Assembly (NCBI RefSeq): GCF_000355765.4 | Contig: NZ_CP021106.3 | Coordinates: 1,831,137-1,895,136 of the forward strand | DNA from: Nitrosospira lacus | Lineage (GTDB): Bacteria; Pseudomonadota; Gammaproteobacteria; Burkholderiales; Nitrosomonadaceae | DNA length: 64,000 nucleotides | Reading direction: 5' to 3' | Part shown: positions 1 to 64,000 of the stretch, in pieces | Layout: each line of letters begins with the position of its first letter | How positions within the stretch are numbered: position 1 is the first letter of the stretch | The notes under the pieces: generated by a model | What the model saw: the letters and a program-made list of their open reading frames with translations, nothing else | Told to the model about the DNA's origin: nothing | The model's database searches: none | Position numbers and translations under genes: made by a program

Positions 1-2
1 AC

Positions 3-329
3 ACATGGCAAGTAGAAACATGGCAACGCTGGTCGTTGATCGCGCATGGCATGGCTCTAGCTGGGCACGACATCAGCCAGAGTCTGGGGCAGCAACTCAG
101 CAGGGCAGACGTGTCCGAATCCCGCGTGACCAAGCTTCTCACGTCCCGCGGGGATGCCTTCCGCCAAATATTGCCACGCTTGTTGCGACTGCTCGCCAGC
201 AAAAATGTGGAGCCCAACTGGCACGAACTGGGTGGACTGATTCTTAATCAGGAACGCGACGAAGAAAAAGCGGAAGTCACACGTCTCAGGATTGCCGGAC
301 GATTTTTCACTGCTGAAGCCAGAAAATAA
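3..329 (+). CDS. cse2: CRISPR Cascade small subunit Cse2 (CasB), 5' end cut by window
   Basis: The reading frame is open from the first bases of the window to a TAA at 327-329, so only the C-terminal part (about 108 residues) is present. The visible part has the helical, Arg-rich character of Cse2: a start like WQRWSLIAHGMAL and a segment DAFRQILPRLLRLL. Cse2 forms the dimeric small subunit of type I-E Cascade and contacts the displaced strand and crRNA. The identification rests mostly on position, directly upstream of cas7e (30 bp gap) in the fixed order cse1-cse2-cas7-cas5-cas6-cas1-cas2. A TTG at 36 is not the real start because the similarity continues upstream of it. Cse1 and Cas3 would lie outside the window. 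Confidence 0.85.
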   Translation, partial: TWQVETWQRWSLIAHGMALAGHDISQSLGQQLSRADVSESRVTKLLTSRGDAFRQILPRLLRLLASKNVEPNWHELGGLILNQERDEEKAEVTRLRIAGRFFTAEARK

Positions 330-359
330 AACAACTAATTTTACCATTGGAGACCGGTC

Positions 360-1559
360 ATGCCACTACCCCGCTTTATTCAGATTCACACCTTGCATAC
401 TTATCCTGCTGCCTTGCTGAACCGTGACGATGCCGGACTGGCGAAACGCTTGCCATTAGGCAATGCCGTTCGCACGCGCATTTCATCGCAATGTTTGAAA
501 CGCCATTGGCGCGTGACGGATGATCAGTTTGCATTGTCGCGCCTGGATGTGCCTATGGCAATTCGTTCGCGCTTGACGCTGGAGCTTATCAGCAAGCGCA
601 TTGAGGAAAATGGCATTCCCGCTGCGCTGGCGCAAGCTGCCGCTGAAGCACTGCGTGATGGCGGTTTACTCGATAAGGGCGGCAAGGACAAAAAAGGTGA
701 AGATGCTCTTAAAACTGGACAGGCGGTCTTAATGGGTAAACCGGAAATCGATTACCTGGTAGCACGCTGTACGCAATTGGCTCAAGCCGGCCCGGATGAG
801 AAATCCATTAAGGCTGATGTCATTAACGCGCTGAAAAATGAGAAAAATAATATCAGAGCACTCAAACATGGCAGCGGACTTGAATCTGCCCTCTTTGGCC
901 GCATGGTGACATCGGATATTCTCGCCAGCCGCGAGGCCTCTATTTATGTTTCCCATGCTTTTACTGTGCATCAAGCCCAGGTGGAAAATGATTATTTCAC
1001 CGTAGTAGATGATTTATCTAGAGAAGCAGGTGATTTGGGATCTGCCGGTATTTTCGATACCGAACTCGCTTCCGGCCTTTACTATGGCTACGTGGTGGTG
1101 GACGTGCCGCAGCTGATTGAAAATCTGGAAGGCATTGCCGCCAAAGAGTGTTTTGCCGATGGTATTCCAGTAGAACGCCGCGAACTGGCAGGGCGCATGG
1201 TGCAACATTTGCTGCATCTGATTGCTACCGTCAGTCCCGGCGCCAAGCGCGGTTCGACTGCGCCCTTCGATTGGGCCAAGTTTGTGTTGGTGGAAGCGGG
1301 CGATTGGCAACCGCGCAGCTTGGCGGGTGCATTCCACGATGCATTGCCGCTGGAAGAAAAAAACAATCCCGGTACTATCCGGCAACGCGCCGTGGCTCGC
1401 CTGACACAAGAGATTACGGCGATGGATGATGCGTATGGTGCTACTTTAGCGCGGCGCTTTTTAGCGCTGGATACGGTTGAGGTGCCAAGTGCCGAACGTG
1501 CCAGCCTCAGCCGGCTAGGCGCGTGGGCAAGCGAAATTGTGCGGCAGGGAGCATGCTGA
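360..1559 (+). CDS. cas7e: Type I-E Cascade backbone subunit Cas7e (CasC/Cse4)
   Basis: A 399-residue protein with the Cas7e N-terminus (FIQIHTLHTYPAALLNRDDA, then GNAVRTRISSQCLKRHWR). In the family this part forms the crRNA-binding palm that polymerises as six copies along the spacer. It is somewhat longer than E. coli CasC (363 residues); the extra length includes a Lys/Asp-rich loop near residues 105-120 (KGGKDKKGED). The ATG follows a GGAGACCGGTC stretch that can serve as ribosome binding site. The gene is 30 bp after cse2 and one base before the cas5e start, so it belongs to one operon. A second reading frame over its 3' half is an antisense shadow. Confidence 0.96.
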   Translation: MPLPRFIQIHTLHTYPAALLNRDDAGLAKRLPLGNAVRTRISSQCLKRHWRVTDDQFALSRLDVPMAIRSRLTLELISKRIEENGIPAALAQAAAEALRDGGLLDKGGKDKKGEDALKTGQAVLMGKPEIDYLVARCTQLAQAGPDEKSIKADVINALKNEKNNIRALKHGSGLESALFGRMVTSDILASREASIYVSHAFTVHQAQVENDYFTVVDDLSREAGDLGSAGIFDTELASGLYYGYVVVDVPQLIENLEGIAAKECFADGIPVERRELAGRMVQHLLHLIATVSPGAKRGSTAPFDWAKFVLVEAGDWQPRSLAGAFHDALPLEEKNNPGTIRQRAVARLTQEITAMDDAYGATLARRFLALDTVEVPSAERASLSRLGAWASEIVRQGAC

Positions 1560-1560
1560 G

Positions 1561-2280
1561 ATGCACCGTCATCTTTTGCTGCGGCTGGAATCGCCGCTTA
1601 GCGCTTTTGGCGGCGAAACCATTGACAACTTTGGCGTGACTCGGGACTTCCCGGCACTTTCCATGGTTACCGGATTGTTTGCCAATGCACTCGGCTGGAG
1701 ACGTGAAGATTGCGTATTGCATGATCGCTTACAGAGCCGCTTGATAGTTGGGACCCGACTGAATACGCCGCTACAACGCCTTAGGGATTTTCAAACCGCC
1801 CAGCTGGGGAAAAACGATAAGGGCTGGACGACTTGGGGTATTCCAGAAGAACGTCGAGGAGGCGCAGGCACCTATGAGGGTCCACATTTGCGCTACCGTG
1901 ACTATCATGCCAGTCTCGATGTCCTAGTCGCTCTGCGCCTGGAACCCGCGCATGAAGCTCCCACACTCAGCGACTTGGCTCTTGCCCTGGATCATCCCGC
2001 ACGGCCTTTGTTTATCGGCCGCAAATCCTGTCTGCCAAGCCATCGTCTTTTTTCCGGCTGGCAAGAGGCCGACAATGTGCTGCATGCGCTACGAACTGCT
2101 CAAATTCCTGAAATTGGTAACGCCCAATCTCTGCGCATGCAGTGGCCCGACGGTGAAGGCCGTCTTGCGGGAGATCGTTTGATCGACCTATGCGACGAAC
2201 GCAACTGGACCAGCGGCGTGCATGGCGGCTGGCGGCCTGTCCGTGAGGGCAGTTTCACGCTGCAAGGTGCGCAAACATGA
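1561..2280 (+). CDS. cas5e: Type I-E Cascade subunit Cas5e (CasD)
   Basis: 239 residues from the ATG at 1561, which begins MHRHLLLRLESPLSAFGG, the typical Cas5 start in which a short beta strand precedes the Gly-rich turn. An in-frame upstream ATG (1537) would overlap cas7e by 23 bases and adds residues unlike the family, so it was not chosen. Cas5e caps the 5' handle of the crRNA in Cascade. The FPALSMVTGLFANALGW segment matches the conserved Cas5 helix after the first strand. Its stop overlaps the cas6e start (ATGA, 2277-2280), showing translational coupling. Confidence 0.95.
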   Translation: MHRHLLLRLESPLSAFGGETIDNFGVTRDFPALSMVTGLFANALGWRREDCVLHDRLQSRLIVGTRLNTPLQRLRDFQTAQLGKNDKGWTTWGIPEERRGGAGTYEGPHLRYRDYHASLDVLVALRLEPAHEAPTLSDLALALDHPARPLFIGRKSCLPSHRLFSGWQEADNVLHALRTAQIPEIGNAQSLRMQWPDGEGRLAGDRLIDLCDERNWTSGVHGGWRPVREGSFTLQGAQT

Positions 2281-3002
2281 CATTTAAATTGATACGTTTG
2301 CAACCGGATTCTGTGGCGCTCGCGTCTTGGGCCGCTCGCTACAAAGTACTGTCGCCCGATGGTGACTACGGTTATGCCTTCCACAGCTTGCTCAGCACCG
2401 TATTTGGTGAGCAGGCTCCCAAGCCTTTCCGCCATATGGACGCCAAGCAAGGGTTGCTTGCCTATACCTCGGCGAAGTTGGAAACGTTGCGCCTGAATGC
2501 CAGTTTGGCTGCGCCGGATGTCGCGCGTGCATTGGGATTGGATGAGCTGGATGCACGTCCGTTTCCCGATACGTGGAAAGAAGGGCAGATACTAGGTTTT
2601 GAAGTGCGGGTGCGTCCAGTGATCCGCGCTAAAGATGGTCGTGAACGCGATGCGTTTTTACATGCAGTTGATATACTTCCGGCGGCCGAGAATGGAGGCA
2701 TTGCCCAGCGCGCTGCCATTTATCAGGACTGGCTTGCGAAGCAGCTCGCGGCGGAAGGTGCAGCGCAAATTATTCAAGCACAAATGGAAGCGTTTCGTTT
2801 AACACGCGTATTGCGCAAGGAAAGTGCCGGGGATAACGAAAAACGAAGAGTACGCTTCATAACGGGACCGGACGTGGTTTTTAAAGGTCAATTGCGGGTC
2901 GACAGCTCCAATGCATTTACCCGCTTACTGGCTCGCGGCGTCGGGAGGCATCGGACGTTTGGTTTTGGTATGCTGCTGCTCAAGCCTGCCGCATCGTGCT
3001 GA
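2277..3002 (+). CDS. cas6e: CRISPR RNA endoribonuclease Cas6e (CasE)
   Basis: 241 residues, close to family length. Cas6e cuts the array transcript at the base of each repeat hairpin and stays bound to the 3' end of the mature crRNA. The N-terminal ferredoxin-like fold begins LIRLQPDS; a histidine at about residue 36 (GYAFHSLLSTVFG) is in the place of the catalytic His that lies before the LFG/VFG motif in Cas6e proteins. The C-terminal Gly-rich loop RHRTFGFGMLLLKP is the signature of RAMP/Cas6 proteins. It overlaps cas5e by 4 bp and the GTG start of cas1 by 7 bp. Confidence 0.95.
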   Translation: MTFKLIRLQPDSVALASWAARYKVLSPDGDYGYAFHSLLSTVFGEQAPKPFRHMDAKQGLLAYTSAKLETLRLNASLAAPDVARALGLDELDARPFPDTWKEGQILGFEVRVRPVIRAKDGRERDAFLHAVDILPAAENGGIAQRAAIYQDWLAKQLAAEGAAQIIQAQMEAFRLTRVLRKESAGDNEKRRVRFITGPDVVFKGQLRVDSSNAFTRLLARGVGRHRTFGFGMLLLKPAASC

Positions 3003-3889
3003 AAGGTCGGCTCGGGCTGGAAACGGCACGCATACCACATGCCGACAGGCATGGCTTGATCTGGCTGGAACGTGGCGAACTCTGCGTAGTGGACGGTTGC
3101 CTGAATTTTTTATCCGGCAAGCACACTGTTGAGCCGCATATTCTTCAGGTGCCCCACCAAGCGATATCCATGATACTGCTCGGGCCGGGTAGCAGCGTTA
3201 CCCACGATGCATTGCGCCTGCTGGCACGACACGGTACTTTAATGGCGGCAGTCGGAGTGGACGGAGTTCGCACTTACACCGCACCCCCGTTGATGCCCGA
3301 CCGCTCCGATGTAGCGCGGCGGCAAGCAGAGTTGTGGGGTAGTCCACGCCGCCGTATCAGTGTTGCGCGGCATATGTATGCCCTGCGGCTGGGGGAGGTG
3401 CTGCCGCATCGTGATTTGGACACTTTGCGTGGAATTGAAGGTGCGCGGGTGAAGACGATTTATCGTCTCATGGCGGAAAAATATGGCATTAAATGGAATG
3501 GTCGCCACTACGACCGCGGAGATCCGGGCGCGGCGGATACGCCAAATCAAGCTATCAATCATGCTGCCACTGCCGTGCAAGCCGCGGCAGCCATTGCCGT
3601 CCAGTCGTTAGCCGCTGTTCCTCAGCTTGGGTTTATTCACGAAGACTCCGGTCAGGCATTTGTGCTGGATATTGCCGATCTGTTCCGCGATTCCATAACC
3701 CTCCATATCGCTTTTTCGGCAGCAAAAAAGATCAGCGAAGGCGACGAAACAATAATTGATCGATTGGTAAGGCGTGAAGCATCCACCATATTCAGAAAAC
3801 AGGGGGTGATCCCCGCCATGATAGACAAAATCAAGCAGGTATTGCGTACTGAGGAAACAAATGGCTCTGGTAGTGATAGTAACGCGTGA
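2996..3889 (+). CDS. cas1: CRISPR spacer integrase Cas1 (type I-E)
   Basis: 297 residues from a GTG at 2996 that overlaps the cas6e stop. The beginning (LGLETARIPHADRHGLIWLERGELCVVDGCL) matches the Cas1e N-terminal beta domain, and LLGPGSSVTHDALRLLARHG is the conserved segment preceding the helical catalytic domain. HEDSGQAFVLDIADLFR carries the conserved His and Asp of the Cas1 metal site. Cas1 with Cas2 integrates prespacers at the leader end of the array. The gene overlaps cas2 by 29 bp, as is common in type I-E loci. Confidence 0.96.
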   Translation: MLKGRLGLETARIPHADRHGLIWLERGELCVVDGCLNFLSGKHTVEPHILQVPHQAISMILLGPGSSVTHDALRLLARHGTLMAAVGVDGVRTYTAPPLMPDRSDVARRQAELWGSPRRRISVARHMYALRLGEVLPHRDLDTLRGIEGARVKTIYRLMAEKYGIKWNGRHYDRGDPGAADTPNQAINHAATAVQAAAAIAVQSLAAVPQLGFIHEDSGQAFVLDIADLFRDSITLHIAFSAAKKISEGDETIIDRLVRREASTIFRKQGVIPAMIDKIKQVLRTEETNGSGSDSNA

Positions 3890-4157
3890 TGTCGCCTACA
3901 AATATCGCGGATTTCTTTCTTCAATAATGCTGGAGATTGCACCTACGGTCTATCTTTCTCCCCACTTGAATGCCGGAATAAGAGCGAGAGCTTGGGATAT
4001 TCTTGCCGATTGGTATAAGGCTGAGCCACAGGGCAGTATTGTTATGGTGTGGAAAGATGTAAATGAAATCGGCGGTGTTGGCATAAAAAACCTGGGCAAC
4101 CCTCCAAGTGAACTGGTAGAACTTGATGGTCTTTGGGTAGTAAAGCACATGATGTAA
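3861..4157 (+). CDS. cas2: CRISPR-associated Cas2 (type I-E, CasB-type adaptation partner)
   Basis: 98 residues starting MALVVIVTRDVAYKYRGFLSS, typical of the Cas2e (TIGR01873-type) subfamily rather than classical Cas2. Cas2e acts as the structural dimer in the Cas1-Cas2 integrase. The segment APTVYLSPHLNAGIRARAWDIL is strongly conserved in E. coli-type Cas2e. The gene begins inside cas1 in another frame and ends 67 bp before the first repeat, so the leader lies directly downstream. Full length, no defect seen. Confidence 0.95.
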   Translation: MALVVIVTRDVAYKYRGFLSSIMLEIAPTVYLSPHLNAGIRARAWDILADWYKAEPQGSIVMVWKDVNEIGGVGIKNLGNPPSELVELDGLWVVKHMM

Positions 4158-4224
4158 TTCGATCTTTAACAAATCGCATGCTTTTGAATGATTGCTCTTG
4201 CAGATCAAGAAATTGTCTATGAGA
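4158..4224 (+). promoter_or_regulatory. CRISPR leader with a likely IHF site
   Basis: The 67 bp between cas2 and the first repeat are AT-rich compared with the flanks. Bases 4203-4215 read GATCAAGAAATTG, matching the IHF consensus WATCAANNNNTTR in all but the first position and ending 9 bp before the first repeat. In E. coli type I-E, IHF bends the leader at this distance so that Cas1-Cas2 integrates at the first repeat. The leader side is supported by the decayed repeats at the opposite end. Confidence 0.6.
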
Positions 4225-6060
4225 GTTTCCCCCGCGCCTGCGGGGATAGGCCCCTGCGCAATCCCGCGGTAATTGACGCGGCGGGGTTTCCCCCGCGCCT
4301 GCGGGGATAGGCCCGTTAGTTCTCACACTGCAAGACGCCGCTAGTAGTTTCCCCCGCGCCTGCGGGGATAGGCCGTATTCGTTGACCGCTGACCTCAAAG
4401 CCTTCTCGTTTCCCCCGCGCCTGCGGGGATAGGCCCATGACGCTAACGGGTAAGACAATCAATGCGGAGTTTCCCCCGCGCCTGCGGGGATAGGCCCATG
4501 TGCCCAGTGTCCACCAAGGCTTTTGAGAAGTTTCCCCCGCGCCTGCGGGGATAGGCCGTAGGGGCAATGGAGAGTAACGCATCTCTAACCGTTTCCCCCG
4601 CGCCTGCGGGGATAGGCCCAGTCGTCAGAATGGGTTGCGTTGGGATGGCTGGTTTCCCCCGCGCCTGCGGGGATAGGCCCATATAAGAGCTGCCCTTTGA
4701 GGCGGCTTTTTTGTTTCCCCCGCGCCTGCGGGGATAGGCCTTCAAATGGCAGGCGTGAAAGGTAAGAGTGGCGGTTTCCCCCGCGCCTGCGGGGATAGGC
4801 CCTGAGGTAGGCGAGTTATTCACGACTTGGCAGAGTTTCCCCCGCGCCTGCGGGGATAGGCCCTTCAGACAGAGGCCGCGAGAATTGACCTTGCCGTTTC
4901 CCCCGCGCCTGCGGGGATAGGCCCACTAAAGGCGCTGGCGGCCGACAGCAATACGGGTTTCCCCCGCGCCTGCGGGGATAGGCCCCCAGCTAATACAAAG
5001 GATCAGCCAACCGCTAGGTTTCCCCCGCGCCTGCGGGGATAGGCCACCAATCCGCCAGCTATCGTTGTGCCTGGATACGTTTCCCCCGCGCCTGCGGGGA
5101 TAGGCCCCACTCCGGGAATGTGTTGGGGATATTCACAGCGTTTCCCCCGCGCCTGCGGGGATAGGCCCCACCCGATAGGCTCTAGCCATTCCCTAATGCT
5201 GTTTCCCCCGCGCCTGCGGGGATAGGCCCTCGACCGCCAGCGCGAACATATCTCCTGGGTGGTTTCCCCCGCGCCTGCGGGGATAGGCCTCACCCGGGTG
5301 AGTAGGATGAAGCCAGTACGCTGTTTCCCCCGCGCCTGCGGGGATAGGCCTTAGAAGGCGGCCGGTACAGGGAGTTGAAGTTAGTTTCCCCCGCGCCTGC
5401 GGGGATAGGCCCACGCACAACGTCATCGAGCGATTCCACAATGAGTTTCCCCCGCGCCTGCGGGGATAGGCCCGTCAGGCGGGAGTCCGGCAGGGGCGGC
5501 GGAGAGTTTCCCCCGCGCCTGCGGGGATAGGCCCTCTGTGGTAATGTCTCCGAACAGAACGACATCGTTTCCCCCGCGCCTGCGGGGATAGGCCCTGGTT
5601 CGTCTTGGTCAGGTTAACCGATGTCGTGTTTCCCCCGCGCCTGCGGGGATAGGCCCCGTTACGACTACTGGGGCAAATAGCCATATCAGTTTCCCCCGCG
5701 CCTGCGGGGATAGGCCCCGGCAGGATACGCATCGGCTGTTGACGGGGATGTTTCCCCCGCGCCTGCGGGGATAGGCCCAAGCTTAATCCACACTGCGAAA
5801 CGCATCACCTGTTTCCCCCGCGCCTGCGGGGATAGGCCGCGATGCGGGTGTCGGGCGCGGCTCCGTCCATGGTTTCCCCCGCGCCTGCGGGGATAGGCCC
5901 GTATCGAATGGGGCGGTGATAGTTCCTAAAGAGTTTCCCCCGCGCCTGCGGGGATAGGCCCGCAGAAGGCATTATGGCATTGCTAATGCCGAAGTTTCCC
6001 CCGCGCCTGCGGGGATATGCTGTCGAAGTACTCTCGAGTACTCTATTTCCCCCGCCTACC
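4225..6060 (+). CRISPR. Type I-E CRISPR array: 30 repeats, 29 spacers, plus a relic repeat
   Basis: Repeats start every 61 bp from 4225 to 5994 without exception. The constant core is 28 bp, starting GTTTCCCCCGCGCCTGCGGG and ending GATAGGCC; it contains the short CCCCGCGCCTGCGGGG hairpin of type I-E. Counting the variable next base as position 29 gives 29-bp repeats and 32-bp spacers, as in E. coli. Repeats 1-29 look identical; repeat 30 (5994-6021) changes its last four bases to TGCT. A shortened relic (TTTCCCCCGCCTACC, about 6044-6060) follows after only 22-23 bp. Decay at this end and cas2 at the other place the leader at 4158-4224 and transcription on the plus strand. No duplicate spacer was noticed. 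Confidence 0.99.
6027..6042. repeat. Perfect inverted repeat at the trailer end of the CRISPR array
   Basis: AGTACTC-TC-GAGTACT: two 7-base arms with a 2-base loop, lying between the last degenerate repeat and the relic repeat. It takes the place of a normal spacer, of which only about 22-23 bases remain. It may be a remnant of an insertion or a transcript-end hairpin; there is no T-run after it. Confidence 0.6.
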
Positions 6061-6173
6061 AAATGGGGTTATGTCAATTTTATTTCGCTAACGGTGTAAA
6101 GCAGCGTTGTCGACTCTGCCAGATTATGCTTTGCGAATCTAGTTTGGGGCAATACGGACAAATGCGGATCCAG

Positions 6174-6890
6174 TTAAATTTTGGGGATGCGCAGCGTTTT
6201 ACTGATCATCAGGCTTCCGGACAATACGAACAGTAGAGCCAGGGGATGCAATTCCCACGGCCCAATTGTCCACACTCCCCAGTAAAGATTCTCGCCAAGC
6301 CGTCCCATCCAGGCGGACAGCGCCAGCACGGCGGTGAGAACAATACTGGTGGGAATCGGCGTGCCCTCGAAGTAGGCCACCTTGTCGGCTCCCGCCGAGA
6401 GACTTTCCGCCGTGACATTGAATCGGGCCAGCCGGCTTACCCCGCAGCATACAAAGTAAATCAGCGCCACCCAATCCCAGCCGCCGCGCAGTCCGGCGGC
6501 GAAACCGAGAGCTGCGGGGGCGATGCCGAAAGAGAGGATGTCCGCCAAAGAGTCGAGTTCCCGTCCCAGTGCCGAATGCTGATGCCGCCATCGCGCGATC
6601 CGTCCATCGAGCACGTCAAATACAAAAGCCCCCGCCATCATTCCAGTTGAACTGTAGAAATGAGTCGTGGACCGGGTGTCGATATAGAGCATGGCGAATA
6701 ACACGGCAGCCACACCGCAGCCCGCGTTGCCCAGCGTGAAGAAGTCCGCAAGCTGGAACCCGCGTATCATCGAGAAATGTTTGGGGGAGTTGGGAGATGG
6801 GGGCAATGCCTTATCTCCCTGGGATGAAATGAGGTCCGCCGTCCGGAATGGCAAGCGCCACCCGGTGACATGCACGTTTATGGTTTTCAC
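6174..6890 (-). CDS. pssA: CDP-diacylglycerol-serine O-phosphatidyltransferase
   Basis: A 238-residue integral membrane enzyme of the CDP-alcohol phosphatidyltransferase family, making phosphatidylserine (precursor of phosphatidylethanolamine) from CDP-diacylglycerol and serine. The catalytic signature D-x2-DG-x2-AR-x8-G-x3-D-x3-D is complete: DVLDGRIAR, G eight residues later, then ELDSLAD. Several hydrophobic helices follow. The first 40 residues are poorly conserved, but the segment PKHFSMIRGFQLADFFTLGN around residue 36-55 is family-like, so the upstream GTG at 6890 was kept; the ATG at 6770 is an alternative. It stands alone, convergent with the CRISPR array. Confidence 0.88.
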   Translation of the reverse strand: MKTINVHVTGWRLPFRTADLISSQGDKALPPSPNSPKHFSMIRGFQLADFFTLGNAGCGVAAVLFAMLYIDTRSTTHFYSSTGMMAGAFVFDVLDGRIARWRHQHSALGRELDSLADILSFGIAPAALGFAAGLRGGWDWVALIYFVCCGVSRLARFNVTAESLSAGADKVAYFEGTPIPTSIVLTAVLALSAWMGRLGENLYWGVWTIGPWELHPLALLFVLSGSLMISKTLRIPKI

Positions 6891-7022
6891 TCAGCATTGT
6901 TTTGAAAGATCGGGTTTCATACGCTATTGTTAATGGGGAGTGTGCCAGGGTGAGTTCAAGAGTCAGCGGAAGAACCCGAAATGAAGGCCTTCAAGTATTG
7001 TGTATTGCTTCAGGAGGTGATG

Positions 7023-7418
7023 ATGCAAGCTGTCATTTTATTCTTTACCTTTGCAATTTTCAGTGGCAGTGCTTTCGCTGCTGACTGGAAGCTGATTGGT
7101 GACGATATCGAGCAAGGTGTAAAAACCTTCATCGATAAAAGTGCCATCAGCAAAAAAGGGACCGCAGTGAGGCTGTGGTCCGCGATCGATTACGAGAGCC
7201 CCAGATCCGTGGATGGCAAAGAACAATTGTCAACAAAATCGCTGGACGAATATGACTGCCAAAACCGGCAATATCGTACGCTGGCCTTTTATTGGTATTC
7301 ACGCCATAGAGGAGAGGGTGACCTGGTCTATTCAGAGACTGCTCCCGGCACCATGATGCCGGTTATTCCGGGATCTGTGGGTGAAATAGCCTGGAAAATC
7401 GCCTGCGGGAAAGAATGA
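7023..7418 (+). CDS. Secreted Adhesin_E-like protein
   Basis: 131 residues from the ATG at 7023, chosen because AGGAGG at 7012-7017 is 5 bp upstream; longer starts lack such a site. A signal peptide (hydrophobic ILFFTFAIFSGSAFA, cleavage after AFA) is clear. The mature part resembles the surface-adhesin E family (PF16747): a Trp near the start (ADWKLIG), FIDKSAI, RLWSAIDYE, then EYDCQNRQYRTL and a late Cys (IACGK) that could pair with the first. The family is known from Haemophilus protein E, but most environmental members have no known function. It stands alone. Confidence 0.65.
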   Translation: MQAVILFFTFAIFSGSAFAADWKLIGDDIEQGVKTFIDKSAISKKGTAVRLWSAIDYESPRSVDGKEQLSTKSLDEYDCQNRQYRTLAFYWYSRHRGEGDLVYSETAPGTMMPVIPGSVGEIAWKIACGKE

Positions 7419-7667
7419 ATGCAGCGTCAGACCGTCCTTCAACGGGCTACGATGCTAACCGAGGCCTTGTGTTGACTACCCCTTAATCCAGACTCGCTGT
7501 GGGCCTTGGCACAAGCCCAAGTACGCAAGGCGACGGGGCAGACGCATCGATCCGGTTCTGCGGCCGACAAAGGATACCGCTTGCGACGAGGGTTAAAAAC
7601 CCTCCTCTGCTTCACGGGAATTTAATGGAGCTGGTCTACATTTGCCTCACGCGGATAGGGGGTGGCC

Positions 7668-7742
7668 CTAGCGCAAGCCGAGGAAACTTAATATGGCGAT
7701 GATGATAACAATGAAGCCCACCCACCAGATAATGCTGTTCAT
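7668..7742 (-). CDS. 24-residue hydrophobic membrane peptide
   Basis: A very short frame: ATG at 7742-7740 preceded by a strong AAGGAGG (7753-7747 on the minus strand, 4-base spacing) and ending TAG at 7668. The product begins MNSIIWWVGFIVIII and ends SFLGLR: one transmembrane helix with a short basic tail. The excellent ribosome binding site and clean hydrophobic pattern argue it is real. Very short membrane peptides of this kind (Trp-Trp-Val-Gly then Ile-rich) occur as unannotated genes in many proteobacteria. Function unknown. Confidence 0.6.
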   Translation of the reverse strand: MNSIIWWVGFIVIIIAILSFLGLR

Positions 7743-7922
7743 GATACCTCCTTGGAATTGGATTGGTTGATTGACATCCCATGAAACGTCATTCAATGCG
7801 CTTTAACCGTTAACAATTCTCTACCTTCATGTATTTATGTTCTGCTCGCCAGCGCACATAAGCTCCATCTGGAGCCATTTCCCATTTCGATCCCAGCAAG
7901 AGATCGCATCCAAACCATAGCG

Positions 7923-8310
7923 CTAATCCAGGCCGCAACCTGTTCCGTTGGTTTCCGTTCTGGTCCAGCCTGACGTTCCGGGAAAGCGTGTCCGCCAATA
8001 AGTAAATGCGGCTGCTTCACGGGCTTCGGCGCGCGGTTGTTCGAAAACGCGATCGCAGGAATGAGAGAATTCGTGCATCAGCAGGGCCGTAGCAGGCGTG
8101 CCGGTCGGGTGCCGAGGCATTGGCACTGTTATTGAAAAAGGTGCCGAAGATGCGGGTGGTCTTGTCAAGAGGCAAAGACCGGCCCAGCATGCAGCGGCCG
8201 TTGTTGTTGCAGGGGGTCTGTTGTTCGCAGATCACACGGGCGTTGTCCCTGAATCGACCGCGAATGCAATTACCGAGATCGCTAGGGATAGTATTAATGG
8301 ACCAATCATG
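7923..8310 (-). pseudogene. Frameshifted metallopeptidase-like fragment
   Basis: Two minus-strand frames appear to be halves of one protein. The first, open from 8310, reads DNARVICEQQTPCNNNGRC then KTTRIFGTFFNN and DRHA near 8100. The second continues, after a one-base frame change at about 8090-8100, as TPATALLMHEFSHSCDRVFEQPRAEAREAAAF. LMHEFSHSCD is a zinc-peptidase-like HExxH motif, and the downstream Glu-Ala-Glu-Ala pattern fits the usual third zinc ligand helix. No start with a ribosome binding site is visible. Cys-rich putative metallopeptidases of this shape occur as toxin-like or orphan secreted proteins; the exact family is not recognised. Confidence 0.45.
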
Positions 8311-8420
8311 TTAATTTTGCCAAAGAAATGGCGAATCGAGGGTCAGACTATTGCGGCAGATGCCACTCCAAGCCCAGCAATCAATCTGTAATTCATCAAT
8401 ACTCATTTCCCGGGGAAGAC

Positions 8421-8846
8421 ATGAGACTACAAGTCACCTATATACAGTTATTGTGCGCACTATTTTATTTTAATAATGCAAACGCACAGGCTACGCCTGA
8501 CTACCAATGCAGAGTGGAGCGTATCGATACCGCATCGACCGCGCCGTCTTCTTCGCGAAAATACCAGGAAGAGGAACACGTCGGAAAACAGTTCACTGTC
8601 GAGCGAAGAACGGGTTTGATGGCCGGTGTTCTCAAGAATTCATATGCAACAAAACCGATTGTCATAGACCACGGGTCAACCGAAAATTCCTTCAAGGTTA
8701 TATCTACGATGCGTCGTGATGAAGGAGCCGGGCTTGGATCGAGTATCTATGCACTGACAATAAATGAGTTTGAGCAGTCTCCAAAGAAGTCATTTATTTT
8801 TCTGAGGAACGACTTTGTTTATTTTGGGTATTGCGAGCATTTCTAA
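8421..8846 (+). CDS. Secreted protein of unknown function
   Basis: 141 residues from the ATG at 8421 (GGGGAAGAC just upstream). The first 23 residues (LQVTYIQLLCALFYFNNANAQA) form a signal peptide with cleavage after ANA or AQA. The mature protein has a Cys near its start (DYQCRVERI) and one at its end (FGYCEHF), probably a disulfide. No domain recognised. It lies on the opposite strand between two decayed toxin-like fragments, so an immunity or accessory role is conceivable, but nothing in the sequence shows it. Confidence 0.55.
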   Translation: MRLQVTYIQLLCALFYFNNANAQATPDYQCRVERIDTASTAPSSSRKYQEEEHVGKQFTVERRTGLMAGVLKNSYATKPIVIDHGSTENSFKVISTMRRDEGAGLGSSIYALTINEFEQSPKKSFIFLRNDFVYFGYCEHF

Positions 8847-9028
8847 TCATTGTTAAATATTAGATTTGCCCGCAATGTTTGGGCGGATTTGGCAAAAAGA
8901 AGCACAGGAGCCAACTTACCGCGTGCACAAGCGTTGTAACCACCTCAATAAGGTGTTCATAGCGCTTGGCCGGTGGCAATAAAAGTACCGCCTCCATTGC
9001 TTGGATTCGCCTTCAGTAACACTACTTC

Positions 9029-9330
9029 TTACCACAACAGCCTCCCATTATTGGCGCGGGCAAAGCCATCGTACCTGTGTTGTAGTCTACAGGTCTCGAT
9101 CTTGCAAATTCGAATGCGGTCATACGCCACCGTAGCCTCACATCCACGTTCATGAGCCCGATCCTTAGTTGGCGGTTGCGAATACTCGATTGCTGATCAC
9201 GCTCGATTGAGTTCATTTCCGACTTTATCCAACCACGGTCTGCGGACCTGGTTTTATTATCTTTAGCAAGTTCACGTAATCGATCTCGTGTGACCTTTCG
9301 TCCAAATTTTAGCCGGTCAGAGCTGGAATG
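9029..9330 (-). pseudogene. Remnant of a polymorphic-toxin type 8-like C-terminal domain
   Basis: A minus-strand frame reads DRLRELAKDNKTRSADRGWIKSEMNSIERDQQSSIRN down to about 9172; the similarity then continues in another frame as PPTKDRAHERGCEATVAYD and RLQHRYDGFARANNGR to a TAA at 9029. Joined, this matches my recollection of the polymorphic toxin type 8 domain (RGWIKQEMN.IERG, NPPGK.LAHERGREAAKGY, LHRLQHKYD). Toxins of this type sit at the C-terminus of large secreted proteins. Here only the tail survives, with a frameshift, no carrier and no start signal. The family name is from memory; the frameshift is visible. Confidence 0.6.
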
Positions 9331-9425
9331 ACTGTTGCAAATCTGGTTGACGGTACGCGTCATTTTGGTTAAATTCCAGAATCCAGAACGATTGTTCTGG
9401 ATCGAGCAAGATCGCACAAGGCAGA

Positions 9426-11921
9426 ATGAGGGTGCGCAAACCTGATTCTGGCGTAGCCATAAATCCCGCAGCAGGAGTGAACTTGAACGATTTAGTGGGG
9501 CTGGACCGGGGAGTCGATGTTGTCCGGGCAGAGCCGGGTGACTTGAATAGCCTGCTGCCGGCGCTCAAGCGGCGCCACGCGCGGCGCATTACGGGCGAAC
9601 TCCTGATCCCCGCACGGGCCGCGAGCTATGCTGCGTTTCCAGCCGGGCTCGATGCGCGCATCGCGGACGGGTTGATGCAGCGCGGCATTACCCAGCTCTA
9701 TAGCCATCAGCGCGAAGCGTGGGACCGCATCACCCGGAGCGAGCACGTCGTCATCGTCACGCCCACGGCCTCCGGCAAGACGCTTTGCTATAACCTGCCG
9801 GTGATCCAGGCGGCAATCCAGGAACGCTCCAAGGCGCTTTATCTTTTTCCCACCAAAGCCCTGGCGCAGGATCAGGTCACGGAGCTGCTGGAGCTCAATC
9901 AGGCGGGCAACCTGGGCGTGCGGGCTTATACGTTTGATGGGGATACGCCGGGGGACGCGCGCAAAGCGGTGCGCACGCACGGGGATATCGTCATCTCCAA
10001 TCCCGACATGCTGCATCAGGGCATCCTGCCCCACCACACCAAATGGGCGCAGTTCTTCGAGAACCTGAAATTCGTGGTCATCGACGAAATGCATACCTAC
10101 CGGGGCGTATTCGGTTCACATGTTGCCAATGTCATCCGCCGCCTGGACCGCATCTGCAGGTTCTATGGCGTGAAGCCCGTCTATATTTTTTGCTCGGCAA
10201 CGATTGCGAATCCCGGCCAGCTGGCCGGGGGATTGCTGGGTGCGCCTGTTGCCGTGATAGACCAGTCGGGCGCGCCAGCGGGCGAGAAACATCTATTGTT
10301 CTGGAATCCGCCCATGATCAACCCGGATCTGGGGTTGCGCGCCTCGGCCCGATCGCAGACCACCCGGATCGCCCGCAGCGCGATCAAGGCCGGGCTCAAG
10401 ACCATCGTGTTCGCCAATACCCGCTTGATGGTGGAGGTGCTGACCAAGTACCTGAAGGATGTATTTGACAACGATCCGCGGCAGGCGCCGCGCATTGCCG
10501 CTTATCGCGGCGGCTATCTGCCTACCGAGCGGCGCGGCACCGCAACCCGGTTGCGTGGCGGGCAACTCGACTGCGTGGTGGCGACGAATGCGCTGGAACT
10601 GGGGGTGGATATCGGTGGGCTGGACGTATGCCTGCTCAATGGGTTTCCGGGCACCATTGCCGGCACGTGGCAGCGGTTGGGCCGGGCGGGGCGGCGCAAC
10701 CGGCCTGCGCTGGGCGTGTTGATCGCCACCAGCGATCCGCTGGATCAATACATTGTCCGCAATCCCGAATTCTTTACTTCCGCCTCGCCCGAACACGGCT
10801 GTATCGACCCTGAGCAGTTGCTGATCCTGATGGATCACATTCGCTGCGCGGCGTTTGAATTGCCGTTTCAGGACAACGAACGCTTTGGCAAGGAGCCGCT
10901 GGCCGAGATGTTGAGCTACCTCGAGGCGCAGGGCGTGCTGCACCACGAAGGGCAGCGATGGCACTGGATGGCGGACAGTTACCCCGCCAACAGCGTCAGC
11001 CTGCGCTCGGTGGCGGATGGAAATTTTGTGGTGGTGGATGTGACGGACGGGAAACAGGACGTGATTGCTGAAGCCGATTATTCCACCGCGGCGTTGACGT
11101 TGTACGAAGGTGCGATCTATCTGATCCAGGCAAGTCCATGGCAAGTCGAGAAGCTGGACTGGGAAGGACGCAAGGCCTTCGTGACGAAGACCCGCGCCGA
11201 CTATTACACCGACGCGATAGACTTTACCCGGCTCAAGATCCTGGACTGCTTTGAAGAAGACAGGCAGTCAAATGGCCTGTGCGGACGCGGTGAAGTGCAT
11301 CTGGTGCGCCGGGTCGCCGGCTACAAGAAGATACGCTACTACAGCCATGAGAATGTGGGCTACGGCAAGGTCAACCTGCCGGATCACGAGATGCATACCA
11401 CCGCGGTATGGTGGCAGGTCAGCCCCGATGCATTGGAGGCCGCCTTTCCCGCCCGCTGGCAGGCGCTGGATGGCTTTCTCGGCGCGGCCTACGCGCTGCA
11501 TCACGTGGCGGCGTTGTTGACGCTATCGGAACGGCATGACCTGGGCAGGGCGGTGGGTGATGGCGAAGGCATCTGGTTTGCCAGCGTCGGCCAGAACGGA
11601 CGGGGCAACCCGCAAACTATTTCCGGTGAAACGGTCGAGATCGATGACCAGCAATTCACGCCCACGGTATTCCTGTACGACAATTTCGCGGGTGGCATCG
11701 GGCTTTCCGCACCGCTGTTCGATCTGCGCCATGAGATCGTGGCACGGACCATTGCGCTGATACGGGACTGTGGCTGCCAGTCCGGCTGCCCGTCGTGCGT
11801 GGGCCCGATTCTCGCTTCCGACGAGAGCCGGGGCCATGCGCCCAAGCAGGCCGCGCTGACCGTTCTGGGCCTGCTTTCGCCCAATGGCCAGGCCCGCACG
11901 CTGGATATGGAAGCATCATGA
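9426..11921 (+). CDS. mrfA: MrfA-like DEAD/DEAH-box DNA helicase with DUF1998 zinc domain
   Basis: 831 residues. Motif I is TPTASGKT, motif II DEMH (a DExH variant), motif III SAT (FCSATIANP), and motif VI QRLGRAGRRN, placing it in the YprA/Hrq1-like superfamily 2 helicases. The C-terminal DUF1998 region ends with a four-Cys cluster (CGCQSGCPSCVGP), the family's metal site. In Bacillus subtilis the homologue MrfA works with MrfB to repair mitomycin-type DNA damage independently of UvrABC. The start at 9426 has AAGG 4-5 bases upstream. It overlaps the next gene by 4 bp (ATGA), the same pairing as mrfA-mrfB. Confidence 0.9.
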   Translation: MRVRKPDSGVAINPAAGVNLNDLVGLDRGVDVVRAEPGDLNSLLPALKRRHARRITGELLIPARAASYAAFPAGLDARIADGLMQRGITQLYSHQREAWDRITRSEHVVIVTPTASGKTLCYNLPVIQAAIQERSKALYLFPTKALAQDQVTELLELNQAGNLGVRAYTFDGDTPGDARKAVRTHGDIVISNPDMLHQGILPHHTKWAQFFENLKFVVIDEMHTYRGVFGSHVANVIRRLDRICRFYGVKPVYIFCSATIANPGQLAGGLLGAPVAVIDQSGAPAGEKHLLFWNPPMINPDLGLRASARSQTTRIARSAIKAGLKTIVFANTRLMVEVLTKYLKDVFDNDPRQAPRIAAYRGGYLPTERRGTATRLRGGQLDCVVATNALELGVDIGGLDVCLLNGFPGTIAGTWQRLGRAGRRNRPALGVLIATSDPLDQYIVRNPEFFTSASPEHGCIDPEQLLILMDHIRCAAFELPFQDNERFGKEPLAEMLSYLEAQGVLHHEGQRWHWMADSYPANSVSLRSVADGNFVVVDVTDGKQDVIAEADYSTAALTLYEGAIYLIQASPWQVEKLDWEGRKAFVTKTRADYYTDAIDFTRLKILDCFEEDRQSNGLCGRGEVHLVRRVAGYKKIRYYSHENVGYGKVNLPDHEMHTTAVWWQVSPDALEAAFPARWQALDGFLGAAYALHHVAALLTLSERHDLGRAVGDGEGIWFASVGQNGRGNPQTISGETVEIDDQQFTPTVFLYDNFAGGIGLSAPLFDLRHEIVARTIALIRDCGCQSGCPSCVGPILASDESRGHAPKQAALTVLGLLSPNGQARTLDMEAS

Positions 11922-13264
11922 CGCTGGCTGAGCGGCTGGCCTTGCTCAAGGGCAAGCATCCCACCCCTGATCCTGAGCCAGCGGCCAAACCTCAGAGTTC
12001 GCGGATACCTTTGATTCCGCTGAATGTTCGCCTGCAGCGCCTGTCCGGCGGTAACGGGGATTCCCGCAATGCGGTTAACCGGGCAAGCCGGACAAAATGC
12101 GGCGATGCCGAGGTTGCCAAACACTTGCGCGGGGAGGTGATCGCGCCGGGGCTGATCCAGATTGATCAGGCCATCCCCCTTGCCAGCCGGCATGGCAGGA
12201 TTGCGTTTTCAGCCCTGACCGGGATCTCGCTCGCCGCCCTGGGCATGTCTCACGATGCGCGGCTGGACGGATTGCTGTTCCTCGATACCGAGACCACCGG
12301 TCTTGCGGGCGGCACCGGTACATTGCCTTTCATGGTGTGCCTGGCGCGAATTCAGGGGGACTGTCTGCAGCTCGGGCAATGGGTACTGACCGGGTTCGCG
12401 GGGGAGGCGGCTTTGCTGGAGACCATTTCCGGCTGGATCGAGCCCGCTGCCCACCTGGTCTCCTACAATGGCAAGAGCTTCGATGTGCCGTTGCTCGCTA
12501 CCCGTTACCGGCTGGCGCGGCAAACCGATCCCTTTACGGGTAACGCTGCCGGTAAAAGCACCGGCGCAGGTGCAAGCAAGGGTCATATCGACCTGCTGCA
12601 TTTGACGCGCCGTGCCTACGGGCATGGCTGGGAGGATTGCCGCCTGCAAACAGCGGAGCAGCGATTGCTGGGATTTATCCGCGAGGATGACTTCCCCAGC
12701 CACCTGATTCCTCAAGCGTGGATGGACTTCGTGCGGGGTGGCCGGGTGGAACCGTTGTACGCCATCGCCGAGCACAATCAGCGCGATGTTTTGTCGCTGG
12801 CGGCATTACTGGCGATGGTAGCCAGAACTTACACCGAACCCGGCCATGAGGCAGTCAATGCGCTTAAAGTCGCGCAGGTCCATGCGGACCGGGGCGATGT
12901 CCAGCACGCCATTGATCATCTCACCGGCGCCTGGGGTGTACTGGATGAAGCGGCACTTTTATTTCTGGCTAAACTGCACCGGCATCAGCGGCAGGATGGG
13001 CGGGCCGTCGCCATCTGGATGCATCTCAGGGAGAACAGCCGCGCCCGGGGGGTCGAAGCGCTGGCTAAATACCATGAGCATGTCACGCAAGAGCTGGAGG
13101 CCGCCCTGGAGCTTGCCGAGGAGTTGCTGCGGCTGGAGCCGGCGGTGAATATCCACATCAGGCGTCAGGCCCGGTTACGCCAGAAGCTGGGGAAATTCAA
13201 CCCCGGGAAAAGAAAAAGAAAGGAGCGAGTCATCCTGCGAGCCGGTTGCCAGGGCGCTGACTGA
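11918..13264 (+). CDS. mrfB: MrfB-like DnaQ/RNase H-fold exonuclease
   Basis: 448 residues from the ATG that overlaps the helicase stop. The central domain contains LLFLDTETTGLAGG, the first exonuclease motif (DxE) of YprB-like RNase H-fold nucleases, followed by LVSYNGKSFDVPLL (second motif, Asn/Asp) and EHNQRDVLSLAALL (third motif, Asp). The C-terminal 130 residues are helical and resemble TPR-type segments (HLTGAWGVLDEAALLFLAKL). B. subtilis MrfB is a 3'-5' exonuclease paired with MrfA. About 100 N-terminal residues are poorly conserved. The same-operon context supports a joint repair role. Confidence 0.88.
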   Translation: MTLAERLALLKGKHPTPDPEPAAKPQSSRIPLIPLNVRLQRLSGGNGDSRNAVNRASRTKCGDAEVAKHLRGEVIAPGLIQIDQAIPLASRHGRIAFSALTGISLAALGMSHDARLDGLLFLDTETTGLAGGTGTLPFMVCLARIQGDCLQLGQWVLTGFAGEAALLETISGWIEPAAHLVSYNGKSFDVPLLATRYRLARQTDPFTGNAAGKSTGAGASKGHIDLLHLTRRAYGHGWEDCRLQTAEQRLLGFIREDDFPSHLIPQAWMDFVRGGRVEPLYAIAEHNQRDVLSLAALLAMVARTYTEPGHEAVNALKVAQVHADRGDVQHAIDHLTGAWGVLDEAALLFLAKLHRHQRQDGRAVAIWMHLRENSRARGVEALAKYHEHVTQELEAALELAEELLRLEPAVNIHIRRQARLRQKLGKFNPGKRKRKERVILRAGCQGAD

Positions 13265-13300
13265 CAAGTGAAAGCTCAGCTGCCGGATTCAGGCTCAAGA

Positions 13301-13888
13301 CTATCCCTGGTTATCCTGCGGCAACCGCAGAGTTGCCTCGGGGATGACCTCGGGCGGCGGCTGGGGAGCGGGTTGGGGTGCTACCTGCTGCCAGCCATCG
13401 GGGCAATCCTTGACCTCCGGGTAGTAGCCCTCCGGTGCGCGGCAATAATGCCAAAAACCGGTTTGTGAATCAGGAGCGGGCTGGCCGGCATTTTGTTGCT
13501 GGAGGTAAACGGGCGGAGCGGTCCGAGCCATCGCGGACGGATACGCGTAATAAGGGAACGGATAAAAAGGCTGCATGAAGCCGGTTGCGCCAAATCCGCC
13601 AAAGCCGGGGCCGAAACCCAGCAGCCCCAGGCCCGGACCCGGCCCCCATCCGTCATGATGAGAGTGACCCGCCCGGTGGTCTTGATGATGGCCACTCCCA
13701 TGATGATCCTGTCCATCAGGAGTATCCGCTCCATTGTGGGTTTCTCCTTCGTCCGGGTCTTCTCCTCCATCGTCGGACCCACCCTCATCACCTCCGCCAT
13801 TATCACCCCCGCCGTCAAAACTCCATGCCGGGTTCATGGGAACCAGTGCCAGCAGGCATGCGAACCATAGTAACCTGATCTTTTTCAT
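13301..13888 (-). CDS. Secreted Gly/Asp/His-rich protein with WHYC...CPDGW tail
   Basis: 195 residues from the ATG at 13888 (MKKIRLLWFACLLALVPMNPAWS, a clear signal peptide). The mature part is low complexity: Gly/Asp runs, then His/Gly (GHHQDHRAGHSHHDG), then Gly/Phe/Pro/Tyr. The tail is the conserved part: FWHYCRAPEGYYPEVKDCPDGW followed by QQVAPQP. The same tail occurs in the gene at 24429, so the two are paralogues. The pair of cysteines probably forms a disulfide; the His-rich part could bind metal. Cell-envelope location is inferred; function unknown. Confidence 0.7.
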   Translation of the reverse strand: MKKIRLLWFACLLALVPMNPAWSFDGGGDNGGGDEGGSDDGGEDPDEGETHNGADTPDGQDHHGSGHHQDHRAGHSHHDGWGPGPGLGLLGFGPGFGGFGATGFMQPFYPFPYYAYPSAMARTAPPVYLQQQNAGQPAPDSQTGFWHYCRAPEGYYPEVKDCPDGWQQVAPQPAPQPPPEVIPEATLRLPQDNQG

Positions 13889-14178
13889 GTAAGCCGTCTT
13901 TCCACGCAAAGCGTTTTGCGAAGGTGAGCCTGTCTCGATCCTGTCCCCAGTCATTGAATTCCTTCCATGCATAAACGCACGGCCCTGTTATTCGATGACA
14001 TCATGCGGAAACGGGATAATGGATTCGGGTCCTATAAACGGACGATGGAGGAGGGTGGGGGAGCCACCCCGACCCTAAGGGATTCCCTTAACATAAAACC
14101 AGGGTTTCCCCAATATACTCATAGTGTTGACTGAGGTAGGATGAAGCCACTTTGATTCTAAATGGGTTCATTACTATC

Positions 14179-14604
14179 ATGAAGACACAATCAGGAAACA
14201 TCTTTGCGGCGTTATCGATAGTATGCCTGCTGGCTTCGCTGAGCCCTTCCGTGACCGCGGCCCAGTCCGTTGACACCCCGGAGATTCGCGCAGCCGCCCA
14301 GAATGCCACAACCCGGAGCGAGCATGAAGCGGTAGCGAAGCATTATGAAGATGCGGCTACGCAGATGCAGGCAAAAATGGAAGAGCAAAAGGAACTGCTT
14401 GAGCATTACGAGGATAAAAGCTATCTCTATGGCAGGCGGGCCCAGGACCTGCAATCGCATACGGCGGCGCTGGTACGCCATTACGAGAAGGCCGTCAAGG
14501 CTAACATCCGGGAGGCCGCCCTGCATCGTCAGATGGCTTCGAAACTCGAAGAAAACCATGCTGTGTCCGGCACTCAAACGGCTAGCGCCGAGGATGGACT
14601 ATAA
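14179..14604 (+). CDS. Secreted helical protein of unknown function
   Basis: 141 residues from the ATG at 14179; a TTG at 14152 is an alternative and neither has a strong ribosome binding site. A signal peptide (IFAALSIVCLLASLSPSVTAAQS) is followed by a fully helical, Glu/Lys/His-rich mature part with repeated patterns such as AVAKHYEDAATQMQ, LLEHYEDKSYLY and LVRHYEKAVKAN, suggesting a helical bundle or coiled coil in the periplasm. Three H-Y-E triplets are spaced roughly 30-45 residues apart. No family recognised. Confidence 0.6.
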   Translation: MKTQSGNIFAALSIVCLLASLSPSVTAAQSVDTPEIRAAAQNATTRSEHEAVAKHYEDAATQMQAKMEEQKELLEHYEDKSYLYGRRAQDLQSHTAALVRHYEKAVKANIREAALHRQMASKLEENHAVSGTQTASAEDGL

Positions 14605-14619
14605 GTACATCGATACGCG

Positions 14620-14639
14620 TCTGATCTCTCAGGATCAGA
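14620..14639 (+). terminator. Possible transcript-end hairpin after the helical protein gene
   Basis: TCTGATC-TCTCAG-GATCAGA forms a perfect 7-bp stem with a 6-base loop, 16 bp after the stop at 14604. Only TTCCC follows, so it is a weak intrinsic terminator at best. Confidence 0.3.
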
Positions 14640-14845
14640 TTCCCTGCCGCTTGCCGTGTCGTAGATTGAACAAACATCATGTCCGACAGGCTATTCCTCC
14701 ACTGGGGACGGGGTAGCCTGTTTTTGCGTCCGGATCGCTCCTGATTCTACTGAGCCCGGTGGTCGGCCAGCATTAACGCATCCGCAGGACTTCACCGCTG
14801 ATGCCGGAGAGTCGGCGAGAACCGGCTATCCATCGCTGGGTGCGC

Positions 14846-17689
14846 TCAGTCCCGGCTTTTGATGCGTGTAATCAATTTTCTTAGTTCGCTCAGCCATAGC
14901 ACCGAACTTGCCACCAGCGTGCAAAGGAGCCAATCTTCCAGGCCCAGGCTTACCGTGGAAAATGCCTGTTGCAGAAAAGGCACGTAAATCACCGCAATTT
15001 GTAGAAGGAGCGCGAGCAGAACCGCGCCCCAAAGCCATTTATTCGAAAATAGTCCAACGAATGCGCTTTGATCGTCGGACCGCGCATTGAAAACGGTGAA
15101 GAGCGAAAAGAATACGATGGTCGTGAATGCCATCGTCTGGGCATAGCGCACACTGCCCGAGCCTTCTATGAGACCGCCGGGCAAGCTGGCATCCAGCACC
15201 AGCAGCGTACCTGCGGCCATTACTACGCCTACGGAGACAATGCCGGACCACATTTGGTGCGTAATCACACCTTCGCCTTGGGGCCGCGGTGCCTTGCGCA
15301 TCGCTTGCGCATCCGGCGGATCCACGCCCAGCGCGAGCGCCGGGGCGCCATCCGTGGCGAGGTTTATCCACAGGAGCTGTGTCGCCAGCAATGGCAGTAC
15401 AACGGCCTGCTCTTCAGCCTTGAGCCCGATAGTATCTGCCAGCAGCACACCAAAGAACATGGTGAGCACCTCGCCGATGTTCGACGAGAGCAGGTAGCGC
15501 AAGAACTTGCGGATATTCGAGAAAATGGAGCGGCCTTCTTCGACCGCCGCGACGATGGATGCGAAATTGTCGTCCGCGAGCACCATGTCGGCGGCTTCCT
15601 TGGAAACATCCATTCCAGTGACGCCCATGGCTATGCCGATATCCGCGGTTTTCAGCGCAGGTGCGTCATTTACGCCGTCGCCTGTCATGGCCACGATGGC
15701 GCCGCCGCGCTGCAAGGCTTTCACGATCCGCAGCTTGTGCTCGGGATTGACGCGCGCATAGACCGACACTTCCTTGACCGCCTGATCCAGGGCTTCGTCG
15801 GACAATTTCTCGATTCCGGTGCCGCTAAGCACGCGCTTGTTCCCGGATATTCCGAGCTGGGCGGCAATGACAGTGGCGGTTACGGGATGGTCGCCCGTGA
15901 TCATTATCGGGCGGATTCCCGCCATCTGCGCGCGGGCCACGGCTTCCCTGGCTTCGGCACGCGGCGGGTCGATCATGCCGATCAATCCGGCGAATACCAG
16001 GTCTTGCTCGACCCGTTCATCGACTTCATCGGCTTCGGGTGCGTCAGCAGGCAGGTAGCGGAAGGCGACACCGAGGGTGCGCAACGCTTCACCCGCGAGT
16101 TGTTCGTTCGTTTGCAAAATTTCCACACGCCGATCCGCGGTCAAAGGTTTTGTCTCTTCCCCCACCAGTTCGCGCGTGCATCGCCCGAGCAACAGGTCCG
16201 GCGCGCCTTTGGTGAAGACGAGCAGATGCTCCTGCTTGTGGGCATCGGTATGAAGCGTCGTCATCAATTTGCGCTCGGACGAGAAAGGGATTTCTCCGAC
16301 GCGTTCGAAACGGGCATTAAGCGCTTCCGCTTCCAGTCCCGCCTTGCGCGCCGCGACGATAAGCGCGCCTTCGGTCGGATCACCCTGTACTGTCCAGTGC
16401 CCGTCATGCTTTTGCAGTACGGCATTGTTGGCACGGTCGGCGACAGCGAGCGCGCGTTCCAGCTCGATCCGCAGCGGGCCGGCGATGATTGCTGTCTCGT
16501 TATCGGTCATCGCGCCGTCTTTGTTGCGACCTGCTTCGCGGCGCACCTCTCCTTCCGGCGCATACCCCTCGCCGCCGATACTTACGCGTCCGCTCGCTGT
16601 TACGACCGCACGCACCGTCATTTCATTCTTTGTCAGGGTCCCGGTTTTATCGGAAGCAATGACAGTCGCCGAGCCGAGCGTTTCGACCGCCGGGAGATTT
16701 CGCACGATGGCGTTCCTGTGCGCCATGCGCTGCACGCCAAGAGAGAGGACGGCTGTTACCACCGCCGGCAAGCCTTCGGGTATTGCCGCTACAGCCAGGG
16801 CCACACCCAGGATAAGCACATCGAAAATGGCTGCAAATCCCGTCACATGTTCCACCAGGATGATCGTGGCAATCATCACCACGGCAATCGCGATGACGAT
16901 TATTCCCAGCAATTTGCCGACGCGGGCGAGTTCCTTTTGCAGCGGCGTGGTCTCCGCCGGTGTTTCCTCCAGCATGCCGGCGATGTGCCCCATCTGGGTC
17001 TGCATGCCTGTCGCCACGACCACGCCGCGCCCCTGCCCAAACGTCGCGGCCGTGCCGCTGAAGATCATATTGTGGCGGTCACCGAGTGTGGCTTCTTCGG
17101 CAATCGGCAGCGTATCCTTTGATACCGGCAGGCTCTCGCCGGTGAGGGCGGCCTCCGCGGTTTGCAGCGTGGCGGAATGAATCAGCCGCGCATCGGCGGG
17201 GATTGTGTCGCCGGGTTCGATGTGGATGATATCGCCGGGCACGAGTTCGGCCGCCGGAATACTCCTGCGCGCCCCATTCCGGATGACGCTGGCATGAGCC
17301 GCCGACATCTGGCGCAATGCCGCCACCGCTTCCTCCGCCCGCGCTTCCTGAATGTATCCCATGATGGCGTTGAGCAGCACGACCGCGAAGATGGCGATGG
17401 CTTCATAAGGCAATGCCGCATCGCGCTCATACCACCATAGTCCGGCTGAGATTGCCGTTGCGACCAGCAGCATGATGACCAGTACATTCTGAAACTGGGC
17501 AAGAAATTTACGCCATCCGGGGAGAGGCTTCTTCGCCGCCAGCTCGTTCCTGCCATATTTTTCAAGCCGCGCCCGGGCGCCGTCCTCGCTCAAGCCGTGC
17601 TGCGCGTCCGTATCGAACGCGGCCAGTACTTCATCGACCGGCCGCCGGTAAGACGTTACCGGGTCTTGCTGAAGGGTTACGGGGGTCAT
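14846..17689 (-). CDS. P-type cation-transporting ATPase (P2, Ca2+-ATPase-like)
   Basis: 947 residues with all P2-type landmarks: an N-terminal cation ATPase domain (FDTDAQHGLSEDGARARL), the dephosphorylation loop TGES (183-186), the ion-site helix AAIPEGLPAVV (PEGL about 304-307), the phosphorylated Asp347 in DKTGTLTKNEMT, and the hinge motif MTGDGVNDAPALK. The C-terminal third holds six further membrane helices. PEGL plus the C-terminal helices point to a SERCA/PMR-like Ca2+ or Mn2+ pump rather than a heavy-metal P1B pump; substrate is not determined. Encoded alone. A 684-residue antisense frame over it is a shadow. Confidence 0.92.
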   Translation of the reverse strand: MTPVTLQQDPVTSYRRPVDEVLAAFDTDAQHGLSEDGARARLEKYGRNELAAKKPLPGWRKFLAQFQNVLVIMLLVATAISAGLWWYERDAALPYEAIAIFAVVLLNAIMGYIQEARAEEAVAALRQMSAAHASVIRNGARRSIPAAELVPGDIIHIEPGDTIPADARLIHSATLQTAEAALTGESLPVSKDTLPIAEEATLGDRHNMIFSGTAATFGQGRGVVVATGMQTQMGHIAGMLEETPAETTPLQKELARVGKLLGIIVIAIAVVMIATIILVEHVTGFAAIFDVLILGVALAVAAIPEGLPAVVTAVLSLGVQRMAHRNAIVRNLPAVETLGSATVIASDKTGTLTKNEMTVRAVVTASGRVSIGGEGYAPEGEVRREAGRNKDGAMTDNETAIIAGPLRIELERALAVADRANNAVLQKHDGHWTVQGDPTEGALIVAARKAGLEAEALNARFERVGEIPFSSERKLMTTLHTDAHKQEHLLVFTKGAPDLLLGRCTRELVGEETKPLTADRRVEILQTNEQLAGEALRTLGVAFRYLPADAPEADEVDERVEQDLVFAGLIGMIDPPRAEAREAVARAQMAGIRPIMITGDHPVTATVIAAQLGISGNKRVLSGTGIEKLSDEALDQAVKEVSVYARVNPEHKLRIVKALQRGGAIVAMTGDGVNDAPALKTADIGIAMGVTGMDVSKEAADMVLADDNFASIVAAVEEGRSIFSNIRKFLRYLLSSNIGEVLTMFFGVLLADTIGLKAEEQAVVLPLLATQLLWINLATDGAPALALGVDPPDAQAMRKAPRPQGEGVITHQMWSGIVSVGVVMAAGTLLVLDASLPGGLIEGSGSVRYAQTMAFTTIVFFSLFTVFNARSDDQSAFVGLFSNKWLWGAVLLALLLQIAVIYVPFLQQAFSTVSLGLEDWLLCTLVASSVLWLSELRKLITRIKSRD

Positions 17690-18251
17690 CTCGCTATCCC
17701 CGGCGCTTTCGTGACGGCGTGCGTTTTCGCATGATGAGTTTTCCGAATAATTAATAGCGTGCAGGTTTGCGCCGTTGTCAGGGAGGTATTGGAGACTTGT
17801 CAGCCAGGGAGGCGCTGGAATTGGTGAAGTCCCCTGCCGACGAGGCGGTGCCCGCTCGATGCTGTCGTGCGCGCCCGATTCAGGGTTTCCCTCAACGTCG
17901 GGTGTTTTGGTACACGAGCTCAGCCATTTCGTGCTAGCCAGAGCTACAAAAAACCCCGATATTTACGGTCCCAATGCGGCCAATTCTCTTGCTCTCTCGA
18001 ATCCCCAAAGAGCAAAATCCAATTGTAAAAAATAAAACAATTGTTTCATTAAAAGAGGCGGTAAGCAGCGCTCGATCAGGCGTCCACTCGTGCCTATCCA
18101 TATTATGGTAACGCCTCACTAACGCTTATTGATTATTTTTGGAAGGCCCCGACCCTTGATCATACCCAGCGAGATTTCTGGCTCACTGAAACCGGGGACT
18201 CACCGCGCTTGCGCAGGCGGGGCGGCGGCCGCCAAGCTCTTATTCAGTTCA
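17690..18251. other. Intergenic stretch without a recognised gene
   Basis: About 560 bp between the ATPase start and the decayed ankyrin-partner gene. Frames here are short and lack ribosome binding sites. A CAATTGT...ACAATTG inverted pair with an A-rich 10-base loop lies near 18022-18046; its role is unknown. Confidence 0.5.
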
Positions 18252-18592
18252 CTACTGTATTCGAGGATTTGCCTTGCTGGCCGATTCGGAAATGGACGTG
18301 TCGCCGCGCAAAGCAGAACAGTAGGCGGAAAACATCATTTGTTCGAGATAAAGCCTGTCCGCTCCGGGAAGCTTTCCCATAAGTCAGTCGTCGCTGATTT
18401 CATGCGTGTTTCCAGTTGCGAACCTGTCACCGGACCGATCTTTGCAACCTCGGCTCGCACAGCCATCACCCAGTCCCTGTTTGCCTCCACCGGTGGTGCC
18501 GGGCAGTCCAGCGCAAGCACGTTGAATGCGGCAGCCAGCATTCCCATAGCGGAACCCGCGAACAAAAATAATCCACAGCGCGCGATGGTCAT
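18252..18592 (-). pseudogene. Frameshifted partial duplicate of the ankyrin protein's N-terminal domain
   Basis: Starts with an ATG overlapping the stop of the ankyrin gene by 4 bp (ATGA). It has a signal peptide and then LDCPAPPVEANRDWVMAVRAEVAKIGPVTGSQLETRMK, aligning with LDCPGIPEQAHQNLQIEVRAAVGRIGSAKGAELETLTR of the upstream gene. Near 18380 one base seems missing: the frame goes to a stop after FISNK, while the shifted frame continues the match as GKLPGADRLYLEQMMFSAYCSALRG to a TAG at 18252. The 85-residue frame may still be translated as a truncated product. Confidence 0.7.
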
Positions 18593-20250
18593 TGTGCCCC
18601 CGCCTTCTTCAGAATCCGCATCATATCCATTTTTTCTTGCCCTTTCAGATCTTCTTCCGCGTAGTTCAACACTGTCTTGCCGTTCGCATCCTCGTCCTTA
18701 ACCTTGGCACCCCTGCGAAGTAACGTCTGAACGATTTCGACACGACCGTATGAGACCGCCAGCATGAGCGCGGTACTGCCCTCAGCATCCTTTGCGTGCA
18801 GATCGGCTCCCGCGTCAAGCAGTGTCCCTACATTTTGCACCGGGCCGTTTGCGGCTGCCAACATGAGCGCTGTTAACCCGTTGTTGTCCTTGGCATTCAC
18901 GTCAGCATGCTTCTCAAGCAGGGCACGAAGAAGCTCAACGGCATCTGTCTCGGCCCTGGACGCCCCCATGAGCGCTGTTGATCCTTTGGCGTCTCTGGCA
19001 TTCGCATCGGCCCCCTTGTCCAGCAAGGCGCGCACTATGTCGATATTGCGAGATGCCGATGCTAAGATTAGGGGCGTCTGGCCCACATTATCGGCAAGAT
19101 TGGGGTCCGCGCCCCGTGCGAGCAGGATTTTCACTATCGGGGCCTTCGTATCATCCCACGCGGCCATCCGCAGGGCCGTCGACCCTCCTTTTTCTTGCGC
19201 GTTGATGTCAGCGCCGGCATCCAGCAAGGTCTGCATGATCAGGATACGCCCGTGGGTCACCGCTTTCATCAGGGCTGTCTTGCCGTCATCATCCCTGGCA
19301 TCGACGTTTGCCCCTTGTTCCAGCAGGAACTGGACCACATCATTGAGATCCGCTTCACTCACGACAATTTGCGATTCGGCGGTACGGATGAGCGCCTTAT
19401 TGAAGAGGCCTTTGTCCGCTCCCTGTTTCAGCAACATGCGTAACACTGCCGCTTGTCCGCTCTCCGCAGCGCTCAGAAAGGCATCGTTGATCGCAGCGTT
19501 ATCAGATCCGTGATCGAGCAAAATGCTGAGTATATCCTTGCGGCCAGCCGAGGCGGCCCAGGAAAGAGCGGTACTGCCGTCCGGTTGGTAGTTCCGTTCG
19601 TTGACATTAGCTTTCGCTTTCAGCAAGGCTTTGACAATCTCGATGTGGCCGCCTCCGGAAGCATACATTAGAGCAGTATCGTAATCTTCATCTTTCGCAT
19701 TGGGGTTCATTCCTGCTGCCAGAAACAACCTTACTGCGGAGAGGTTTCCATCGCCTGCGCTCTTGATAAAAGCGTCCGGCGTATACGGCAGCGGAATCCG
19801 CGCCAGTGCGGCGCGTGCGGCGTCTTTGGAAGAGGTGCCGCGCTGACCCGAACCGTCTTTTCCCTGGACTGCCTGCAGGGTTTTCTTTAGCTCAAGGTTA
19901 TAGGCTTTGATGCGAGCGCTCTTCTGCGATTCGTTGAGCGCAGGGTCATCACGCAATGTCGAGCAATAGGTCGCGTACATCATTTGTTCAAGATAGACCT
20001 TGTCGGCTTGCGGCAGCTTACCGAGAAGGTCGCGGGTAGTGTCGCGAGTAAGCGTTTCAAGTTCGGCACCCTTGGCAGAGCCAATCCTACCCACCGCGGC
20101 CCGAACCTCAATCTGTAAGTTCTGGTGCGCCTGCTCGGGGATGCCGGGGCAGTCCAAAGCATGGCTTTGCAACGGCAGCAGAAGCGCAGCCAACCAAGAG
20201 TAAACAGGAATTTTGGTATTTCGCACCTTCAAAATATTCACCGACTTCAT
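18589..20250 (-). CDS. Secreted ankyrin-repeat protein
   Basis: 553 residues. A signal peptide (SWLAALLLPLQSHA) is followed by a Cys-containing domain (LDCPGIPEQAHQ to YATYCSTLRDDPAL, about residues 33-105) with two Cys, then about eleven ankyrin repeats from residue 165 to 540, recognisable by GxTALMxA and LLxxGAxxxAxD patterns (for example GSTALMLAVSYGRVEIVQTL). Ankyrin repeats mediate protein binding; in a secreted protein the partner would be periplasmic or extracellular. The N-terminal domain is duplicated in the adjacent downstream pseudogene, with which it overlaps by 4 bp. Confidence 0.88.
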   Translation of the reverse strand: MKSVNILKVRNTKIPVYSWLAALLLPLQSHALDCPGIPEQAHQNLQIEVRAAVGRIGSAKGAELETLTRDTTRDLLGKLPQADKVYLEQMMYATYCSTLRDDPALNESQKSARIKAYNLELKKTLQAVQGKDGSGQRGTSSKDAARAALARIPLPYTPDAFIKSAGDGNLSAVRLFLAAGMNPNAKDEDYDTALMYASGGGHIEIVKALLKAKANVNERNYQPDGSTALSWAASAGRKDILSILLDHGSDNAAINDAFLSAAESGQAAVLRMLLKQGADKGLFNKALIRTAESQIVVSEADLNDVVQFLLEQGANVDARDDDGKTALMKAVTHGRILIMQTLLDAGADINAQEKGGSTALRMAAWDDTKAPIVKILLARGADPNLADNVGQTPLILASASRNIDIVRALLDKGADANARDAKGSTALMGASRAETDAVELLRALLEKHADVNAKDNNGLTALMLAAANGPVQNVGTLLDAGADLHAKDAEGSTALMLAVSYGRVEIVQTLLRRGAKVKDEDANGKTVLNYAEEDLKGQEKMDMMRILKKAGAQ

Positions 20251-20432
20251 TCTTACCGGGAAACGGCAACGGAGTCCATGGTTTCAAGATATTCACGCCG
20301 GGCACTTTTTACCATTTCACAATCTCCTTTTCAGTAACCTGTAATATGACGCAACGTTATTTCTTAAAATACCTTTCGGTTACATCTAATGTGGCGCAAT
20401 TCGTCCAGTCACTGGCAATTGAAACCGTGGTG

Positions 20433-21728
20433 CTAACCGATGGCCGTTGCCATCGTGGCCGGGTCGCCGGCCGCCGCAAGTGCACCGGTTCGCTTGCTCC
20501 AGTCATCGTGATAAAGCTGGTTGGTCGGTTCATCGTAGAAGATGTGGTGGACGGCACCATTGTTGTCACGATAAAAGACGTGTTGCTGGTTGGGCGTAAC
20601 CATCGTGGCCGGGTCGCCGGCCGCCGCGGGTGCCCCGGTCCGCTCCGTCCAGCTGTCCTGATAGAGCCGGTTGGTGGCCTCATCCCAGAAAATGTGGTGG
20701 ATGTCTGCGTCCGTGCCGCGATAGAAAATGTGCTGCTGATTCGGGTTGGTGGTCGCCATCGTGGCCGGGTCGCCAGCCGCCACTGGGTGAGCATCCATGA
20801 GCCGCTGCAAATCGATAATATACGCCGTATTACCGCCGCAAATGAGCACCCGCGGAACATAGTTGGGCGGCGCCAACGGAAGCAGAACCAAACTCGCGCA
20901 CTGAGTAAAGAAATTACCCCAATACACGCCGTTCGGCATCACCGGATCTGTGGTGACAGTGTCTTCTGGAGGAGCCGCAGCTGCAAATCGTCTCGATCCG
21001 GTCTTGGGATCAATGACTTGGCTTTGGGCTATGCTTCCGAGAGGCGTGGTGCAAAATACCCAGCCATTTGGCAGCACCGTCGCTCGGGGATAGAGTCGAG
21101 GTATGTCAATTACCTCGAATTCGACAGGCGGAACGGAGAGGGAAACCCAAGAGCCCGAAGAGGGGATAAACCGCTCAGGTATGTTATTGTTGTGCCGGAT
21201 GTCGTGGCTGCTGGGATGACCCGACATGGCAAGGATCGACCCATCGCCCAGAGTTAGCAGAGTCGGGTACCAGCGTCCCCCCTCGGGGCCGGGATTCCCA
21301 GGGTTAACATACTGTGGAGTTGGATCAGACATCGCCGCAACCTCGTGCCAGACCCGAGTGAACGGATCGTAAATCCACGCGTTGCGCAGACCAGGCATGT
21401 GGTCGTGATGAATTGTAGGATCCTGGTGGAAAAAGATCTCTGTTCCACCGGCGACAAGAAGCCGTCCATCAGCCAGCATGGCGTGGCCACAACAGAAGAC
21501 ATCGTTGGTTGGCGAATGGGGGTTGTATGCTTCCACCTGCAAGGTCGAACAGTCGAACAATCGAGTATTGTCGATGTGCCCGCTTTGCCAAAGTTGCTCA
21601 TCGTGCTCATCGCCGCCGAAATAGATGATTTCGCCGGTCGGAAGCAGGGCGGCGTGGATTGCGAGAACCTGCGCGTAGTTTAACTGTAACTCAGGATCTG
21701 CGTCTTCGGGTAAGATAATCCAACGCAT
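20433..21728 (-). CDS. Galactose/glyoxal-oxidase-like beta-propeller with C-terminal tandem repeats
   Basis: 431 residues without a signal peptide. Residues 20-300 show kelch-type blades (VFCCGHAMLADGRLLVAGG, GGRWYPTLLTLGDGSILAMSG). The Cys at 79/80 and Tyr154 are where galactose/glyoxal oxidases have their cross-linked Cys-Tyr cofactor. The family's C-terminal half (DUF1929, with the copper-binding His residues) is missing; instead, about 50-residue repeats begin at residue 318: AAGDPATMxT, NQQHxFYR, HHIFxDExTNxLYxDxW, twice, and a third unit that stops after ten residues. An AGGAGG lies about 13 bp upstream of the ATG. Oxidase activity is doubtful without the lost half. Confidence 0.7.
   Translation of the reverse strand: MRWIILPEDADPELQLNYAQVLAIHAALLPTGEIIYFGGDEHDEQLWQSGHIDNTRLFDCSTLQVEAYNPHSPTNDVFCCGHAMLADGRLLVAGGTEIFFHQDPTIHHDHMPGLRNAWIYDPFTRVWHEVAAMSDPTPQYVNPGNPGPEGGRWYPTLLTLGDGSILAMSGHPSSHDIRHNNNIPERFIPSSGSWVSLSVPPVEFEVIDIPRLYPRATVLPNGWVFCTTPLGSIAQSQVIDPKTGSRRFAAAAPPEDTVTTDPVMPNGVYWGNFFTQCASLVLLPLAPPNYVPRVLICGGNTAYIIDLQRLMDAHPVAAGDPATMATTNPNQQHIFYRGTDADIHHIFWDEATNRLYQDSWTERTGAPAAAGDPATMVTPNQQHVFYRDNNGAVHHIFYDEPTNQLYHDDWSKRTGALAAAGDPATMATAIG
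20451..20770. repeat. In-gene direct DNA repeats (periods 150 and 156 bp)
   Basis: The string CATCGTGGCCGGGTCGCC recurs at 20451, 20601 and 20757 on the plus strand, inside the repeat part of the propeller gene. Each unit encodes an AAGDPATM...TNQLYHDDW module. Near-identity at the unit borders suggests recent duplication or slippage. Confidence 0.8.
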
Positions 21729-22709
21729 AAAAAGTTTGAGCCTCCTTGACTCTTTACTTTACAACCGCTGAAGTTCATCTTTACTAGTATATTTCGCCAA
21801 GAATACGGTACGAACGACACGGCCAACCTGCGAAATGCGAAATACAGTTTGTTTTTCTGGCCCGGCGGTTCCTCGCTTACTAAGAGGGTCAATGGTGAAA
21901 TTCGTCCGGCCCGAATCGATTTCCCCAAGAATAGCTCAGGGTCAGACTCGATATTTGACTTGAACGTATGTAACAGAAAGCGAAAAACATAATCCTACCT
22001 ACTGACGACCAGTCAAGAAAAAACTTCAAATCTTGATTAGTAAAATATGCCCTATAAGAAACTCGTCGAATAAGCCCTATGATAACGATATTAAAACTGC
22101 GATTAGTCAGTTAACCTAACCTTATTTTATTTTTAGTTGGAGAATAGGAAAAAACAAGAAGTATTGTTTTTACGCTTGATGTGCTCCCAATAAAACGTGC
22201 CAATAGAATCTGGGTGTTTAGTCCCGCTGTATGCTGGTATAGAATATTGGCAGCTACGGAGGGGGGAATTATGGGACAAATATTCAAGTATCGCGTTTCG
22301 GAACATCGAATCCGGAGAAATGCTGGAATACAGGCTCAAATTTAATCATGAAGGAGGTATTTCATCGGATAGCGCAGCGGCATTCGAGCCCGACTTCAAT
22401 AATTTCGCCTATTCGAATTATGTGAATTGGTGTGGCAGGTGGAGAGGCCGCAGGCGGTTGTGGCGGGTATGCACCGGAGAGGATTGCGCGCTCGGTTATG
22501 GAATTTGTTTCCAACGGCGCTTGCCGAACCTTTAGCACGGCCAGAAGGCTGTTGAATCGTCTGGCGGGCGCGTAAGACCGGCGGTTCAATCGCCGGAAGA
22601 CTCGGAATATGGGTTGCCCGGCCAATCCTGGTATCCGGCTTCCAGTGAAACCATTCACCGTCCCCCGGCATGATGGATGCTGCTCATGCTCCGCGGGCCT
22701 ACGTCAATA
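21729..22709. other. Long AT-rich intergenic region without a convincing gene
   Basis: Nearly 1 kb between the propeller gene and cbpM. Bases 21930-22200 are clearly AT-richer than the surroundings. A GTG-started frame of 112 codons at 22197-22535 and antisense frames at 22362-22671 have no recognisable features. A GGAGGGGGG followed by ATG at 22271 opens only a 24-codon frame. Confidence 0.5.
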
Positions 22710-23060
22710 TCAACGGCCGCTCATCGCTTCCATTGCCTCCAGCCGTGCCCGCAGGGTTTCGACTTCATCCAGCAGTTGCAGGGCCAGCGCGACCCCGGGA
22801 AGGTTGACGCCGAGATCGCTTTGCAGGTGCGAGGCTATCCTGGCCTGGCGTATATGCGTTCCGGTGAAACGCCAGGCATGGGGCTCATCTTTCCCGGTAA
22901 TGACTTCCGGGGGTTTTTCCGGGGCGATCAAGCCCTCTTCCACCAGCTCGACAATGTATTCGGTTTGCACCGCACAGATGCGGCTGATTTCGGCAATGGT
23001 CAACAGATTTTGCTCATCCAGGAGGGTGCCGCTCAGTTCGTCCGGTGTCTCGTCTGTCAT
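22710..23060 (-). CDS. cbpM: Chaperone modulator CbpM
   Basis: 116 residues. CbpM binds and inhibits the J domain of the DnaJ-like chaperone CbpA. The N-terminal part resembles a MerR-like helix-turn-helix (LLTIAEISRICAVQTEYIVELVEEGLI), followed by a helical tail (GVALALQLLDEVETLRARLEAM), the usual CbpM layout. Its ATG overlaps the stop of cbpA by 4 bp (ATGA), the conserved cbpA-cbpM pairing. Confidence 0.9.
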   Translation of the reverse strand: MTDETPDELSGTLLDEQNLLTIAEISRICAVQTEYIVELVEEGLIAPEKPPEVITGKDEPHAWRFTGTHIRQARIASHLQSDLGVNLPGVALALQLLDEVETLRARLEAMEAMSGR

Positions 23061-24043
23061 GTTTTCACTCCCAGTCTGGCGCGCGGATTGAAAGATTTGA
23101 ATTGCTCGGCCATGTTGTGGTAGAACTCCCTGGCGGTCTCATTGGCCGCCGGCGGCACCACGATCTGAAGCACTACAAAAAAATCCCCCGGCGTCTTGCC
23201 TGGAATGCCACGGCCTTTCAATCGCAGCTTCCGTCCGGTGGCTGAATCGGCGGGTATCTTTAGCTCGACGACTCCATCCGGGGTGGGTGTTTTCACTGTC
23301 CCGCCCAAGGCGGCTTCCCATGGCGCCACCGGCAGATCGAGATACACATCGCTTCCATCGACGCGGTAGTGCGGATGGGGCCTGAATTCGATCTCCAGAT
23401 ACAGGTCTCCCGCCTTGCCCTGCCCATGACCCGGGGCGCCTTGTCCCGCGAGGCGAATTTGCTGCCGGGCGCGGATGCCCTTGGGAATCCTTACGTTGAG
23501 GCTGTGTTCGCGCGTCGATACATGTCCGTGCGCATCGACCCCGGGCACTTGCAGCGTGATGGCGCGGGTTGCACCCGTGTACGAGTCCTCCAGGTCGATC
23601 AGCACCTTGGCATAATGATCCTCGCCTGGACGATGGAATGCTGCCCCGGCAGCGCCATGCCTGCCGGCGGTTCCCTGGCCGCCGCCGAAGCGGGCGCCAA
23701 AACCCTGGCCGAACAATGATTCGAAAAAATCGCTGTACTGCGATGCATCGCCGCCGGAAAATTTTTGTCCGGAAAACTCGAAACCCGTATTCCAGTCGGG
23801 TGGCGGGCGGAATTCCTGGTTTGCTTTCCAGTTGGAGCCGAGCTGATCGTAGGCCGTACGTTTTTCCGGGTCTTTCAGCACTTCGTAGGCTTCACCCAGG
23901 TCCTTGAAGCGAGCTTCCGCGTCTTTCTCCTTACTCACATCCGGATGATATTTGCGTGCGAGTTTTCTATAGGCGCGCTTGATGTCGTCCTGGGACGCGT
24001 CACGTGCAACCCCCATTATTTTGTAGTAGTCCTTGAATTCCAT
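23057..24043 (-). CDS. cbpA: DnaJ-class curved-DNA-binding co-chaperone CbpA
   Basis: 328 residues. The J domain (5-70) has the HPD motif (RKYHPDVSKEKD) needed to stimulate DnaK. A Gly/Phe-rich linker (SQYSDFFESLFGQGFGARFGG) follows, then two DnaJ C-terminal beta domains (VRIPKGIRARQQIRLAGQG; LRLKGRGIPG). There is no Cys-rich zinc domain, which separates it from DnaJ. It acts in the cytoplasm under stress or in stationary phase and is controlled by CbpM encoded next to it. Confidence 0.93.
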   Translation of the reverse strand: MEFKDYYKIMGVARDASQDDIKRAYRKLARKYHPDVSKEKDAEARFKDLGEAYEVLKDPEKRTAYDQLGSNWKANQEFRPPPDWNTGFEFSGQKFSGGDASQYSDFFESLFGQGFGARFGGGQGTAGRHGAAGAAFHRPGEDHYAKVLIDLEDSYTGATRAITLQVPGVDAHGHVSTREHSLNVRIPKGIRARQQIRLAGQGAPGHGQGKAGDLYLEIEFRPHPHYRVDGSDVYLDLPVAPWEAALGGTVKTPTPDGVVELKIPADSATGRKLRLKGRGIPGKTPGDFFVVLQIVVPPAANETAREFYHNMAEQFKSFNPRARLGVKT

Positions 24044-24428
24044 CTATGTTCCCGATAAGGAGATGCGGTAAAGGGCAGTAAAAGCAAGCATAACCTTTAA
24101 TTCTCGCTTGTGACAATCGCTTGCTCGGCAAAACGCCGCCGGCGGGCCCTCAAAGATTCCTGAATTCGCCTGGATGCCATAAAAAAACAGGAGAATGTCA
24201 GCGGTCAGGGCATTTTCCGGCGCCGCGCTTGTCTTATGTGCAGTTGCCAGTTTCCGTTGGTCGAGTCACGGCGCATGGGCGAGGACTATTAACTTAATAT
24301 CAGTTCAGGACTATGACCCGTAGGGAATTCTGTATCATTTGGTTCTTGCCTTTTGGGCGAGTCCGTCCAGCTACCGGATTTAGGTGGAAATCATGCTTCG
24401 GACACGCGGCTGTAGAACAGGAGCGCAT
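24044..24428. other. Intergenic region between divergent cbpA and a secreted-protein gene
   Basis: 385 bp holding the divergent promoters. No frame or strong motif recognised; an AT-rich stretch near 24285-24345 is the likeliest promoter area. Confidence 0.4.
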
Positions 24429-24929
24429 GTGAAGACAATCAGATTGATGTGGTTCACTCTCTTTATCCTTGGGCCGCTTTCCGCAGGTTCAGCCTGGGCG
24501 CGGGATGGGGGAGGTCACCACGGCGGAGGCCACCACGGCGGGGGGCATCATGGGGGTGGCGGACACCACCACGGCGGGCACCATCACCATGGGGGAATAG
24601 GTTTCGTTGGCATGGGAGGTTTCTATCCCGGTTTCGGTTTCGGCGGGTATGGGTTCGGTCCGGGTTATTATGGCGGCTATGGTTATGGTGGCTACGGTTT
24701 CGGAATGCCTTATTATTCCCCCTATTACGGGTATCCTCCGGTGGTTGCCATGCCGCAGGCGCCACCCGTGTATATTCAGCAGCAACCCCCGCAGGCAGCG
24801 GTGCAACCGTCGCCGCCACAGGCACAAACCAATTACTGGCATTATTGCAGAAACCCGGAAGGGTACTACCCGTATGTGAAAAAATGTCCCGATGGCTGGC
24901 TGCAGGTGGCTCCTCAGCCTACCCAATAA
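24429..24929 (+). CDS. Secreted Gly/His/Tyr-rich protein with WHYC...CPDGW tail
   Basis: 166 residues from a GTG at 24429 with AGGAG 5 bp upstream; an ATG two bases earlier is out of frame. Signal peptide (LMWFTLFILGPLSAGSAWA). Then GGHHGGGHHGGG-type His/Gly repeats, a Gly/Tyr/Phe-rich part, a Pro/Gln linker (PPVYIQQQPPQAA) and a tail YWHYCRNPEGYYPYVKKCPDGW followed by LQVAPQP. The tail matches the gene at 13301-13888. The His runs could bind metal. It precedes a glycine-zipper lipoprotein gene by 10 bp, so both are likely co-transcribed and in the envelope. Confidence 0.75.
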   Translation: MKTIRLMWFTLFILGPLSAGSAWARDGGGHHGGGHHGGGHHGGGGHHHGGHHHHGGIGFVGMGGFYPGFGFGGYGFGPGYYGGYGYGGYGFGMPYYSPYYGYPPVVAMPQAPPVYIQQQPPQAAVQPSPPQAQTNYWHYCRNPEGYYPYVKKCPDGWLQVAPQPTQ

Positions 24930-24939
24930 AGGAGTGTTC

Positions 24940-25458
24940 ATGCTAAAAAACTATGGAAGCTTTTCGTTGTTACCGGTGTTTTTCCTGGCGGCTTGCGCGA
25001 GCATACCCAGCGGTCCCAGCATGATGGTCCTGCCGGGGTCCAGCAAGACTTTCGATCAATTCCGGGGAGATGACGCCTACTGCAAGCAGTATGCCAGTGA
25101 ACAAGTGGGGGGAACGACACCCAATCAGGCAGCCGTCTCCAGCGGAGCCGGAACCGCCGCCATCGGTACAGGGCTTGGCGCGGCGGCGGGTGCCGCTTTT
25201 GGGGGCGGAACCGGTGCGGCGATTGGCGCGGGCAGCGGCCTGCTGGTAGGAGGGCTGATGGGAACGAATACCGCCCGCTCGTCAGGCTATGTCGCCCAGC
25301 AACGCTACGATATGGGCTATATCCAATGCATGTATGCCAAGGGTCATCGTGTCCCTGTATCAGGCCAAATCGTGGACAACTATCGTGGTCAGGCATACGG
25401 CGGCAATACTCCGCCACCTCCGCCGTCCGGCAATCCTCCGCCTCCACCCCCGCAATGA
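24940..25458 (+). CDS. Glycine-zipper outer-membrane lipoprotein
   Basis: 172 residues from the ATG at 24940, with AAAGGAG about 6 bp upstream. A type II signal peptide with lipobox LAAC places the lipidated Cys near residue 18. The middle (ATGLGAAAGAAFGGGTGAAIG-like, with Gly every four residues) is a glycine zipper similar to YMGG/17-kDa-antigen proteins, expected to insert into or pack against a membrane. A short domain (YDMGYIQCMYAKGHRVP) and a Pro-rich tail follow. Downstream of and probably co-expressed with the His-rich secreted protein. Confidence 0.78.
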   Translation: MLKNYGSFSLLPVFFLAACASIPSGPSMMVLPGSSKTFDQFRGDDAYCKQYASEQVGGTTPNQAAVSSGAGTAAIGTGLGAAAGAAFGGGTGAAIGAGSGLLVGGLMGTNTARSSGYVAQQRYDMGYIQCMYAKGHRVPVSGQIVDNYRGQAYGGNTPPPPPSGNPPPPPPQ

Positions 25459-25847
25459 AGTGAAGTGGCCGCTGGTCACGAGAGCCGTCGATTTCGACGG
25501 GAGTGAAGCTGTCGTCATATTCATGGAAGATGCCCCTTCCCGCTTATCGCCGGTGCGCAGGTGATGCGATTACGTTTGAGGATGCCGCCCAAGTGTGACA
25601 TTGGCATTTGCTCGACAGGGACCCTAACGGGTGTGCATTGCGCCTGCAAAAAAGATTATCATCGGATCTTGAGAAAATGGTGTGCGAAACGCAGTGCTGC
25701 ATTATCCAGGTGTAATGACATATGCATAAAGCGCCATGGCTGTCAACCCGCACCCGTTCATGATCGATGTGCCAGGTTGTGCACGGGTCTCCACGGGTTA
25801 CGCTACGCTTATCCATCCTGCTCAAATCGTATTAAGGGATACTATTT
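25459..25847. other. Intergenic region upstream of selO
   Basis: 389 bp with no convincing gene. It contains CGGGTTACGCTACGCTTA at 25794-25811, a string with near copies at 60125 and 62913. Confidence 0.4.
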
Positions 25848-27557
25848 ATGAGTCAAGCCAATTCCGACCATAGCGTGACGGCACACGATACCGCTGTCAT
25901 GCCTGCCATAGCCGCCATCGACGATAGTCCGGCTCTTGCCGATCTGTGCGACATGCAATTCGACAACAGCTTCGTGCGCGAATTGCCGGGCGACCCGGAG
26001 ATTCACAATATTCCCCGCGCGGTGCGCAATGCCTGCTATACCCGGGTTGATCCAACCCCGGTGCGGGCGCCACGGCTTCTGGCCTGGGCAGACCCGGTGG
26101 GTGAACTGCTTGGCGTTTCGCGCCCGGATTCGCCGGTTGGCCCGGCAGTCGAGGTACTCGGCGGCAATCGCGTCCTGCCCGGCATGCAGCCGTATGCGGC
26201 GCGCTATGGCGGGCACCAGTTCGGTCACTGGGCAGGGCAGCTCGGCGATGGCCGCGCCATCACGCTGGGCGAGATACGCGGCCCGGATGGTAAGCGCCGG
26301 GAGCTGCAGCTCAAGGGAGCGGGCAAAACGCCATACTCGCGTACCGCGGATGGCCGCGCGGTCCTGCGCTCATCGGTACGCGAATTCCTGTGCAGCGAAG
26401 CCATGCACTACCTGAGGGTACCGACTACCCGGGCGTTGAGTCTGGCGGCCACTGGCGAAACAGTGGTGCGCGACATGTTTTATGACGGCAATCCGCGCCC
26501 CGAGACGGGGGCCATCGTCTGCCGCGTGGCTCCCTCTTTCGTGCGCTTCGGCAATTTTGAGATCCTTGCGGCACACAATGAATTGGACACGCTCAGGCGT
26601 CTGGCCGATTATGTGATACGCGAGCATTTTCCTGAACTGGGTGCGCCTTCACCGTCAACCTACGCGCGCTGGTTCGAGGAAATCTGCCGCCGTACCGGAA
26701 CGCTGATTGCTCATTGGATGCGGGTGGGTTTTGTCCATGGCGTGATGAATACCGACAATATGTCGATACTGGGGTTGACGATCGACTATGGGCCCTACGG
26801 GTGGCTGGAGGGTTTTGACTTTCAATGGACACCCAACACTACGGATGCGCAGGGACGGCGGTATTGCTTCGGCAATCAGCCGGAGATCGCGCACTGGAAC
26901 CTGACCCGTCTTGCCACTGCCCTTGCTCCGCTGATCGAGGATCACGCGGCGCTGGAGTATGGCTTGGCGGTCTTCGGCGAGACATTCCAGACCGCATGGC
27001 GTGGTATGCTGGCGGACAAGCTGGGACTGGTTTCGCTGGCGCATGAAGAGGACGACGCGCTGGTGAGTGACCTTTTCAACCTGCTGCAGCAAGTTGAAAC
27101 GGATATGACTTTGTTCTTTCGCGGGCTGATGGCGGTTCCGGTGGATGTGCAGGGTGACAGCCCGGCGGATACCATGGATGACGCCGCACTGGCTGCGCCG
27201 CTGCGCCGGGCGTTCTATACTGAACCGGCGTCCGCGCAGATGGCCAGGCTGGCCGGCTGGCTGCGCCGCTACATTGCACGGGCGCGCCTGGATGCGGAGG
27301 CCACCAGTTTGCCCGAGTTTGCGGATGTGCGTCTGGAGCGCATGAGATGTGCCAATCCCAAATACGTGCTGCGCAATTATCTGGCGCAGCAGGCCATCGA
27401 AGCGCTGGAGCAAGATAATGCATCAGTCATTACGCGCCTGATGGAGGTATTGAAACATCCCTACGACGAACAGCCCGGACATGACGAGCTCGCGCACCGG
27501 CGGCCTGAGTGGGCGCGCAACAAGCCGGGATGCTCGGCACTGTCATGCAGCTCCTGA
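25848..27557 (+). CDS. selO: Protein adenylyltransferase SelO (YdiU family)
   Basis: 569 residues. SelO has a pseudokinase fold that binds ATP upside down and transfers AMP to Ser/Thr/Tyr of target proteins in redox stress. Conserved blocks: YAARYGGHQFGHWAGQLGDG, KGAGKTPYSRTADGRAVLRSS, and GFVHGVMNTDNMSILGLTIDYGP (the DN and D metal/active-site residues). The C-terminus, GCSALSCSS, carries the Cys that corresponds to the selenocysteine position in eukaryotic SelO. It is about 50-80 residues longer than many homologues because of an N-terminal extension. Monocistronic. Confidence 0.94.
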   Translation: MSQANSDHSVTAHDTAVMPAIAAIDDSPALADLCDMQFDNSFVRELPGDPEIHNIPRAVRNACYTRVDPTPVRAPRLLAWADPVGELLGVSRPDSPVGPAVEVLGGNRVLPGMQPYAARYGGHQFGHWAGQLGDGRAITLGEIRGPDGKRRELQLKGAGKTPYSRTADGRAVLRSSVREFLCSEAMHYLRVPTTRALSLAATGETVVRDMFYDGNPRPETGAIVCRVAPSFVRFGNFEILAAHNELDTLRRLADYVIREHFPELGAPSPSTYARWFEEICRRTGTLIAHWMRVGFVHGVMNTDNMSILGLTIDYGPYGWLEGFDFQWTPNTTDAQGRRYCFGNQPEIAHWNLTRLATALAPLIEDHAALEYGLAVFGETFQTAWRGMLADKLGLVSLAHEEDDALVSDLFNLLQQVETDMTLFFRGLMAVPVDVQGDSPADTMDDAALAAPLRRAFYTEPASAQMARLAGWLRRYIARARLDAEATSLPEFADVRLERMRCANPKYVLRNYLAQQAIEALEQDNASVITRLMEVLKHPYDEQPGHDELAHRRPEWARNKPGCSALSCSS

Positions 27558-27685
27558 ACTTCCGGGTAGCGAGAGCATGGGACAGGTACGATAGAATCAC
27601 GCTATCGAGCAATTGCGCCTGATTCGATAACGGGATTGGGTTAAAGCGGATAAATGGCCCGATAACTTCGCGACGGTATCAGCGC

Positions 27686-28447
27686 TCAGCCGCCGCCGCA
27701 TCCACCGCATCCGCCGCAACCACTTTCGCCACCCCCTTCACCGGATGCTGTATCCGCATAGTTATTGTCCAGCGCATGCTTGAATCCGTCAGGAATTTCC
27801 AATGCCGTATCAATGGCGAACAGGAATGGCAATCGCAAAGGTGTTTTTTCATCGATTCCTTCCCACTCGCAAGCCAGCAGCCACGCTTTTCCCTTGCCGG
27901 CTTTGAGCGTACCCGCTGAGGGAGCCAGCGCCTCAGCCGGCGTATGATGGAGAAAGCGACCCATTCCGTTCTTGCAAAATTCCTCGTAGGCGCGCGTGAG
28001 CAGGATGAATTCATGCCATGCAGCATCCACAGCTTGCGAAGGCATCGATACCATTGCAGGGCCAGCCGCATTGCACAGTATAAAATACTGCCGGAGTCCC
28101 AGCATGACCAGCGACAGTTGCTCATCCGTGAGGTCAGGATAATGTTTGCCGACTCGGTCTTTGACAAGGGAAGGGAACTGATAGCCCTTGAGAAAGCCGT
28201 GTTGACGCTTCTTGCGTTGCGCTGCAGACCATTCGAGCAGGAATATGGGAACAAAAATCAGCGCAAGTAATAGCAATCCCGTCATCTCCTGCCTTGCAAT
28301 AAAAATATATAGTGGCCAGCCTGCAATACCGCCAAGGATCAGCAAGCCGAGAATTGTTCTACCAACAGACTCATTCTTCAGCTTGTCCAGCGGCGGCGGG
28401 CTCAGCAGAATTCCCGTGCCTGCAGATGAGTACTCGTGAATCTCCAT
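27686..28447 (-). CDS. Membrane protein with Gly/Cys-rich C-terminus
   Basis: 253 residues. Two transmembrane helices near 31-50 and 56-72, a cytosolic part with PSQAVDAAWHEFILLTRAYEEFC (the AWHEF block is shared with glycine-rich domain proteins), and an extreme C-terminus of GESGCGGCGGCGGG, a Gly-Cys run that looks like a metal or thiol tail. An overlapping frame (27679-28254) is a shadow. A tandem palindrome resembling that of the PEP-CTERM gene lies 150-185 bp upstream. Function unknown. Confidence 0.7.
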   Translation of the reverse strand: MEIHEYSSAGTGILLSPPPLDKLKNESVGRTILGLLILGGIAGWPLYIFIARQEMTGLLLLALIFVPIFLLEWSAAQRKKRQHGFLKGYQFPSLVKDRVGKHYPDLTDEQLSLVMLGLRQYFILCNAAGPAMVSMPSQAVDAAWHEFILLTRAYEEFCKNGMGRFLHHTPAEALAPSAGTLKAGKGKAWLLACEWEGIDEKTPLRLPFLFAIDTALEIPDGFKHALDNNYADTASGEGGGESGCGGCGGCGGG

Positions 28448-28594
28448 GATTTCTCCCCGGTGTATCGCCGGATATTGATAATCCAGCGCAAGCTCTTCGG
28501 CCCTCCTGATTTTCCGCTATAAAAATCGCTTCGGGCGAACGGATGCTTTTTGCATGAGTGAGTGCAAGTATTGGGTAGATGCGATTCCCTCGCA

Positions 28595-28633
28595 ACGGTA
28601 AAACTACGCCGTGCCGACCCGTAGAAATACGTA
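28595..28633 (-). promoter_or_regulatory. Candidate tandem operator (weak TACGTA-N4-TACGTA sites)
   Basis: CCCGTA-GAAA-TACGTA at 28618-28633 and ACGGTA-AAAC-TACGCC at 28595-28610, with centres 23 bp apart. The first has one perfect half. Spacing and order are the same as at the PEP-CTERM promoter (29259-29297), but pointing towards the minus-strand gene at 28447. The weaker copy alone would not be convincing. Confidence 0.4.
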
Positions 28634-29258
28634 GTGCCCTATCTGGAGTGAGTCTCCTGTGTCAATGAAAGCCAATAATTTTGTCCACACTGAAGTACTG
28701 GAGGATGACTATCCATTAAGCATGATTTCAAAGGCAAGCATGATGCAATCGCACTGGGCTGAGGAAGGTTTAACCTAAATTCGGCGGTTGGACAGTATGG
28801 GGTGCGCGGTTTTGGGGTGCAGAGCAAGCCGCAACAACGCGGAACAGCGCGCCGCCACGCGGGCCGAAGCAGTCCCTTTTGTAGTAAAGGCGTGACTCCG
28901 CCCGCGGGATGCGGGCGCCCCATTCCAAAGCGTTGCAACGCTGCCATGCCGGTATTTGGCATCTCGAAGGTGTTTGTGCGCGCGGCACAGGCAGTTCCGC
29001 CGCCATAGAAGCGCCATTTGAACCACTGTCCATCGAAACGGCACTCCGAGTATGGGGTGCCCGTCCGTGCTAATCAAAATTACCGGCATTACCAGAGCGG
29101 CGCGCTATCTCGGGCGGAGCATGCGACTGACGGCAGACGTGCCCGAATGAGGCCCGTCATGTCCTATCAGGAACGCTTCTGCGACGCTTGGCACGGCATG
29201 GTGGAGAGGTTGTCCGGTGTCGCCGGGATTGAAGGGGCCAACCGGGTAGATGGCGCAT
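28634..29258. other. Intergenic stretch without a recognised gene
   Basis: About 620 bp. Frames of 80-107 codons on both strands overlap one another, have no ribosome binding site and match nothing I know. Possibly decayed coding sequence: an ATG at 29053 opens a frame beginning MGCPSVLIKITGITRAARYL that stops after 32 codons. Confidence 0.4.
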
Positions 29259-29297
29259 TACGTACTTTTACGTAGCTTTTAGACGTAGTTATACGGA
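29259..29297 (+). promoter_or_regulatory. Tandem palindromic operator upstream of the PEP-CTERM metalloprotease
   Basis: TACGTA-CTTT-TACGTA at 29259-29274 has two perfect 6-bp half-sites; GACGTA-GTTA-TACGGA at 29282-29297 is a weaker copy. Centres are 23 bp apart, about two helix turns. The gene starts 96 bp downstream. A perfect copy of the palindrome lies 35 bp before the Cache kinase gene. Confidence 0.6.
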
Positions 29298-29392
29298 TTC
29301 GAATGAAAGTGAACATGACTAAAGTTCAACCTGAACAGGAAGTGAAGTCGACACAAAACCAGTTCTTTGAACCTTAGCCCAAGGAGACTTTC

Positions 29393-30442
29393 ATGACACA
29401 CCAGAAACGGAATCAGATTTTGCGCGTTGTGTACGCTGCGCTAAACGGCGGCCTGCTGGCAGGCTGCCTGTCATTGGGGACCGCCGCCCATGCCGGGATC
29501 ACCTTCCAGTTCCAGTATGACGATCCCGCGGGAACCGGGTTCCTTGATCCCGTCTACGGAACGAGCCGGCAGACCGCTCTGGATACAGCGGCCGGCACCT
29601 TTTCCAGCATGTTCGGCAGCCATTTCAGCAACTCGGCCACGATCATACTGACGGCAAAATCACAAAACGATCCCTACAGCGGAATGCTGGCATCGGCGGG
29701 CAGTTATCTCACCAACCCCGGTAGTGCGGGATTCAACCTTGGGGAGGTCGTCCGGACCAAACTTCAAACCGGAGTGGATCTGAACGGGGACCATGCGGAT
29801 GGAGTGGTAACCGTCAATTTTGGCGCAAACTGGGAACTTGATTTCAATACGCCACCCGTGTGGGGATGGTATACCGGCACATACGACTTCTACAGTACGC
29901 TGTACCACGAATTTACGCATACCCTTGGTTTCAACCCGGCAATGACGCAATCCGGAGCGAGCATATTCGGCACGAAAGATGCGGGGAGCTGGAGCACTTT
30001 TGCCAGCTTCATTGTCGACAAGAACGATATCCCGATCATCAATCCGGATACCTTCGCACTGGATCAGGCGGCGTGGGATACCGGCAGTGTCGGCAATTGG
30101 GGCGGAGGCGGTTCTGAGGGATTATTCTTTGACGGGCCCAATGCCGTGGCCGCAAATGGCGGGTTTCTGGTCACGCTCTATACGCCGGATTTTTGGAACC
30201 CGGGCAGTAGCGTTTCCCATCTGGACGACAGGATGCCGGGCATTTGGGGGACGCTGATGGCACCCGCTGCGGACGTGGGACCGCAGATGCGCGACTACAG
30301 CGCGATCGAGGTGGGCATTCTCAAGGATCTCGGCTATGTGGCGGTCGTGCCGGAACCCCAAACCTACGCCATGCTGCTTGCGGGACTGGTCGTTCTTGGT
30401 GCGATTGCGCGGCGCCGCACTTCCGGCTTCACCATTGGCTAA
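29393..30442 (+). CDS. PEP-CTERM-sorted zinc metalloprotease
   Basis: 349 residues with AAGGAG about 7 bp before the ATG. Signal peptide (LLAGCLSLGTAAHA), a secreted domain with a zinc-metalloprotease motif HEFTHTLGF (His172 region, HExxHxxxF), and a C-terminal PEP-CTERM signal: VVPEP, a hydrophobic helix (MLLAGLVVLGAIA) and RRR. PEP-CTERM proteins are cut and anchored by an exosortase at the outer surface, usually in exopolysaccharide-producing bacteria. The exosortase is not in this window. Two palindromic operator-like sites precede it, and a hairpin follows the stop. Confidence 0.88.
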   Translation: MTHQKRNQILRVVYAALNGGLLAGCLSLGTAAHAGITFQFQYDDPAGTGFLDPVYGTSRQTALDTAAGTFSSMFGSHFSNSATIILTAKSQNDPYSGMLASAGSYLTNPGSAGFNLGEVVRTKLQTGVDLNGDHADGVVTVNFGANWELDFNTPPVWGWYTGTYDFYSTLYHEFTHTLGFNPAMTQSGASIFGTKDAGSWSTFASFIVDKNDIPIINPDTFALDQAAWDTGSVGNWGGGGSEGLFFDGPNAVAANGGFLVTLYTPDFWNPGSSVSHLDDRMPGIWGTLMAPAADVGPQMRDYSAIEVGILKDLGYVAVVPEPQTYAMLLAGLVVLGAIARRRTSGFTIG

Positions 30443-30452
30443 CGGTTCGGAG

Positions 30453-30477
30453 TCCGGACGCCGGATCTTCAATTTTT
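30453..30477 (+). terminator. Probable intrinsic terminator of the PEP-CTERM gene
   Basis: TCCGG-ACG-CCGGA stem-loop (30453-30465) followed by TCTTCAATTTTT, 11 bp after the stop codon. Confidence 0.5.
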
Positions 30478-30526
30478 CGTCCGGCTAAGATTGCTGGCAA
30501 CATTTTTCCAGAAGAGGTGAACGCAA

Positions 30527-31153
30527 GTGATATCGAAAATCGATACGGATCATGGGGTTTATCAAATGGGTGAGCTTGGGAATGAGAAACTTGTTGCAGG
30601 ATTCAAGCTCAAGCGTGTTGCTTCCATACGAACACCGTACGGACTCCTCGCAGCCATTCTGCTGATCGTTATCGCGTGCCTTGGGATGACAATGTCCATA
30701 GCCGCAGAGCGCAGCCTTGGACCGGGTGGTCCGCCACTGACCTATGGTATCGACGAGGTGCGTATCCGTCTGATTCGTCATCCTGGCAATGCCGCCCTTC
30801 CGGCTCAACGGGTCAGCTTGTCCGGCTCCGGCAGCGCAACACTGGAACAGGATGGCAAAACCCTATCCTTCACTTATGAGGTCACGGATTTGCTGGCCGT
30901 GATAAACGCGCTCTACAAGATTCGTTTTTTCGACCTGCCTGGTGATTATACCAATCAGTATTCGGTCTTCCTGAAGGATGGCAAAACGGTCGAAACGACC
31001 GCACTTCGCATGCTCGATGTCAACGTCATGAATATCTGTTTCACCGTAGCGGGCTATGAAAAATGTGTCAGTTACAGCGATGGGCAACTTCCCGACCTGG
31101 AGAATATTGCCAAACGGATTTTCTCCGGAGCCAACGAGTTGCTGAAGAAATAG
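30527..31153 (+). CDS. Membrane-anchored or secreted protein of unknown function
   Basis: 208 residues from a GTG at 30527 with GAAGAGG 9 bp upstream; an ATG at 30566 is the alternative. An N-terminal basic segment and a hydrophobic helix (YGLLAAILLIVIACLGMTM) precede AAERS, so it is either a signal anchor or a long signal peptide. The outer domain includes PLTYGIDEVRIRLIRHPG and a Cys pair (NICFTVAGYEKC). No known domain. It may start an envelope gene group with the two lipoproteins that follow. Confidence 0.6.
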   Translation: MISKIDTDHGVYQMGELGNEKLVAGFKLKRVASIRTPYGLLAAILLIVIACLGMTMSIAAERSLGPGGPPLTYGIDEVRIRLIRHPGNAALPAQRVSLSGSGSATLEQDGKTLSFTYEVTDLLAVINALYKIRFFDLPGDYTNQYSVFLKDGKTVETTALRMLDVNVMNICFTVAGYEKCVSYSDGQLPDLENIAKRIFSGANELLKK

Positions 31154-31287
31154 GATAGGTGCCTGTTCGTGCCGTCTGGAAACCATACCTCCAGCCCGAA
31201 TATCGTCGCTTCCAGCTGCAGCAATATAAATTACCGTATCGTCATAGGCATTCTTATTAAAAAATAAACCTCGAGAAAATAAAAATC

Positions 31288-31689
31288 ATGACATATAAAC
31301 TATTGGCAATGCTCCTTTTTGCACCGGTATTGGTCTTAAGCTCAGGGTGCTCGGTCTTCATGGCGGCGAAACAGCCGGACAAGAAAAATGTGGAGTTGTT
31401 CAGAGCAGGCACGTCGAGAAGTATGATTCTTGGTGAGTTTGGCCCTCCTGCCGTATCCGAGGCCAGGGATGGCAAGAAATATGAAATTTTCAAATTCATT
31501 CAGGGTTACAGTACGGGAACAAAGGCTGGCAGGGCGCTATTTCATGGTGCTGCCGATGTGGTAACGCTGGGTTTATGGGAGGTTGTCGGTACTCCCGCGG
31601 AGGCGGTTTTTAGCGGTGACGAAATGGCGTACGAGGTTTCATACGACAAGGACGACAGGGTCGATCAAGTCACTCCATTGAAGAGATGA
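31288..31689 (+). CDS. Small lipoprotein
   Basis: 133 residues. A type II signal peptide ends in the lipobox LSSGC (Cys21). The mature part, ELFRAGTSRSMILGEFGPPAVSE..DGKKYEIFKF, is reminiscent of SmpA/BamE-like small beta-alpha proteins (the LGxPxxxxxxGxxxxY pattern) and ends EVSYDKDDRVDQVTPL. That resemblance is weak; function unknown. The next lipoprotein gene starts 54 bp downstream, consistent with one operon. Confidence 0.65.
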   Translation: MTYKLLAMLLFAPVLVLSSGCSVFMAAKQPDKKNVELFRAGTSRSMILGEFGPPAVSEARDGKKYEIFKFIQGYSTGTKAGRALFHGAADVVTLGLWEVVGTPAEAVFSGDEMAYEVSYDKDDRVDQVTPLKR

Positions 31690-31742
31690 GGGCAGTTGTC
31701 TCATGCATATTTTTAACGGCAAAAAGAGGGAATTTCAATAAA

Positions 31743-32279
31743 ATGTATTATTCAATCAAGGTATTCAGGGTTGGGGTTCTAGCGGCAATAGGTGCCGGAT
31801 TATTGCTCTCGGGGTGCGCGACAACATCGCCAAAAGCGGCATTCAGGGAAATGTTGCCGAAGGAGCAGCGCCTGGATGCGAACGATACCGCCAATGTGAA
31901 AGTGGAAGCGGGCGAGGGCGTTGTTATCGATGAATATGAAAAACAGCGATTAGCCCGGAACATCCTGGGAAAGATCGACATGCAAAAATTGCAGAATCCC
32001 GATTCCTCTGGCAAGCGTGAGTATGAGATCGCGATCTTGGTGACAAGATATGAAAAAGGCAATGCTTTCGCAAGATTCATGCTTGCTGGGCTTGGGCAAA
32101 TTCATATCGATGCCAAAGCATCCGTATTCCTGCTGCCCGAACGCACGAAAGTTTCCGAGTTCGATATCGACAAAACTTTTGCATGGGGCGGAGTCTATGG
32201 CGGCATCACATCAATTGAAGACGTGGAGCACGGGTTTGCGGAAGGGGTGGCAAAGGCGGTGACAAGCGCGAAGGAATAG
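31743..32279 (+). CDS. DUF4410-like lipoprotein
   Basis: 178 residues from the ATG at 31743; an upstream frame start at 31686 overlaps the previous stop and adds non-hydrophobic residues before the signal. Lipobox LLSGC (Cys18 region). The mature part resembles the DUF4410 family (PF14366): YEIAILVTRYEKGNAFARFMLAGLGQIHIDAKASV matches the family's core, which includes a Gly-rich hydrophobic stretch. Families of this type are envelope lipoproteins of unknown role. A terminator-like hairpin lies 260 bp downstream. Confidence 0.65.
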   Translation: MYYSIKVFRVGVLAAIGAGLLLSGCATTSPKAAFREMLPKEQRLDANDTANVKVEAGEGVVIDEYEKQRLARNILGKIDMQKLQNPDSSGKREYEIAILVTRYEKGNAFARFMLAGLGQIHIDAKASVFLLPERTKVSEFDIDKTFAWGGVYGGITSIEDVEHGFAEGVAKAVTSAKE

Positions 32280-32433
32280 GAGGTGGCCCTGTTGCTCCTT
32301 TCACCCAACGTGCGGAAAGCAGCATATGGAAACGGAAGGCTGCGCAGTGTGCATGCTTTCTGCCCCGGGCATCCAACTTCAAGCGTTGCGAGCAATAAAA
32401 AAGCATATGCTACAAATACCCGCAGTAACATTT

Positions 32434-32514
32434 GTACCCGCAGCCTATGCCATGATGCTGGCTGGCCTTGCCTTGATGGATGTTATGGCACGTTCTAAGA
32501 AGCAAGCCGTTTGA
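32434..32514 (+). pseudogene. Decayed PEP-CTERM C-terminal tail
   Basis: The end of a 62-codon frame (32326-32514) reads VPAAYAMMLAGLALMDVMAR then SKKQAV. This is the PEP-CTERM pattern of these bacteria (VPEPxTYAMMLAGLxLxxxxARRR) with PEP changed to PAA and the Arg cluster to RSKK. What precedes it has no signal peptide or domain. It looks like the stub of a lost PEP-CTERM gene, with an intact terminator after it. Confidence 0.5.
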
Positions 32515-32540
32515 TCCGGTTGAGCCGATCAAATCACGAT

Positions 32541-32568
32541 AATCCCATTCTTGTGATGGGATTTTTTT
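32541..32568 (+). terminator. Intrinsic terminator
   Basis: AATCCCAT-TCTTGTG-ATGGGATT forms an 8-bp stem and is followed by a run of T (TTTTT), on the plus strand. It ends the transcript that includes the decayed PEP-CTERM tail and possibly the lipoprotein genes. Confidence 0.8.
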
Positions 32569-32759
32569 CGCATATGCGTATATTAAAGCCGTGAGCCGCA
32601 AATGCCCTCAATTGGAATAGCGGGAGGGGCCGATTTTTATGCGTGAAATAGCGTGCGGATGCCGTAAATTAATGCTGCCAGGCGGGGAAAGCAGCCATAC
32701 GAAGATGAGTCCGTGCACGCGCAAAAAGGTTAGCGAGGGAGTCCACCACCCGCTTTGAA

Positions 32760-33401
32760 TCATGAATCCGGATAATGACAGCGCATTCTATATTTTACTG
32801 CGTAGATTATTAGTAATGCTGGATTATCAGCCATTTCTACCGGGACCACGGTTCTGAGTTTTTGCAGGATACGGGAGCGGCAGTCTGCTACGGTATGCTC
32901 AACGATATCAAATTTTATGGCAATATCCTCATTCGTCTTTACGTCGCCGAGAAGCCAAAATACCTGTTTTTCGCGTAATGTCAGAAGCGACTCGGGTTTC
33001 GCTACCTGTGGAAAAACAGTTTGACCGTTAATTATCTTATTGATCGCATTGATAATGATGGACCCTGGTTCTTTTTTATTCACGTAGCCTCGTGCGCCAG
33101 CCTCGATTGCACGGAGTATAAATTCCTCCTCGTGATGTAGCGTAAATACCAGAACGGCTATCGCTGGAAATTTGGTACGAAATTTTGTGGTCAATGCGAT
33201 ACCGTCGGTACCCGGCATTTCGATATCCGTTACTACCAGATCTATTGCCATATCGTTTGCGTGGCGCAATGCTTCTTCCGCATCCGCCGCCTCGGCAACC
33301 ACGCGGAAAGTTGGCCTGGTCTCCAGCCGGCCTCGTAATGCGTCACGCATCATGGGGTGATCATCCACAAGCATGATGTTAATGGGTCGATCGTATATCA
33401 T
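32760..33401 (-). CDS. NarL/FixJ-family response regulator
   Basis: 213 residues. Receiver domain with acidic pair Asp13/Asp14, phosphoacceptor Asp59 (LVVTDIEMPG), Thr87 and Lys109; C-terminal LuxR-type helix-turn-helix (LTLREKQVFWLLGDVKTNEDIAIKF, about 139-185). The family binds short inverted repeats as dimers. Its ATG overlaps the kinase stop by 4 bp, so kinase and regulator form one unit. The TACGTA-N4-TACGTA palindrome 35 bp before the kinase gene and before the PEP-CTERM protease is a plausible target (inference). Confidence 0.9.
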   Translation of the reverse strand: MIYDRPINIMLVDDHPMMRDALRGRLETRPTFRVVAEAADAEEALRHANDMAIDLVVTDIEMPGTDGIALTTKFRTKFPAIAVLVFTLHHEEEFILRAIEAGARGYVNKKEPGSIIINAINKIINGQTVFPQVAKPESLLTLREKQVFWLLGDVKTNEDIAIKFDIVEHTVADCRSRILQKLRTVVPVEMADNPALLIIYAVKYRMRCHYPDS

Positions 33402-34741
33402 GGCAGCCTTGGAAGAAAATAATGTAACAGGGATAGCGGAATGGTGGCGATTACCGTTGTGCCACTGCTTGTGGAGTTGATCTGCAAGTGTCCACCAACC
33501 TCTCCCAGCCGTTTTTTCATATTCCGCAAACCCATGCCAAACCTTGGATCGCTGTCGATCCGGCCTGCATCAAACCCTGTGCCATTGTCGCGGATGGTGA
33601 GCGTCACCCGGTGCTTGCCGCCTTCCAGCCGCATTGATGCCTGGCTGGCAGCCGCGTGCTTCATGACATTCTTCAGCGCTTCCTGGGCAACACGATACAA
33701 GACTTTATTAACAGAACCCGATAAGCCATCTGTATCGCCCCCTGCGGTGAATTCGACGGAGGCCGCTATATTTTCCATATCATGAGCCAGTTGACGTAGC
33801 GACGTTGTCAGACCGGGGCCAGAGCCAATCGTACCCGGATAAAGGTCATGGGCAATTTTGCGGATGTCTCCGAGGATATTATTCAGTTCGGCCGCCATTC
33901 GCTCGAACGTGCTCTGTGCCGGCGTGAACTGCTCGGGCATTCCCGTCAACTGGATAATTCCCGTTTCAGTTTGAAGTCTGGCAGATATCAACCTTTGGCA
34001 GATGTCGTCGTGCAACTCGCCCGCCACTCTGGCGCGTTCCTCCGCTTGCGCGGCCCGGCGCTCCCGGATATTGAGCACCAGGCCGGACGCAATCACCACG
34101 ATCACCCCAAGGAATGCAATGACGCCAATCCAGCGCATCGTGTCGAAATTATTGCTCCACACCTGTGCCTCGACGTTGGTCAGCACTTCATCGACGTCGT
34201 CCAGATAAATGCCGCTGCCCAGAACCCATCCCCAGTCTGACAGCGGAATGACATGCGTAAGTTTAACAGCGGGTTTTCTGGTGGATGGCTTTTCCGTGGA
34301 ATAGGTTACAAAGCCTCCGCCCTGGCGGGCACGGCTGATCAATTGCTGGATGGTCGGGAAGCCGTTCAGATCTTTATAATCCCACCGGTTCAGCCCGATC
34401 AGGTGCGGCCTTCGCGGATGCACAAGCAGCTTTCCCTCGAGGTCGTACACGAAAAAATACCCATCACTCCCATAATCCAGCCTCGCCAGGATCGCTTTCG
34501 CATCATCCATCGCAGCGGCATCCTTGCGGCCGGATTCATAAATATGGGCGATCGAGTGTCTGGCCAGCATGACATAGCTCCTCAGTTCCATCTCCTTGCT
34601 GGCAAGGTAAGTCTGTCGAATGACCTCTTGCTGAGCTTTGGCCAGTTCTGTTGCGTGGTGATACACAGCGTATGCAATTATGCAAAGCGCCAGAATCAGC
34701 GGCACTGTGGCGAATATGATGATTTTTTGCCTTAGCTTCAT
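33398..34741 (-). CDS. Cache-domain sensor histidine kinase (NarX/DegS type)
   Basis: 447 residues. Transmembrane helices at about 7-27 and 203-223 flank a periplasmic single Cache domain (DYGSDGYFFVYDLEGKLLVHP, IPLSDWGWVLGSGIYLDD), which usually senses small organic ligands. The cytoplasmic part has HisKA_3 dimerisation (GELHDDICQRLISARL, phosphorylated His about 244) and an HATPase domain (QEALKNVMKHA, DNGTGFD, GMGLRNMKKRL). It phosphorylates the response regulator encoded just downstream. A perfect palindrome lies 35 bp before the start, suggesting autoregulation. Confidence 0.92.
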   Translation of the reverse strand: MKLRQKIIIFATVPLILALCIIAYAVYHHATELAKAQQEVIRQTYLASKEMELRSYVMLARHSIAHIYESGRKDAAAMDDAKAILARLDYGSDGYFFVYDLEGKLLVHPRRPHLIGLNRWDYKDLNGFPTIQQLISRARQGGGFVTYSTEKPSTRKPAVKLTHVIPLSDWGWVLGSGIYLDDVDEVLTNVEAQVWSNNFDTMRWIGVIAFLGVIVVIASGLVLNIRERRAAQAEERARVAGELHDDICQRLISARLQTETGIIQLTGMPEQFTPAQSTFERMAAELNNILGDIRKIAHDLYPGTIGSGPGLTTSLRQLAHDMENIAASVEFTAGGDTDGLSGSVNKVLYRVAQEALKNVMKHAAASQASMRLEGGKHRVTLTIRDNGTGFDAGRIDSDPRFGMGLRNMKKRLGEVGGHLQINSTSSGTTVIATIPLSLLHYFLPRLP

Positions 34742-34775
34742 AAGTGATATTTTATCGCCCGCCTGTCAGGGCGCA

Positions 34776-34814
34776 TACGTAGAATTACGTATCCGCTCTG
34801 CGTGTTGGTACGCG
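34776..34814. promoter_or_regulatory. Tandem palindromic operator next to the kinase start
   Basis: TACGTA-GAAT-TACGTA at 34776-34791 has two perfect half-sites. A weak second copy, TGCGTG-TTGG-TACGCG, is at 34799-34814, again with centres 23 bp apart. The order (strong then weak) points towards the plus strand, where dcu starts 418 bp away, while the kinase gene on the minus strand is only 35 bp from the strong site. Which gene it controls is not settled. Confidence 0.55.
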
Positions 34815-35232
34815 GGTTCGAGAGGGTAGAATATCGTCAAATATGGATGACTGAAAAAGCATGCGCCTGATGAGCCGCAAACACGGTTGAGCCAGCAGTC
34901 TCCGGCCGGGGTGTCTCGTCCACGCTGAGCTTATCGAGGGCGGTGAGGCAGCTCAAGCTCTGCCATAATTTATGAGGCATAATACCAGCCGGTTTTTTTC
35001 CGTTCAATCTTTACGCAAACGCTTGAGAGAATATGGCGGGTGATATTCTGCGATGTTACCGGGAGATGATCATCCGCATTGAACGCGATTTGTCTTCTTC
35101 CTGTTTTTCCACTTCATCATTCTTTCGGTTGACGATTACCGCGCCTGTGCGATATGCCTGCGTTCTTAGCGGGTGACCTCCGGTTCAAGATAAGCGGTCA
35201 TGCCCATTTTTTTCGGAAAATAAGAGAGCAAC
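34815..35232. other. Intergenic region upstream of the Dcu transporter
   Basis: About 420 bp with no convincing gene. A T-rich run (GGTTTTTTTCCG) lies near 34992-35003 and GAGAGC precedes the transporter ATG. Confidence 0.4.
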
Positions 35233-36573
35233 ATGGATTTTCTTTCGGAGCTGGCGATCATTCTGGTTTGTCTGTTTTATGGCGCTCGCAAAGGGGGGAT
35301 CGCGCTTGGCTTGTTAAGCGGTATCGGCCTTGTCATATTGGTGTTCGTTTTTCAATTGCCGCCGGGGAAGCCGCCAGTGGATGTGATGCTCACCATAATC
35401 GCAGTCGTGGCTGCGTCGGCCACGCTTCAGGCCTCGGGAGGGTTGGAGGTGGTGCTGTGGGGAATTGAGAAACTCTTGCGGCGCAATCCAAGATTCATAT
35501 CGGTACTGGCCCCCTGTACCACTTGCGGATTAACGATGGTGTGCGGCACAGGGCACGTCGTGTACACGATGCTGCCCATCATTTATGACGTGGCAATCAA
35601 GAACGGCATCCGGCCGGAGCGCCCAATGGCTGCCTCCGCCATCGCGAGCCAGATGGGCATTATCGCGAGTCCGGTATCGGTGGCAATGGTTTCGCTGGCG
35701 GCACTTCTTGCCGTTATTCCCATTGAAGGCAGGTCAATCGACTTCATTACCGTGCTATCGATTACTGTCCCCTCAACGTTAGCGGGCGTATTGATCGTCG
35801 GTATTTTCAGCTGGTTCCGGGGTAAGGAACTCGATGAGGATGAGCGGTTCCAGGCGCTTGTTGCTGATCCCGATAATCGGAAGCGCGTGTATGGCAAGGC
35901 CATTACATCGGAAAAAAAACGATTGTTACCCGGCCAATGGATCGCAATGAGCATATTCATAGGAGCGATAATGGCAGTATCCATGCTCGGCGCAATCGAA
36001 TCGCTCCGGCCCATCGTGGATGGCAAACCGTTATCGATGGTGATCACCATTCAGATATTTATGCTGATGGCAGGTGCTCTTATTATCCTATTTACAAAAA
36101 CGGATTCTGCCGCCATTGCCCGAAACGATGTTTTTCGTGCCGGCATGATCGCTGTAGTTGCAGTATTCGGTGTTGCCTGGATGGCTAACACCGTATTCGA
36201 AGCAAACCTGCAGGATATGAAAATTGCACTGTCAGACCTTGTAAGGGCTCAGCCATGGACATATGCAATCGCGCTGCTAGTGGTTTCCAGGCTGGTGAAT
36301 TCCCAGGCGGCTGCCATCACCGCAATGGTGCCGATGGCTCTATCGATGGGCGTGGCACCCGGATATATCATCGCTTTTGCGGCTGCGAGCTATGGTTATT
36401 TTATTTTACCCACTTATCCAAGCGACCTGGCAGCCATCCAGTTTGATCTCTCGGGTACCACCCATACAGGCAAATATCTTATAGATAATAGTTTTATCCT
36501 GCCTGGGCTGATTGGCGTAGCCACCTCATGCATGTTCGGCTACCTGCTGGCTACTACACGCAGCCTGATATAA
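35233..36573 (+). CDS. Anaerobic C4-dicarboxylate transporter (Dcu family)
   Basis: 446 residues, the normal length of DcuA/DcuB. A membrane protein with about ten to twelve hydrophobic helices. The block [23 protein letters not shown] and the later EGRSIDF and [18 protein letters not shown] are typical of Dcu carriers, which exchange fumarate, malate, aspartate and succinate. Dcu proteins are usually linked to anaerobic or microaerobic life, so the gene suggests dicarboxylate exchange in this organism. A hairpin ATCAGC-CATGC-GCTGAT follows the stop at 36580-36596, without a T-run. Confidence 0.9.
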
Positions 36574-36836
36574 GGCATTATCAGCCATGCGCTGATCTGC
36601 CAAGCCGTTTCCCGATATAGGCGGAGCGGCGATATGTGAATTTCACCTGTCGAAGCGTAACATGTCACTTACAGGTATGAAGAGAACAGGCTTCGCTTGC
36701 GCGTTCCTGTTCGTCCAAAGGACGGATGATATCCATCCTTCCATTCGAAATGCGGCCACGTGATCCGGTTTCGCCAACGCGGTGAAAATAGCAGGTGTCC
36801 CCGCCGGGAGCTCCGGGAACCGGCTAGCAGGTTTTT

Positions 36837-37097
36837 TTAAAGCTTGCGTGCGGACTTTATTCCGCGCAGGGTTTTGTCCAGTAGAAGACGCGTTTTTTTG
36901 GCGGCTTGCTCTTCATTCTTAGTCAATTCTTTCTGCACCATTTCCGCAAAAACGACCAGATCCTGCCGAGGGTAGGCATCCTGCACGCCGCAGTCCTGAA
37001 AGAATTCGGCAATCCAGCGAGCATTCAGTTCGGTGCGTCCCGTTTCCTCCAGATACTCGTTAGCCGCCATCTTGACGTAATGGGTCAGTTTGGGCAT
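36837..37097 (-). CDS. Small helical protein of unknown function
   Basis: 86 residues from the ATG at 37097, preceded by AAGGAGA at a normal distance; the longer frame starting at 37268 would overlap pyk and has no such site. No signal peptide. The sequence MPKLTHYVKMAANEYLEETGR continues into a Cys-containing middle (FFQDCGVQDAYPRQDL) and a Lys/Arg-rich helical tail (KKTRLLLDKTLRGIKSARKL). Soluble and basic; perhaps nucleic-acid-binding, but no family was recognised. It is divergent from pyk with 73 bp between. Confidence 0.6.
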   Translation of the reverse strand: MPKLTHYVKMAANEYLEETGRTELNARWIAEFFQDCGVQDAYPRQDLVVFAEMVQKELTKNEEQAAKKTRLLLDKTLRGIKSARKL

Positions 37098-37170
37098 GGT
37101 GTCTCCTTGGTTGAGCCAGCAAAGGCAACGATAGCTGAAATCCGCTGAATTATATAGAGACAGCAGCGAT

Positions 37171-38682
37171 ATGATTCCCCACAATTGGCAGCGAACCAAG
37201 ATCGTATGTACGCTGGGCCCGGCGACGGATCCTCCCGGCGTTATCGAGCAACTGATCGAGTGCGGCATGGATGTTGCGCGCGTGAACGCATCGCATGGGG
37301 GTCATGCCGATCACGCGAGGCGCATTGAGCGGGTGCGCAACGCCGCGAATATGCTCGGCCAGCCGGTAGCCATACTCATCGATCTGCCGGGTCCGAAATT
37401 CCGCATTGGCGACCTGCCGGATAATTTTTACAAGCTGGCCGAAGGCGAGATGATCACGCTGATTGCGGAGGACAGCTTCGTGAAGGAAGTGGGGGGTAAT
37501 GCGGAAGAACGCAGCCGCCTTTTGCCGGTGCGGGATCCGGAACTGCTCCCGGCGCTTCGTGCGGGAGAGTCGGTGTTCCTGGCCGATGGCTCGATCGAGC
37601 TGTGCGTGAGGATCACGGCCGCCGCCGGCGTGCATTGTGAAGTGATCATCGGTGGCACCGTGCGCTCCGGCTCCGGGATCAATGTTCCCGAATCGGTCCT
37701 GAGCGAAATGGTGCCTACCGATGACGACCGGCAGCATCTTGCATTCGCGGTGGCGCAGGAGGTGGAATGGGTCGGCGTGTCGTTTGTGCAATCGGCCGGC
37801 GATCTTGCGCGGGTGCGGGCATGCCTGCCCTCCGGGGCGGGGGAACGGCCGCTGCTGATGGCCAAGATAGAGAAGCGCCAGGCCCTCGCGGATCTCGATG
37901 CGATCGTGGAAGCGTCGGACGGCGTGATGGTTGCGCGCGGGGATCTGGGGGTCGAGACCGATCTCGCCGAGATACCGGTGGTGCAGAAGCGCATTATCGC
38001 GGCGGCCAATGCGCGCGGCCGCCCGGTGATCACCGCCACGCAGATGCTCGAGTCGATGGTGGAGCGCGAGCATCCGACGCGGGCGGAAGCCACCGACGTG
38101 GCCAACGCGGTCCTCGACGGAACGGATGCCGTGATGCTTTCCGCCGAGACGGCCATCGGCCGATTTCCTGTCGCCGCAGTGCGATTTCTTGCCCGCGTGC
38201 TTGCTGCGACGGAGAAGGGATACAGCTTGCGCATGGCATATGACCGGATGCGGGCGACGGATATTCCCAGTTCACCGGACAACCCGGACAATGCCCTGAG
38301 CTTCGCTGCATGCCAGCTCGCGGCGCGCCTCGGCGCCCGAGCCATCGTCGTGCCCGCCCATACCATGGCGGCAGCATTGGCTATTGCCCGTTTTCGTCCC
38401 CAGGCGCCGCTTGTCGTCGTGGCGAGCTCCATGAGATTGTATCGGAGCCTGGCACTGGTGCGCGGAGTTTCGCCCCTTCTTTCCATCGCCGCATCCGACA
38501 CTGGAACCGGCACTGGAACCGGCCCGCAGGCTTGCCTGATTCAAGCCGGAGAGTGGCTGGTCGCGCAGGGTCTGGCGGAACCCGGCGACCAGGTTGTGCT
38601 GGTTTCCGCTTCCAGCAGCGCTTGCGAAAGAGCCGACACGCTCCGGACGATACGCTTGAGCCGGGATGGGGGAACCGGATAG
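37171..38682 (+). CDS. pyk: Pyruvate kinase
   Basis: 503 residues. Converts phosphoenolpyruvate and ADP to pyruvate and ATP. N-terminal RTKIVCTLGPATDPP, the ARVNASHG loop (normally ARxNFSHG, here Ala for Phe), IDLPGPKFRIG, the catalytic Lys region LLMAKIEKRQAL, VMVARGDLGVE, ITATQMLESM and DGTDAVMLSAETAIG are all present. The C-terminal allosteric domain is shorter than usual in its motifs and contains a Gly-Thr repeat (DTGTGTGTGP, about residues 449-458). The ATG has only a weak upstream ribosome binding site. Confidence 0.93.
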   Translation: MIPHNWQRTKIVCTLGPATDPPGVIEQLIECGMDVARVNASHGGHADHARRIERVRNAANMLGQPVAILIDLPGPKFRIGDLPDNFYKLAEGEMITLIAEDSFVKEVGGNAEERSRLLPVRDPELLPALRAGESVFLADGSIELCVRITAAAGVHCEVIIGGTVRSGSGINVPESVLSEMVPTDDDRQHLAFAVAQEVEWVGVSFVQSAGDLARVRACLPSGAGERPLLMAKIEKRQALADLDAIVEASDGVMVARGDLGVETDLAEIPVVQKRIIAAANARGRPVITATQMLESMVEREHPTRAEATDVANAVLDGTDAVMLSAETAIGRFPVAAVRFLARVLAATEKGYSLRMAYDRMRATDIPSSPDNPDNALSFAACQLAARLGARAIVVPAHTMAAALAIARFRPQAPLVVVASSMRLYRSLALVRGVSPLLSIAASDTGTGTGTGPQACLIQAGEWLVAQGLAEPGDQVVLVSASSSACERADTLRTIRLSRDGGTG

Positions 38683-38695
38683 GCGGTTTTTCCCG

Positions 38696-39832
38696 CTACA
38701 ATTCAGGAAGCGTACCTGAATCCCCGGTATCCTTGGCGAGCATTACCCGATTACGTCCCGCATTTTTCGCTTCATACATTGCCTTGTCCGCACGCTCAAT
38801 CAATGCCTCCTTGCGTTCGCCTGACCTCAACATCGCAACGCCCACGCTGATTGTTATCGGGATGCTGAATTCCTTCAAGTGCAGGGGAGTATCCATCACC
38901 CCTTTGCGTACCCGCTCCGCGATGACTTCCGCCAATTCCAGAGGAGTGTTCGTCATGATAATAACGAATTCCTCCCCTCCGAATCTGCCGATCATGTCGA
39001 AGTCCCGCACCGCCGCCTGTAGCCGGCCCGCCACATGCTTGAGTACGAAGTCGCCCACCACGTGTCCGTAGGTGTCGTTGATTTTCTTGAAGAAATCGAG
39101 ATCGATCATCGCCACGCATAAAGGTTTGCCACTCCGGCCATCGTGACCCCTGTGCGCGATATCGATATGATGATCAAGGGCTTCCATGAGCGTGTTATAT
39201 CGCATCAAGCCCGTGAGTTGGTCGGTCGAGGCTTCCTGGTGCCAGTGGGATGTTTCCTTGCGCAACTTGGTAAGCGCCTTTCGCAGTTCATCAATTTGCG
39301 GAAGATGGTAACCTTCCGCGCTCAGGTATACATTCAGGGAGGTGAGTTTCACAACGCAGTCGATGAGGGGCCCCAAGGTTGCCGTATCATCGGCAAATTT
39401 GACCGATAGATTGTTTATCAGGGTTTGCTGCGTGAGGCTATGCTGTAACTGCAGAAGGCCTTGGGGAATTTTTGCGCGCACGAAAGCGGCGGCGATGGCC
39501 AGCCGTTCTCCAAAATACTTCGGGGTATCGAAATCCTGGCCGTAGCATTGCAAATGCAGCGTCCATGTTTGCGTGAAGCATTCGATACCGATATTCCGCT
39601 CGATCAGCGCGAAGCCCCGATCCCGCGCCAGCGCGATGCAGCAGGAATGGACCATCGCCTTGGCTTCTCCCCCTGTGGTTTCTCTCCGTATACGCTCCGC
39701 CAGTTTGGCATGCTCCGCTTGCAGACCCAGTATCGATAGTGTTTCCCGGATTCGCGCGCTGTCAAATCCAAACGCCGCGCAATCGAAAGTGGTATCAGTA
39801 TTCATGAGATATGGAGCGCGTGGCGCATTCAT
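38696..39832 (-). CDS. Diguanylate cyclase with degenerate globin-like sensor
   Basis: 378 residues. The GGDEF domain (about 200-370) has an intact GGEEF active site at 285-289 and an inhibitory I-site RxxD at 276-279, so it should make cyclic di-GMP and be product-inhibited. The N-terminal 30-190 are all helix; DTPKYFGERLAIAAAFVRAKIPQGLL resembles the F-helix region of globin-coupled sensors, but the proximal heme His is replaced (Phe), which suggests a non-heme globin-like fold. Start: 39832 or 39805; neither has a clear ribosome binding site. Convergent with pyk, 13 bp apart. Confidence 0.85.
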   Translation of the reverse strand: MNAPRAPYLMNTDTTFDCAAFGFDSARIRETLSILGLQAEHAKLAERIRRETTGGEAKAMVHSCCIALARDRGFALIERNIGIECFTQTWTLHLQCYGQDFDTPKYFGERLAIAAAFVRAKIPQGLLQLQHSLTQQTLINNLSVKFADDTATLGPLIDCVVKLTSLNVYLSAEGYHLPQIDELRKALTKLRKETSHWHQEASTDQLTGLMRYNTLMEALDHHIDIAHRGHDGRSGKPLCVAMIDLDFFKKINDTYGHVVGDFVLKHVAGRLQAAVRDFDMIGRFGGEEFVIIMTNTPLELAEVIAERVRKGVMDTPLHLKEFSIPITISVGVAMLRSGERKEALIERADKAMYEAKNAGRNRVMLAKDTGDSGTLPEL

Positions 39833-40037
39833 TGGTTCCCATAAGTGTTTGCGATGGAGGCAGGATGATTTTCATGGGATGACGGCATCCTGCAGGTTGC
39901 AGCTTAAAGCATAATGCACTACGCTCAACAATTCCGGCATTGATGACACAAAATGGTAAAAAATTAATCATGAAACAGTCATCGAGCACCAGTTTCCGGA
40001 GCATGCGTCATATACCATGAACCCGTACGGAGTCACC

Positions 40038-40772
40038 ATGAACCTCTGCCCCCGCGTGATACTGGCATCTGTCATTGTTTCCTCCGCATTGATGGGATGC
40101 GCGTCGCCCCGCTCTTTTCTGGGCGCTTCGTTGCCCAAGATGAAATATGAGGATGTCAAAAAGAGAGAGACACCGTATCGCCTGCAGCTCGTTGTCGAGT
40201 TTCAGCGAAATGGCGCGCATTTTCCCAAGGGAGATATCCCATTGCGGGATTATGCCGCAAAGATACTTGGCGACACCGGTGTTATTACCCCGGTTGATGT
40301 GGTCTCCGCGGTTGACAACCAGGGCGATGGCGCCGTCCGGATAGTCCTGAACAATATTGCCGACAGCGGCACCGTTGCCGCGGAAGCGGCCCGCTCGGGG
40401 TTTCCGCTGTGGATGGTTGGAAAAACCATTACCGATGCTTATACCATGTCGATGGCCATCACCATGAAAGGGAAGACGATCAGGCGGACCGGCATAAAAC
40501 ACGCATATCACACCGCCCTCGGCAATATGGAGATACCGGAGGGAATCGAGGTTTTTCCTTCGAACGAGGCCTTCGGACGAATGCTTGAGCAGATGATTCT
40601 GCGGGGGTTGCAGGATATGCAAGGAAGTGGTGAATTGTCATGGCTGGGTGAGCCGGAAGCGATTGTTTTTTCCTGGGCAGCTTTCCGGCCGGGTTACGCC
40701 GCGCTCATCCAGTCTGTCGATGCCGGATCGTTTATTGCCCAAGACCATTCGGGAATGGCTCGTCCCATCTAA
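40038..40772 (+). CDS. Lipoprotein of unknown function
   Basis: 244 residues from the ATG at 40038, chosen over 40017 because GGAG lies 5 bp upstream. Lipobox LMGC (Cys near residue 21) ends the signal peptide. The mature protein starts ASPRSFLGASLPKMKYEDVKKRE; core strands include YRLQLVVEFQRNG and GAVRIVLNNIADSG. No domain recognised. It converges with glgC, their stop codons overlapping by 4 bp. Confidence 0.65.
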   Translation: MNLCPRVILASVIVSSALMGCASPRSFLGASLPKMKYEDVKKRETPYRLQLVVEFQRNGAHFPKGDIPLRDYAAKILGDTGVITPVDVVSAVDNQGDGAVRIVLNNIADSGTVAAEAARSGFPLWMVGKTITDAYTMSMAITMKGKTIRRTGIKHAYHTALGNMEIPEGIEVFPSNEAFGRMLEQMILRGLQDMQGSGELSWLGEPEAIVFSWAAFRPGYAALIQSVDAGSFIAQDHSGMARPI

Positions 40773-42034
40773 TCGGAATAGCCGGCATTCATCCTCCGCT
40801 CTTCGCGGGAGTAGTAACGCACGTCGCCCAAGGGCACGACCACCAATCCGCCCTCGGTCACGTGATATTTCTCCCGGTCGCGCTCGGGATCGAAACCGAT
40901 TTCGGCACCGGGAGGAATCACGTTATGCCGGTCAACGATCACGTGGCGCAGCTTCGCTCCGCGCCCGATGCGCACATAATCCATGATGATGCAGTCTTCG
41001 ATCTGCGCGCCCGGCTCAACCATCACTTCGCGCCGGAGGATCGAATTGCGTATCTTCGCGTTTCTTATGATATTCGCCGCGCCCAATAGAACATTGTCGA
41101 GTTCGCCTTGCATCACCCAGGAGGTGGGTCCCTGGTAATGGCTGGAAAAAATCGGCCACTGAGGGTTAAAAAGATCAAAGTGGGGCTTCAGGCCGAGCAT
41201 GTCCCGGTGTGCCTCGAAATAGGTGTCCAGTGTTCCCACATCGCGCCAGTAGCTTTTTTCCTCATAAGGCTTGGTATCAGGCACCACGTTGGTTGAAAAA
41301 TCGTAGGCATACACCCGATGGGATCTGGACAGGCGCGGGAGCACATGATGGCCGAAATCAGTCGCGCCCTCTTTGTGCGCTTCCTCCAGCGCTGTCCTCA
41401 GCAGGTCCGCGTTGAACAGATAATTTCCCATGGACGCATAAGCATGCTGCGAATCGTTGGGCATGGGCTTCGGTTGCTCCGGTTTCTCCTGAAAATCCCT
41501 GATTCGTTGCGACGCATCCGCTTCGATAATGCCGAAGTTCGAAGCCTGCTCCAGTGGCACGGGAAGTGCAGCCACGCTGATATCCGCGTTGTTCTCGCAG
41601 TGAAAGCGTACCATCTGCCGGACGTCCATGCGGTAGATGTGGTCCGCGCCGAATACCGCCACCAGGTCCGGCCGGTGCATGTCCATCAGGTTCAGGCTCT
41701 GATACACCGCATCCGCCGTGCCACCGAACAGGGTATGTTCCGTCATCATCTGCGGCGGCACCACCGTTACGAACTGCTCGGAAAACAGGGTGGAAATTGT
41801 CCATGCTTTGCGGATGTGCTCGATGAGGGATTGCGGTTTGTACTGCACCAGAAGATAGATTGAACGAATGTCGGAGTTCACCAGATTGGTGAGGACAAAA
41901 TCCACGATGCGATAGCGGCTGCCGAAGGGTACCGCCGGTTTGCAGCGCTCTGTCGTCAATGGCCGCAGGCGCGAACCCTCGCCACCCGCCATCACAAAAG
42001 CCATGACTTTTTTCCGGCCTCTTCTCTCCCACAT
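40769..42034 (-). CDS. glgC: Glucose-1-phosphate adenylyltransferase
   Basis: 421 residues from the ATG at 42034, preceded by AAGGAGG; longer upstream frames lack this. Makes ADP-glucose for glycogen synthesis. The N-terminal nucleotide-binding motif AFVMAGGEGSRLRPLT, PFGSRYRIVDFVLTN, and the ADP-glucose site motifs (FGADHIYRMD; ANIIRNAKIRNSILRREVMVEPG in the beta-helix domain) are complete. In bacteria the enzyme is activated by glycolytic intermediates. It is divergent from glgX, sharing about 400 bp of upstream DNA. Confidence 0.95.
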   Translation of the reverse strand: MWERRGRKKVMAFVMAGGEGSRLRPLTTERCKPAVPFGSRYRIVDFVLTNLVNSDIRSIYLLVQYKPQSLIEHIRKAWTISTLFSEQFVTVVPPQMMTEHTLFGGTADAVYQSLNLMDMHRPDLVAVFGADHIYRMDVRQMVRFHCENNADISVAALPVPLEQASNFGIIEADASQRIRDFQEKPEQPKPMPNDSQHAYASMGNYLFNADLLRTALEEAHKEGATDFGHHVLPRLSRSHRVYAYDFSTNVVPDTKPYEEKSYWRDVGTLDTYFEAHRDMLGLKPHFDLFNPQWPIFSSHYQGPTSWVMQGELDNVLLGAANIIRNAKIRNSILRREVMVEPGAQIEDCIIMDYVRIGRGAKLRHVIVDRHNVIPPGAEIGFDPERDREKYHVTEGGLVVVPLGDVRYYSREERRMNAGYSD

Positions 42035-42436
42035 ATCGTTCTTCCTCCTTAACCTGAATCCGGCCTTTGGATGGGAAGAAGCACGCCGTCCGGGGAGGCA
42101 GGACAAGGCGTCCCAACGCAGCCATGCGCCCCCAGAACAGTGCAACCTGCCCGAGGGTGGACTCGCCGGGAAGCGAGCATCCAGTGGCATGAAAATTGTT
42201 TAAAAATCATGGTGGCAGACTCTCAAATAAGCGCTCAACCCTCAGATCCAGGTTTAATCACCGGTCAGCACGCTGGTTTAGTTATAGCCCATATCGTTGC
42301 GGTTTTCTGCTAGAGTGAAACAAGCCAAAAGAAAAAATTCGAATCCCTTTACTCAATCCATGCCGATCGTTCCTCTCCTTCATATGCTCTGCCAGTTCGC
42401 GGGGCGCCGGATATTGCCGCACGGCCATTGCTTCCG
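42035..42436. other. Divergent glgC-glgX control region
   Basis: About 400 bp, with an AT-rich stretch at 42195-42360 that probably contains the promoters. No specific operator recognised. Confidence 0.5.
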
Positions 42437-44539
42437 ATGAAAGTCTGGCCCGGAAATCCCTATCCGCTCGGCGCTACCTTTGATGGCGCGGGAACAAACT
42501 TCTCGCTGTTCTCGCATATGGCTGAGCGTGTTGAGCTGTGCCTGTTCGATGAACAAGGCCGCGAAACCCGGGTCGATCTGCCTGAAAGCACCGGCCGCTG
42601 CTGGCACGGCTACTTTCCCGGCATCGAACCGGGGCAGCGCTATGGCTTCCGCGTACATGGGCCATGGGCACCCGAACAGGGCCATCGCTGCAATCCGGCC
42701 AAACTCCTGCTCGACCCCTACGCCAAGGGCATTGACGGTGATATTCGCTGGGATGAGGCGGTATTCCCTTACCCTTTCAACGGGGATGAAAGTGCGCAAA
42801 ATGGTGCGGACAGCGCACCTTTCATGCCCAGGTGCACCGTCCAGCAACCCTTCTTTGACTGGGCCGGAGACCGCCAGCTGCGGCGTCCATGGAATGAAAC
42901 CATCATCTACGAACTTCACGTCAAGGGTTTCACGGCGCAGCATCCGGACATACCGCCCGAATTGCGCGGCACCTACGCCGGTCTTGCTCATCCGGCCGTG
43001 ATCGCGTATCTGAGACAGCTCGGCGTCACGGCTGTCGAGCTGATGCCGGTGCACTATTTCGTGCAGGATAAACGCCTGGTGGACCAAGGGCTGCGCAACT
43101 ACTGGGGGTACAATTCCATTTCCTACTTCGCGCCGCACGGCGGCTACGCGGCGGACAAACGTCCGGGTGCCGCCAGCGCCGAATTCAGGCAGATGGTCAA
43201 GACGATGCACCAGGCTGGCATGGAAGTCATCCTTGACGTAGTCTACAACCACACCGCCGAGGGCAACCACCTGGGGCCGGTGCTGTCCTTCAAGGGCATC
43301 GACAATGCCTACTACTATCAGTTGATGGCGGGGGATCGCCGTTACTACATGGACTACACCGGCACCGGCAACAGCCTCAACATGCGCCAGCCGCACGTGC
43401 TGCAACTGATCATGGATTCGCTGCGCTACTGGGTACTGGAAATGCACGTGGACGGTTTTCGCTTTGATCTGGCCGCTACCCTGGCGCGAGAACTGCACGA
43501 AGTGGAAATGTTGTCCGCCTTCTTCGACATCATCCAGCAGGATCCCGTCATCAGTCAGGTCAAGCTGATCGCCGAACCCTGGGATCTCGGCGAAGGCGGC
43601 TACCAGGTCGGCAATTTCCCGTCGGGTTGGTCCGAGTGGAACGGCAAGTATCGCGATTGCCTGCGCAATCTCTGGCGCGGCCAGGAAGAAACCCTGAGCG
43701 AATTCGCCTATCGCTTCGCCGGAAGCCCGGATCTTTACGCCGATAACTCGCGCATTCCATTTGCCAGCATCAATTTCGTCACCGCGCACGACGGCTTCAC
43801 TCTGCGCGATCTGGTGTCTTACAATTGCAAACACAATCAGGCCAACGGTGAAGACAACCGCGACGGCAGCGACGATAACCGCTCCTGGAACTGCGGCGTA
43901 GAAGGTCCGACGGGTGATACCGAGGTGCTTGCCCTGCGCGCACGGCAGCAACGCAATTTTCTGGTCACGCTGATGCTGTCGCAAGGCGTGCCCATGCTGC
44001 TCGCGGGGGATGAAATCGGCCGCACCCAGCAGGGCAACAACAATGCCTATTGCCAGGACAATGAGATCTCCTGGCTTGACTGGGCGCACACCGATGAGGA
44101 TTTACTGGAATTCACCCAACGCCTCATTGCCTTCCGTCATACCCATCCAGTCTTTCGCCGGCGCCGCTGGTTCCAAAGCCGGGCCATCCATGGAGCGGAT
44201 TGCAGCGATATCGCCTGGTTTAGTCACACCGGCGAACAGGCGAGCGAAGAGCCATGGGGAGGGGGGCTCGCCAAAAGCCTGGGAATTTTCATCAATGGCG
44301 AAACCATTCCCAATCCCAATGCGCGCGGCGAACCGGTTACCGACGACAGTTTCTATCTGATCTTCAATGCCCACCACGAAGCGCTGGATTTTATTCTGCC
44401 AGCGACCCGCTGGGGACCAAGCTGGCTCCGGGTGCTCGACACCACACAAGGCTGGGCCGAAGATGCCCCACCGCTTCAGGCTGGCGCCACGCTGACCGTG
44501 GCGCCGCGGTCGATAGTGCTGTTGCAGCGCCAGGGCTGA
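42437..44539 (+). CDS. glgX: Glycogen debranching enzyme
   Basis: 700 residues from the ATG at 42437 (a TTG three codons upstream is an alternative). GlgX is an isoamylase-type GH13 enzyme that cuts alpha-1,6 branches of limit dextrins. N-terminal CBM48 domain (PYPLGATFDGAGTNFSLFS), then GH13 regions: DVVYNHTAEG (region I), DGFRFDLA with the nucleophile Asp (II), KLIAEPWD with the acid Glu (III), FVTAHDGFT with the transition-state His-Asp (IV). Family length normal. Its product maltotetraose and glucan chains would feed the trehalose operon nearby. Confidence 0.95.
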   Translation: MKVWPGNPYPLGATFDGAGTNFSLFSHMAERVELCLFDEQGRETRVDLPESTGRCWHGYFPGIEPGQRYGFRVHGPWAPEQGHRCNPAKLLLDPYAKGIDGDIRWDEAVFPYPFNGDESAQNGADSAPFMPRCTVQQPFFDWAGDRQLRRPWNETIIYELHVKGFTAQHPDIPPELRGTYAGLAHPAVIAYLRQLGVTAVELMPVHYFVQDKRLVDQGLRNYWGYNSISYFAPHGGYAADKRPGAASAEFRQMVKTMHQAGMEVILDVVYNHTAEGNHLGPVLSFKGIDNAYYYQLMAGDRRYYMDYTGTGNSLNMRQPHVLQLIMDSLRYWVLEMHVDGFRFDLAATLARELHEVEMLSAFFDIIQQDPVISQVKLIAEPWDLGEGGYQVGNFPSGWSEWNGKYRDCLRNLWRGQEETLSEFAYRFAGSPDLYADNSRIPFASINFVTAHDGFTLRDLVSYNCKHNQANGEDNRDGSDDNRSWNCGVEGPTGDTEVLALRARQQRNFLVTLMLSQGVPMLLAGDEIGRTQQGNNNAYCQDNEISWLDWAHTDEDLLEFTQRLIAFRHTHPVFRRRRWFQSRAIHGADCSDIAWFSHTGEQASEEPWGGGLAKSLGIFINGETIPNPNARGEPVTDDSFYLIFNAHHEALDFILPATRWGPSWLRVLDTTQGWAEDAPPLQAGATLTVAPRSIVLLQRQG

Positions 44540-44887
44540 CCGACTGTTAAAGTGTCTCAGCCGATATTTATGGGCTTTCAAGTTTTATCCGAAAAATCTG
44601 TTTTGCCAGACAACCCCAGCGCGTTGTGTTTTGTGTTATCATGTTGTTATTAAATATTAATTGCGCATGTTGCAAGCTTATGGGCGGTAAAACCATGGCC
44701 TCAACAAGGGATGTCAAGATAGATGAACCAACTTGCGACTGCCTAAACTCTTCAAAGCGTTCTCGTCTTCCGGAATACCGTTGCGGAGATCCTCGGTTTT
44801 AACCACGAGGGGGAGAAGAACCATAGCCCCCTATCCCACGAATGAGGTTAAATACCCCGAGCCCCGAGGGGCAGGGTGCTTTGCTTA
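44540..44887. other. Intergenic region without a recognised gene
   Basis: About 350 bp. One 54-codon frame opens at an ATG near 44651 and ends at 44812, Cys-rich but without a ribosome binding site or known similarity. A G/C-rich string, CCCCGAGCCCCGAGGGG, precedes the next gene at 44858-44874. Confidence 0.4.
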
Positions 44888-45154
44888 ATGGATACATGGA
44901 ACGTATACATGGTGCGCTGTTCAGACAGCAGCTTATATACTGGCATTGCCATGGATGTAGCGCGACGCGTGGGCGAACACAATACGAATGATGTGCTTGC
45001 CGCCAGATACACCCGCGCCCGGCGTCCAGTGACGCTTGTGTACCAGGAAAAATACGATACGCGCTCAGAAGCCAGCATACGCGAGTATGAAATCAAACAA
45101 ATGGGCAGGAAAGAAAAATTGATGCTGCTTGACGCCCACCTGGCCTTGAAATAA
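44888..45154 (+). CDS. GIY-YIG nuclease family protein (YhbQ/UPF0213-like)
   Basis: 88 residues from the ATG at 44888. The family core is visible: WNVYMVRCSDSSLYTGIA (the GIY and YIG positions read VYM and LYTG), DVARRVGEHN with the conserved Arg and His, and EYEIKQMGRKEKLMLL at the C-terminus with the conserved Glu region. Single-domain proteins of this group are small nucleases linked to DNA-damage response in E. coli. Monocistronic. Confidence 0.88.
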   Translation: MDTWNVYMVRCSDSSLYTGIAMDVARRVGEHNTNDVLAARYTRARRPVTLVYQEKYDTRSEASIREYEIKQMGRKEKLMLLDAHLALK

Positions 45155-45525
45155 TAACTGGCGGGGCCAAAGACTCCCCGGGATTTTCGGTGGTTCTCCA
45201 AGAACCATGTCATTCGCAATGCCACGAATCACGCGCTCGGATATGAATATGGGGAAAGTAAGGATTCCTTCGTAAATGTGTCACATCAATAGAGCGGTCC
45301 CGGGTTATGCGTGTCCATTGGGGCATTTCTTTGAGATTTTATCTACCCATCGCAGTTCTGTTTAAAAATGCCTTGCCCTGCCGCCTTCACCCACTCATCG
45401 CGGTTAGCGTTGGCATGTAGTCGTAATCCCAAGTCCTTTGGATATCACTCGCATTGGATTTTCTGCCCAATGCCCCCTGTAAAATTCTACAGCTATTCAG
45501 AAACCTGACAGAATGATCTGATAGC
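45155..45525. other. Intergenic region upstream of the KaiC-like operon
   Basis: About 370 bp. A GGGG...CCCC hairpin (GGGGCCAAAGACTCCCC, 45165-45181) after the GIY-YIG gene may end its transcript. No gene seen. Confidence 0.4.
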
Positions 45526-46023
45526 GTGCCATCAGTTATCATTGCCGACCATGTCTCCGATTTAATGACAGCGCATCACCGAAGACTAGCAGTACTATTT
45601 TTACGGAGGCTAGGATTGTTACGACACCAGATAATTAATAGTCTCCTGGCAGAGTCCACCGGGAAAGTTGCGGATGCCGCGATTTACGCATGGGAGCGCC
45701 TGGCGACCCAAATTATTTCAATCGTCGGTGAAGATGGTTTCAATTCACTTTACGCGAGAAGCCTATTTCTGAGCCAGTCAAAATTTCCCTGGCTCGCGGC
45801 TAGCCAATTCCCACCACAGATTGATCACCGGTTTGCAGGACTCAAAGCGAGCCTTGAAGGACAAGCGCCTGCGCAAGCCAGTGAAGCAAACCGTCTGCTG
45901 CTGATCACTTTTACCGACATCCTGGCGTCATTGATTGGCGAGCAGTTAACCACCCGTATTTTAAGTTTAGCTTGGGATACTGATATTTCGAATAGCACTG
46001 GCACGGAGTTCAAAAATGAATGA
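45526..46023 (+). CDS. Helical protein of unknown function, first gene of a KaiC-like operon
   Basis: 165 residues from a GTG at 45526; an ATG at 45565 is the alternative and neither has a good ribosome binding site. The sequence is all helix, with an Arg/Leu-rich start (HHRRLAVLFLRRLGLLRHQI), a central GEDGFNSLYARSLFLSQSKFPWLA and a C-terminal LLLITFTDILASLIGEQLTTRIL. It overlaps the KaiC-like gene by 8 bp, so the two are translated together. It is not KaiB. A role as helical partner or adaptor of the ATPase is suggested only by the operon. Confidence 0.6.
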   Translation: MPSVIIADHVSDLMTAHHRRLAVLFLRRLGLLRHQIINSLLAESTGKVADAAIYAWERLATQIISIVGEDGFNSLYARSLFLSQSKFPWLAASQFPPQIDHRFAGLKASLEGQAPAQASEANRLLLITFTDILASLIGEQLTTRILSLAWDTDISNSTGTEFKNE

Positions 46024-47491
46024 GAAACTATGCATACGCCGCCTGGCAACGGGCGTTCCCGGTCTGGACAACCTGTTGGGCGGCGGCCTGCCAGAATTTT
46101 CCTTCAACCTGATTGCCGGCACGCCGGGAACCGGGAAAACTACGCTCGCTCATCAGATCATGTTCTCCCTGGCAAATCCTGATAATCGAGCGTTGTTCTT
46201 CACGGTACTGGGCGAACCCGCTTTGAAGATGCTTCGTTATCAACAACAATTTCCGTTTTTTGACATCAATAAAATCAATGAGTCGATCCGCTTTGTCAAC
46301 CTGTCTGCAGACCTCATGGAGGGAAGTTTTGACCGCGTATTGTCACGCATCGACGAGGAAGTGAAAGGCTATGCCGCCAGCCTGGTATTTGTCGATTCGT
46401 TTCGATCCGTCGTCAGGTCAGTAAAGCGTGGGGAACAGGGCGTGTTCGAATTACAGCGGTTCATCCAGCAATTGGGCATGCAAATGACGAGCTGGCAGGC
46501 AACAACATTTCTGATCGGCGAATACTTGTCGCCGGAATCAGAATCAAGTCCTGTCTTTACCGTGGCGGATGGCATCCTGTCGCTTTCACAGAATTTGCAT
46601 CGCAATTCAGTGGTGCGCAAGATGCAAGTAGTCAAGATACGGGGTCAAGCCCAGGCGCAAGGTTTGCATACGTTTCGTATCACGGATCACGGAATTGAGG
46701 TTTTCCCGCGGGTGATCATCGAGCAAGGCGAAGCGGTTGAATCAGCAAAAAAGCTGCCCACCCGCGACGAACGTGTTTCCATGGGGATACCCGGCCTGGA
46801 TGAAATGCTGGGTGGCGGCTTGCCGGTGGGCTATTCGCTGCTCGTGGTGGGGCCATCCGGTTCCGGAAAAACCATATTGGCGACGGAATTTCTGGCCGAA
46901 GGCGTGCACAAGGGCGAACCCGGTGTCATTGCGGCGTTTGAAAAGAGCCCCAGCCAACTGCTAAGCACCAAGCTGTCATCGCTGGTGAACACTGGGCAGG
47001 TTGGGGTGATCGACACGCGTTCCCTGGATTTGTCGATTGATGAAACCCTGCATGATTTGATCGAAATGATTGATCGAATGCAGGCAAAGCGCCTGGTGAT
47101 TGATTCTTTGTCTGGCTTCGAACTGGCATTGGCGCCCGAATTAAGCGAGGATTTCCGTGGCTCGCTGTACAGGATGATCGCCAAGCTGACCGGCATGGGC
47201 GTGACCATCTTAATGACCTCTGAACTGGAAGACCGTTTCACTGATTTGCGCTTTAGCCCATTTGGGAGTGCTTTTCTTGCTGACGCAATCATCGTGCAGC
47301 GCTATACCGAAATCGGGGGCCAGCTCAAACGCGTCTTCTCGGTGGTAAAAGTGCGTGGCAGTGAGCACAGCAAGGACATTCGACTGTTTGACATTACAGA
47401 TGGAGGCATCGTTATTGGTCAGACCTTGGCCGGGTATGACGGAATCATGTCGGGCCATCCTAAGATCGACCCAGCTAAAAGATCTGGGTAA
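46016..47491 (+). CDS. KaiC-like double-domain RecA-fold ATPase
   Basis: 491 residues. Two KaiC domains in tandem: the first begins GVPGLDNLLGGGLP with Walker A GTPGTGKT (35-42) and Walker B LVFVDSF; the second starts GIPGLDEMLGGGLP with Walker A GPSGSGKT and Walker B RLVIDSL. This is the CI-CII layout of the cyanobacterial clock ATPase and of many KaiC-like regulators outside cyanobacteria. No kaiB or kaiA is nearby. It overlaps the upstream helical gene and is followed after 8 bp by a GGDEF-EAL gene, pointing to a role in signalling rather than a clock. Confidence 0.9.
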   Translation: MNEKLCIRRLATGVPGLDNLLGGGLPEFSFNLIAGTPGTGKTTLAHQIMFSLANPDNRALFFTVLGEPALKMLRYQQQFPFFDINKINESIRFVNLSADLMEGSFDRVLSRIDEEVKGYAASLVFVDSFRSVVRSVKRGEQGVFELQRFIQQLGMQMTSWQATTFLIGEYLSPESESSPVFTVADGILSLSQNLHRNSVVRKMQVVKIRGQAQAQGLHTFRITDHGIEVFPRVIIEQGEAVESAKKLPTRDERVSMGIPGLDEMLGGGLPVGYSLLVVGPSGSGKTILATEFLAEGVHKGEPGVIAAFEKSPSQLLSTKLSSLVNTGQVGVIDTRSLDLSIDETLHDLIEMIDRMQAKRLVIDSLSGFELALAPELSEDFRGSLYRMIAKLTGMGVTILMTSELEDRFTDLRFSPFGSAFLADAIIVQRYTEIGGQLKRVFSVVKVRGSEHSKDIRLFDITDGGIVIGQTLAGYDGIMSGHPKIDPAKRSG

Positions 47492-47499
47492 CGGAAGGG

Positions 47500-49371
47500 A
47501 TGGCCATAATGAGCAGAAATGACGATGACGGCGTTTCTGATACCAATGATTCGGAGACCGGTAACCCAGGTCAAATGGACCTACCCAGCGAGCACAAAGA
47601 CAAGTTGCTAGCTTCCCGGGAAAAAGACATTACACGCCGGGAAGGTGCTGTCGTTGACGACAAGGCAACCCTTCTCCAACGCGAGAAGCTGGTTACGCGG
47701 CGTAAAGATGCCGTGGAACTTCGTGAGAATGCCGCTGACTTGCGGGAAGACACTGCCCATCGGCGCGAAGAGACAGCCTTCGTGCGCGAGAGTGTGATTC
47801 ACGGAGTAGATACGGGACAAACACAACGGCAAGAGGTCGTGGAACTTCGTGAGAATGCTGTTGATTTGCGTGAAGATACGGCCCATCTACGCGAAGGGAC
47901 TGCCTCCTTGCGGGAGGAGGTAATTCGCAAGACCGATATGGGACAGGCCGCGTCCGACGACCACCTGATGATGATGCAGCAAGCGAACGCCAGGTTGGTA
48001 GTCTCTGTAATTGAAGCGCATAAGCTGGCGGAGCAAGTCGAAACGGTTGCCACCAAACTGCAATACTTGGCCCATCACGATGGTCTTACCAGCTTGCCTA
48101 ATCGAATGCTCCTGCAAGACCGGCTTAACCAGGCGATTGAGTTGGCTCGCCGTCAAGGCAGGCGATTTGCAGTGCTATTCATGGATCTGGATCGATTTAA
48201 AAAAATCAATGATTCCCTGGGACACGGAGTTGGCGACCAGTTGCTGCAGTCGGTGGCACAGCGCCTCCGGGGTTGCGTGCGCCACTCGGATACCATCGGC
48301 CGCCAGGGGGGAGATGAATTCGTGGTACTCCTGTCGAATATCATGCACGCAGAAGATGCGGCGCTCATTGCACAAAACATGCTCACCGCACTCGCTGCTC
48401 CACATCTCATCGATCATCATGAGCTCTTCGTTTCAGTGAGTATCGGCATCAGTATTTACCCCGATGATGGCCAGGAGGCGGAAACCCTGCTCAAGAGTGC
48501 GGATAGCGCTATGTACCATGCCAAAGAAGGCGGTCGCAACAATTACAAATTCTTCGAGCCTGAAATGAGTGTGCGGGCTGTCCATCGTCAGTCCATCGAA
48601 GTTAGCCTGCGCCTTGCGCTGGAGCATCAGGAATTCGTGTTGTACTACCAGCCGAAAATAAATGTTCACAGCAATCGGATTATCGGGGTTGAGGCGCTCA
48701 TTCGTTGGCAGCATCCGCAATGGGGGTTAGTGCCTTCGTCACAGTTTGTACCCATCGCTGAAGATTGCGGCCTGATCCTGCCAATTGGCCGCTGGGTACT
48801 GCGCGAAGCCTGTCTCCAGGCCCGGACTTGGCGACAAGCTGGTTTGCCGCCCATCACCGTCGCGGTGAATATCTCTGCACTCGAATTCAACGCCCCGGAT
48901 TTTCTGAAAAATGTACGCATGACGCTTGAGGAAACAGGCCTGAAGCCGCATTATCTGGAACTCGAGCTGACTGAAAGTGTACTGATGCAGGACCGGGAGT
49001 TGACCGATTCCGTGCTGCATGCACTCGCAAATTTGGGTGTAAAGCTTTCGATCGATGACTTTGGCATCGGCTATTCGAGCTTAAGTTATTTGCGGCGGTC
49101 TCCGATCGGTACTCTGAAGATAGCCAGGTCATTCGTGCGTCAGATGACCACCACTTCCGACGATGCCGACATCGTCAGTGCCGTAATCTGCATGAGTAAA
49201 AAGCTCAAACTGCGCGTCATAGCGCAAGGTGTGGAAACTCCAGAGCAGTATGCATTTCTTCTGGCTCGGCATTGCGACGAGGGCCAAGGCTACTATTTCA
49301 GCCGTCCCGTTGTCGCAGAGACGTTCGCCACCTTATTGCAAACCGGTATTCCCCCCGCACTCCCCAGGTGA
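47500..49371 (+). CDS. GGDEF-EAL cyclic di-GMP protein with repeated coiled-coil N-terminus
   Basis: 623 residues. Residues 40-150 are a charged coiled coil with a near-perfect 36-residue repeat (72-107 and 114-149; VELRENAxDLREDTAHxRE). A GGDEF domain follows: GGDEF at 270-274 and an I-site RxxD at 261-264, both intact. The EAL domain has EAL at 398-400, IDDFGIGYSS, but KIARSF and AQGVET where most active phosphodiesterases have KIDRSF and AEGVET, so it may be weakened. The gene is in the same operon as the KaiC-like ATPase, 8 bp after it. Confidence 0.9.
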   Translation: MAIMSRNDDDGVSDTNDSETGNPGQMDLPSEHKDKLLASREKDITRREGAVVDDKATLLQREKLVTRRKDAVELRENAADLREDTAHRREETAFVRESVIHGVDTGQTQRQEVVELRENAVDLREDTAHLREGTASLREEVIRKTDMGQAASDDHLMMMQQANARLVVSVIEAHKLAEQVETVATKLQYLAHHDGLTSLPNRMLLQDRLNQAIELARRQGRRFAVLFMDLDRFKKINDSLGHGVGDQLLQSVAQRLRGCVRHSDTIGRQGGDEFVVLLSNIMHAEDAALIAQNMLTALAAPHLIDHHELFVSVSIGISIYPDDGQEAETLLKSADSAMYHAKEGGRNNYKFFEPEMSVRAVHRQSIEVSLRLALEHQEFVLYYQPKINVHSNRIIGVEALIRWQHPQWGLVPSSQFVPIAEDCGLILPIGRWVLREACLQARTWRQAGLPPITVAVNISALEFNAPDFLKNVRMTLEETGLKPHYLELELTESVLMQDRELTDSVLHALANLGVKLSIDDFGIGYSSLSYLRRSPIGTLKIARSFVRQMTTTSDDADIVSAVICMSKKLKLRVIAQGVETPEQYAFLLARHCDEGQGYYFSRPVVAETFATLLQTGIPPALPR

Positions 49372-49644
49372 TGAGGGGGAGACTTCCCTTCACTTCTTCA
49401 GGCCCTGCCTCATCTGGAGAGCCCGAAGCATGAAGTCATAAATAACCGATTCATGAAAATCATTTCAGACCCTGACCTCTCATTGGCATCGGCTCACAAG
49501 CCCTCCTTATTGGAAAAAAATAAAAAAGGCTCGATAACACCTTGTTTCTTCAGGAATAGCGCATTAGGATGATCGTGAGGGTTCCTCCGTAAATGAGGAA
49601 CATCAAGTTTTCATTCCATCTTGAATGTCACGCCGTAGATTGCA

Positions 49645-52600
49645 CTAAAAAGGAGTTGGCCCCGTCTTCTGTGCCCTCAATAACGCATAGGGAAATGTAT
49701 CGAAGAGTTGATCCAGCGCGAGTCCATGCGCTTCCCCGAGCGCCTGCAAGCTGAAGGTCTCGTCCGTCAACGTGTTAGTCCAACTCTCATGTATGCGTTC
49801 CGGCGGCAATTCGAACCAGGTGTTGCCCCACACGAGCTTGCCGGCCGGGATCCGGCCATGGTCTCCCATGAGTCCGCCAAGCAGACGCGGCACTACGACC
49901 AGCAGGGTTTCGTCGCCATGATGCCGGGCGAAGGCACATACCTGCTCAGTGCGTTCCCCATGCGTTTTCAAGGGCAGGTATCCGCCGTCCCGGAAAAGTG
50001 CTTCGCATTCGCGCCGGAATGCCAGTATCCGCCAAGTCAGATAGAGCTTGATCCGGCCGTCCGGCAGATTCTCAAGCAGACGCTGCGCGCACGTGGCGGC
50101 ACCCTCGTTGGCATAGAGGATCTTGATCGCTTGCAGGGCCGCATGCCGTCCCGCGTAGTCGACGGGGCGGCGGTTGTCCGGATCGACCAGGCTGAAGTCC
50201 CATACTTCATTGCCTTGATAGATGTCCGGCACACCCGGCGAAGTAAGTTTGAGCAGCAGTTGCGACAGGCTGTTGAAAGCGCCCACGCGTGCGATACGCT
50301 CCTGGAACGGCAAAAAATCACGCAAGAACAGATTGGCGGATTCAGGGGATAACAGCCGGCGCACGAAATCGCGCGTCGCTTCCTCATATTCCGGGTTGGG
50401 ATTGATCCACGAACTGTATACCTTCGCCTCGCGTCCGGCCTTGAGCATGTAGGCTTCCACGCGCTCGGCTAGCCGAGCCAGTTCCGCCGAATCTGGTGGA
50501 CCCGGCTGAGCCTGACCGGCGGGCCACACGCCAAGCAGCGTCTGGTAAAGCAGATACTCGTCGTTGCGGCTTGGCGCGTATTCGCCGGTATTCAACTTGC
50601 GGCGGTTTCCGCGGTTGAGTTGGCTCCAGCGGGAAAGCGCGCGCTTCCATGCGTCCGGTATCTCGGAGAGCACGCTGATGCGCGCCCGCACATCCTCTGA
50701 GCGCTTGTTGTCGTGAGTCGATGTGGCCAGCATGGCGTGCGGCCAGCGGCGTGCACGTTCCTGATTCTCTCGGTGGAATGCCGCGAGCGACACGCCGAAG
50801 CGCTGCGGTTCGCCACCGACCTCGTTCAGGGACACGAGCCGGTTGTACTGGTAGAAGGTCGTGTCTTCCACCGCCTTGGCCATCACCGGGCTGGTGTACT
50901 GCTGAAACTTCATGGCAAAGGCGCGCACTGCGTCATGCTGCGTCTCGCTCTTTCCCTGCGCATGCAGCGCCAGCAGCACGTCATGCACAAAATCAAAAAT
51001 GCTGGTGTCCGCCACCTTGCTGTGTTTCTTCGCGACTCCCACCGCCCAATCCACATAACGGGTGTCTTCCGCCGAAGCCTCGCGATCGGCGATATAGGTA
51101 CGGTAGACCGGGAAGCTCGCCACGATCTCGGCCAGCGCGCCGCGCAGGCTGTTGAAGGTAAAGTCGCAGGTGCGGCGGCTGCCTTTCGCGATACGCATCA
51201 GTTGAGTGGCCAGCACCTGCAGTTCGCCCGCCAGTGAGGTTTCCATGATCAGGTGCTTGTTTGCCCGTATGATCTTGTCCAGGTCCGGTTTTTCCCGGAT
51301 GAAGCCCTGATAGAGCCGGGTAAAATGATCGGTGGCGGTACCGTCGACAAACAGGCCGCCGCACGTCGCCACGAAGTCATAGCCCGTGGTGCCATGGATC
51401 GGCCAGGAGTCCGGAAGATGCTCATGGGACGCGAGAATCTTTTCCACGACCATATACAGTGGCTTGGGATCTTCCTCCGCCGTTTGGGGGGAAAGCTCCG
51501 CCGCCATGGCCTGCAAGCGCTCAAAGTATTCCTTCGGCGCGTACAGCCCGTCCGGATGATCGATGCGGAGCCCGTTTACATCGCCGCGCGCCAGCCACTT
51601 GCGCACCAACTGGTGGGTGTGCTGGAACACCTCCGGATCTTCCATGCGTAGCGCCGCCAGATCATTGATGTCGAAGAAGCGGCGATAGTTGATCTCATCC
51701 GCTGCCGCGCGCCAGAAAGCCAGGCGGTAGGCCTGGGCCTCCAGCAATTCGTGCAGTGGATCAAAATTCACGGTATCCGGCGCCGTGCCATTGAAAGCTG
51801 CCACATTTTCCTGAATGAAGTGCGCGATGTCGGCACTGCTTGCAGATAGCGAGGCCAGGTGACGCTTGTGCATTTCCTTATCGCGGGCGCGCTCCTCGAC
51901 TGCGCCGGGAGCCGCACCGTCGCGTGGCGGCAGGTGGCTAAAGGCGGTGATCAGGGACTGGAGCTGCAAAAACTCCGCATGCTCATCCCCCAGCCGCATT
52001 CGCAGGCGTTCCAGGCCACGGCCCAGAATGCGTGGATATTCCCGAGGGTCCACGGGGAAACGATGCTCATAGTAGAACACACTGAATGCGCCTTGCCCGG
52101 CATCGAATGCAAGCTTGAGCTCACCATTTTCCAGAATCGTGCCGTAATGGTCGCCGAGTACCGGCAGCAGGACCCGGCCCGGCAGATCCCCGGCGATGAG
52201 ATACCAGTCGATGTCGAAATAGCTGGCGAACCTGGATGCCGGACCATTTTCCAGCACATCCAGCCACCAGTTGTTGTCGGCACCCATGATGCCCATGTGA
52301 TTGGGCACCACGTCCATGATCTGACCCATGCCGTGCCGTTTCAAAGTGGCAACAAATTGTTCGAAGTCTTCGGCGCTTGTGATCTCCGGATTAAGGCTAT
52401 TGTGGTCAGTGATGTCATAACCGTGGCGGCTGCCGGGGCGGGCCTCGAGCAGTGGTGACAGATAGCAGTGGCTGATCCCCATCTCATCCAGATACGGAAT
52501 CAGCTCCGTTGCCTGCTTCAGGTCGAAGTCGCGATTCAATTGCAGCCGGTATGTCGCGCGGGGTATCCACGATTTCACGCCGTTCGCAACGTCTCCTCCG

Positions 52601-54816
52601 GATGGAGTAGCATGCAAAACCGGCCGCTCCCGCTGCAGGGCGAGTGTTAACCCTTGCAGGAAGGCACTGCCCTGCCACTCCTCCAGATTGAGCGGCATCT
52701 TGAGCCGCCAACTAGGGTAGGCCGGTTCCACCGTGCCCGGCAAATTCGGCTGCTCCCGCACGCCGAAACCATCTTCCATCTGCACCAGCAGCAGTTTGGA
52801 CGGTGCCCGCGCCAGGTAGGTGTACACAGCCGCCGCCAGCTCCGCCGTCATCTCGGGGAAGCCGACCTGATGCAGGCCACCGCTAGCCGGCAGCACGCCT
52901 TCGCTCTCCAGCGCCACCAATATCTGCGCGCGATCCGCGGCACGCTCGACGATCTGCCGGTTTCGTGCCGCATCGTCGGGAAACAGATGCCTCTGCTGGC
53001 GCAGATCAATGTCCAGCCCTTGCCAGAATCCCGCCAGCGTTGGCAGATCGTGCGTCGTAACCGCTGTTACGGCATTCACCGGATATTCTTGTGGCGGCTT
53101 CAGCCGGCCGTCGTCGCGCCGCTCGAAATACAGCAGCCGCGTCGACATCACGTTCATGGGCTGCAAAGCCTGGCGCACTTCATCGGGAACGGTACCCAGG
53201 TCTTCGCCCACCACCAGGCAGCGATTGCGCTGGCTTTCCAAAGCGAGAATACCCAGCAGATCTTCGAATGGATAACGCACGTAGGCGCCTTCCGCAGCGG
53301 GCAGGCCGCGCGCAACCCAGAAAAGGCGGTACAGACCCATCACGTGGTCTGCGCGCAGCGCCCCGGAATCACGCATGTTGGCCCGCAGCAGCTCAATGAA
53401 AGGTGCGTAGGCCGCGGCGGTCAGTTGATGGGGAATCCACGGCGGCAGTCCCCAGTCCTGACCAAGAGAGTTGAAATCGTCCGGCGGGGCGCCGGTGCTG
53501 GCGCGCAATGCATAGAGTTCGCGCCGTGCCCACGTGGCGCCACCACCTTCCGCCACGCCGACCGCCAAATCGAACATTACGCCTACACCCAGCCCCAACG
53601 CCGATGAAGAGGCGCCTATAGCCCCCAGTTGCGCGGCAGCCTGCCATTGCAAGTATTCGAAGTACTCAACCCGCTCCAGATGGTCATCGCAGAATGCCGC
53701 CACCTCCGGCGCATGCGGTTCACGGTAGGCTTCCGGCCACGCGGGCCAGCCCCACACCGTGCTGTCCTGAACGCGGAAATGCTCCTGTAGCGCCTCGAAT
53801 AGCGCCTGTTTGCGCAGGCTGTCGCCGTGTTCGGCCTGGAAGGCGCGAAAAGCCTGCGCCCGGCCAGTGTCGCGACTCAAGTGATGGGTGCGGAAATATC
53901 GGTAAAGGTGCTCGCAAACGTTCGATTTCGCCTCCGCGGCAGCGCGATAATCCACTTGCTCCGTGGCGCGAAGCGCGCGCAGCCGAGCCTGGAAGCGAGG
54001 TGCCGCCACCATCGCGCGCCCTTCCTCGCACTCGGCAAAATCGGCGATGGCTTCCACGTCCAGGTACAGGATGTTGAACCAGGCACGACTGGACGGGCTG
54101 TATGGACTCGCATGCTCGGGTGCATCCGGGAAGAGCGCATGCAGCGGATTGAGCAGCAGCGTGCTTGCGCCGGCCTGGGCACAAAATTCGATCAGGCGGC
54201 GCAAGTCGCCGAAGTCACCGATACCATAGTTGCGCTCGGAGCGGATGCCGTAGAGCTGGGCCGCGAAACCCCACACCCGCCCTTCGCCGTGAATTGCCGG
54301 TGGTTCGTAGCAGGTGGCGGGCGCGACAATAAGGGGCATCTCGCCGCTGAGGCCAAGCCGATCCGCGCGCTCAATCGAGAAACGGTGATAGCCCGGCTCC
54401 ACGGCGAGATCCAGCGCCAGCATCCGCCGCGCGAATTCCTGGCCGTCGAGATGGCCGCGCTCTACGTCATTCAGCGTGGCCGGGATAAATTCACCCCTAT
54501 CTTCGATGCCGGATTCCCGGCGCAGGCACCAGCGATAGGGCTGCCTGTCCTCGCTCACCGGCAGAGCGATGGCGATGCGGTGCGGCTGCGCCGGTTCACG
54601 CACCACCTGTACCGCCGATAATGGCTGTTCCCACTTGCCCCGCTCGAAAGCATGCAAGGACGAGGCGGCTTCTTCCGCGGTGTTCGCCGTTATTCCCATG
54701 GCGCCGAGCAGGGCGCGTTTTGCGGCTTCGGAGGTATGATGGGCATTGCCCCAGATATCGCTGTACCACGGCATGACGCCATACCGGTCGCATAGTTGAT
54801 CAAGCGGATTGCTCAT
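49645..54816 (-). CDS. malQ-treY: Fusion of 4-alpha-glucanotransferase and maltooligosyl-trehalose synthase
   Basis: 1723 residues, two whole enzymes. About 1-735 is amylomaltase (GH77): RNYGIGDFGDLRRLIEF, LRADHVMGLYRLFWV with the nucleophile Asp, and VGEDLGTVP with the acid Glu. From about 742, SWIPRATYRLQLNRDFDL begins TreY (GH13), which turns the reducing-end alpha-1,4 bond of a maltodextrin into alpha,alpha-1,1: DVVPNHMGIMG, GLRIDHPDGLY, VVEKILA and the C-terminal GVPDIYQGNEVW are present. Fusion gives chain disproportionation plus trehalose-end formation in one polypeptide. It is the last gene of the treS-treZ-malQ/treY operon (61 bp from treZ). Confidence 0.95.
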   Translation of the reverse strand: MSNPLDQLCDRYGVMPWYSDIWGNAHHTSEAAKRALLGAMGITANTAEEAASSLHAFERGKWEQPLSAVQVVREPAQPHRIAIALPVSEDRQPYRWCLRRESGIEDRGEFIPATLNDVERGHLDGQEFARRMLALDLAVEPGYHRFSIERADRLGLSGEMPLIVAPATCYEPPAIHGEGRVWGFAAQLYGIRSERNYGIGDFGDLRRLIEFCAQAGASTLLLNPLHALFPDAPEHASPYSPSSRAWFNILYLDVEAIADFAECEEGRAMVAAPRFQARLRALRATEQVDYRAAAEAKSNVCEHLYRYFRTHHLSRDTGRAQAFRAFQAEHGDSLRKQALFEALQEHFRVQDSTVWGWPAWPEAYREPHAPEVAAFCDDHLERVEYFEYLQWQAAAQLGAIGASSSALGLGVGVMFDLAVGVAEGGGATWARRELYALRASTGAPPDDFNSLGQDWGLPPWIPHQLTAAAYAPFIELLRANMRDSGALRADHVMGLYRLFWVARGLPAAEGAYVRYPFEDLLGILALESQRNRCLVVGEDLGTVPDEVRQALQPMNVMSTRLLYFERRDDGRLKPPQEYPVNAVTAVTTHDLPTLAGFWQGLDIDLRQQRHLFPDDAARNRQIVERAADRAQILVALESEGVLPASGGLHQVGFPEMTAELAAAVYTYLARAPSKLLLVQMEDGFGVREQPNLPGTVEPAYPSWRLKMPLNLEEWQGSAFLQGLTLALQRERPVLHATPSGGDVANGVKSWIPRATYRLQLNRDFDLKQATELIPYLDEMGISHCYLSPLLEARPGSRHGYDITDHNSLNPEITSAEDFEQFVATLKRHGMGQIMDVVPNHMGIMGADNNWWLDVLENGPASRFASYFDIDWYLIAGDLPGRVLLPVLGDHYGTILENGELKLAFDAGQGAFSVFYYEHRFPVDPREYPRILGRGLERLRMRLGDEHAEFLQLQSLITAFSHLPPRDGAAPGAVEERARDKEMHKRHLASLSASSADIAHFIQENVAAFNGTAPDTVNFDPLHELLEAQAYRLAFWRAAADEINYRRFFDINDLAALRMEDPEVFQHTHQLVRKWLARGDVNGLRIDHPDGLYAPKEYFERLQAMAAELSPQTAEEDPKPLYMVVEKILASHEHLPDSWPIHGTTGYDFVATCGGLFVDGTATDHFTRLYQGFIREKPDLDKIIRANKHLIMETSLAGELQVLATQLMRIAKGSRRTCDFTFNSLRGALAEIVASFPVYRTYIADREASAEDTRYVDWAVGVAKKHSKVADTSIFDFVHDVLLALHAQGKSETQHDAVRAFAMKFQQYTSPVMAKAVEDTTFYQYNRLVSLNEVGGEPQRFGVSLAAFHRENQERARRWPHAMLATSTHDNKRSEDVRARISVLSEIPDAWKRALSRWSQLNRGNRRKLNTGEYAPSRNDEYLLYQTLLGVWPAGQAQPGPPDSAELARLAERVEAYMLKAGREAKVYSSWINPNPEYEEATRDFVRRLLSPESANLFLRDFLPFQERIARVGAFNSLSQLLLKLTSPGVPDIYQGNEVWDFSLVDPDNRRPVDYAGRHAALQAIKILYANEGAATCAQRLLENLPDGRIKLYLTWRILAFRRECEALFRDGGYLPLKTHGERTEQVCAFARHHGDETLLVVVPRLLGGLMGDHGRIPAGKLVWGNTWFELPPERIHESWTNTLTDETFSLQALGEAHGLALDQLFDTFPYALLRAQKTGPTPF

Positions 54817-54877
54817 GCATCTCCTCGTAGGCCCGATATTCCGCAGGCTGACAGAACAAGCCGGATGCCAGCTTTGT

Positions 54878-56728
54878 TCATTCGTGCCACCCGCCAGCTG
54901 GAGGTTCGAGTGTCCAGACTACTGACCATGGACCGAGCACGCCTTGCGCCGTCGCTGCTGACGAGGCGAACACAGTTTGTCCGGCCGAAACGGCTGCGTG
55001 AACCTTTTCTACCGAGAAATTCGCCAGCAGCCGCAGCGTCGAACGATCTCCCAGATGCCACTCGACCCGCAAGCCGACGGACGCAAATACTTCAAACTTC
55101 GCGGAATATCCTCCCATGCCGCGCAGGCGCGGCACTATGATTTCCCGGCGCAGCTTCAGGAGGTTCCGGTAATACGCCAGCCAGTCCGCCTGCGTGCCGT
55201 CGGCGAGCGAATCCCAGTCGAGCTTTGAGGCAAGAAAAGTCTGGATCTCATTCGGGTCCGGTATGGCGGCCTGCATCGCCGCATCGGCGAAGCGCGCGAA
55301 TCGGGCAAATTCGCGCCGCCGGCCTTGCGTCACCGCTGCGCGCAGCTCGCCGCTAAAGTCACAAAAGAACCGGAACGGCGATTGCGCGGCGAACTCCTCG
55401 CCCATGAACAGCATGGGGATGCTCGGCGCCAGCAGATAGACAGCGGCCCCGGCGCGCACGGCGGCGGCCGGCGCAATATGCGCAATGCGTTCCCCGAAAG
55501 CGCGGTTGCCCACCTGGTCGTGACATTGCAGGAAGGACACGAAGGCTTGCGGAGGCAGATGCGCGCTCGCTTCGCCGCGCTGCGCATGGCCGCGATAGGC
55601 CGACGCTTCTCCCTGGTAAGCAAATCCTTCCGCCAGGCAGCGGCCGAGATGGCGGATCGGCTCATCGGCGTAGTCCATGTAGTATCCATCCGCCTCCCCG
55701 GTTGCGAGGACATGCAGGGCGTGGTGCATGTCATCATTCCATTGGGCCGCATATTGGACGCCAGAAGCGTGGCGCCCGAGATAGCGCGCCACGTTGGCGT
55801 CGTTCTCCAGAATCAGGTGCACCTGGCGTTTCCCATCAATGCTTGCGTGCGCGCGCTCCGCCAGTTCGGCGAGAACGTGTAGCTCGGAGTCGTCGACGAT
55901 CGCATGCACCGCATCCAGACGCAGGCCATCGAAATGATACTCGTGCAGCCAGTACAGTGCATTGTGGATGAAAAATTCACGCACGTACCGGCTGTGCGCG
56001 CCGTCAAAATTGATCGCCGCACCCCAAGGGGTATGATGGCGCTCGGTAAAGAATTCCTTCGCGTAAACATGGAGATAATTTCCCTCCGGCCCGAAGTGGT
56101 TGTACACCACGTCCAGCAGCACCATCAGGCCTTTTGCGTGCGCGGCCTGAATCAACGCCTTGAGGTCTTCCGGGCGGCCGTAGCGGCTATCCGGGGCGTA
56201 GGGCAGTACGCCGTCATAGCCCCAGTTGCGCGTTCCGGGAAAGTCGGCCACGGGCATCAGTTCGAGCGCCGTCACGCCCAATTCCGCAAGATGGTCGAGC
56301 CGTTCCATCACTCCCGCGAAGGTTCCCCCGGGCGAAAAGGTACCGATGTGCAACTCATAGATCACGGCTTCTTCCCATGGGCGCCCGCGCCATGCCGCAT
56401 CCCGCCATTCGAAGTCCGCAGGATCGATCACCTCGCTCGCGCCATGCACATCGTCCGGGTTGAAACGCGAGGCTGGGTCGGGAACACGCAGGCCGCCGCC
56501 CACCTCGAAACAATAGCGCGTGCCCGCACCGGCATGGGATGCAATGAATTCGAACCAGCCGCCGCCGCACGAGTCCATCGAAAACGCCTGCTCATCTTGC
56601 CCGGCATTGATCCACAGCGTTACCCGGCCGCAGCCGGGTGCCCACAGACGGAAGCGTACGCCCCGTTCCGTGATGCGCGCGCCATAAGGCATGTCATGGG
56701 ATCGTGCAAGCGGGCCTGGATCTGTCAT
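54878..56728 (-). CDS. treZ: Malto-oligosyltrehalose trehalohydrolase
   Basis: 616 residues. Releases trehalose from maltooligosyl-trehalose made by TreY. Has the N-terminal E-set domain (GARITERGVRFRLWAPGCGRVTLW), then GH13 regions DVVYNHFGPEGNY, FDGLRLDAVHAI with the nucleophile Asp, VHLILENDAN with the acid Glu and FLQCHDQVGNR with the His-Asp. Length is normal. It is 6 bp from treS-maltokinase upstream, indicating one operon and matching TreY/TreZ pathway logic. Confidence 0.95.
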   Translation of the reverse strand: MTDPGPLARSHDMPYGARITERGVRFRLWAPGCGRVTLWINAGQDEQAFSMDSCGGGWFEFIASHAGAGTRYCFEVGGGLRVPDPASRFNPDDVHGASEVIDPADFEWRDAAWRGRPWEEAVIYELHIGTFSPGGTFAGVMERLDHLAELGVTALELMPVADFPGTRNWGYDGVLPYAPDSRYGRPEDLKALIQAAHAKGLMVLLDVVYNHFGPEGNYLHVYAKEFFTERHHTPWGAAINFDGAHSRYVREFFIHNALYWLHEYHFDGLRLDAVHAIVDDSELHVLAELAERAHASIDGKRQVHLILENDANVARYLGRHASGVQYAAQWNDDMHHALHVLATGEADGYYMDYADEPIRHLGRCLAEGFAYQGEASAYRGHAQRGEASAHLPPQAFVSFLQCHDQVGNRAFGERIAHIAPAAAVRAGAAVYLLAPSIPMLFMGEEFAAQSPFRFFCDFSGELRAAVTQGRRREFARFARFADAAMQAAIPDPNEIQTFLASKLDWDSLADGTQADWLAYYRNLLKLRREIIVPRLRGMGGYSAKFEVFASVGLRVEWHLGDRSTLRLLANFSVEKVHAAVSAGQTVFASSAATAQGVLGPWSVVWTLEPPAGGWHE

Positions 56729-56734
56729 CGTTGC

Positions 56735-59700
56735 TTATTTTCTTCGCTGGCTGAGCTGGATCAGACGCCGCATGGCGGCGCCGGTCGTTTTCGAACGCTG
56801 CGTGAGCGCGTTGCTCACGGCGGCGGCGGCCTTCTCTATCATGAACAGCGTGATCAGTGCGTCCGCAGTCCGTACATCGGAAGGAAACAGGGCGTACCCC
56901 TTCATTGCCCTGCGATAACTCTTGAAGAAATCACGGTTTGCCAGTGCCTGCCAGCTCTCCACCTGCTGCCGCAGCGCGGTGCCCATTTCAATTGAATCAG
57001 CCGCCACATGGTCCAGCGCCGCCGCTGACGCCTCCGAAAATGAGAGCAGCATCCTCGCCACATCCCGCAGCGGCGTATGCTTCCAGCGGCGCTCCGCCCA
57101 GTCCCGTCCAGGCTCGCCACCATAGTGGGTAATCAGAAAATCGTTGTTTGACAGCCATACCTGGCCGAGATGATAGTCACCGTGATAGCGTGCCTTGGCG
57201 CCGGCCGCCTCGGGGTGCGCGTTTGCCGCATGCATGATGCGCCGGGAGAGCCTGGGCCGGGCCGCCACCAGACTGTTGCCCGCCGGCTGTGTTACATCGG
57301 GCAGCGACGGCAATTCCGCTTCCAGCAATTTGTACATCGCGCCCAGTTGCATGTGCGCACTGCTCACCCATCCGTCAACGTCGTCGGCCGTGACGGGCTC
57401 GCTGCCAAATGCACCAGCGGCATCCGGCAGCGCCAGCGCCCGATGAAATTCCGCCGTGCGCAGGCCCAAGGTCCTGATCAGGTCCATGTAGGCGGCGTGC
57501 CGCGTGTCCGGAGGATGCTCCGGCCGTGCCAGACACTCGTCCAAGAAGCGCTCCAGATAATTCAGCGTATAAGTCCAGGCATTACCCTGGTTTTCCCCAT
57601 AGCGCTCCAGGATCGCGAGCGTTGAGCGATGCCCCTCGTTATCCGAGTACTCCACCGTGCCGGCCAGCTGGGTCATGTGGGTAAACTTTGCCGTCTCCGT
57701 GAGAAATCTCGACACCTCCAGCTCCGGGTGCACGCCCGCAAGCAGCCAACGGTAGTTCTTCAACACCAGATGATTGCCGAGATTCACCACCAGGCGCCCG
57801 CGCTCGGATGCGGTACGCGTCACCGTGGCTGTACTCGCTGGATCCGTGAAGCCCGGAAAGGCGAGAGTTGCCTGGAACTGCAATTGCCCGCCGCCAAACG
57901 GCACGGTCGAGCCACGCTCCATGCTCGATACCACCGTACGGCAAAATGCATCGTCCCAAAACGCGTCGAACAGAATCCCCATGCGCGCGCGCCGCCGCAC
58001 CTTGGCCAGCGTGGCGTGCAGCAGCGCGCCGATACGGCTTTCATCTTCGTCTTCCCATGCCAGCGCGAGTGGAATGGCGTAGCGATGCGATTCACCACCG
58101 GTGAGCGTCAATACCGCGGTGGCCAGCAACCAACTGCCGGATTCCGTGGCCCACTCGTTCATCTCGCCAAGCTCGAATTTCTCCGTTGCCGCATCTTTAT
58201 CCAGGAACCATGGCTGGGAGCGGAAGTAGCGCGGAATGATCTGCCGCTCCAGCTGATCCCGCGCACGGCGCACCATCAGCTGGTTCACGCCCTCACGGTC
58301 CTCGGTGTGTCCAAAGAGGGTATGCCATCCCAAGTCTACCAGTATCAGCACGGGCAGATCCGGTGGTACCGGGCGCTCTTCGTGCCAGGCCGGCGCCTCC
58401 ACATCCGTGGCCAGACGGAAGGCATAGAATCCATGGCCACTCAAGGTGAGCACATACGGCAGCTGGCCGATGGGGGGAAACTTGCTGCGGCCCATCAATT
58501 CCACCGGTACTTGACCCTTGAAAGGGCTCAAATCCAGTTCTACCGCCTGTGGCGCGCGTGACAGATTGGCCACGCACAAGATTATTTCATCCTCGTACTC
58601 GCGCAGATAAGCAAGTATCTTGCGATTGCCCGGCCGCAGAAAAACGAGCGTGCCACGGCCGAAGGCGCGTTGCGCCTTGCGCATCGCAATCAATCGCCGC
58701 ATCCAGCTGAGCAACGAGGAGGCATTGCGTTGCTGGGACTCCACATTCACCGCGCCGAAGCCATAGACGGAGTCGATGATGGGGGGTAGAAACAGGCGGC
58801 TGGGATCAGCAGTGGAAAAGCCGCCATTGAGTCCCCCGCGCCACTGCATGGGCGTGCGGACACCATTGCGGTCGCCGAGCAGGAAATTGTCACCCATGCC
58901 GATCTCGTCGCCGTAATAGAGAATCGGCGAGCCCGGCATGGTCATGAGCAGCAGATTCATCAGTTCAATGCGGTGCCGGTCGTTCTCCAGCAGCGGCGCG
59001 AGCCGACGGCAGATGCCCAGATTGAGGCGCGCCTCAGGGTCGATCGCGTAGGTCTGGTTGAGATAGTCCCGTTCGCGATCGGTGACCATCTCCAGGGTCA
59101 GTTCGTCGTGATTGCGCAGGAACACCCCCCACTGGCAATTGTCCGGGATGTCCGGCGTCTGCTCCATGATCTCCACGACCGGATGCCGGTCCTCCTGTGC
59201 GATGGCCATGTACATGCGCGGCATGAGCGGGAAATGGAAGGCCATGTGGCATTCGTCGCCCCCACCGAAATACTCGCGCACATCTTCCGGCCACTGGTTC
59301 GCCTCCGCCAGGAAAATGCGATTGCGGTAGTGTTTATCCAGTTCCGCGCGCATGCGTTTGATGATCGTGTGGGTTTCCGGCAGGTTCTCGTTGCTGGTAC
59401 CCTCACGCTCGCACAGATAGGGCATTGCATCCAGGCGCATGCCATCCACTCCGGCATCGAGCCAGAATCTCATCACATGCATGATCGCCTTGAATACATC
59501 GGGGTTGGCAAAATTCAGGTCCGGCTGGTGCGAGAAGAAGCGGTGCCAGTAAAAAGCCTTTGCTTCTTCGTCCCACGTCCAGTTGGATTTCTCCGTGTCG
59601 CTGAAGATGATGCGGGTTCCGCTGTATCTGGAATCGGTATCGCTCCAGACGTAGAAGTCCCGCTTGCTTGAACCCGGCGGCGAACGCCGTGCCGCCTGGA

Positions 59701-60043
59701 ACCAGGGATGCTGATCGGATGTGTGGTTGATGACCAGCTCGGTGATCACGCGCAAGCCGCGGCGATGCGCTTCGCCGATAAACTTGTGAAAGTCCGCCAT
59801 TTCGCCGACGGCGGGATGGATATTGTGATAGTCGGCGATATCATAGCCGTCGTCGCGCCCCGGCGATGGATAGAACGGCAGCAGCCAGAGTGTGTTGACG
59901 CCCAGTTCCTGCAGATAGTCGAGCTTGGAGATCAGGCCCGGAAAATCTCCGATGCCATCGCCGTTGCTGTCGAAGAACGTCTTGACGTGCAACTCGTAGA
60001 TGATGGCATCCTTGTACCAAAGCGGATCGTCTTCTTGTTCCAT
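56735..60043 (-). CDS. treS: Trehalose synthase fused to maltokinase (TreS-Mak)
   Basis: 1102 residues. The first 560 are TreS (GH13): WYKDAIIYELHVKTFFDSNGD, VINHTSDQHPWF, DGMRLDAMPYL and FLRNHDELTLEMV; it interconverts maltose and trehalose. The remainder (about 580-1102) is a maltokinase/Pep2-like domain with a protein-kinase-type fold: ARYHGDYHLGQVWLSNNDFLITHYGGEPG carries the catalytic Asp and metal site. The product maltose-1-phosphate normally feeds GlgE; no glgE is present in this window. First gene of the operon with treZ and malQ-treY. Confidence 0.95.
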   Translation of the reverse strand: MEQEDDPLWYKDAIIYELHVKTFFDSNGDGIGDFPGLISKLDYLQELGVNTLWLLPFYPSPGRDDGYDIADYHNIHPAVGEMADFHKFIGEAHRRGLRVITELVINHTSDQHPWFQAARRSPPGSSKRDFYVWSDTDSRYSGTRIIFSDTEKSNWTWDEEAKAFYWHRFFSHQPDLNFANPDVFKAIMHVMRFWLDAGVDGMRLDAMPYLCEREGTSNENLPETHTIIKRMRAELDKHYRNRIFLAEANQWPEDVREYFGGGDECHMAFHFPLMPRMYMAIAQEDRHPVVEIMEQTPDIPDNCQWGVFLRNHDELTLEMVTDRERDYLNQTYAIDPEARLNLGICRRLAPLLENDRHRIELMNLLLMTMPGSPILYYGDEIGMGDNFLLGDRNGVRTPMQWRGGLNGGFSTADPSRLFLPPIIDSVYGFGAVNVESQQRNASSLLSWMRRLIAMRKAQRAFGRGTLVFLRPGNRKILAYLREYEDEIILCVANLSRAPQAVELDLSPFKGQVPVELMGRSKFPPIGQLPYVLTLSGHGFYAFRLATDVEAPAWHEERPVPPDLPVLILVDLGWHTLFGHTEDREGVNQLMVRRARDQLERQIIPRYFRSQPWFLDKDAATEKFELGEMNEWATESGSWLLATAVLTLTGGESHRYAIPLALAWEDEDESRIGALLHATLAKVRRRARMGILFDAFWDDAFCRTVVSSMERGSTVPFGGGQLQFQATLAFPGFTDPASTATVTRTASERGRLVVNLGNHLVLKNYRWLLAGVHPELEVSRFLTETAKFTHMTQLAGTVEYSDNEGHRSTLAILERYGENQGNAWTYTLNYLERFLDECLARPEHPPDTRHAAYMDLIRTLGLRTAEFHRALALPDAAGAFGSEPVTADDVDGWVSSAHMQLGAMYKLLEAELPSLPDVTQPAGNSLVAARPRLSRRIMHAANAHPEAAGAKARYHGDYHLGQVWLSNNDFLITHYGGEPGRDWAERRWKHTPLRDVARMLLSFSEASAAALDHVAADSIEMGTALRQQVESWQALANRDFFKSYRRAMKGYALFPSDVRTADALITLFMIEKAAAAVSNALTQRSKTTGAAMRRLIQLSQRRK

Positions 60044-60168
60044 GGCGTGCTTTCTTTCCGTACCGGAGTGTCGCCTTCCTGAAAGAGGCGGGGTCTATTG
60101 CACAGCTTCCATGCCAGGACTGCAGGGTTATGCTACGCCAGCCCCTCGCTGGAGGTACCGCGGGTGCT

Positions 60169-61065
60169 TCATGAACCGGACGTTTTGCGATGCAGGAGAA
60201 AACGCAGCATGGCATCCGTTATCGCGCCTTTTCCGGCACGGTCGAATGCGACAAACATCGGCGCGGTATTGACTTCGAGAAACTTCAATTTTCCGGTGTC
60301 ACCGCACGTTTTATAGTCCGCCGCCGCGAAATCAAGACCGATACGATCGGTTAATCGTTTCAATTGCCGGGCCAGCCGTTTTGATGGACTCGCGATCATC
60401 CATAATCTGCATGCACTATCCACCCGGTAATCGATTTCTTTTGATTCAATTCCGAATGCCAGAAATTCCTTGCCTATACGGAATACCCTGATGTCGGGTG
60501 ACACCAGCCGCTCCTGGATAATGGCGGGCGCCGCCGCCGCGCCACCGCGCTGCGCGACTTTCCCTATCAGATCGCCCAATACCTGTGTGTATTCGCCTCC
60601 GCAGACCGGCTTTCCGATCCACTTCCCGAAGTCGTCGCCGGCTTCTTCATTAATTCTCTGAATGTCATTCGATACCAGCGAACGCGGAACGTTCATGCCT
60701 GCCTCCAATGCCATGCGCAGAATGGCCGGCTTGAGGACATTGGGTTCCCCATCCCTGTTGAAGGCGCGGATATCGGTGCGCGAGGCAATCCAGCCTGCAA
60801 TCGCGGCGTACCAGGCATGGGCACGAAAAGCTGTCTGTTCGCGGGCATCCGCCATGTGATTGAACACGTCATAGCGCAGGAACGCCGCATCCGGTTCGAG
60901 CCGCATGCCATCAAGCAGCAACCGGTTGGCCCGGATATCCCAATGTATTGATGGATGCGTACTGGGTCCAAACAGGACTTTTGTGACGGATATCTTGCGC
61001 TTGCGCGCAACCTCGAGCAAATGCGCAATATTGGGGTCCTGTTCTCCACCCGAAATAAGCAGCAT
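60169..61065 (-). CDS. ATP-grasp ligase of a graspetide (omega-ester peptide) pathway
   Basis: 298 residues with a RimK/MvdD-type ATP-grasp fold: an N-terminal pre-ATP-grasp half (MLLISGGEQDPNIAHLLEVA), a nucleotide-binding half (GKPVCGGEYTQVLGDLIGK, IIQERLVSPDIRVFRIG) and the metal-binding end LKFLEVNTAPMFVAFDRAG (Glu and Asn ligands). Its start overlaps the precursor stop by one base (TGATG), so the two are co-translated. ATP-grasp enzymes next to TTxxxxEE precursors activate Glu/Asp side chains and join them to Thr or Lys, forming macrolactones or lactams. Function is inferred from context and fold. Confidence 0.85.
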   Translation of the reverse strand: MLLISGGEQDPNIAHLLEVARKRKISVTKVLFGPSTHPSIHWDIRANRLLLDGMRLEPDAAFLRYDVFNHMADAREQTAFRAHAWYAAIAGWIASRTDIRAFNRDGEPNVLKPAILRMALEAGMNVPRSLVSNDIQRINEEAGDDFGKWIGKPVCGGEYTQVLGDLIGKVAQRGGAAAAPAIIQERLVSPDIRVFRIGKEFLAFGIESKEIDYRVDSACRLWMIASPSKRLARQLKRLTDRIGLDFAAADYKTCGDTGKLKFLEVNTAPMFVAFDRAGKGAITDAMLRFLLHRKTSGS

Positions 61066-61619
61066 CAGTATTCGCCGAATGGATTGCCTTCGCCAGGCCC
61101 CCCCTTGGAACCCTTGCCTTCCTCTCCCATCACCAGTGTCGTGAGACCTTCCTCGCCCTTCAGTTTTGTCGTGGGGGCGGGTATTCCCTCACCCTTTTCC
61201 CCGGTCGATGGACTCTCTTCTCCTTTCAGGAGTGTGGACGGACCTTCCTCGCCGAGAGCGAAGGTCGTTTGTGGGCCTTCTTCGCCTTTGGCCTTGGTGG
61301 TCGGATTCTCCTCTCCCTTGAGAAGGGTGGTAGGCCCTTCTTCGCCTAGCGCTAGGGTCGTGGGCGTCGGTCCCTCTTCACCTTTTGGCTTCGTTGTCGG
61401 CAACGGCTTGCCCTTGGTTCCCTTCGGAGGCTTGGTGGCCGGACTTTCCTCACCCAGCGCCAGGGTCGTAAACTGGTCTTTTTCCTTCAAGCTCTTGTCC
61501 TCTTCGCCTATCGCAAGTGTGGTCATCGGCACTTCTTCACCCGCCGCCCTGGTTGTCAGTATGTTTTCTTCACCCAGGATCAGCGTGGTGACATTTTCTG
61601 AATTTTTTTTCTTTGCCAT
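61065..61619 (-). CDS. Graspetide precursor with repeated TTxxxGEE cores
   Basis: 184 residues, ribosome binding site AAGGGAGA upstream. Eleven exact TTxxxGEE units begin at residues 11, 22, 33, 51, 75, 87, 97, 107, 118, 150 and 160; STxxxGEE is at 128; degenerate units at 61 and 138. They match the plesiocin-type motif TTxxxxEE, where each unit is cross-linked by ester bonds between Thr and Glu. Linkers are short, often Gly-Pro. The first core begins at residue 11, so there is hardly a leader; recognition may use residues 41-50 (DKSLKEKDQF) or the repeats themselves. The C-terminus is Gly/Lys-rich, ending GNPFGEY. No exporter or protease gene is adjacent. Confidence 0.88.
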   Translation of the reverse strand: MAKKKNSENVTTLILGEENILTTRAAGEEVPMTTLAIGEEDKSLKEKDQFTTLALGEESPATKPPKGTKGKPLPTTKPKGEEGPTPTTLALGEEGPTTLLKGEENPTTKAKGEEGPQTTFALGEEGPSTLLKGEESPSTGEKGEGIPAPTTKLKGEEGLTTLVMGEEGKGSKGGPGEGNPFGEY

Positions 61620-61978
61620 TGATTATCTCCCTTTGAAATAAAATGACATTAACATGGATTGGCGCAACAAGCATCAGTATAGGAGAGATCTTCAGGAAAT
61701 CAAGTCAAGGCACTGGGTGAATTGTGCTGATTGGATCGAATGCAGCGGGAAACCCGGACATAACGTGGCGCCCAGATTCCCGATTACCCAGGCACGCCTG
61801 CCGCAGCGGTTTCTATTGCGATTTCCCGCGGCGGCAGGGTCACCGCCGATTGGCTGCATGCGTTTTCTTGACAATGCCTTCGAAGATACTAAGCTGAAAT
61901 CACGATCAATCCTGCAATGCCGGACAGTCTCGGCGCGTTTTTACTTCCTTTCCAGCCATCATATCGAGGAGAGCTACC
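61620..61978. other. Divergent control region between the graspetide precursor and tyrosinase
   Basis: 359 bp with no convincing gene. It must contain both promoters; a shared operator was not recognised. Confidence 0.5.
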
Positions 61979-62884
61979 ATGACAGCATGCAAACACGACG
62001 AACCTTATCTCAACCCGGATTATGAAGGCGATGCCGGGCATGAGCATGACCATACGGCGCCGCCGGACAATCCCCGCTATCCGGATTCGCGCATCTATGG
62101 AAAGTATGCATCCAAGGAACCGCCACGCTATGTTCCGCATCCCTATGAGCATATATGCTTCAAACCGCGCAAGGAGGACTACAAGCCGCCCATGCCATGT
62201 GATGGCGACGAGGGTAATGGCGACGGATTATGTTTGCGCAGGAATCAGCGTTCACTCACCGTCGATCAGCAAAACCGGTTCCTGAATGCCTTTACCCAGA
62301 TAAACGCGGTAAATGCCCTGGGGCCGCTGGTGGATATCCATTCTAACGCCATTCATCAAATGCACTCGAATCCCCGTTTTCTGCCGTGGCATCGGATCTA
62401 CCTGATACGCATGGAGGAGCTGTTGAAAATGGTGGATCCCACTGTGTGCATCCCCTATTGGAAATCGAGCGAGGATCAATCGTTCCCCTCATGGCTGGCT
62501 GGTTTCACCCCGACCGTGAACCTGATGAACGGGCCGCATACGGTAACCCGCAACATCGGCGCATTCGCAACCTTGCCAACCATGGCGGACGTAACGGCGG
62601 TAATGGGCAATGGCACCTACAATTCGTTTGCGTCTGCGCTCGAAGGCATTCATAACTCGGGACATGTCTGGGTTGGCGGATCAATGGGGGGCATACCGAC
62701 CGCGCCCACGGACCCGGTATTCTGGATGCACCATGCGGAGATAGACCGGATCTGGGCGGAATGGCAAGCGGCAAATCCCGGCCAGAATCCCGGTCTTGCC
62801 GGCGCCGCGGCGATTATGGACCCCTGGACCGAGGATGAGGCAGCCACGCGCGATATCGCCGCGCTGGGGTATACCTACGTGTAA
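61979..62884 (+). CDS. Tyrosinase (type 3 copper oxidase)
   Basis: 301 residues with GAGGAGAG before the ATG and no signal peptide. CuA ligands: His129 and His138 (MHSNPRFLPWHRIYL), with H121 or H126 as the first. CuB: GIHNSGHVWVGG (two His) and DPVFWMHHAEIDRIW. All six copper His of tyrosinases can be placed. The N-terminal 90 residues are acidic and His/Pro-rich (AGHEHDHTAPPDN), unlike the compact family core, and could bind copper or act as a lid. Tyrosinases oxidise phenols to o-quinones. It is divergent from the graspetide genes, 359 bp apart. Confidence 0.92.
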   Translation: MTACKHDEPYLNPDYEGDAGHEHDHTAPPDNPRYPDSRIYGKYASKEPPRYVPHPYEHICFKPRKEDYKPPMPCDGDEGNGDGLCLRRNQRSLTVDQQNRFLNAFTQINAVNALGPLVDIHSNAIHQMHSNPRFLPWHRIYLIRMEELLKMVDPTVCIPYWKSSEDQSFPSWLAGFTPTVNLMNGPHTVTRNIGAFATLPTMADVTAVMGNGTYNSFASALEGIHNSGHVWVGGSMGGIPTAPTDPVFWMHHAEIDRIWAEWQAANPGQNPGLAGAAAIMDPWTEDEAATRDIAALGYTYV

Positions 62885-62975
62885 ATCATGTCATGTGTGC
62901 TTGCCGGCTGCCGGGTTACGCTATGCTAACTCGGCCTGCCGGTACCTGAGTCCAGACACATCGCCATCATCCATT

Positions 62976-63389
62976 TCAAGAATTGTGCCGCCGGGAAGCC
63001 GGCAGGGGGAATACTTCGAATACTGAAATGGAATAATCCAGAAAAAGTTCGATTTTTTGCTTGAGACCAGTGGACATCGTTATCTGTCTGGAGCGGAGAT
63101 CTTCCGGATCCGTATGCTCGATGAGCAAGCCATGATCAATTGCAATCTGAACATACTTGATGGCGGTGCGTTGACTGATGTTTGGCATGAGTTGAGGCAA
63201 CTCGGATTTATAAAAAGTATCACGCGTAGCCCCGTCCAGCCGTAGCCACATCTGCGTAAAAAGATCGTAGTAGTTCAAGTCATGGAAGAGCTTGTCTCCC
63301 AAAACATCCATCCAGTATTGATCCGTGCTGTTAAGTAACTGAATAAACTGGCGCCGTCTCGCGTTCGCGGAGCTATCGGGTTTGCTCAT
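62976..63389 (-). CDS. Putative winged-helix transcriptional regulator
   Basis: 137 residues. The middle resembles a winged helix: DLFTQMWLRLDGATRDTFYKSEL then NISQRTAIKYVQIAIDHGLLIEHTD, with the recognition helix probably ISQRTAIKYVQIAIDHG and the wing after GLLIEHTDPEDLRSRQITMS. A helical C-terminus (GLKQKIELFLDYSISVFEV) suggests dimerisation. It is divergent from a fatty-acid desaturase gene, and perfect or near-perfect palindromes lie between them, a layout typical of a local repressor and its operator. Exact family not recognised. Confidence 0.6.
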   Translation of the reverse strand: MSKPDSSANARRRQFIQLLNSTDQYWMDVLGDKLFHDLNYYDLFTQMWLRLDGATRDTFYKSELPQLMPNISQRTAIKYVQIAIDHGLLIEHTDPEDLRSRQITMSTGLKQKIELFLDYSISVFEVFPLPASRRHNS

Positions 63390-63425
63390 TCTTCATCCTG
63401 ATTGGTAATTCCAAGTTATCACAAA

Positions 63426-63476
63426 AGATATAATTATATCTCTTTTTTACATGTAATTTTACATGTATAATTACAT
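63426..63476. promoter_or_regulatory. Palindromic operators between the regulator and desaturase genes
   Basis: AGATATAATTATATCT (63426-63441) is a perfect 16-bp palindrome. ACATGTAA-TT-TTACATGT (63449-63466) has perfect 8-bp arms around two bases. ATGTA-TAAT-TACAT (63463-63476) overlaps the last one. All three lie between the divergent starts at 63389 and 63532. Confidence 0.6.
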
Positions 63477-63531
63477 CGTTCTCGCAATATTGCGGGATTA
63501 TCGGAATACCTTCGCAAAGGACGCCGGGACC

Positions 63532-64000
63532 ATGATTAACAGCATCGAGAAAACCTGGTTTCGCCATCAAGGCAGCCTGCTGCCAAACATTTCAGCACTG
63601 TTTTACTGCCACCTGACTTATTTTGGTGGAGCCGGGCTCATTTTGTCTCTGAATCCTGTCCTAATGGCGGCCGGCACGCTCGCCATGGCGCATGGCATGG
63701 TGATCGCCGCCTATCTGATTCACGACTGCGGACACAACACCCTGTTCAAATTGCCGCGTCACAATGCCATGATGGGGGGGGCGCTGAACTGGCTTACCGG
63801 CGGCTGTTATAGTACCTACGCGGATCTGCGTACGGCTCATATGCATCACCATGTGGATAATGCGGATGTGACCACGCTCGACTATAGAGGCTATCTTGCA
63901 AGGCATCCGGTCCAGCGCAAAATTGTGGAGGCATTGGAGTGGCTGTATGTGCCCGCCGTGGAATGGATCATGCATGGCGTGCTTGTCCTTGCCCCATTCG
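63532..64000 (+). CDS. Fatty acid desaturase, 3' end cut by window
   Basis: At least 156 residues, open to the window end. Starts MINSIEKTWFRHQGSLLPNI. Two of the three desaturase His boxes are visible: LIHDCGHNTLF (HxxxH) and AHMHHHVDN (HxxHH). Two or three hydrophobic helices surround them. The family uses a di-iron centre to put double bonds into acyl chains in the membrane. A divergent regulator and palindromes upstream suggest transcriptional control, possibly by lipid state. The substrate is not determined. Confidence 0.85.
   Translation, partial: MINSIEKTWFRHQGSLLPNISALFYCHLTYFGGAGLILSLNPVLMAAGTLAMAHGMVIAAYLIHDCGHNTLFKLPRHNAMMGGALNWLTGGCYSTYADLRTAHMHHHVDNADVTTLDYRGYLARHPVQRKIVEALEWLYVPAVEWIMHGVLVLAPF

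Follow-up and report, generated by a model that had tools for sequence, protein, structure and literature searches.

The ammonia-oxidizing soil bacterium Nitrosospira lacus carries a gene for a highly repetitive protein, which is followed immediately by the gene of an ATP-grasp ligase. This arrangement raises the question of what the two genes make, and of how the ligase recognizes a substrate that has almost nothing ahead of its first repeat. The window, that is, the stretch of 64,000 nucleotides analyzed here, belongs to a genome assembled as a single contig of 3.26 Mb, with a completeness of 99.95%. Judged from its sequence, the locus is a multi-bead graspetide locus, and the best explanation of the whole, which we consider probable, is a two-gene system in which the ligase would be recruited by the tail of the precursor, to form ester beads along a chain that would remain uncut and act as an inhibitor. 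Beyond the number of beads, the most interesting aspect of the locus is its missing leader, together with a conserved C-terminal tail.

The precursor (positions 61,065–61,619, reverse strand) is a protein of 184 amino acids with an ATG start and 13 [ST]TxxxGE[EG] units, and it is conserved in two sister genomes of the genus (G006 and G009). Its bead region (residues 11–167; 61,119–61,589, reverse strand) contains, by motif counts, 11 TTxxxGEE units, one STxxxGEE, and two degenerate units, STGEKGEG (residues 138–145) and ATKPPKGTK (residues 61–69), exactly as described in the initial annotation. In 20,000 composition shuffles of the 184-residue protein, TTxxxGEE occurred 0.016 times on average and twice at most, against the 11 occurrences observed. 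A six-frame scan of the window, which covered open stretches of at least 60 residues (68,564 residues in total, with the precursor's own frame included), recovered four further matches to the looser pattern [ST]Txxxx[ED][ED], one per frame in four of the frames, and none of these was a TTxxxGEE. The codons of the beads are mixed (ACG, ACC, and ACA for threonine, GAA and GAG for glutamate, GGT, GGC, and GGA for glycine), and the array is thus not a young tandem repeat of the DNA. No family was found for the precursor in Pfam or NCBIfam. Its spaced Thr/Ser and Glu/Asp residues are those of a graspetide core, and 12 of its units, the [ST]TxxxGEE, conform to the TTxxxxEE pattern of the group 2 graspetides, the group of plesiocin, in which the unit consists of two threonines and two glutamates across eight residues.

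The ligase (60,169–61,065, reverse strand; 298 amino acids) overlaps the precursor through the sequence TGATG, in which the stop codon of the precursor runs into the start codon of the ligase, and the overlap named in the initial annotation is confirmed. The locus therefore has the pairing that defines the graspetides, of an ATP-grasp peptide maturase adjoining its precursor. Pfam returned no match for the ligase, and the NCBIfam model TIGR04187 (GRASP_SAV_5884) scored 61.1 bits, below its curated cut-off of 350. The best match in the PDB was 7drm, at 1.5e-15 for the ligase itself and 3.6e-26 for a profile of six ligases, followed by 9bou (8.6e-10), 5ig9 and 5ig8 (about 4e-8), 7m4s and 7mgv, and the RimK chains (about 0.02). 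The record of 7drm is named "ATP-grasp domain-containing protein", and we take the entries 7drm–7drp to be the plesiocin ligase, PsnB. Residues K152, D250, E264, and N266 presumably occupy the positions of the ATP-grasp residues that contact the nucleotide and the metal. Residue R193 lies in a column with an arginine in all three of the PDB alignments compared, and pairs with residue 233 of the 7drm chain; should this chain carry a 20-residue tag, R193 presumably corresponds to PsnB Arg213, which binds the ring-forming acid.

One alternative is a ligase that, in the manner of RimK, attaches amino acids, or that links chains to one another, with the repeat serving as a polymer substrate instead of forming cyclic beads. 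This is very unlikely, given that the profile which reaches 3.6e-26 with 7drm gives the RimK chains 0.024, and that the spacing of the TT and EE pairs equals that of the plesiocin unit. The scores that speak for a RimK-like enzyme are those of the relatives of the ligase, which match TIGR00768 weakly (25.5 bits, with a cut-off of 143.4), as well as PF08443 (E 0.25), while the linking of chains has a precedent in a graspetide synthetase that joined two proteins in engineered coiled coils, as reported in PMC12291112.

The pair is also found beyond the genus. Profile searches of overlapping sets of genomes (399 of the order, 398 of the phylum, and 7, 198, and 385, respectively, of the genus, family, and class of the genome G1139) recovered seven relatives of the ligase at E < 1e-30. 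These are G1139, G1226, G1227, G1342, G1281, and G1282, which form one family (f263), and G1506, from another family. All seven belong to the class of G1139, a class other than that of the window. The GroEL gene of G1139 has a DNA identity of about 84.5% with copies on Paracoccus plasmids, which indicates that family f263 is probably the Rhodobacteraceae. Together with the three Nitrosospira ligases, these sequences form a single clade (support 100/99) that spans two classes, and each of the ten lies immediately downstream of its bead precursor, in which [ST][ST]xxxGEE occurs twice or more. The initial annotation had named homologues sitting beside unrelated substrates as the result that would overturn the graspetide reading; no such case exists within the clade, and the reading is well supported, by this adjacency and by 7drm as the best match in the PDB. 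The stretches fetched around 11 more distant, outgroup ligases contain no frame with at least two of these units. PsnB, included as a partial row, adjoins the clade with a weak support of 69/56. The branching among the ten is not resolved in the tree that includes G1506; when this row is left out, the Nitrosospira ligases group with G1281 and G1282 at 86/88. The rows omitted from the tree were two relics (G031 and G041), G436, and the weak matches G1272, G1422, G1478, G1484, G1486, G1541, G1655, G878, and G1005. When the stretches of all these rows were scanned in six frames, no bead precursor was found, with G1272, G1422, G1541, G1655, G878, and G1005 represented by short search loci. Among other ligases, L070 and L071 lie beside precursors of 160–176 amino acids with repeated TKTxxxxExDD-like cores and a PF in the leader, and, in the case of L070, also between the cores.

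The precursors of the relatives share the beads, and differ in what precedes them. In G1139, G1226, and G1227, which belong to one genus, a domain that looks globular and spans about 105 residues is followed by the beads, with 7–8 TTxxxGEE and 14 GEE motifs. The precursor of G1342 also has such a domain, of similar length, and around an assembly gap it shows two strict units as well as KTxxxxxEE units of a looser kind. That of G1281 has 150 residues, with a lipoprotein-like N-terminus and two TTxAIGEE beads, and that of G1282 is cut by the end of the contig, with three TTxxxGEE. In G1506, six TTxxxGEE and one TSRAMGEE lie behind an N-terminal region with a weak match to the Nif11 leader (E 0.0049 in Pfam and 0.0025 in NCBIfam, neither of which reaches the cut-off). 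The globular-looking N-domain found no match in Pfam or NCBIfam. In four Rhodobacteraceae-like loci (L066, L075, L076, and L083), it is homologous (42%, 1e-21) to the first half of a Nitrosospira protein of 244 amino acids, which is found in 21 of the 23 genomes of the genus. In at least 10 of these 21, a match to the tyrosinase lies less than 3 kb away from it; copies of the protein are located at L056:1885-2619 and, outside the window, at G000:C1:2001565-2002290.

Within Nitrosospira, the ligase is present in three of 23 genomes, that of the window included, each time with the precursor directly upstream. The two sister precursors are both 91% identical to that of the window, and the ligases 88% and 82%. 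The NG86 omega values are 0.05–0.10 for the precursor and 0.10–0.15 for the ligase, with dS of 0.47–0.89, which is to say that both genes are under purifying selection. Over the 13 units and three genomes, the framework of each unit (T/S, T, G, E, E) provides 65 columns, one of which varies, in comparison with eight of the 39 loop columns. The class of the last loop residue, hydrophobic (h) or lysine (K), follows the order hhhhKhKKhKKKh in all three genomes. This conservation of the framework relative to the loop, together with the fixed order of the loops, indicates that each bead retains its own character, as would be expected of a fixed multi-headed product; the appearance of the precursor is not that of a fast-evolving toxin.

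This pattern also bears on another alternative, in which the acidic repeat protein would stay unmodified and serve a structural or metal-binding purpose, with the ligase acting elsewhere. Acidic residues make up 17% of the precursor, and a copper enzyme is encoded next to it, as such a protein might lead one to expect. The threonine pairs, however, are as conserved as the glutamate pairs (the sole variable framework column is a glutamate), and the ligase adjoins the precursor in all ten members of the clade, in two classes, which makes this alternative very improbable.

A profile of the precursor matched the window alone among 369 genomes of the class, so the family is sparse. Decayed relics of the ligase, with stops at a common place, lie beside a ferritin-like gene in two genomes (G041, locus L012, and G031, locus L014) of a second genus in the taxonomic family of the host. 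This genus is probably Nitrosomonas, and the pathway has apparently disappeared on more than one occasion. A more distant, intact ATP-grasp ligase is found in G088 (L013, 4678–6933), beside a protein of 404 amino acids with KDISTDP and DTxKE-type repeats, a possible long repeat substrate. There is no sign of a recent horizontal arrival of the pair, given that the GC content of the locus (0.558) is near that of the window (0.566), and that the dS values are within or somewhat above the range of the neighbors. Carriage on plasmids or phages was likewise rejected, with no match to the ligase in a search of plasmids; the precursor gave a single weak plasmid match (E 0.7), apparently unrelated, and none in phages or viral contigs.

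The organization of the known systems provides a measure of how far the locus resembles them. Plesiocin (PsnA2/PsnB, group 2) is alike in having a single ATP-grasp ligase and a chain with several beads, each closed by two esters, and has an N-terminal leader. The description of the locus as "plesiocin-type" is apt for the core unit, and not for the locus as a whole, which has no N-terminal leader, no transporter among the neighbors scanned, and no C39 peptidase in the genome, and whose ligase clade is not firmly joined to PsnB (69/56). A C39 peptidase domain (PF03412) was sought in the one-contig host genome without a match, although 8 of 14 control genomes were positive, and no transporter domain was found in the neighbors from position 54,878 to about 12 kb beyond the end of the window (small ORFs excluded). 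The frequent, but not universal, group 2 neighbor, an NHLM-type transporter with a C39 peptidase, was thus not found here, the chain is probably not trimmed, and no export route is evident. Group 2 loci are often accompanied by an NHLM transporter, according to PMC13097080. The four beads of plesiocin given in PMC12291112, the number also quoted in the initial annotation, compare with 12 predicted here. The same source describes plesiocin as tetravalent and thuringinin as trivalent. Thuringinin, AMdnA, and chryseoviridin also have several cores per precursor, although with different core motifs; the first two have three cores each, and AMdnA has an N-terminal leader (PMC12291112, PMC5934393). 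Long repeat precursors are also described in PMC13097080, which adds 19 groups to the previous 24 and predicts 21,584 graspetides. Among these, corallotide (group 15) differs from the present locus in its Lys-Asp links, in five KxxxD motifs, and in its need for partner proteins, while groups 34 and 35 have long repeat precursors, and the loci of group 35 consist, as here, of the synthetase and the precursor.

The locus also departs from plesiocin at the N-terminus, where only 10 residues precede the first bead. An in-frame TAA stop (61,623–61,625) lies two codons ahead of the ATG, followed upstream by the Shine-Dalgarno-like sequence AAAGGGAG (61,627–61,634), a plausible ribosome site, and together these elements occupy positions 61,623–61,634 (reverse strand), directly before the start codon. 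The stop leaves no room for a longer leader, and a hidden one is ruled out for the strain of the window. The usual graspetide leader, N-terminal and with a Phh-type motif, is thus absent, and a PFG is found at the C-terminus instead. The Phh motif is present in about half of the graspetide precursors, as stated in PMC8939145, which makes an N-terminal leader with this motif usual, but not strictly defining.

The C-terminal NPFG (residues 179–182; 61,074–61,085, reverse strand), which ends two residues short of the end of the protein, is a candidate follower recognition motif. A PFG starting exactly five residues from the C-terminus is found in seven of the ten precursors of the clade, or seven of nine when G1506 is left aside, as NPFGE[YF] in the three Nitrosospira and [NT]PFGRR in G1139, G1226, G1227, and G1342. 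The tail is missing from G1281, G1506, and the contig-cut precursor of G1282, and it is therefore not needed in all members. As the rows with the PFG do not form one resolved group in the tree, the tail must have been lost or gained more than once. A candidate substrate was identified at 8 of the 11 outgroup loci (L015, L023, and L069 yielded none), with a PF within the first 32 residues, the part in which leaders are located, in six of these eight, and an ending in PFGxx in none. One of the eight, a frame of 97 codons beside the ligase of L086 (G1349), begins with a PF-containing MKPFLF and closes with NPFDPK; tail PF motifs may therefore extend beyond the clade. A PF is also found within the beads of the Rhodobacteraceae-like precursors. 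When the tails of the window and G1139 were shuffled, a 4-mer was shared in the last eight residues in 40–157 of 50,000 shuffles, depending on the pool shuffled, and a 3-mer in 937–2,055 of 50,000, and a chance sharing of the tail is thus unlikely, but not nil.

A parallel for the tail is provided by fuscimiditide (ThfA/ThfB), in which RPFG is suggested to be the key recognition motif of the leader, and the leader also functions at the C-terminus by engineering, according to PMC13003496, while the NPFG considered here is natively C-terminal. The RPFG of that leader resembles the ending of the seven precursors, a PFG plus two residues. Given this, and the occurrence of the Phh motif in about half of the precursors (PMC8939145), the PFG tail is proposed to be a natural C-terminal recognition follower. 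We suggest, as a tentative hypothesis, that in one natural branch of the graspetides the task of recognition may have passed from the N-terminal leader to [NT]PFGxx, a follower of five residues at the C-terminus, which would have freed the N-terminus, bare in Nitrosospira and occupied by a globular domain in Rhodobacteraceae-like bacteria, and would yield whole, unprocessed chains of a dozen or more rings. That the recognition part is exchangeable is suggested, in turn, by the relatives whose precursors start like a lipoprotein or with a Nif11-like leader.

It is rather unlikely, by comparison, that recruitment of the ligase depends on the repeated cores themselves, or on the internal linker EDKSLKEKDQF (residues 40–50), with the PFG tail used for some other purpose, such as a protease or degradation signal. 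Core glutamates reportedly raise the affinity of PsnB, which would count for recruitment by the cores, as do G1281 and G1506, which have no tail, and the linker is invariant across the three genomes of the genus. It is not seen, however, in three aligned relatives of the other class, and engineered ThfB without a leader gave no modification, despite weak binding to the core (PMC13003496). In the favored reading, the ligase would most likely be drawn to the conserved NPFG together with the core glutamates.

The remaining candidate for a role in the pathway is the divergent neighbor, a tyrosinase-like copper oxidase (61,979–62,884, forward strand), which adjoins the pair in the host genome (G000) and in G009. 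The oxidation of the C-terminal tyrosine of the peptide by this enzyme would fit its position in two of the three genomes, but both sister precursors end in phenylalanine rather than tyrosine, the gene is missing from the locus in G006 (no match in 12 kb around the pair), and tblastn, with E values of up to 1, found none in the 5.6–11.5 kb around each of the seven relatives. On these grounds, tailoring by the tyrosinase was rejected as scarcely credible, and the enzyme probably does not belong to the pathway. A second neighbor, a protein of 137 amino acids with no significant family match (62,976–63,389, reverse strand), is a syntenic neighbor of the pair in all three genomes, and is conserved in G016 as well, although the pair is absent there; it is perhaps a regulator. 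In G016 (L057), the same block of a desaturase and the 137-aa gene lies near treS, with a broken tyrosinase remnant between them.

In the mechanism proposed here, the ligase would phosphorylate the side chains of both glutamates in every TTxxxGEE unit, and the two threonine hydroxyls would then attack, so that, as in plesiocin, each unit would fold into a hairpin with two nested ester rings. Twelve bicyclic beads with 24 esters are the best reading of the product, which would be a single chain of about 18.6 kDa, probably left whole, with 12 canonical beads and a mass change of about -432 Da, while the sister species may have 13 beads. The average mass calculated for the unmodified chain is 19,034.0 Da, or 18,902.8 Da once the initial methionine is removed, and 24 esters would lower it by 432.4 Da. 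The likeliest role, by analogy, would be the inhibition of proteases by a multi-headed chain whose beads are of two kinds, bearing hydrophobic or lysine loops. As of 2022, all the graspetides that had been characterized were protease inhibitors, according to PMC8939145.

The literature searched contains no paper that joins a graspetide with Nitrosospira or with ammonia-oxidizing bacteria, which agrees with the claim that none had been described in an ammonia oxidizer, within a scope of main texts; such loci may be listed without comment in the supplementary tables of surveys. Microviridin and Nitrosospira are mentioned together in a survey of reservoir plankton, and PMC9765116 contains Nitrosospira within a reference.

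If the proposed recognition is correct, a very short, native C-terminal tag would be useful for the cyclization of proteins that need a free N-terminus, for which the published route is a leader of 67 residues, 40 of them dispensable, engineered to the C-terminus (PMC13003496). If the modification is complete, each chain would carry about three times the number of beads of plesiocin, and would provide a test of processive versus distributive action by the ligase. With none reported in the literature searched, the locus would place a graspetide in an ammonia oxidizer.
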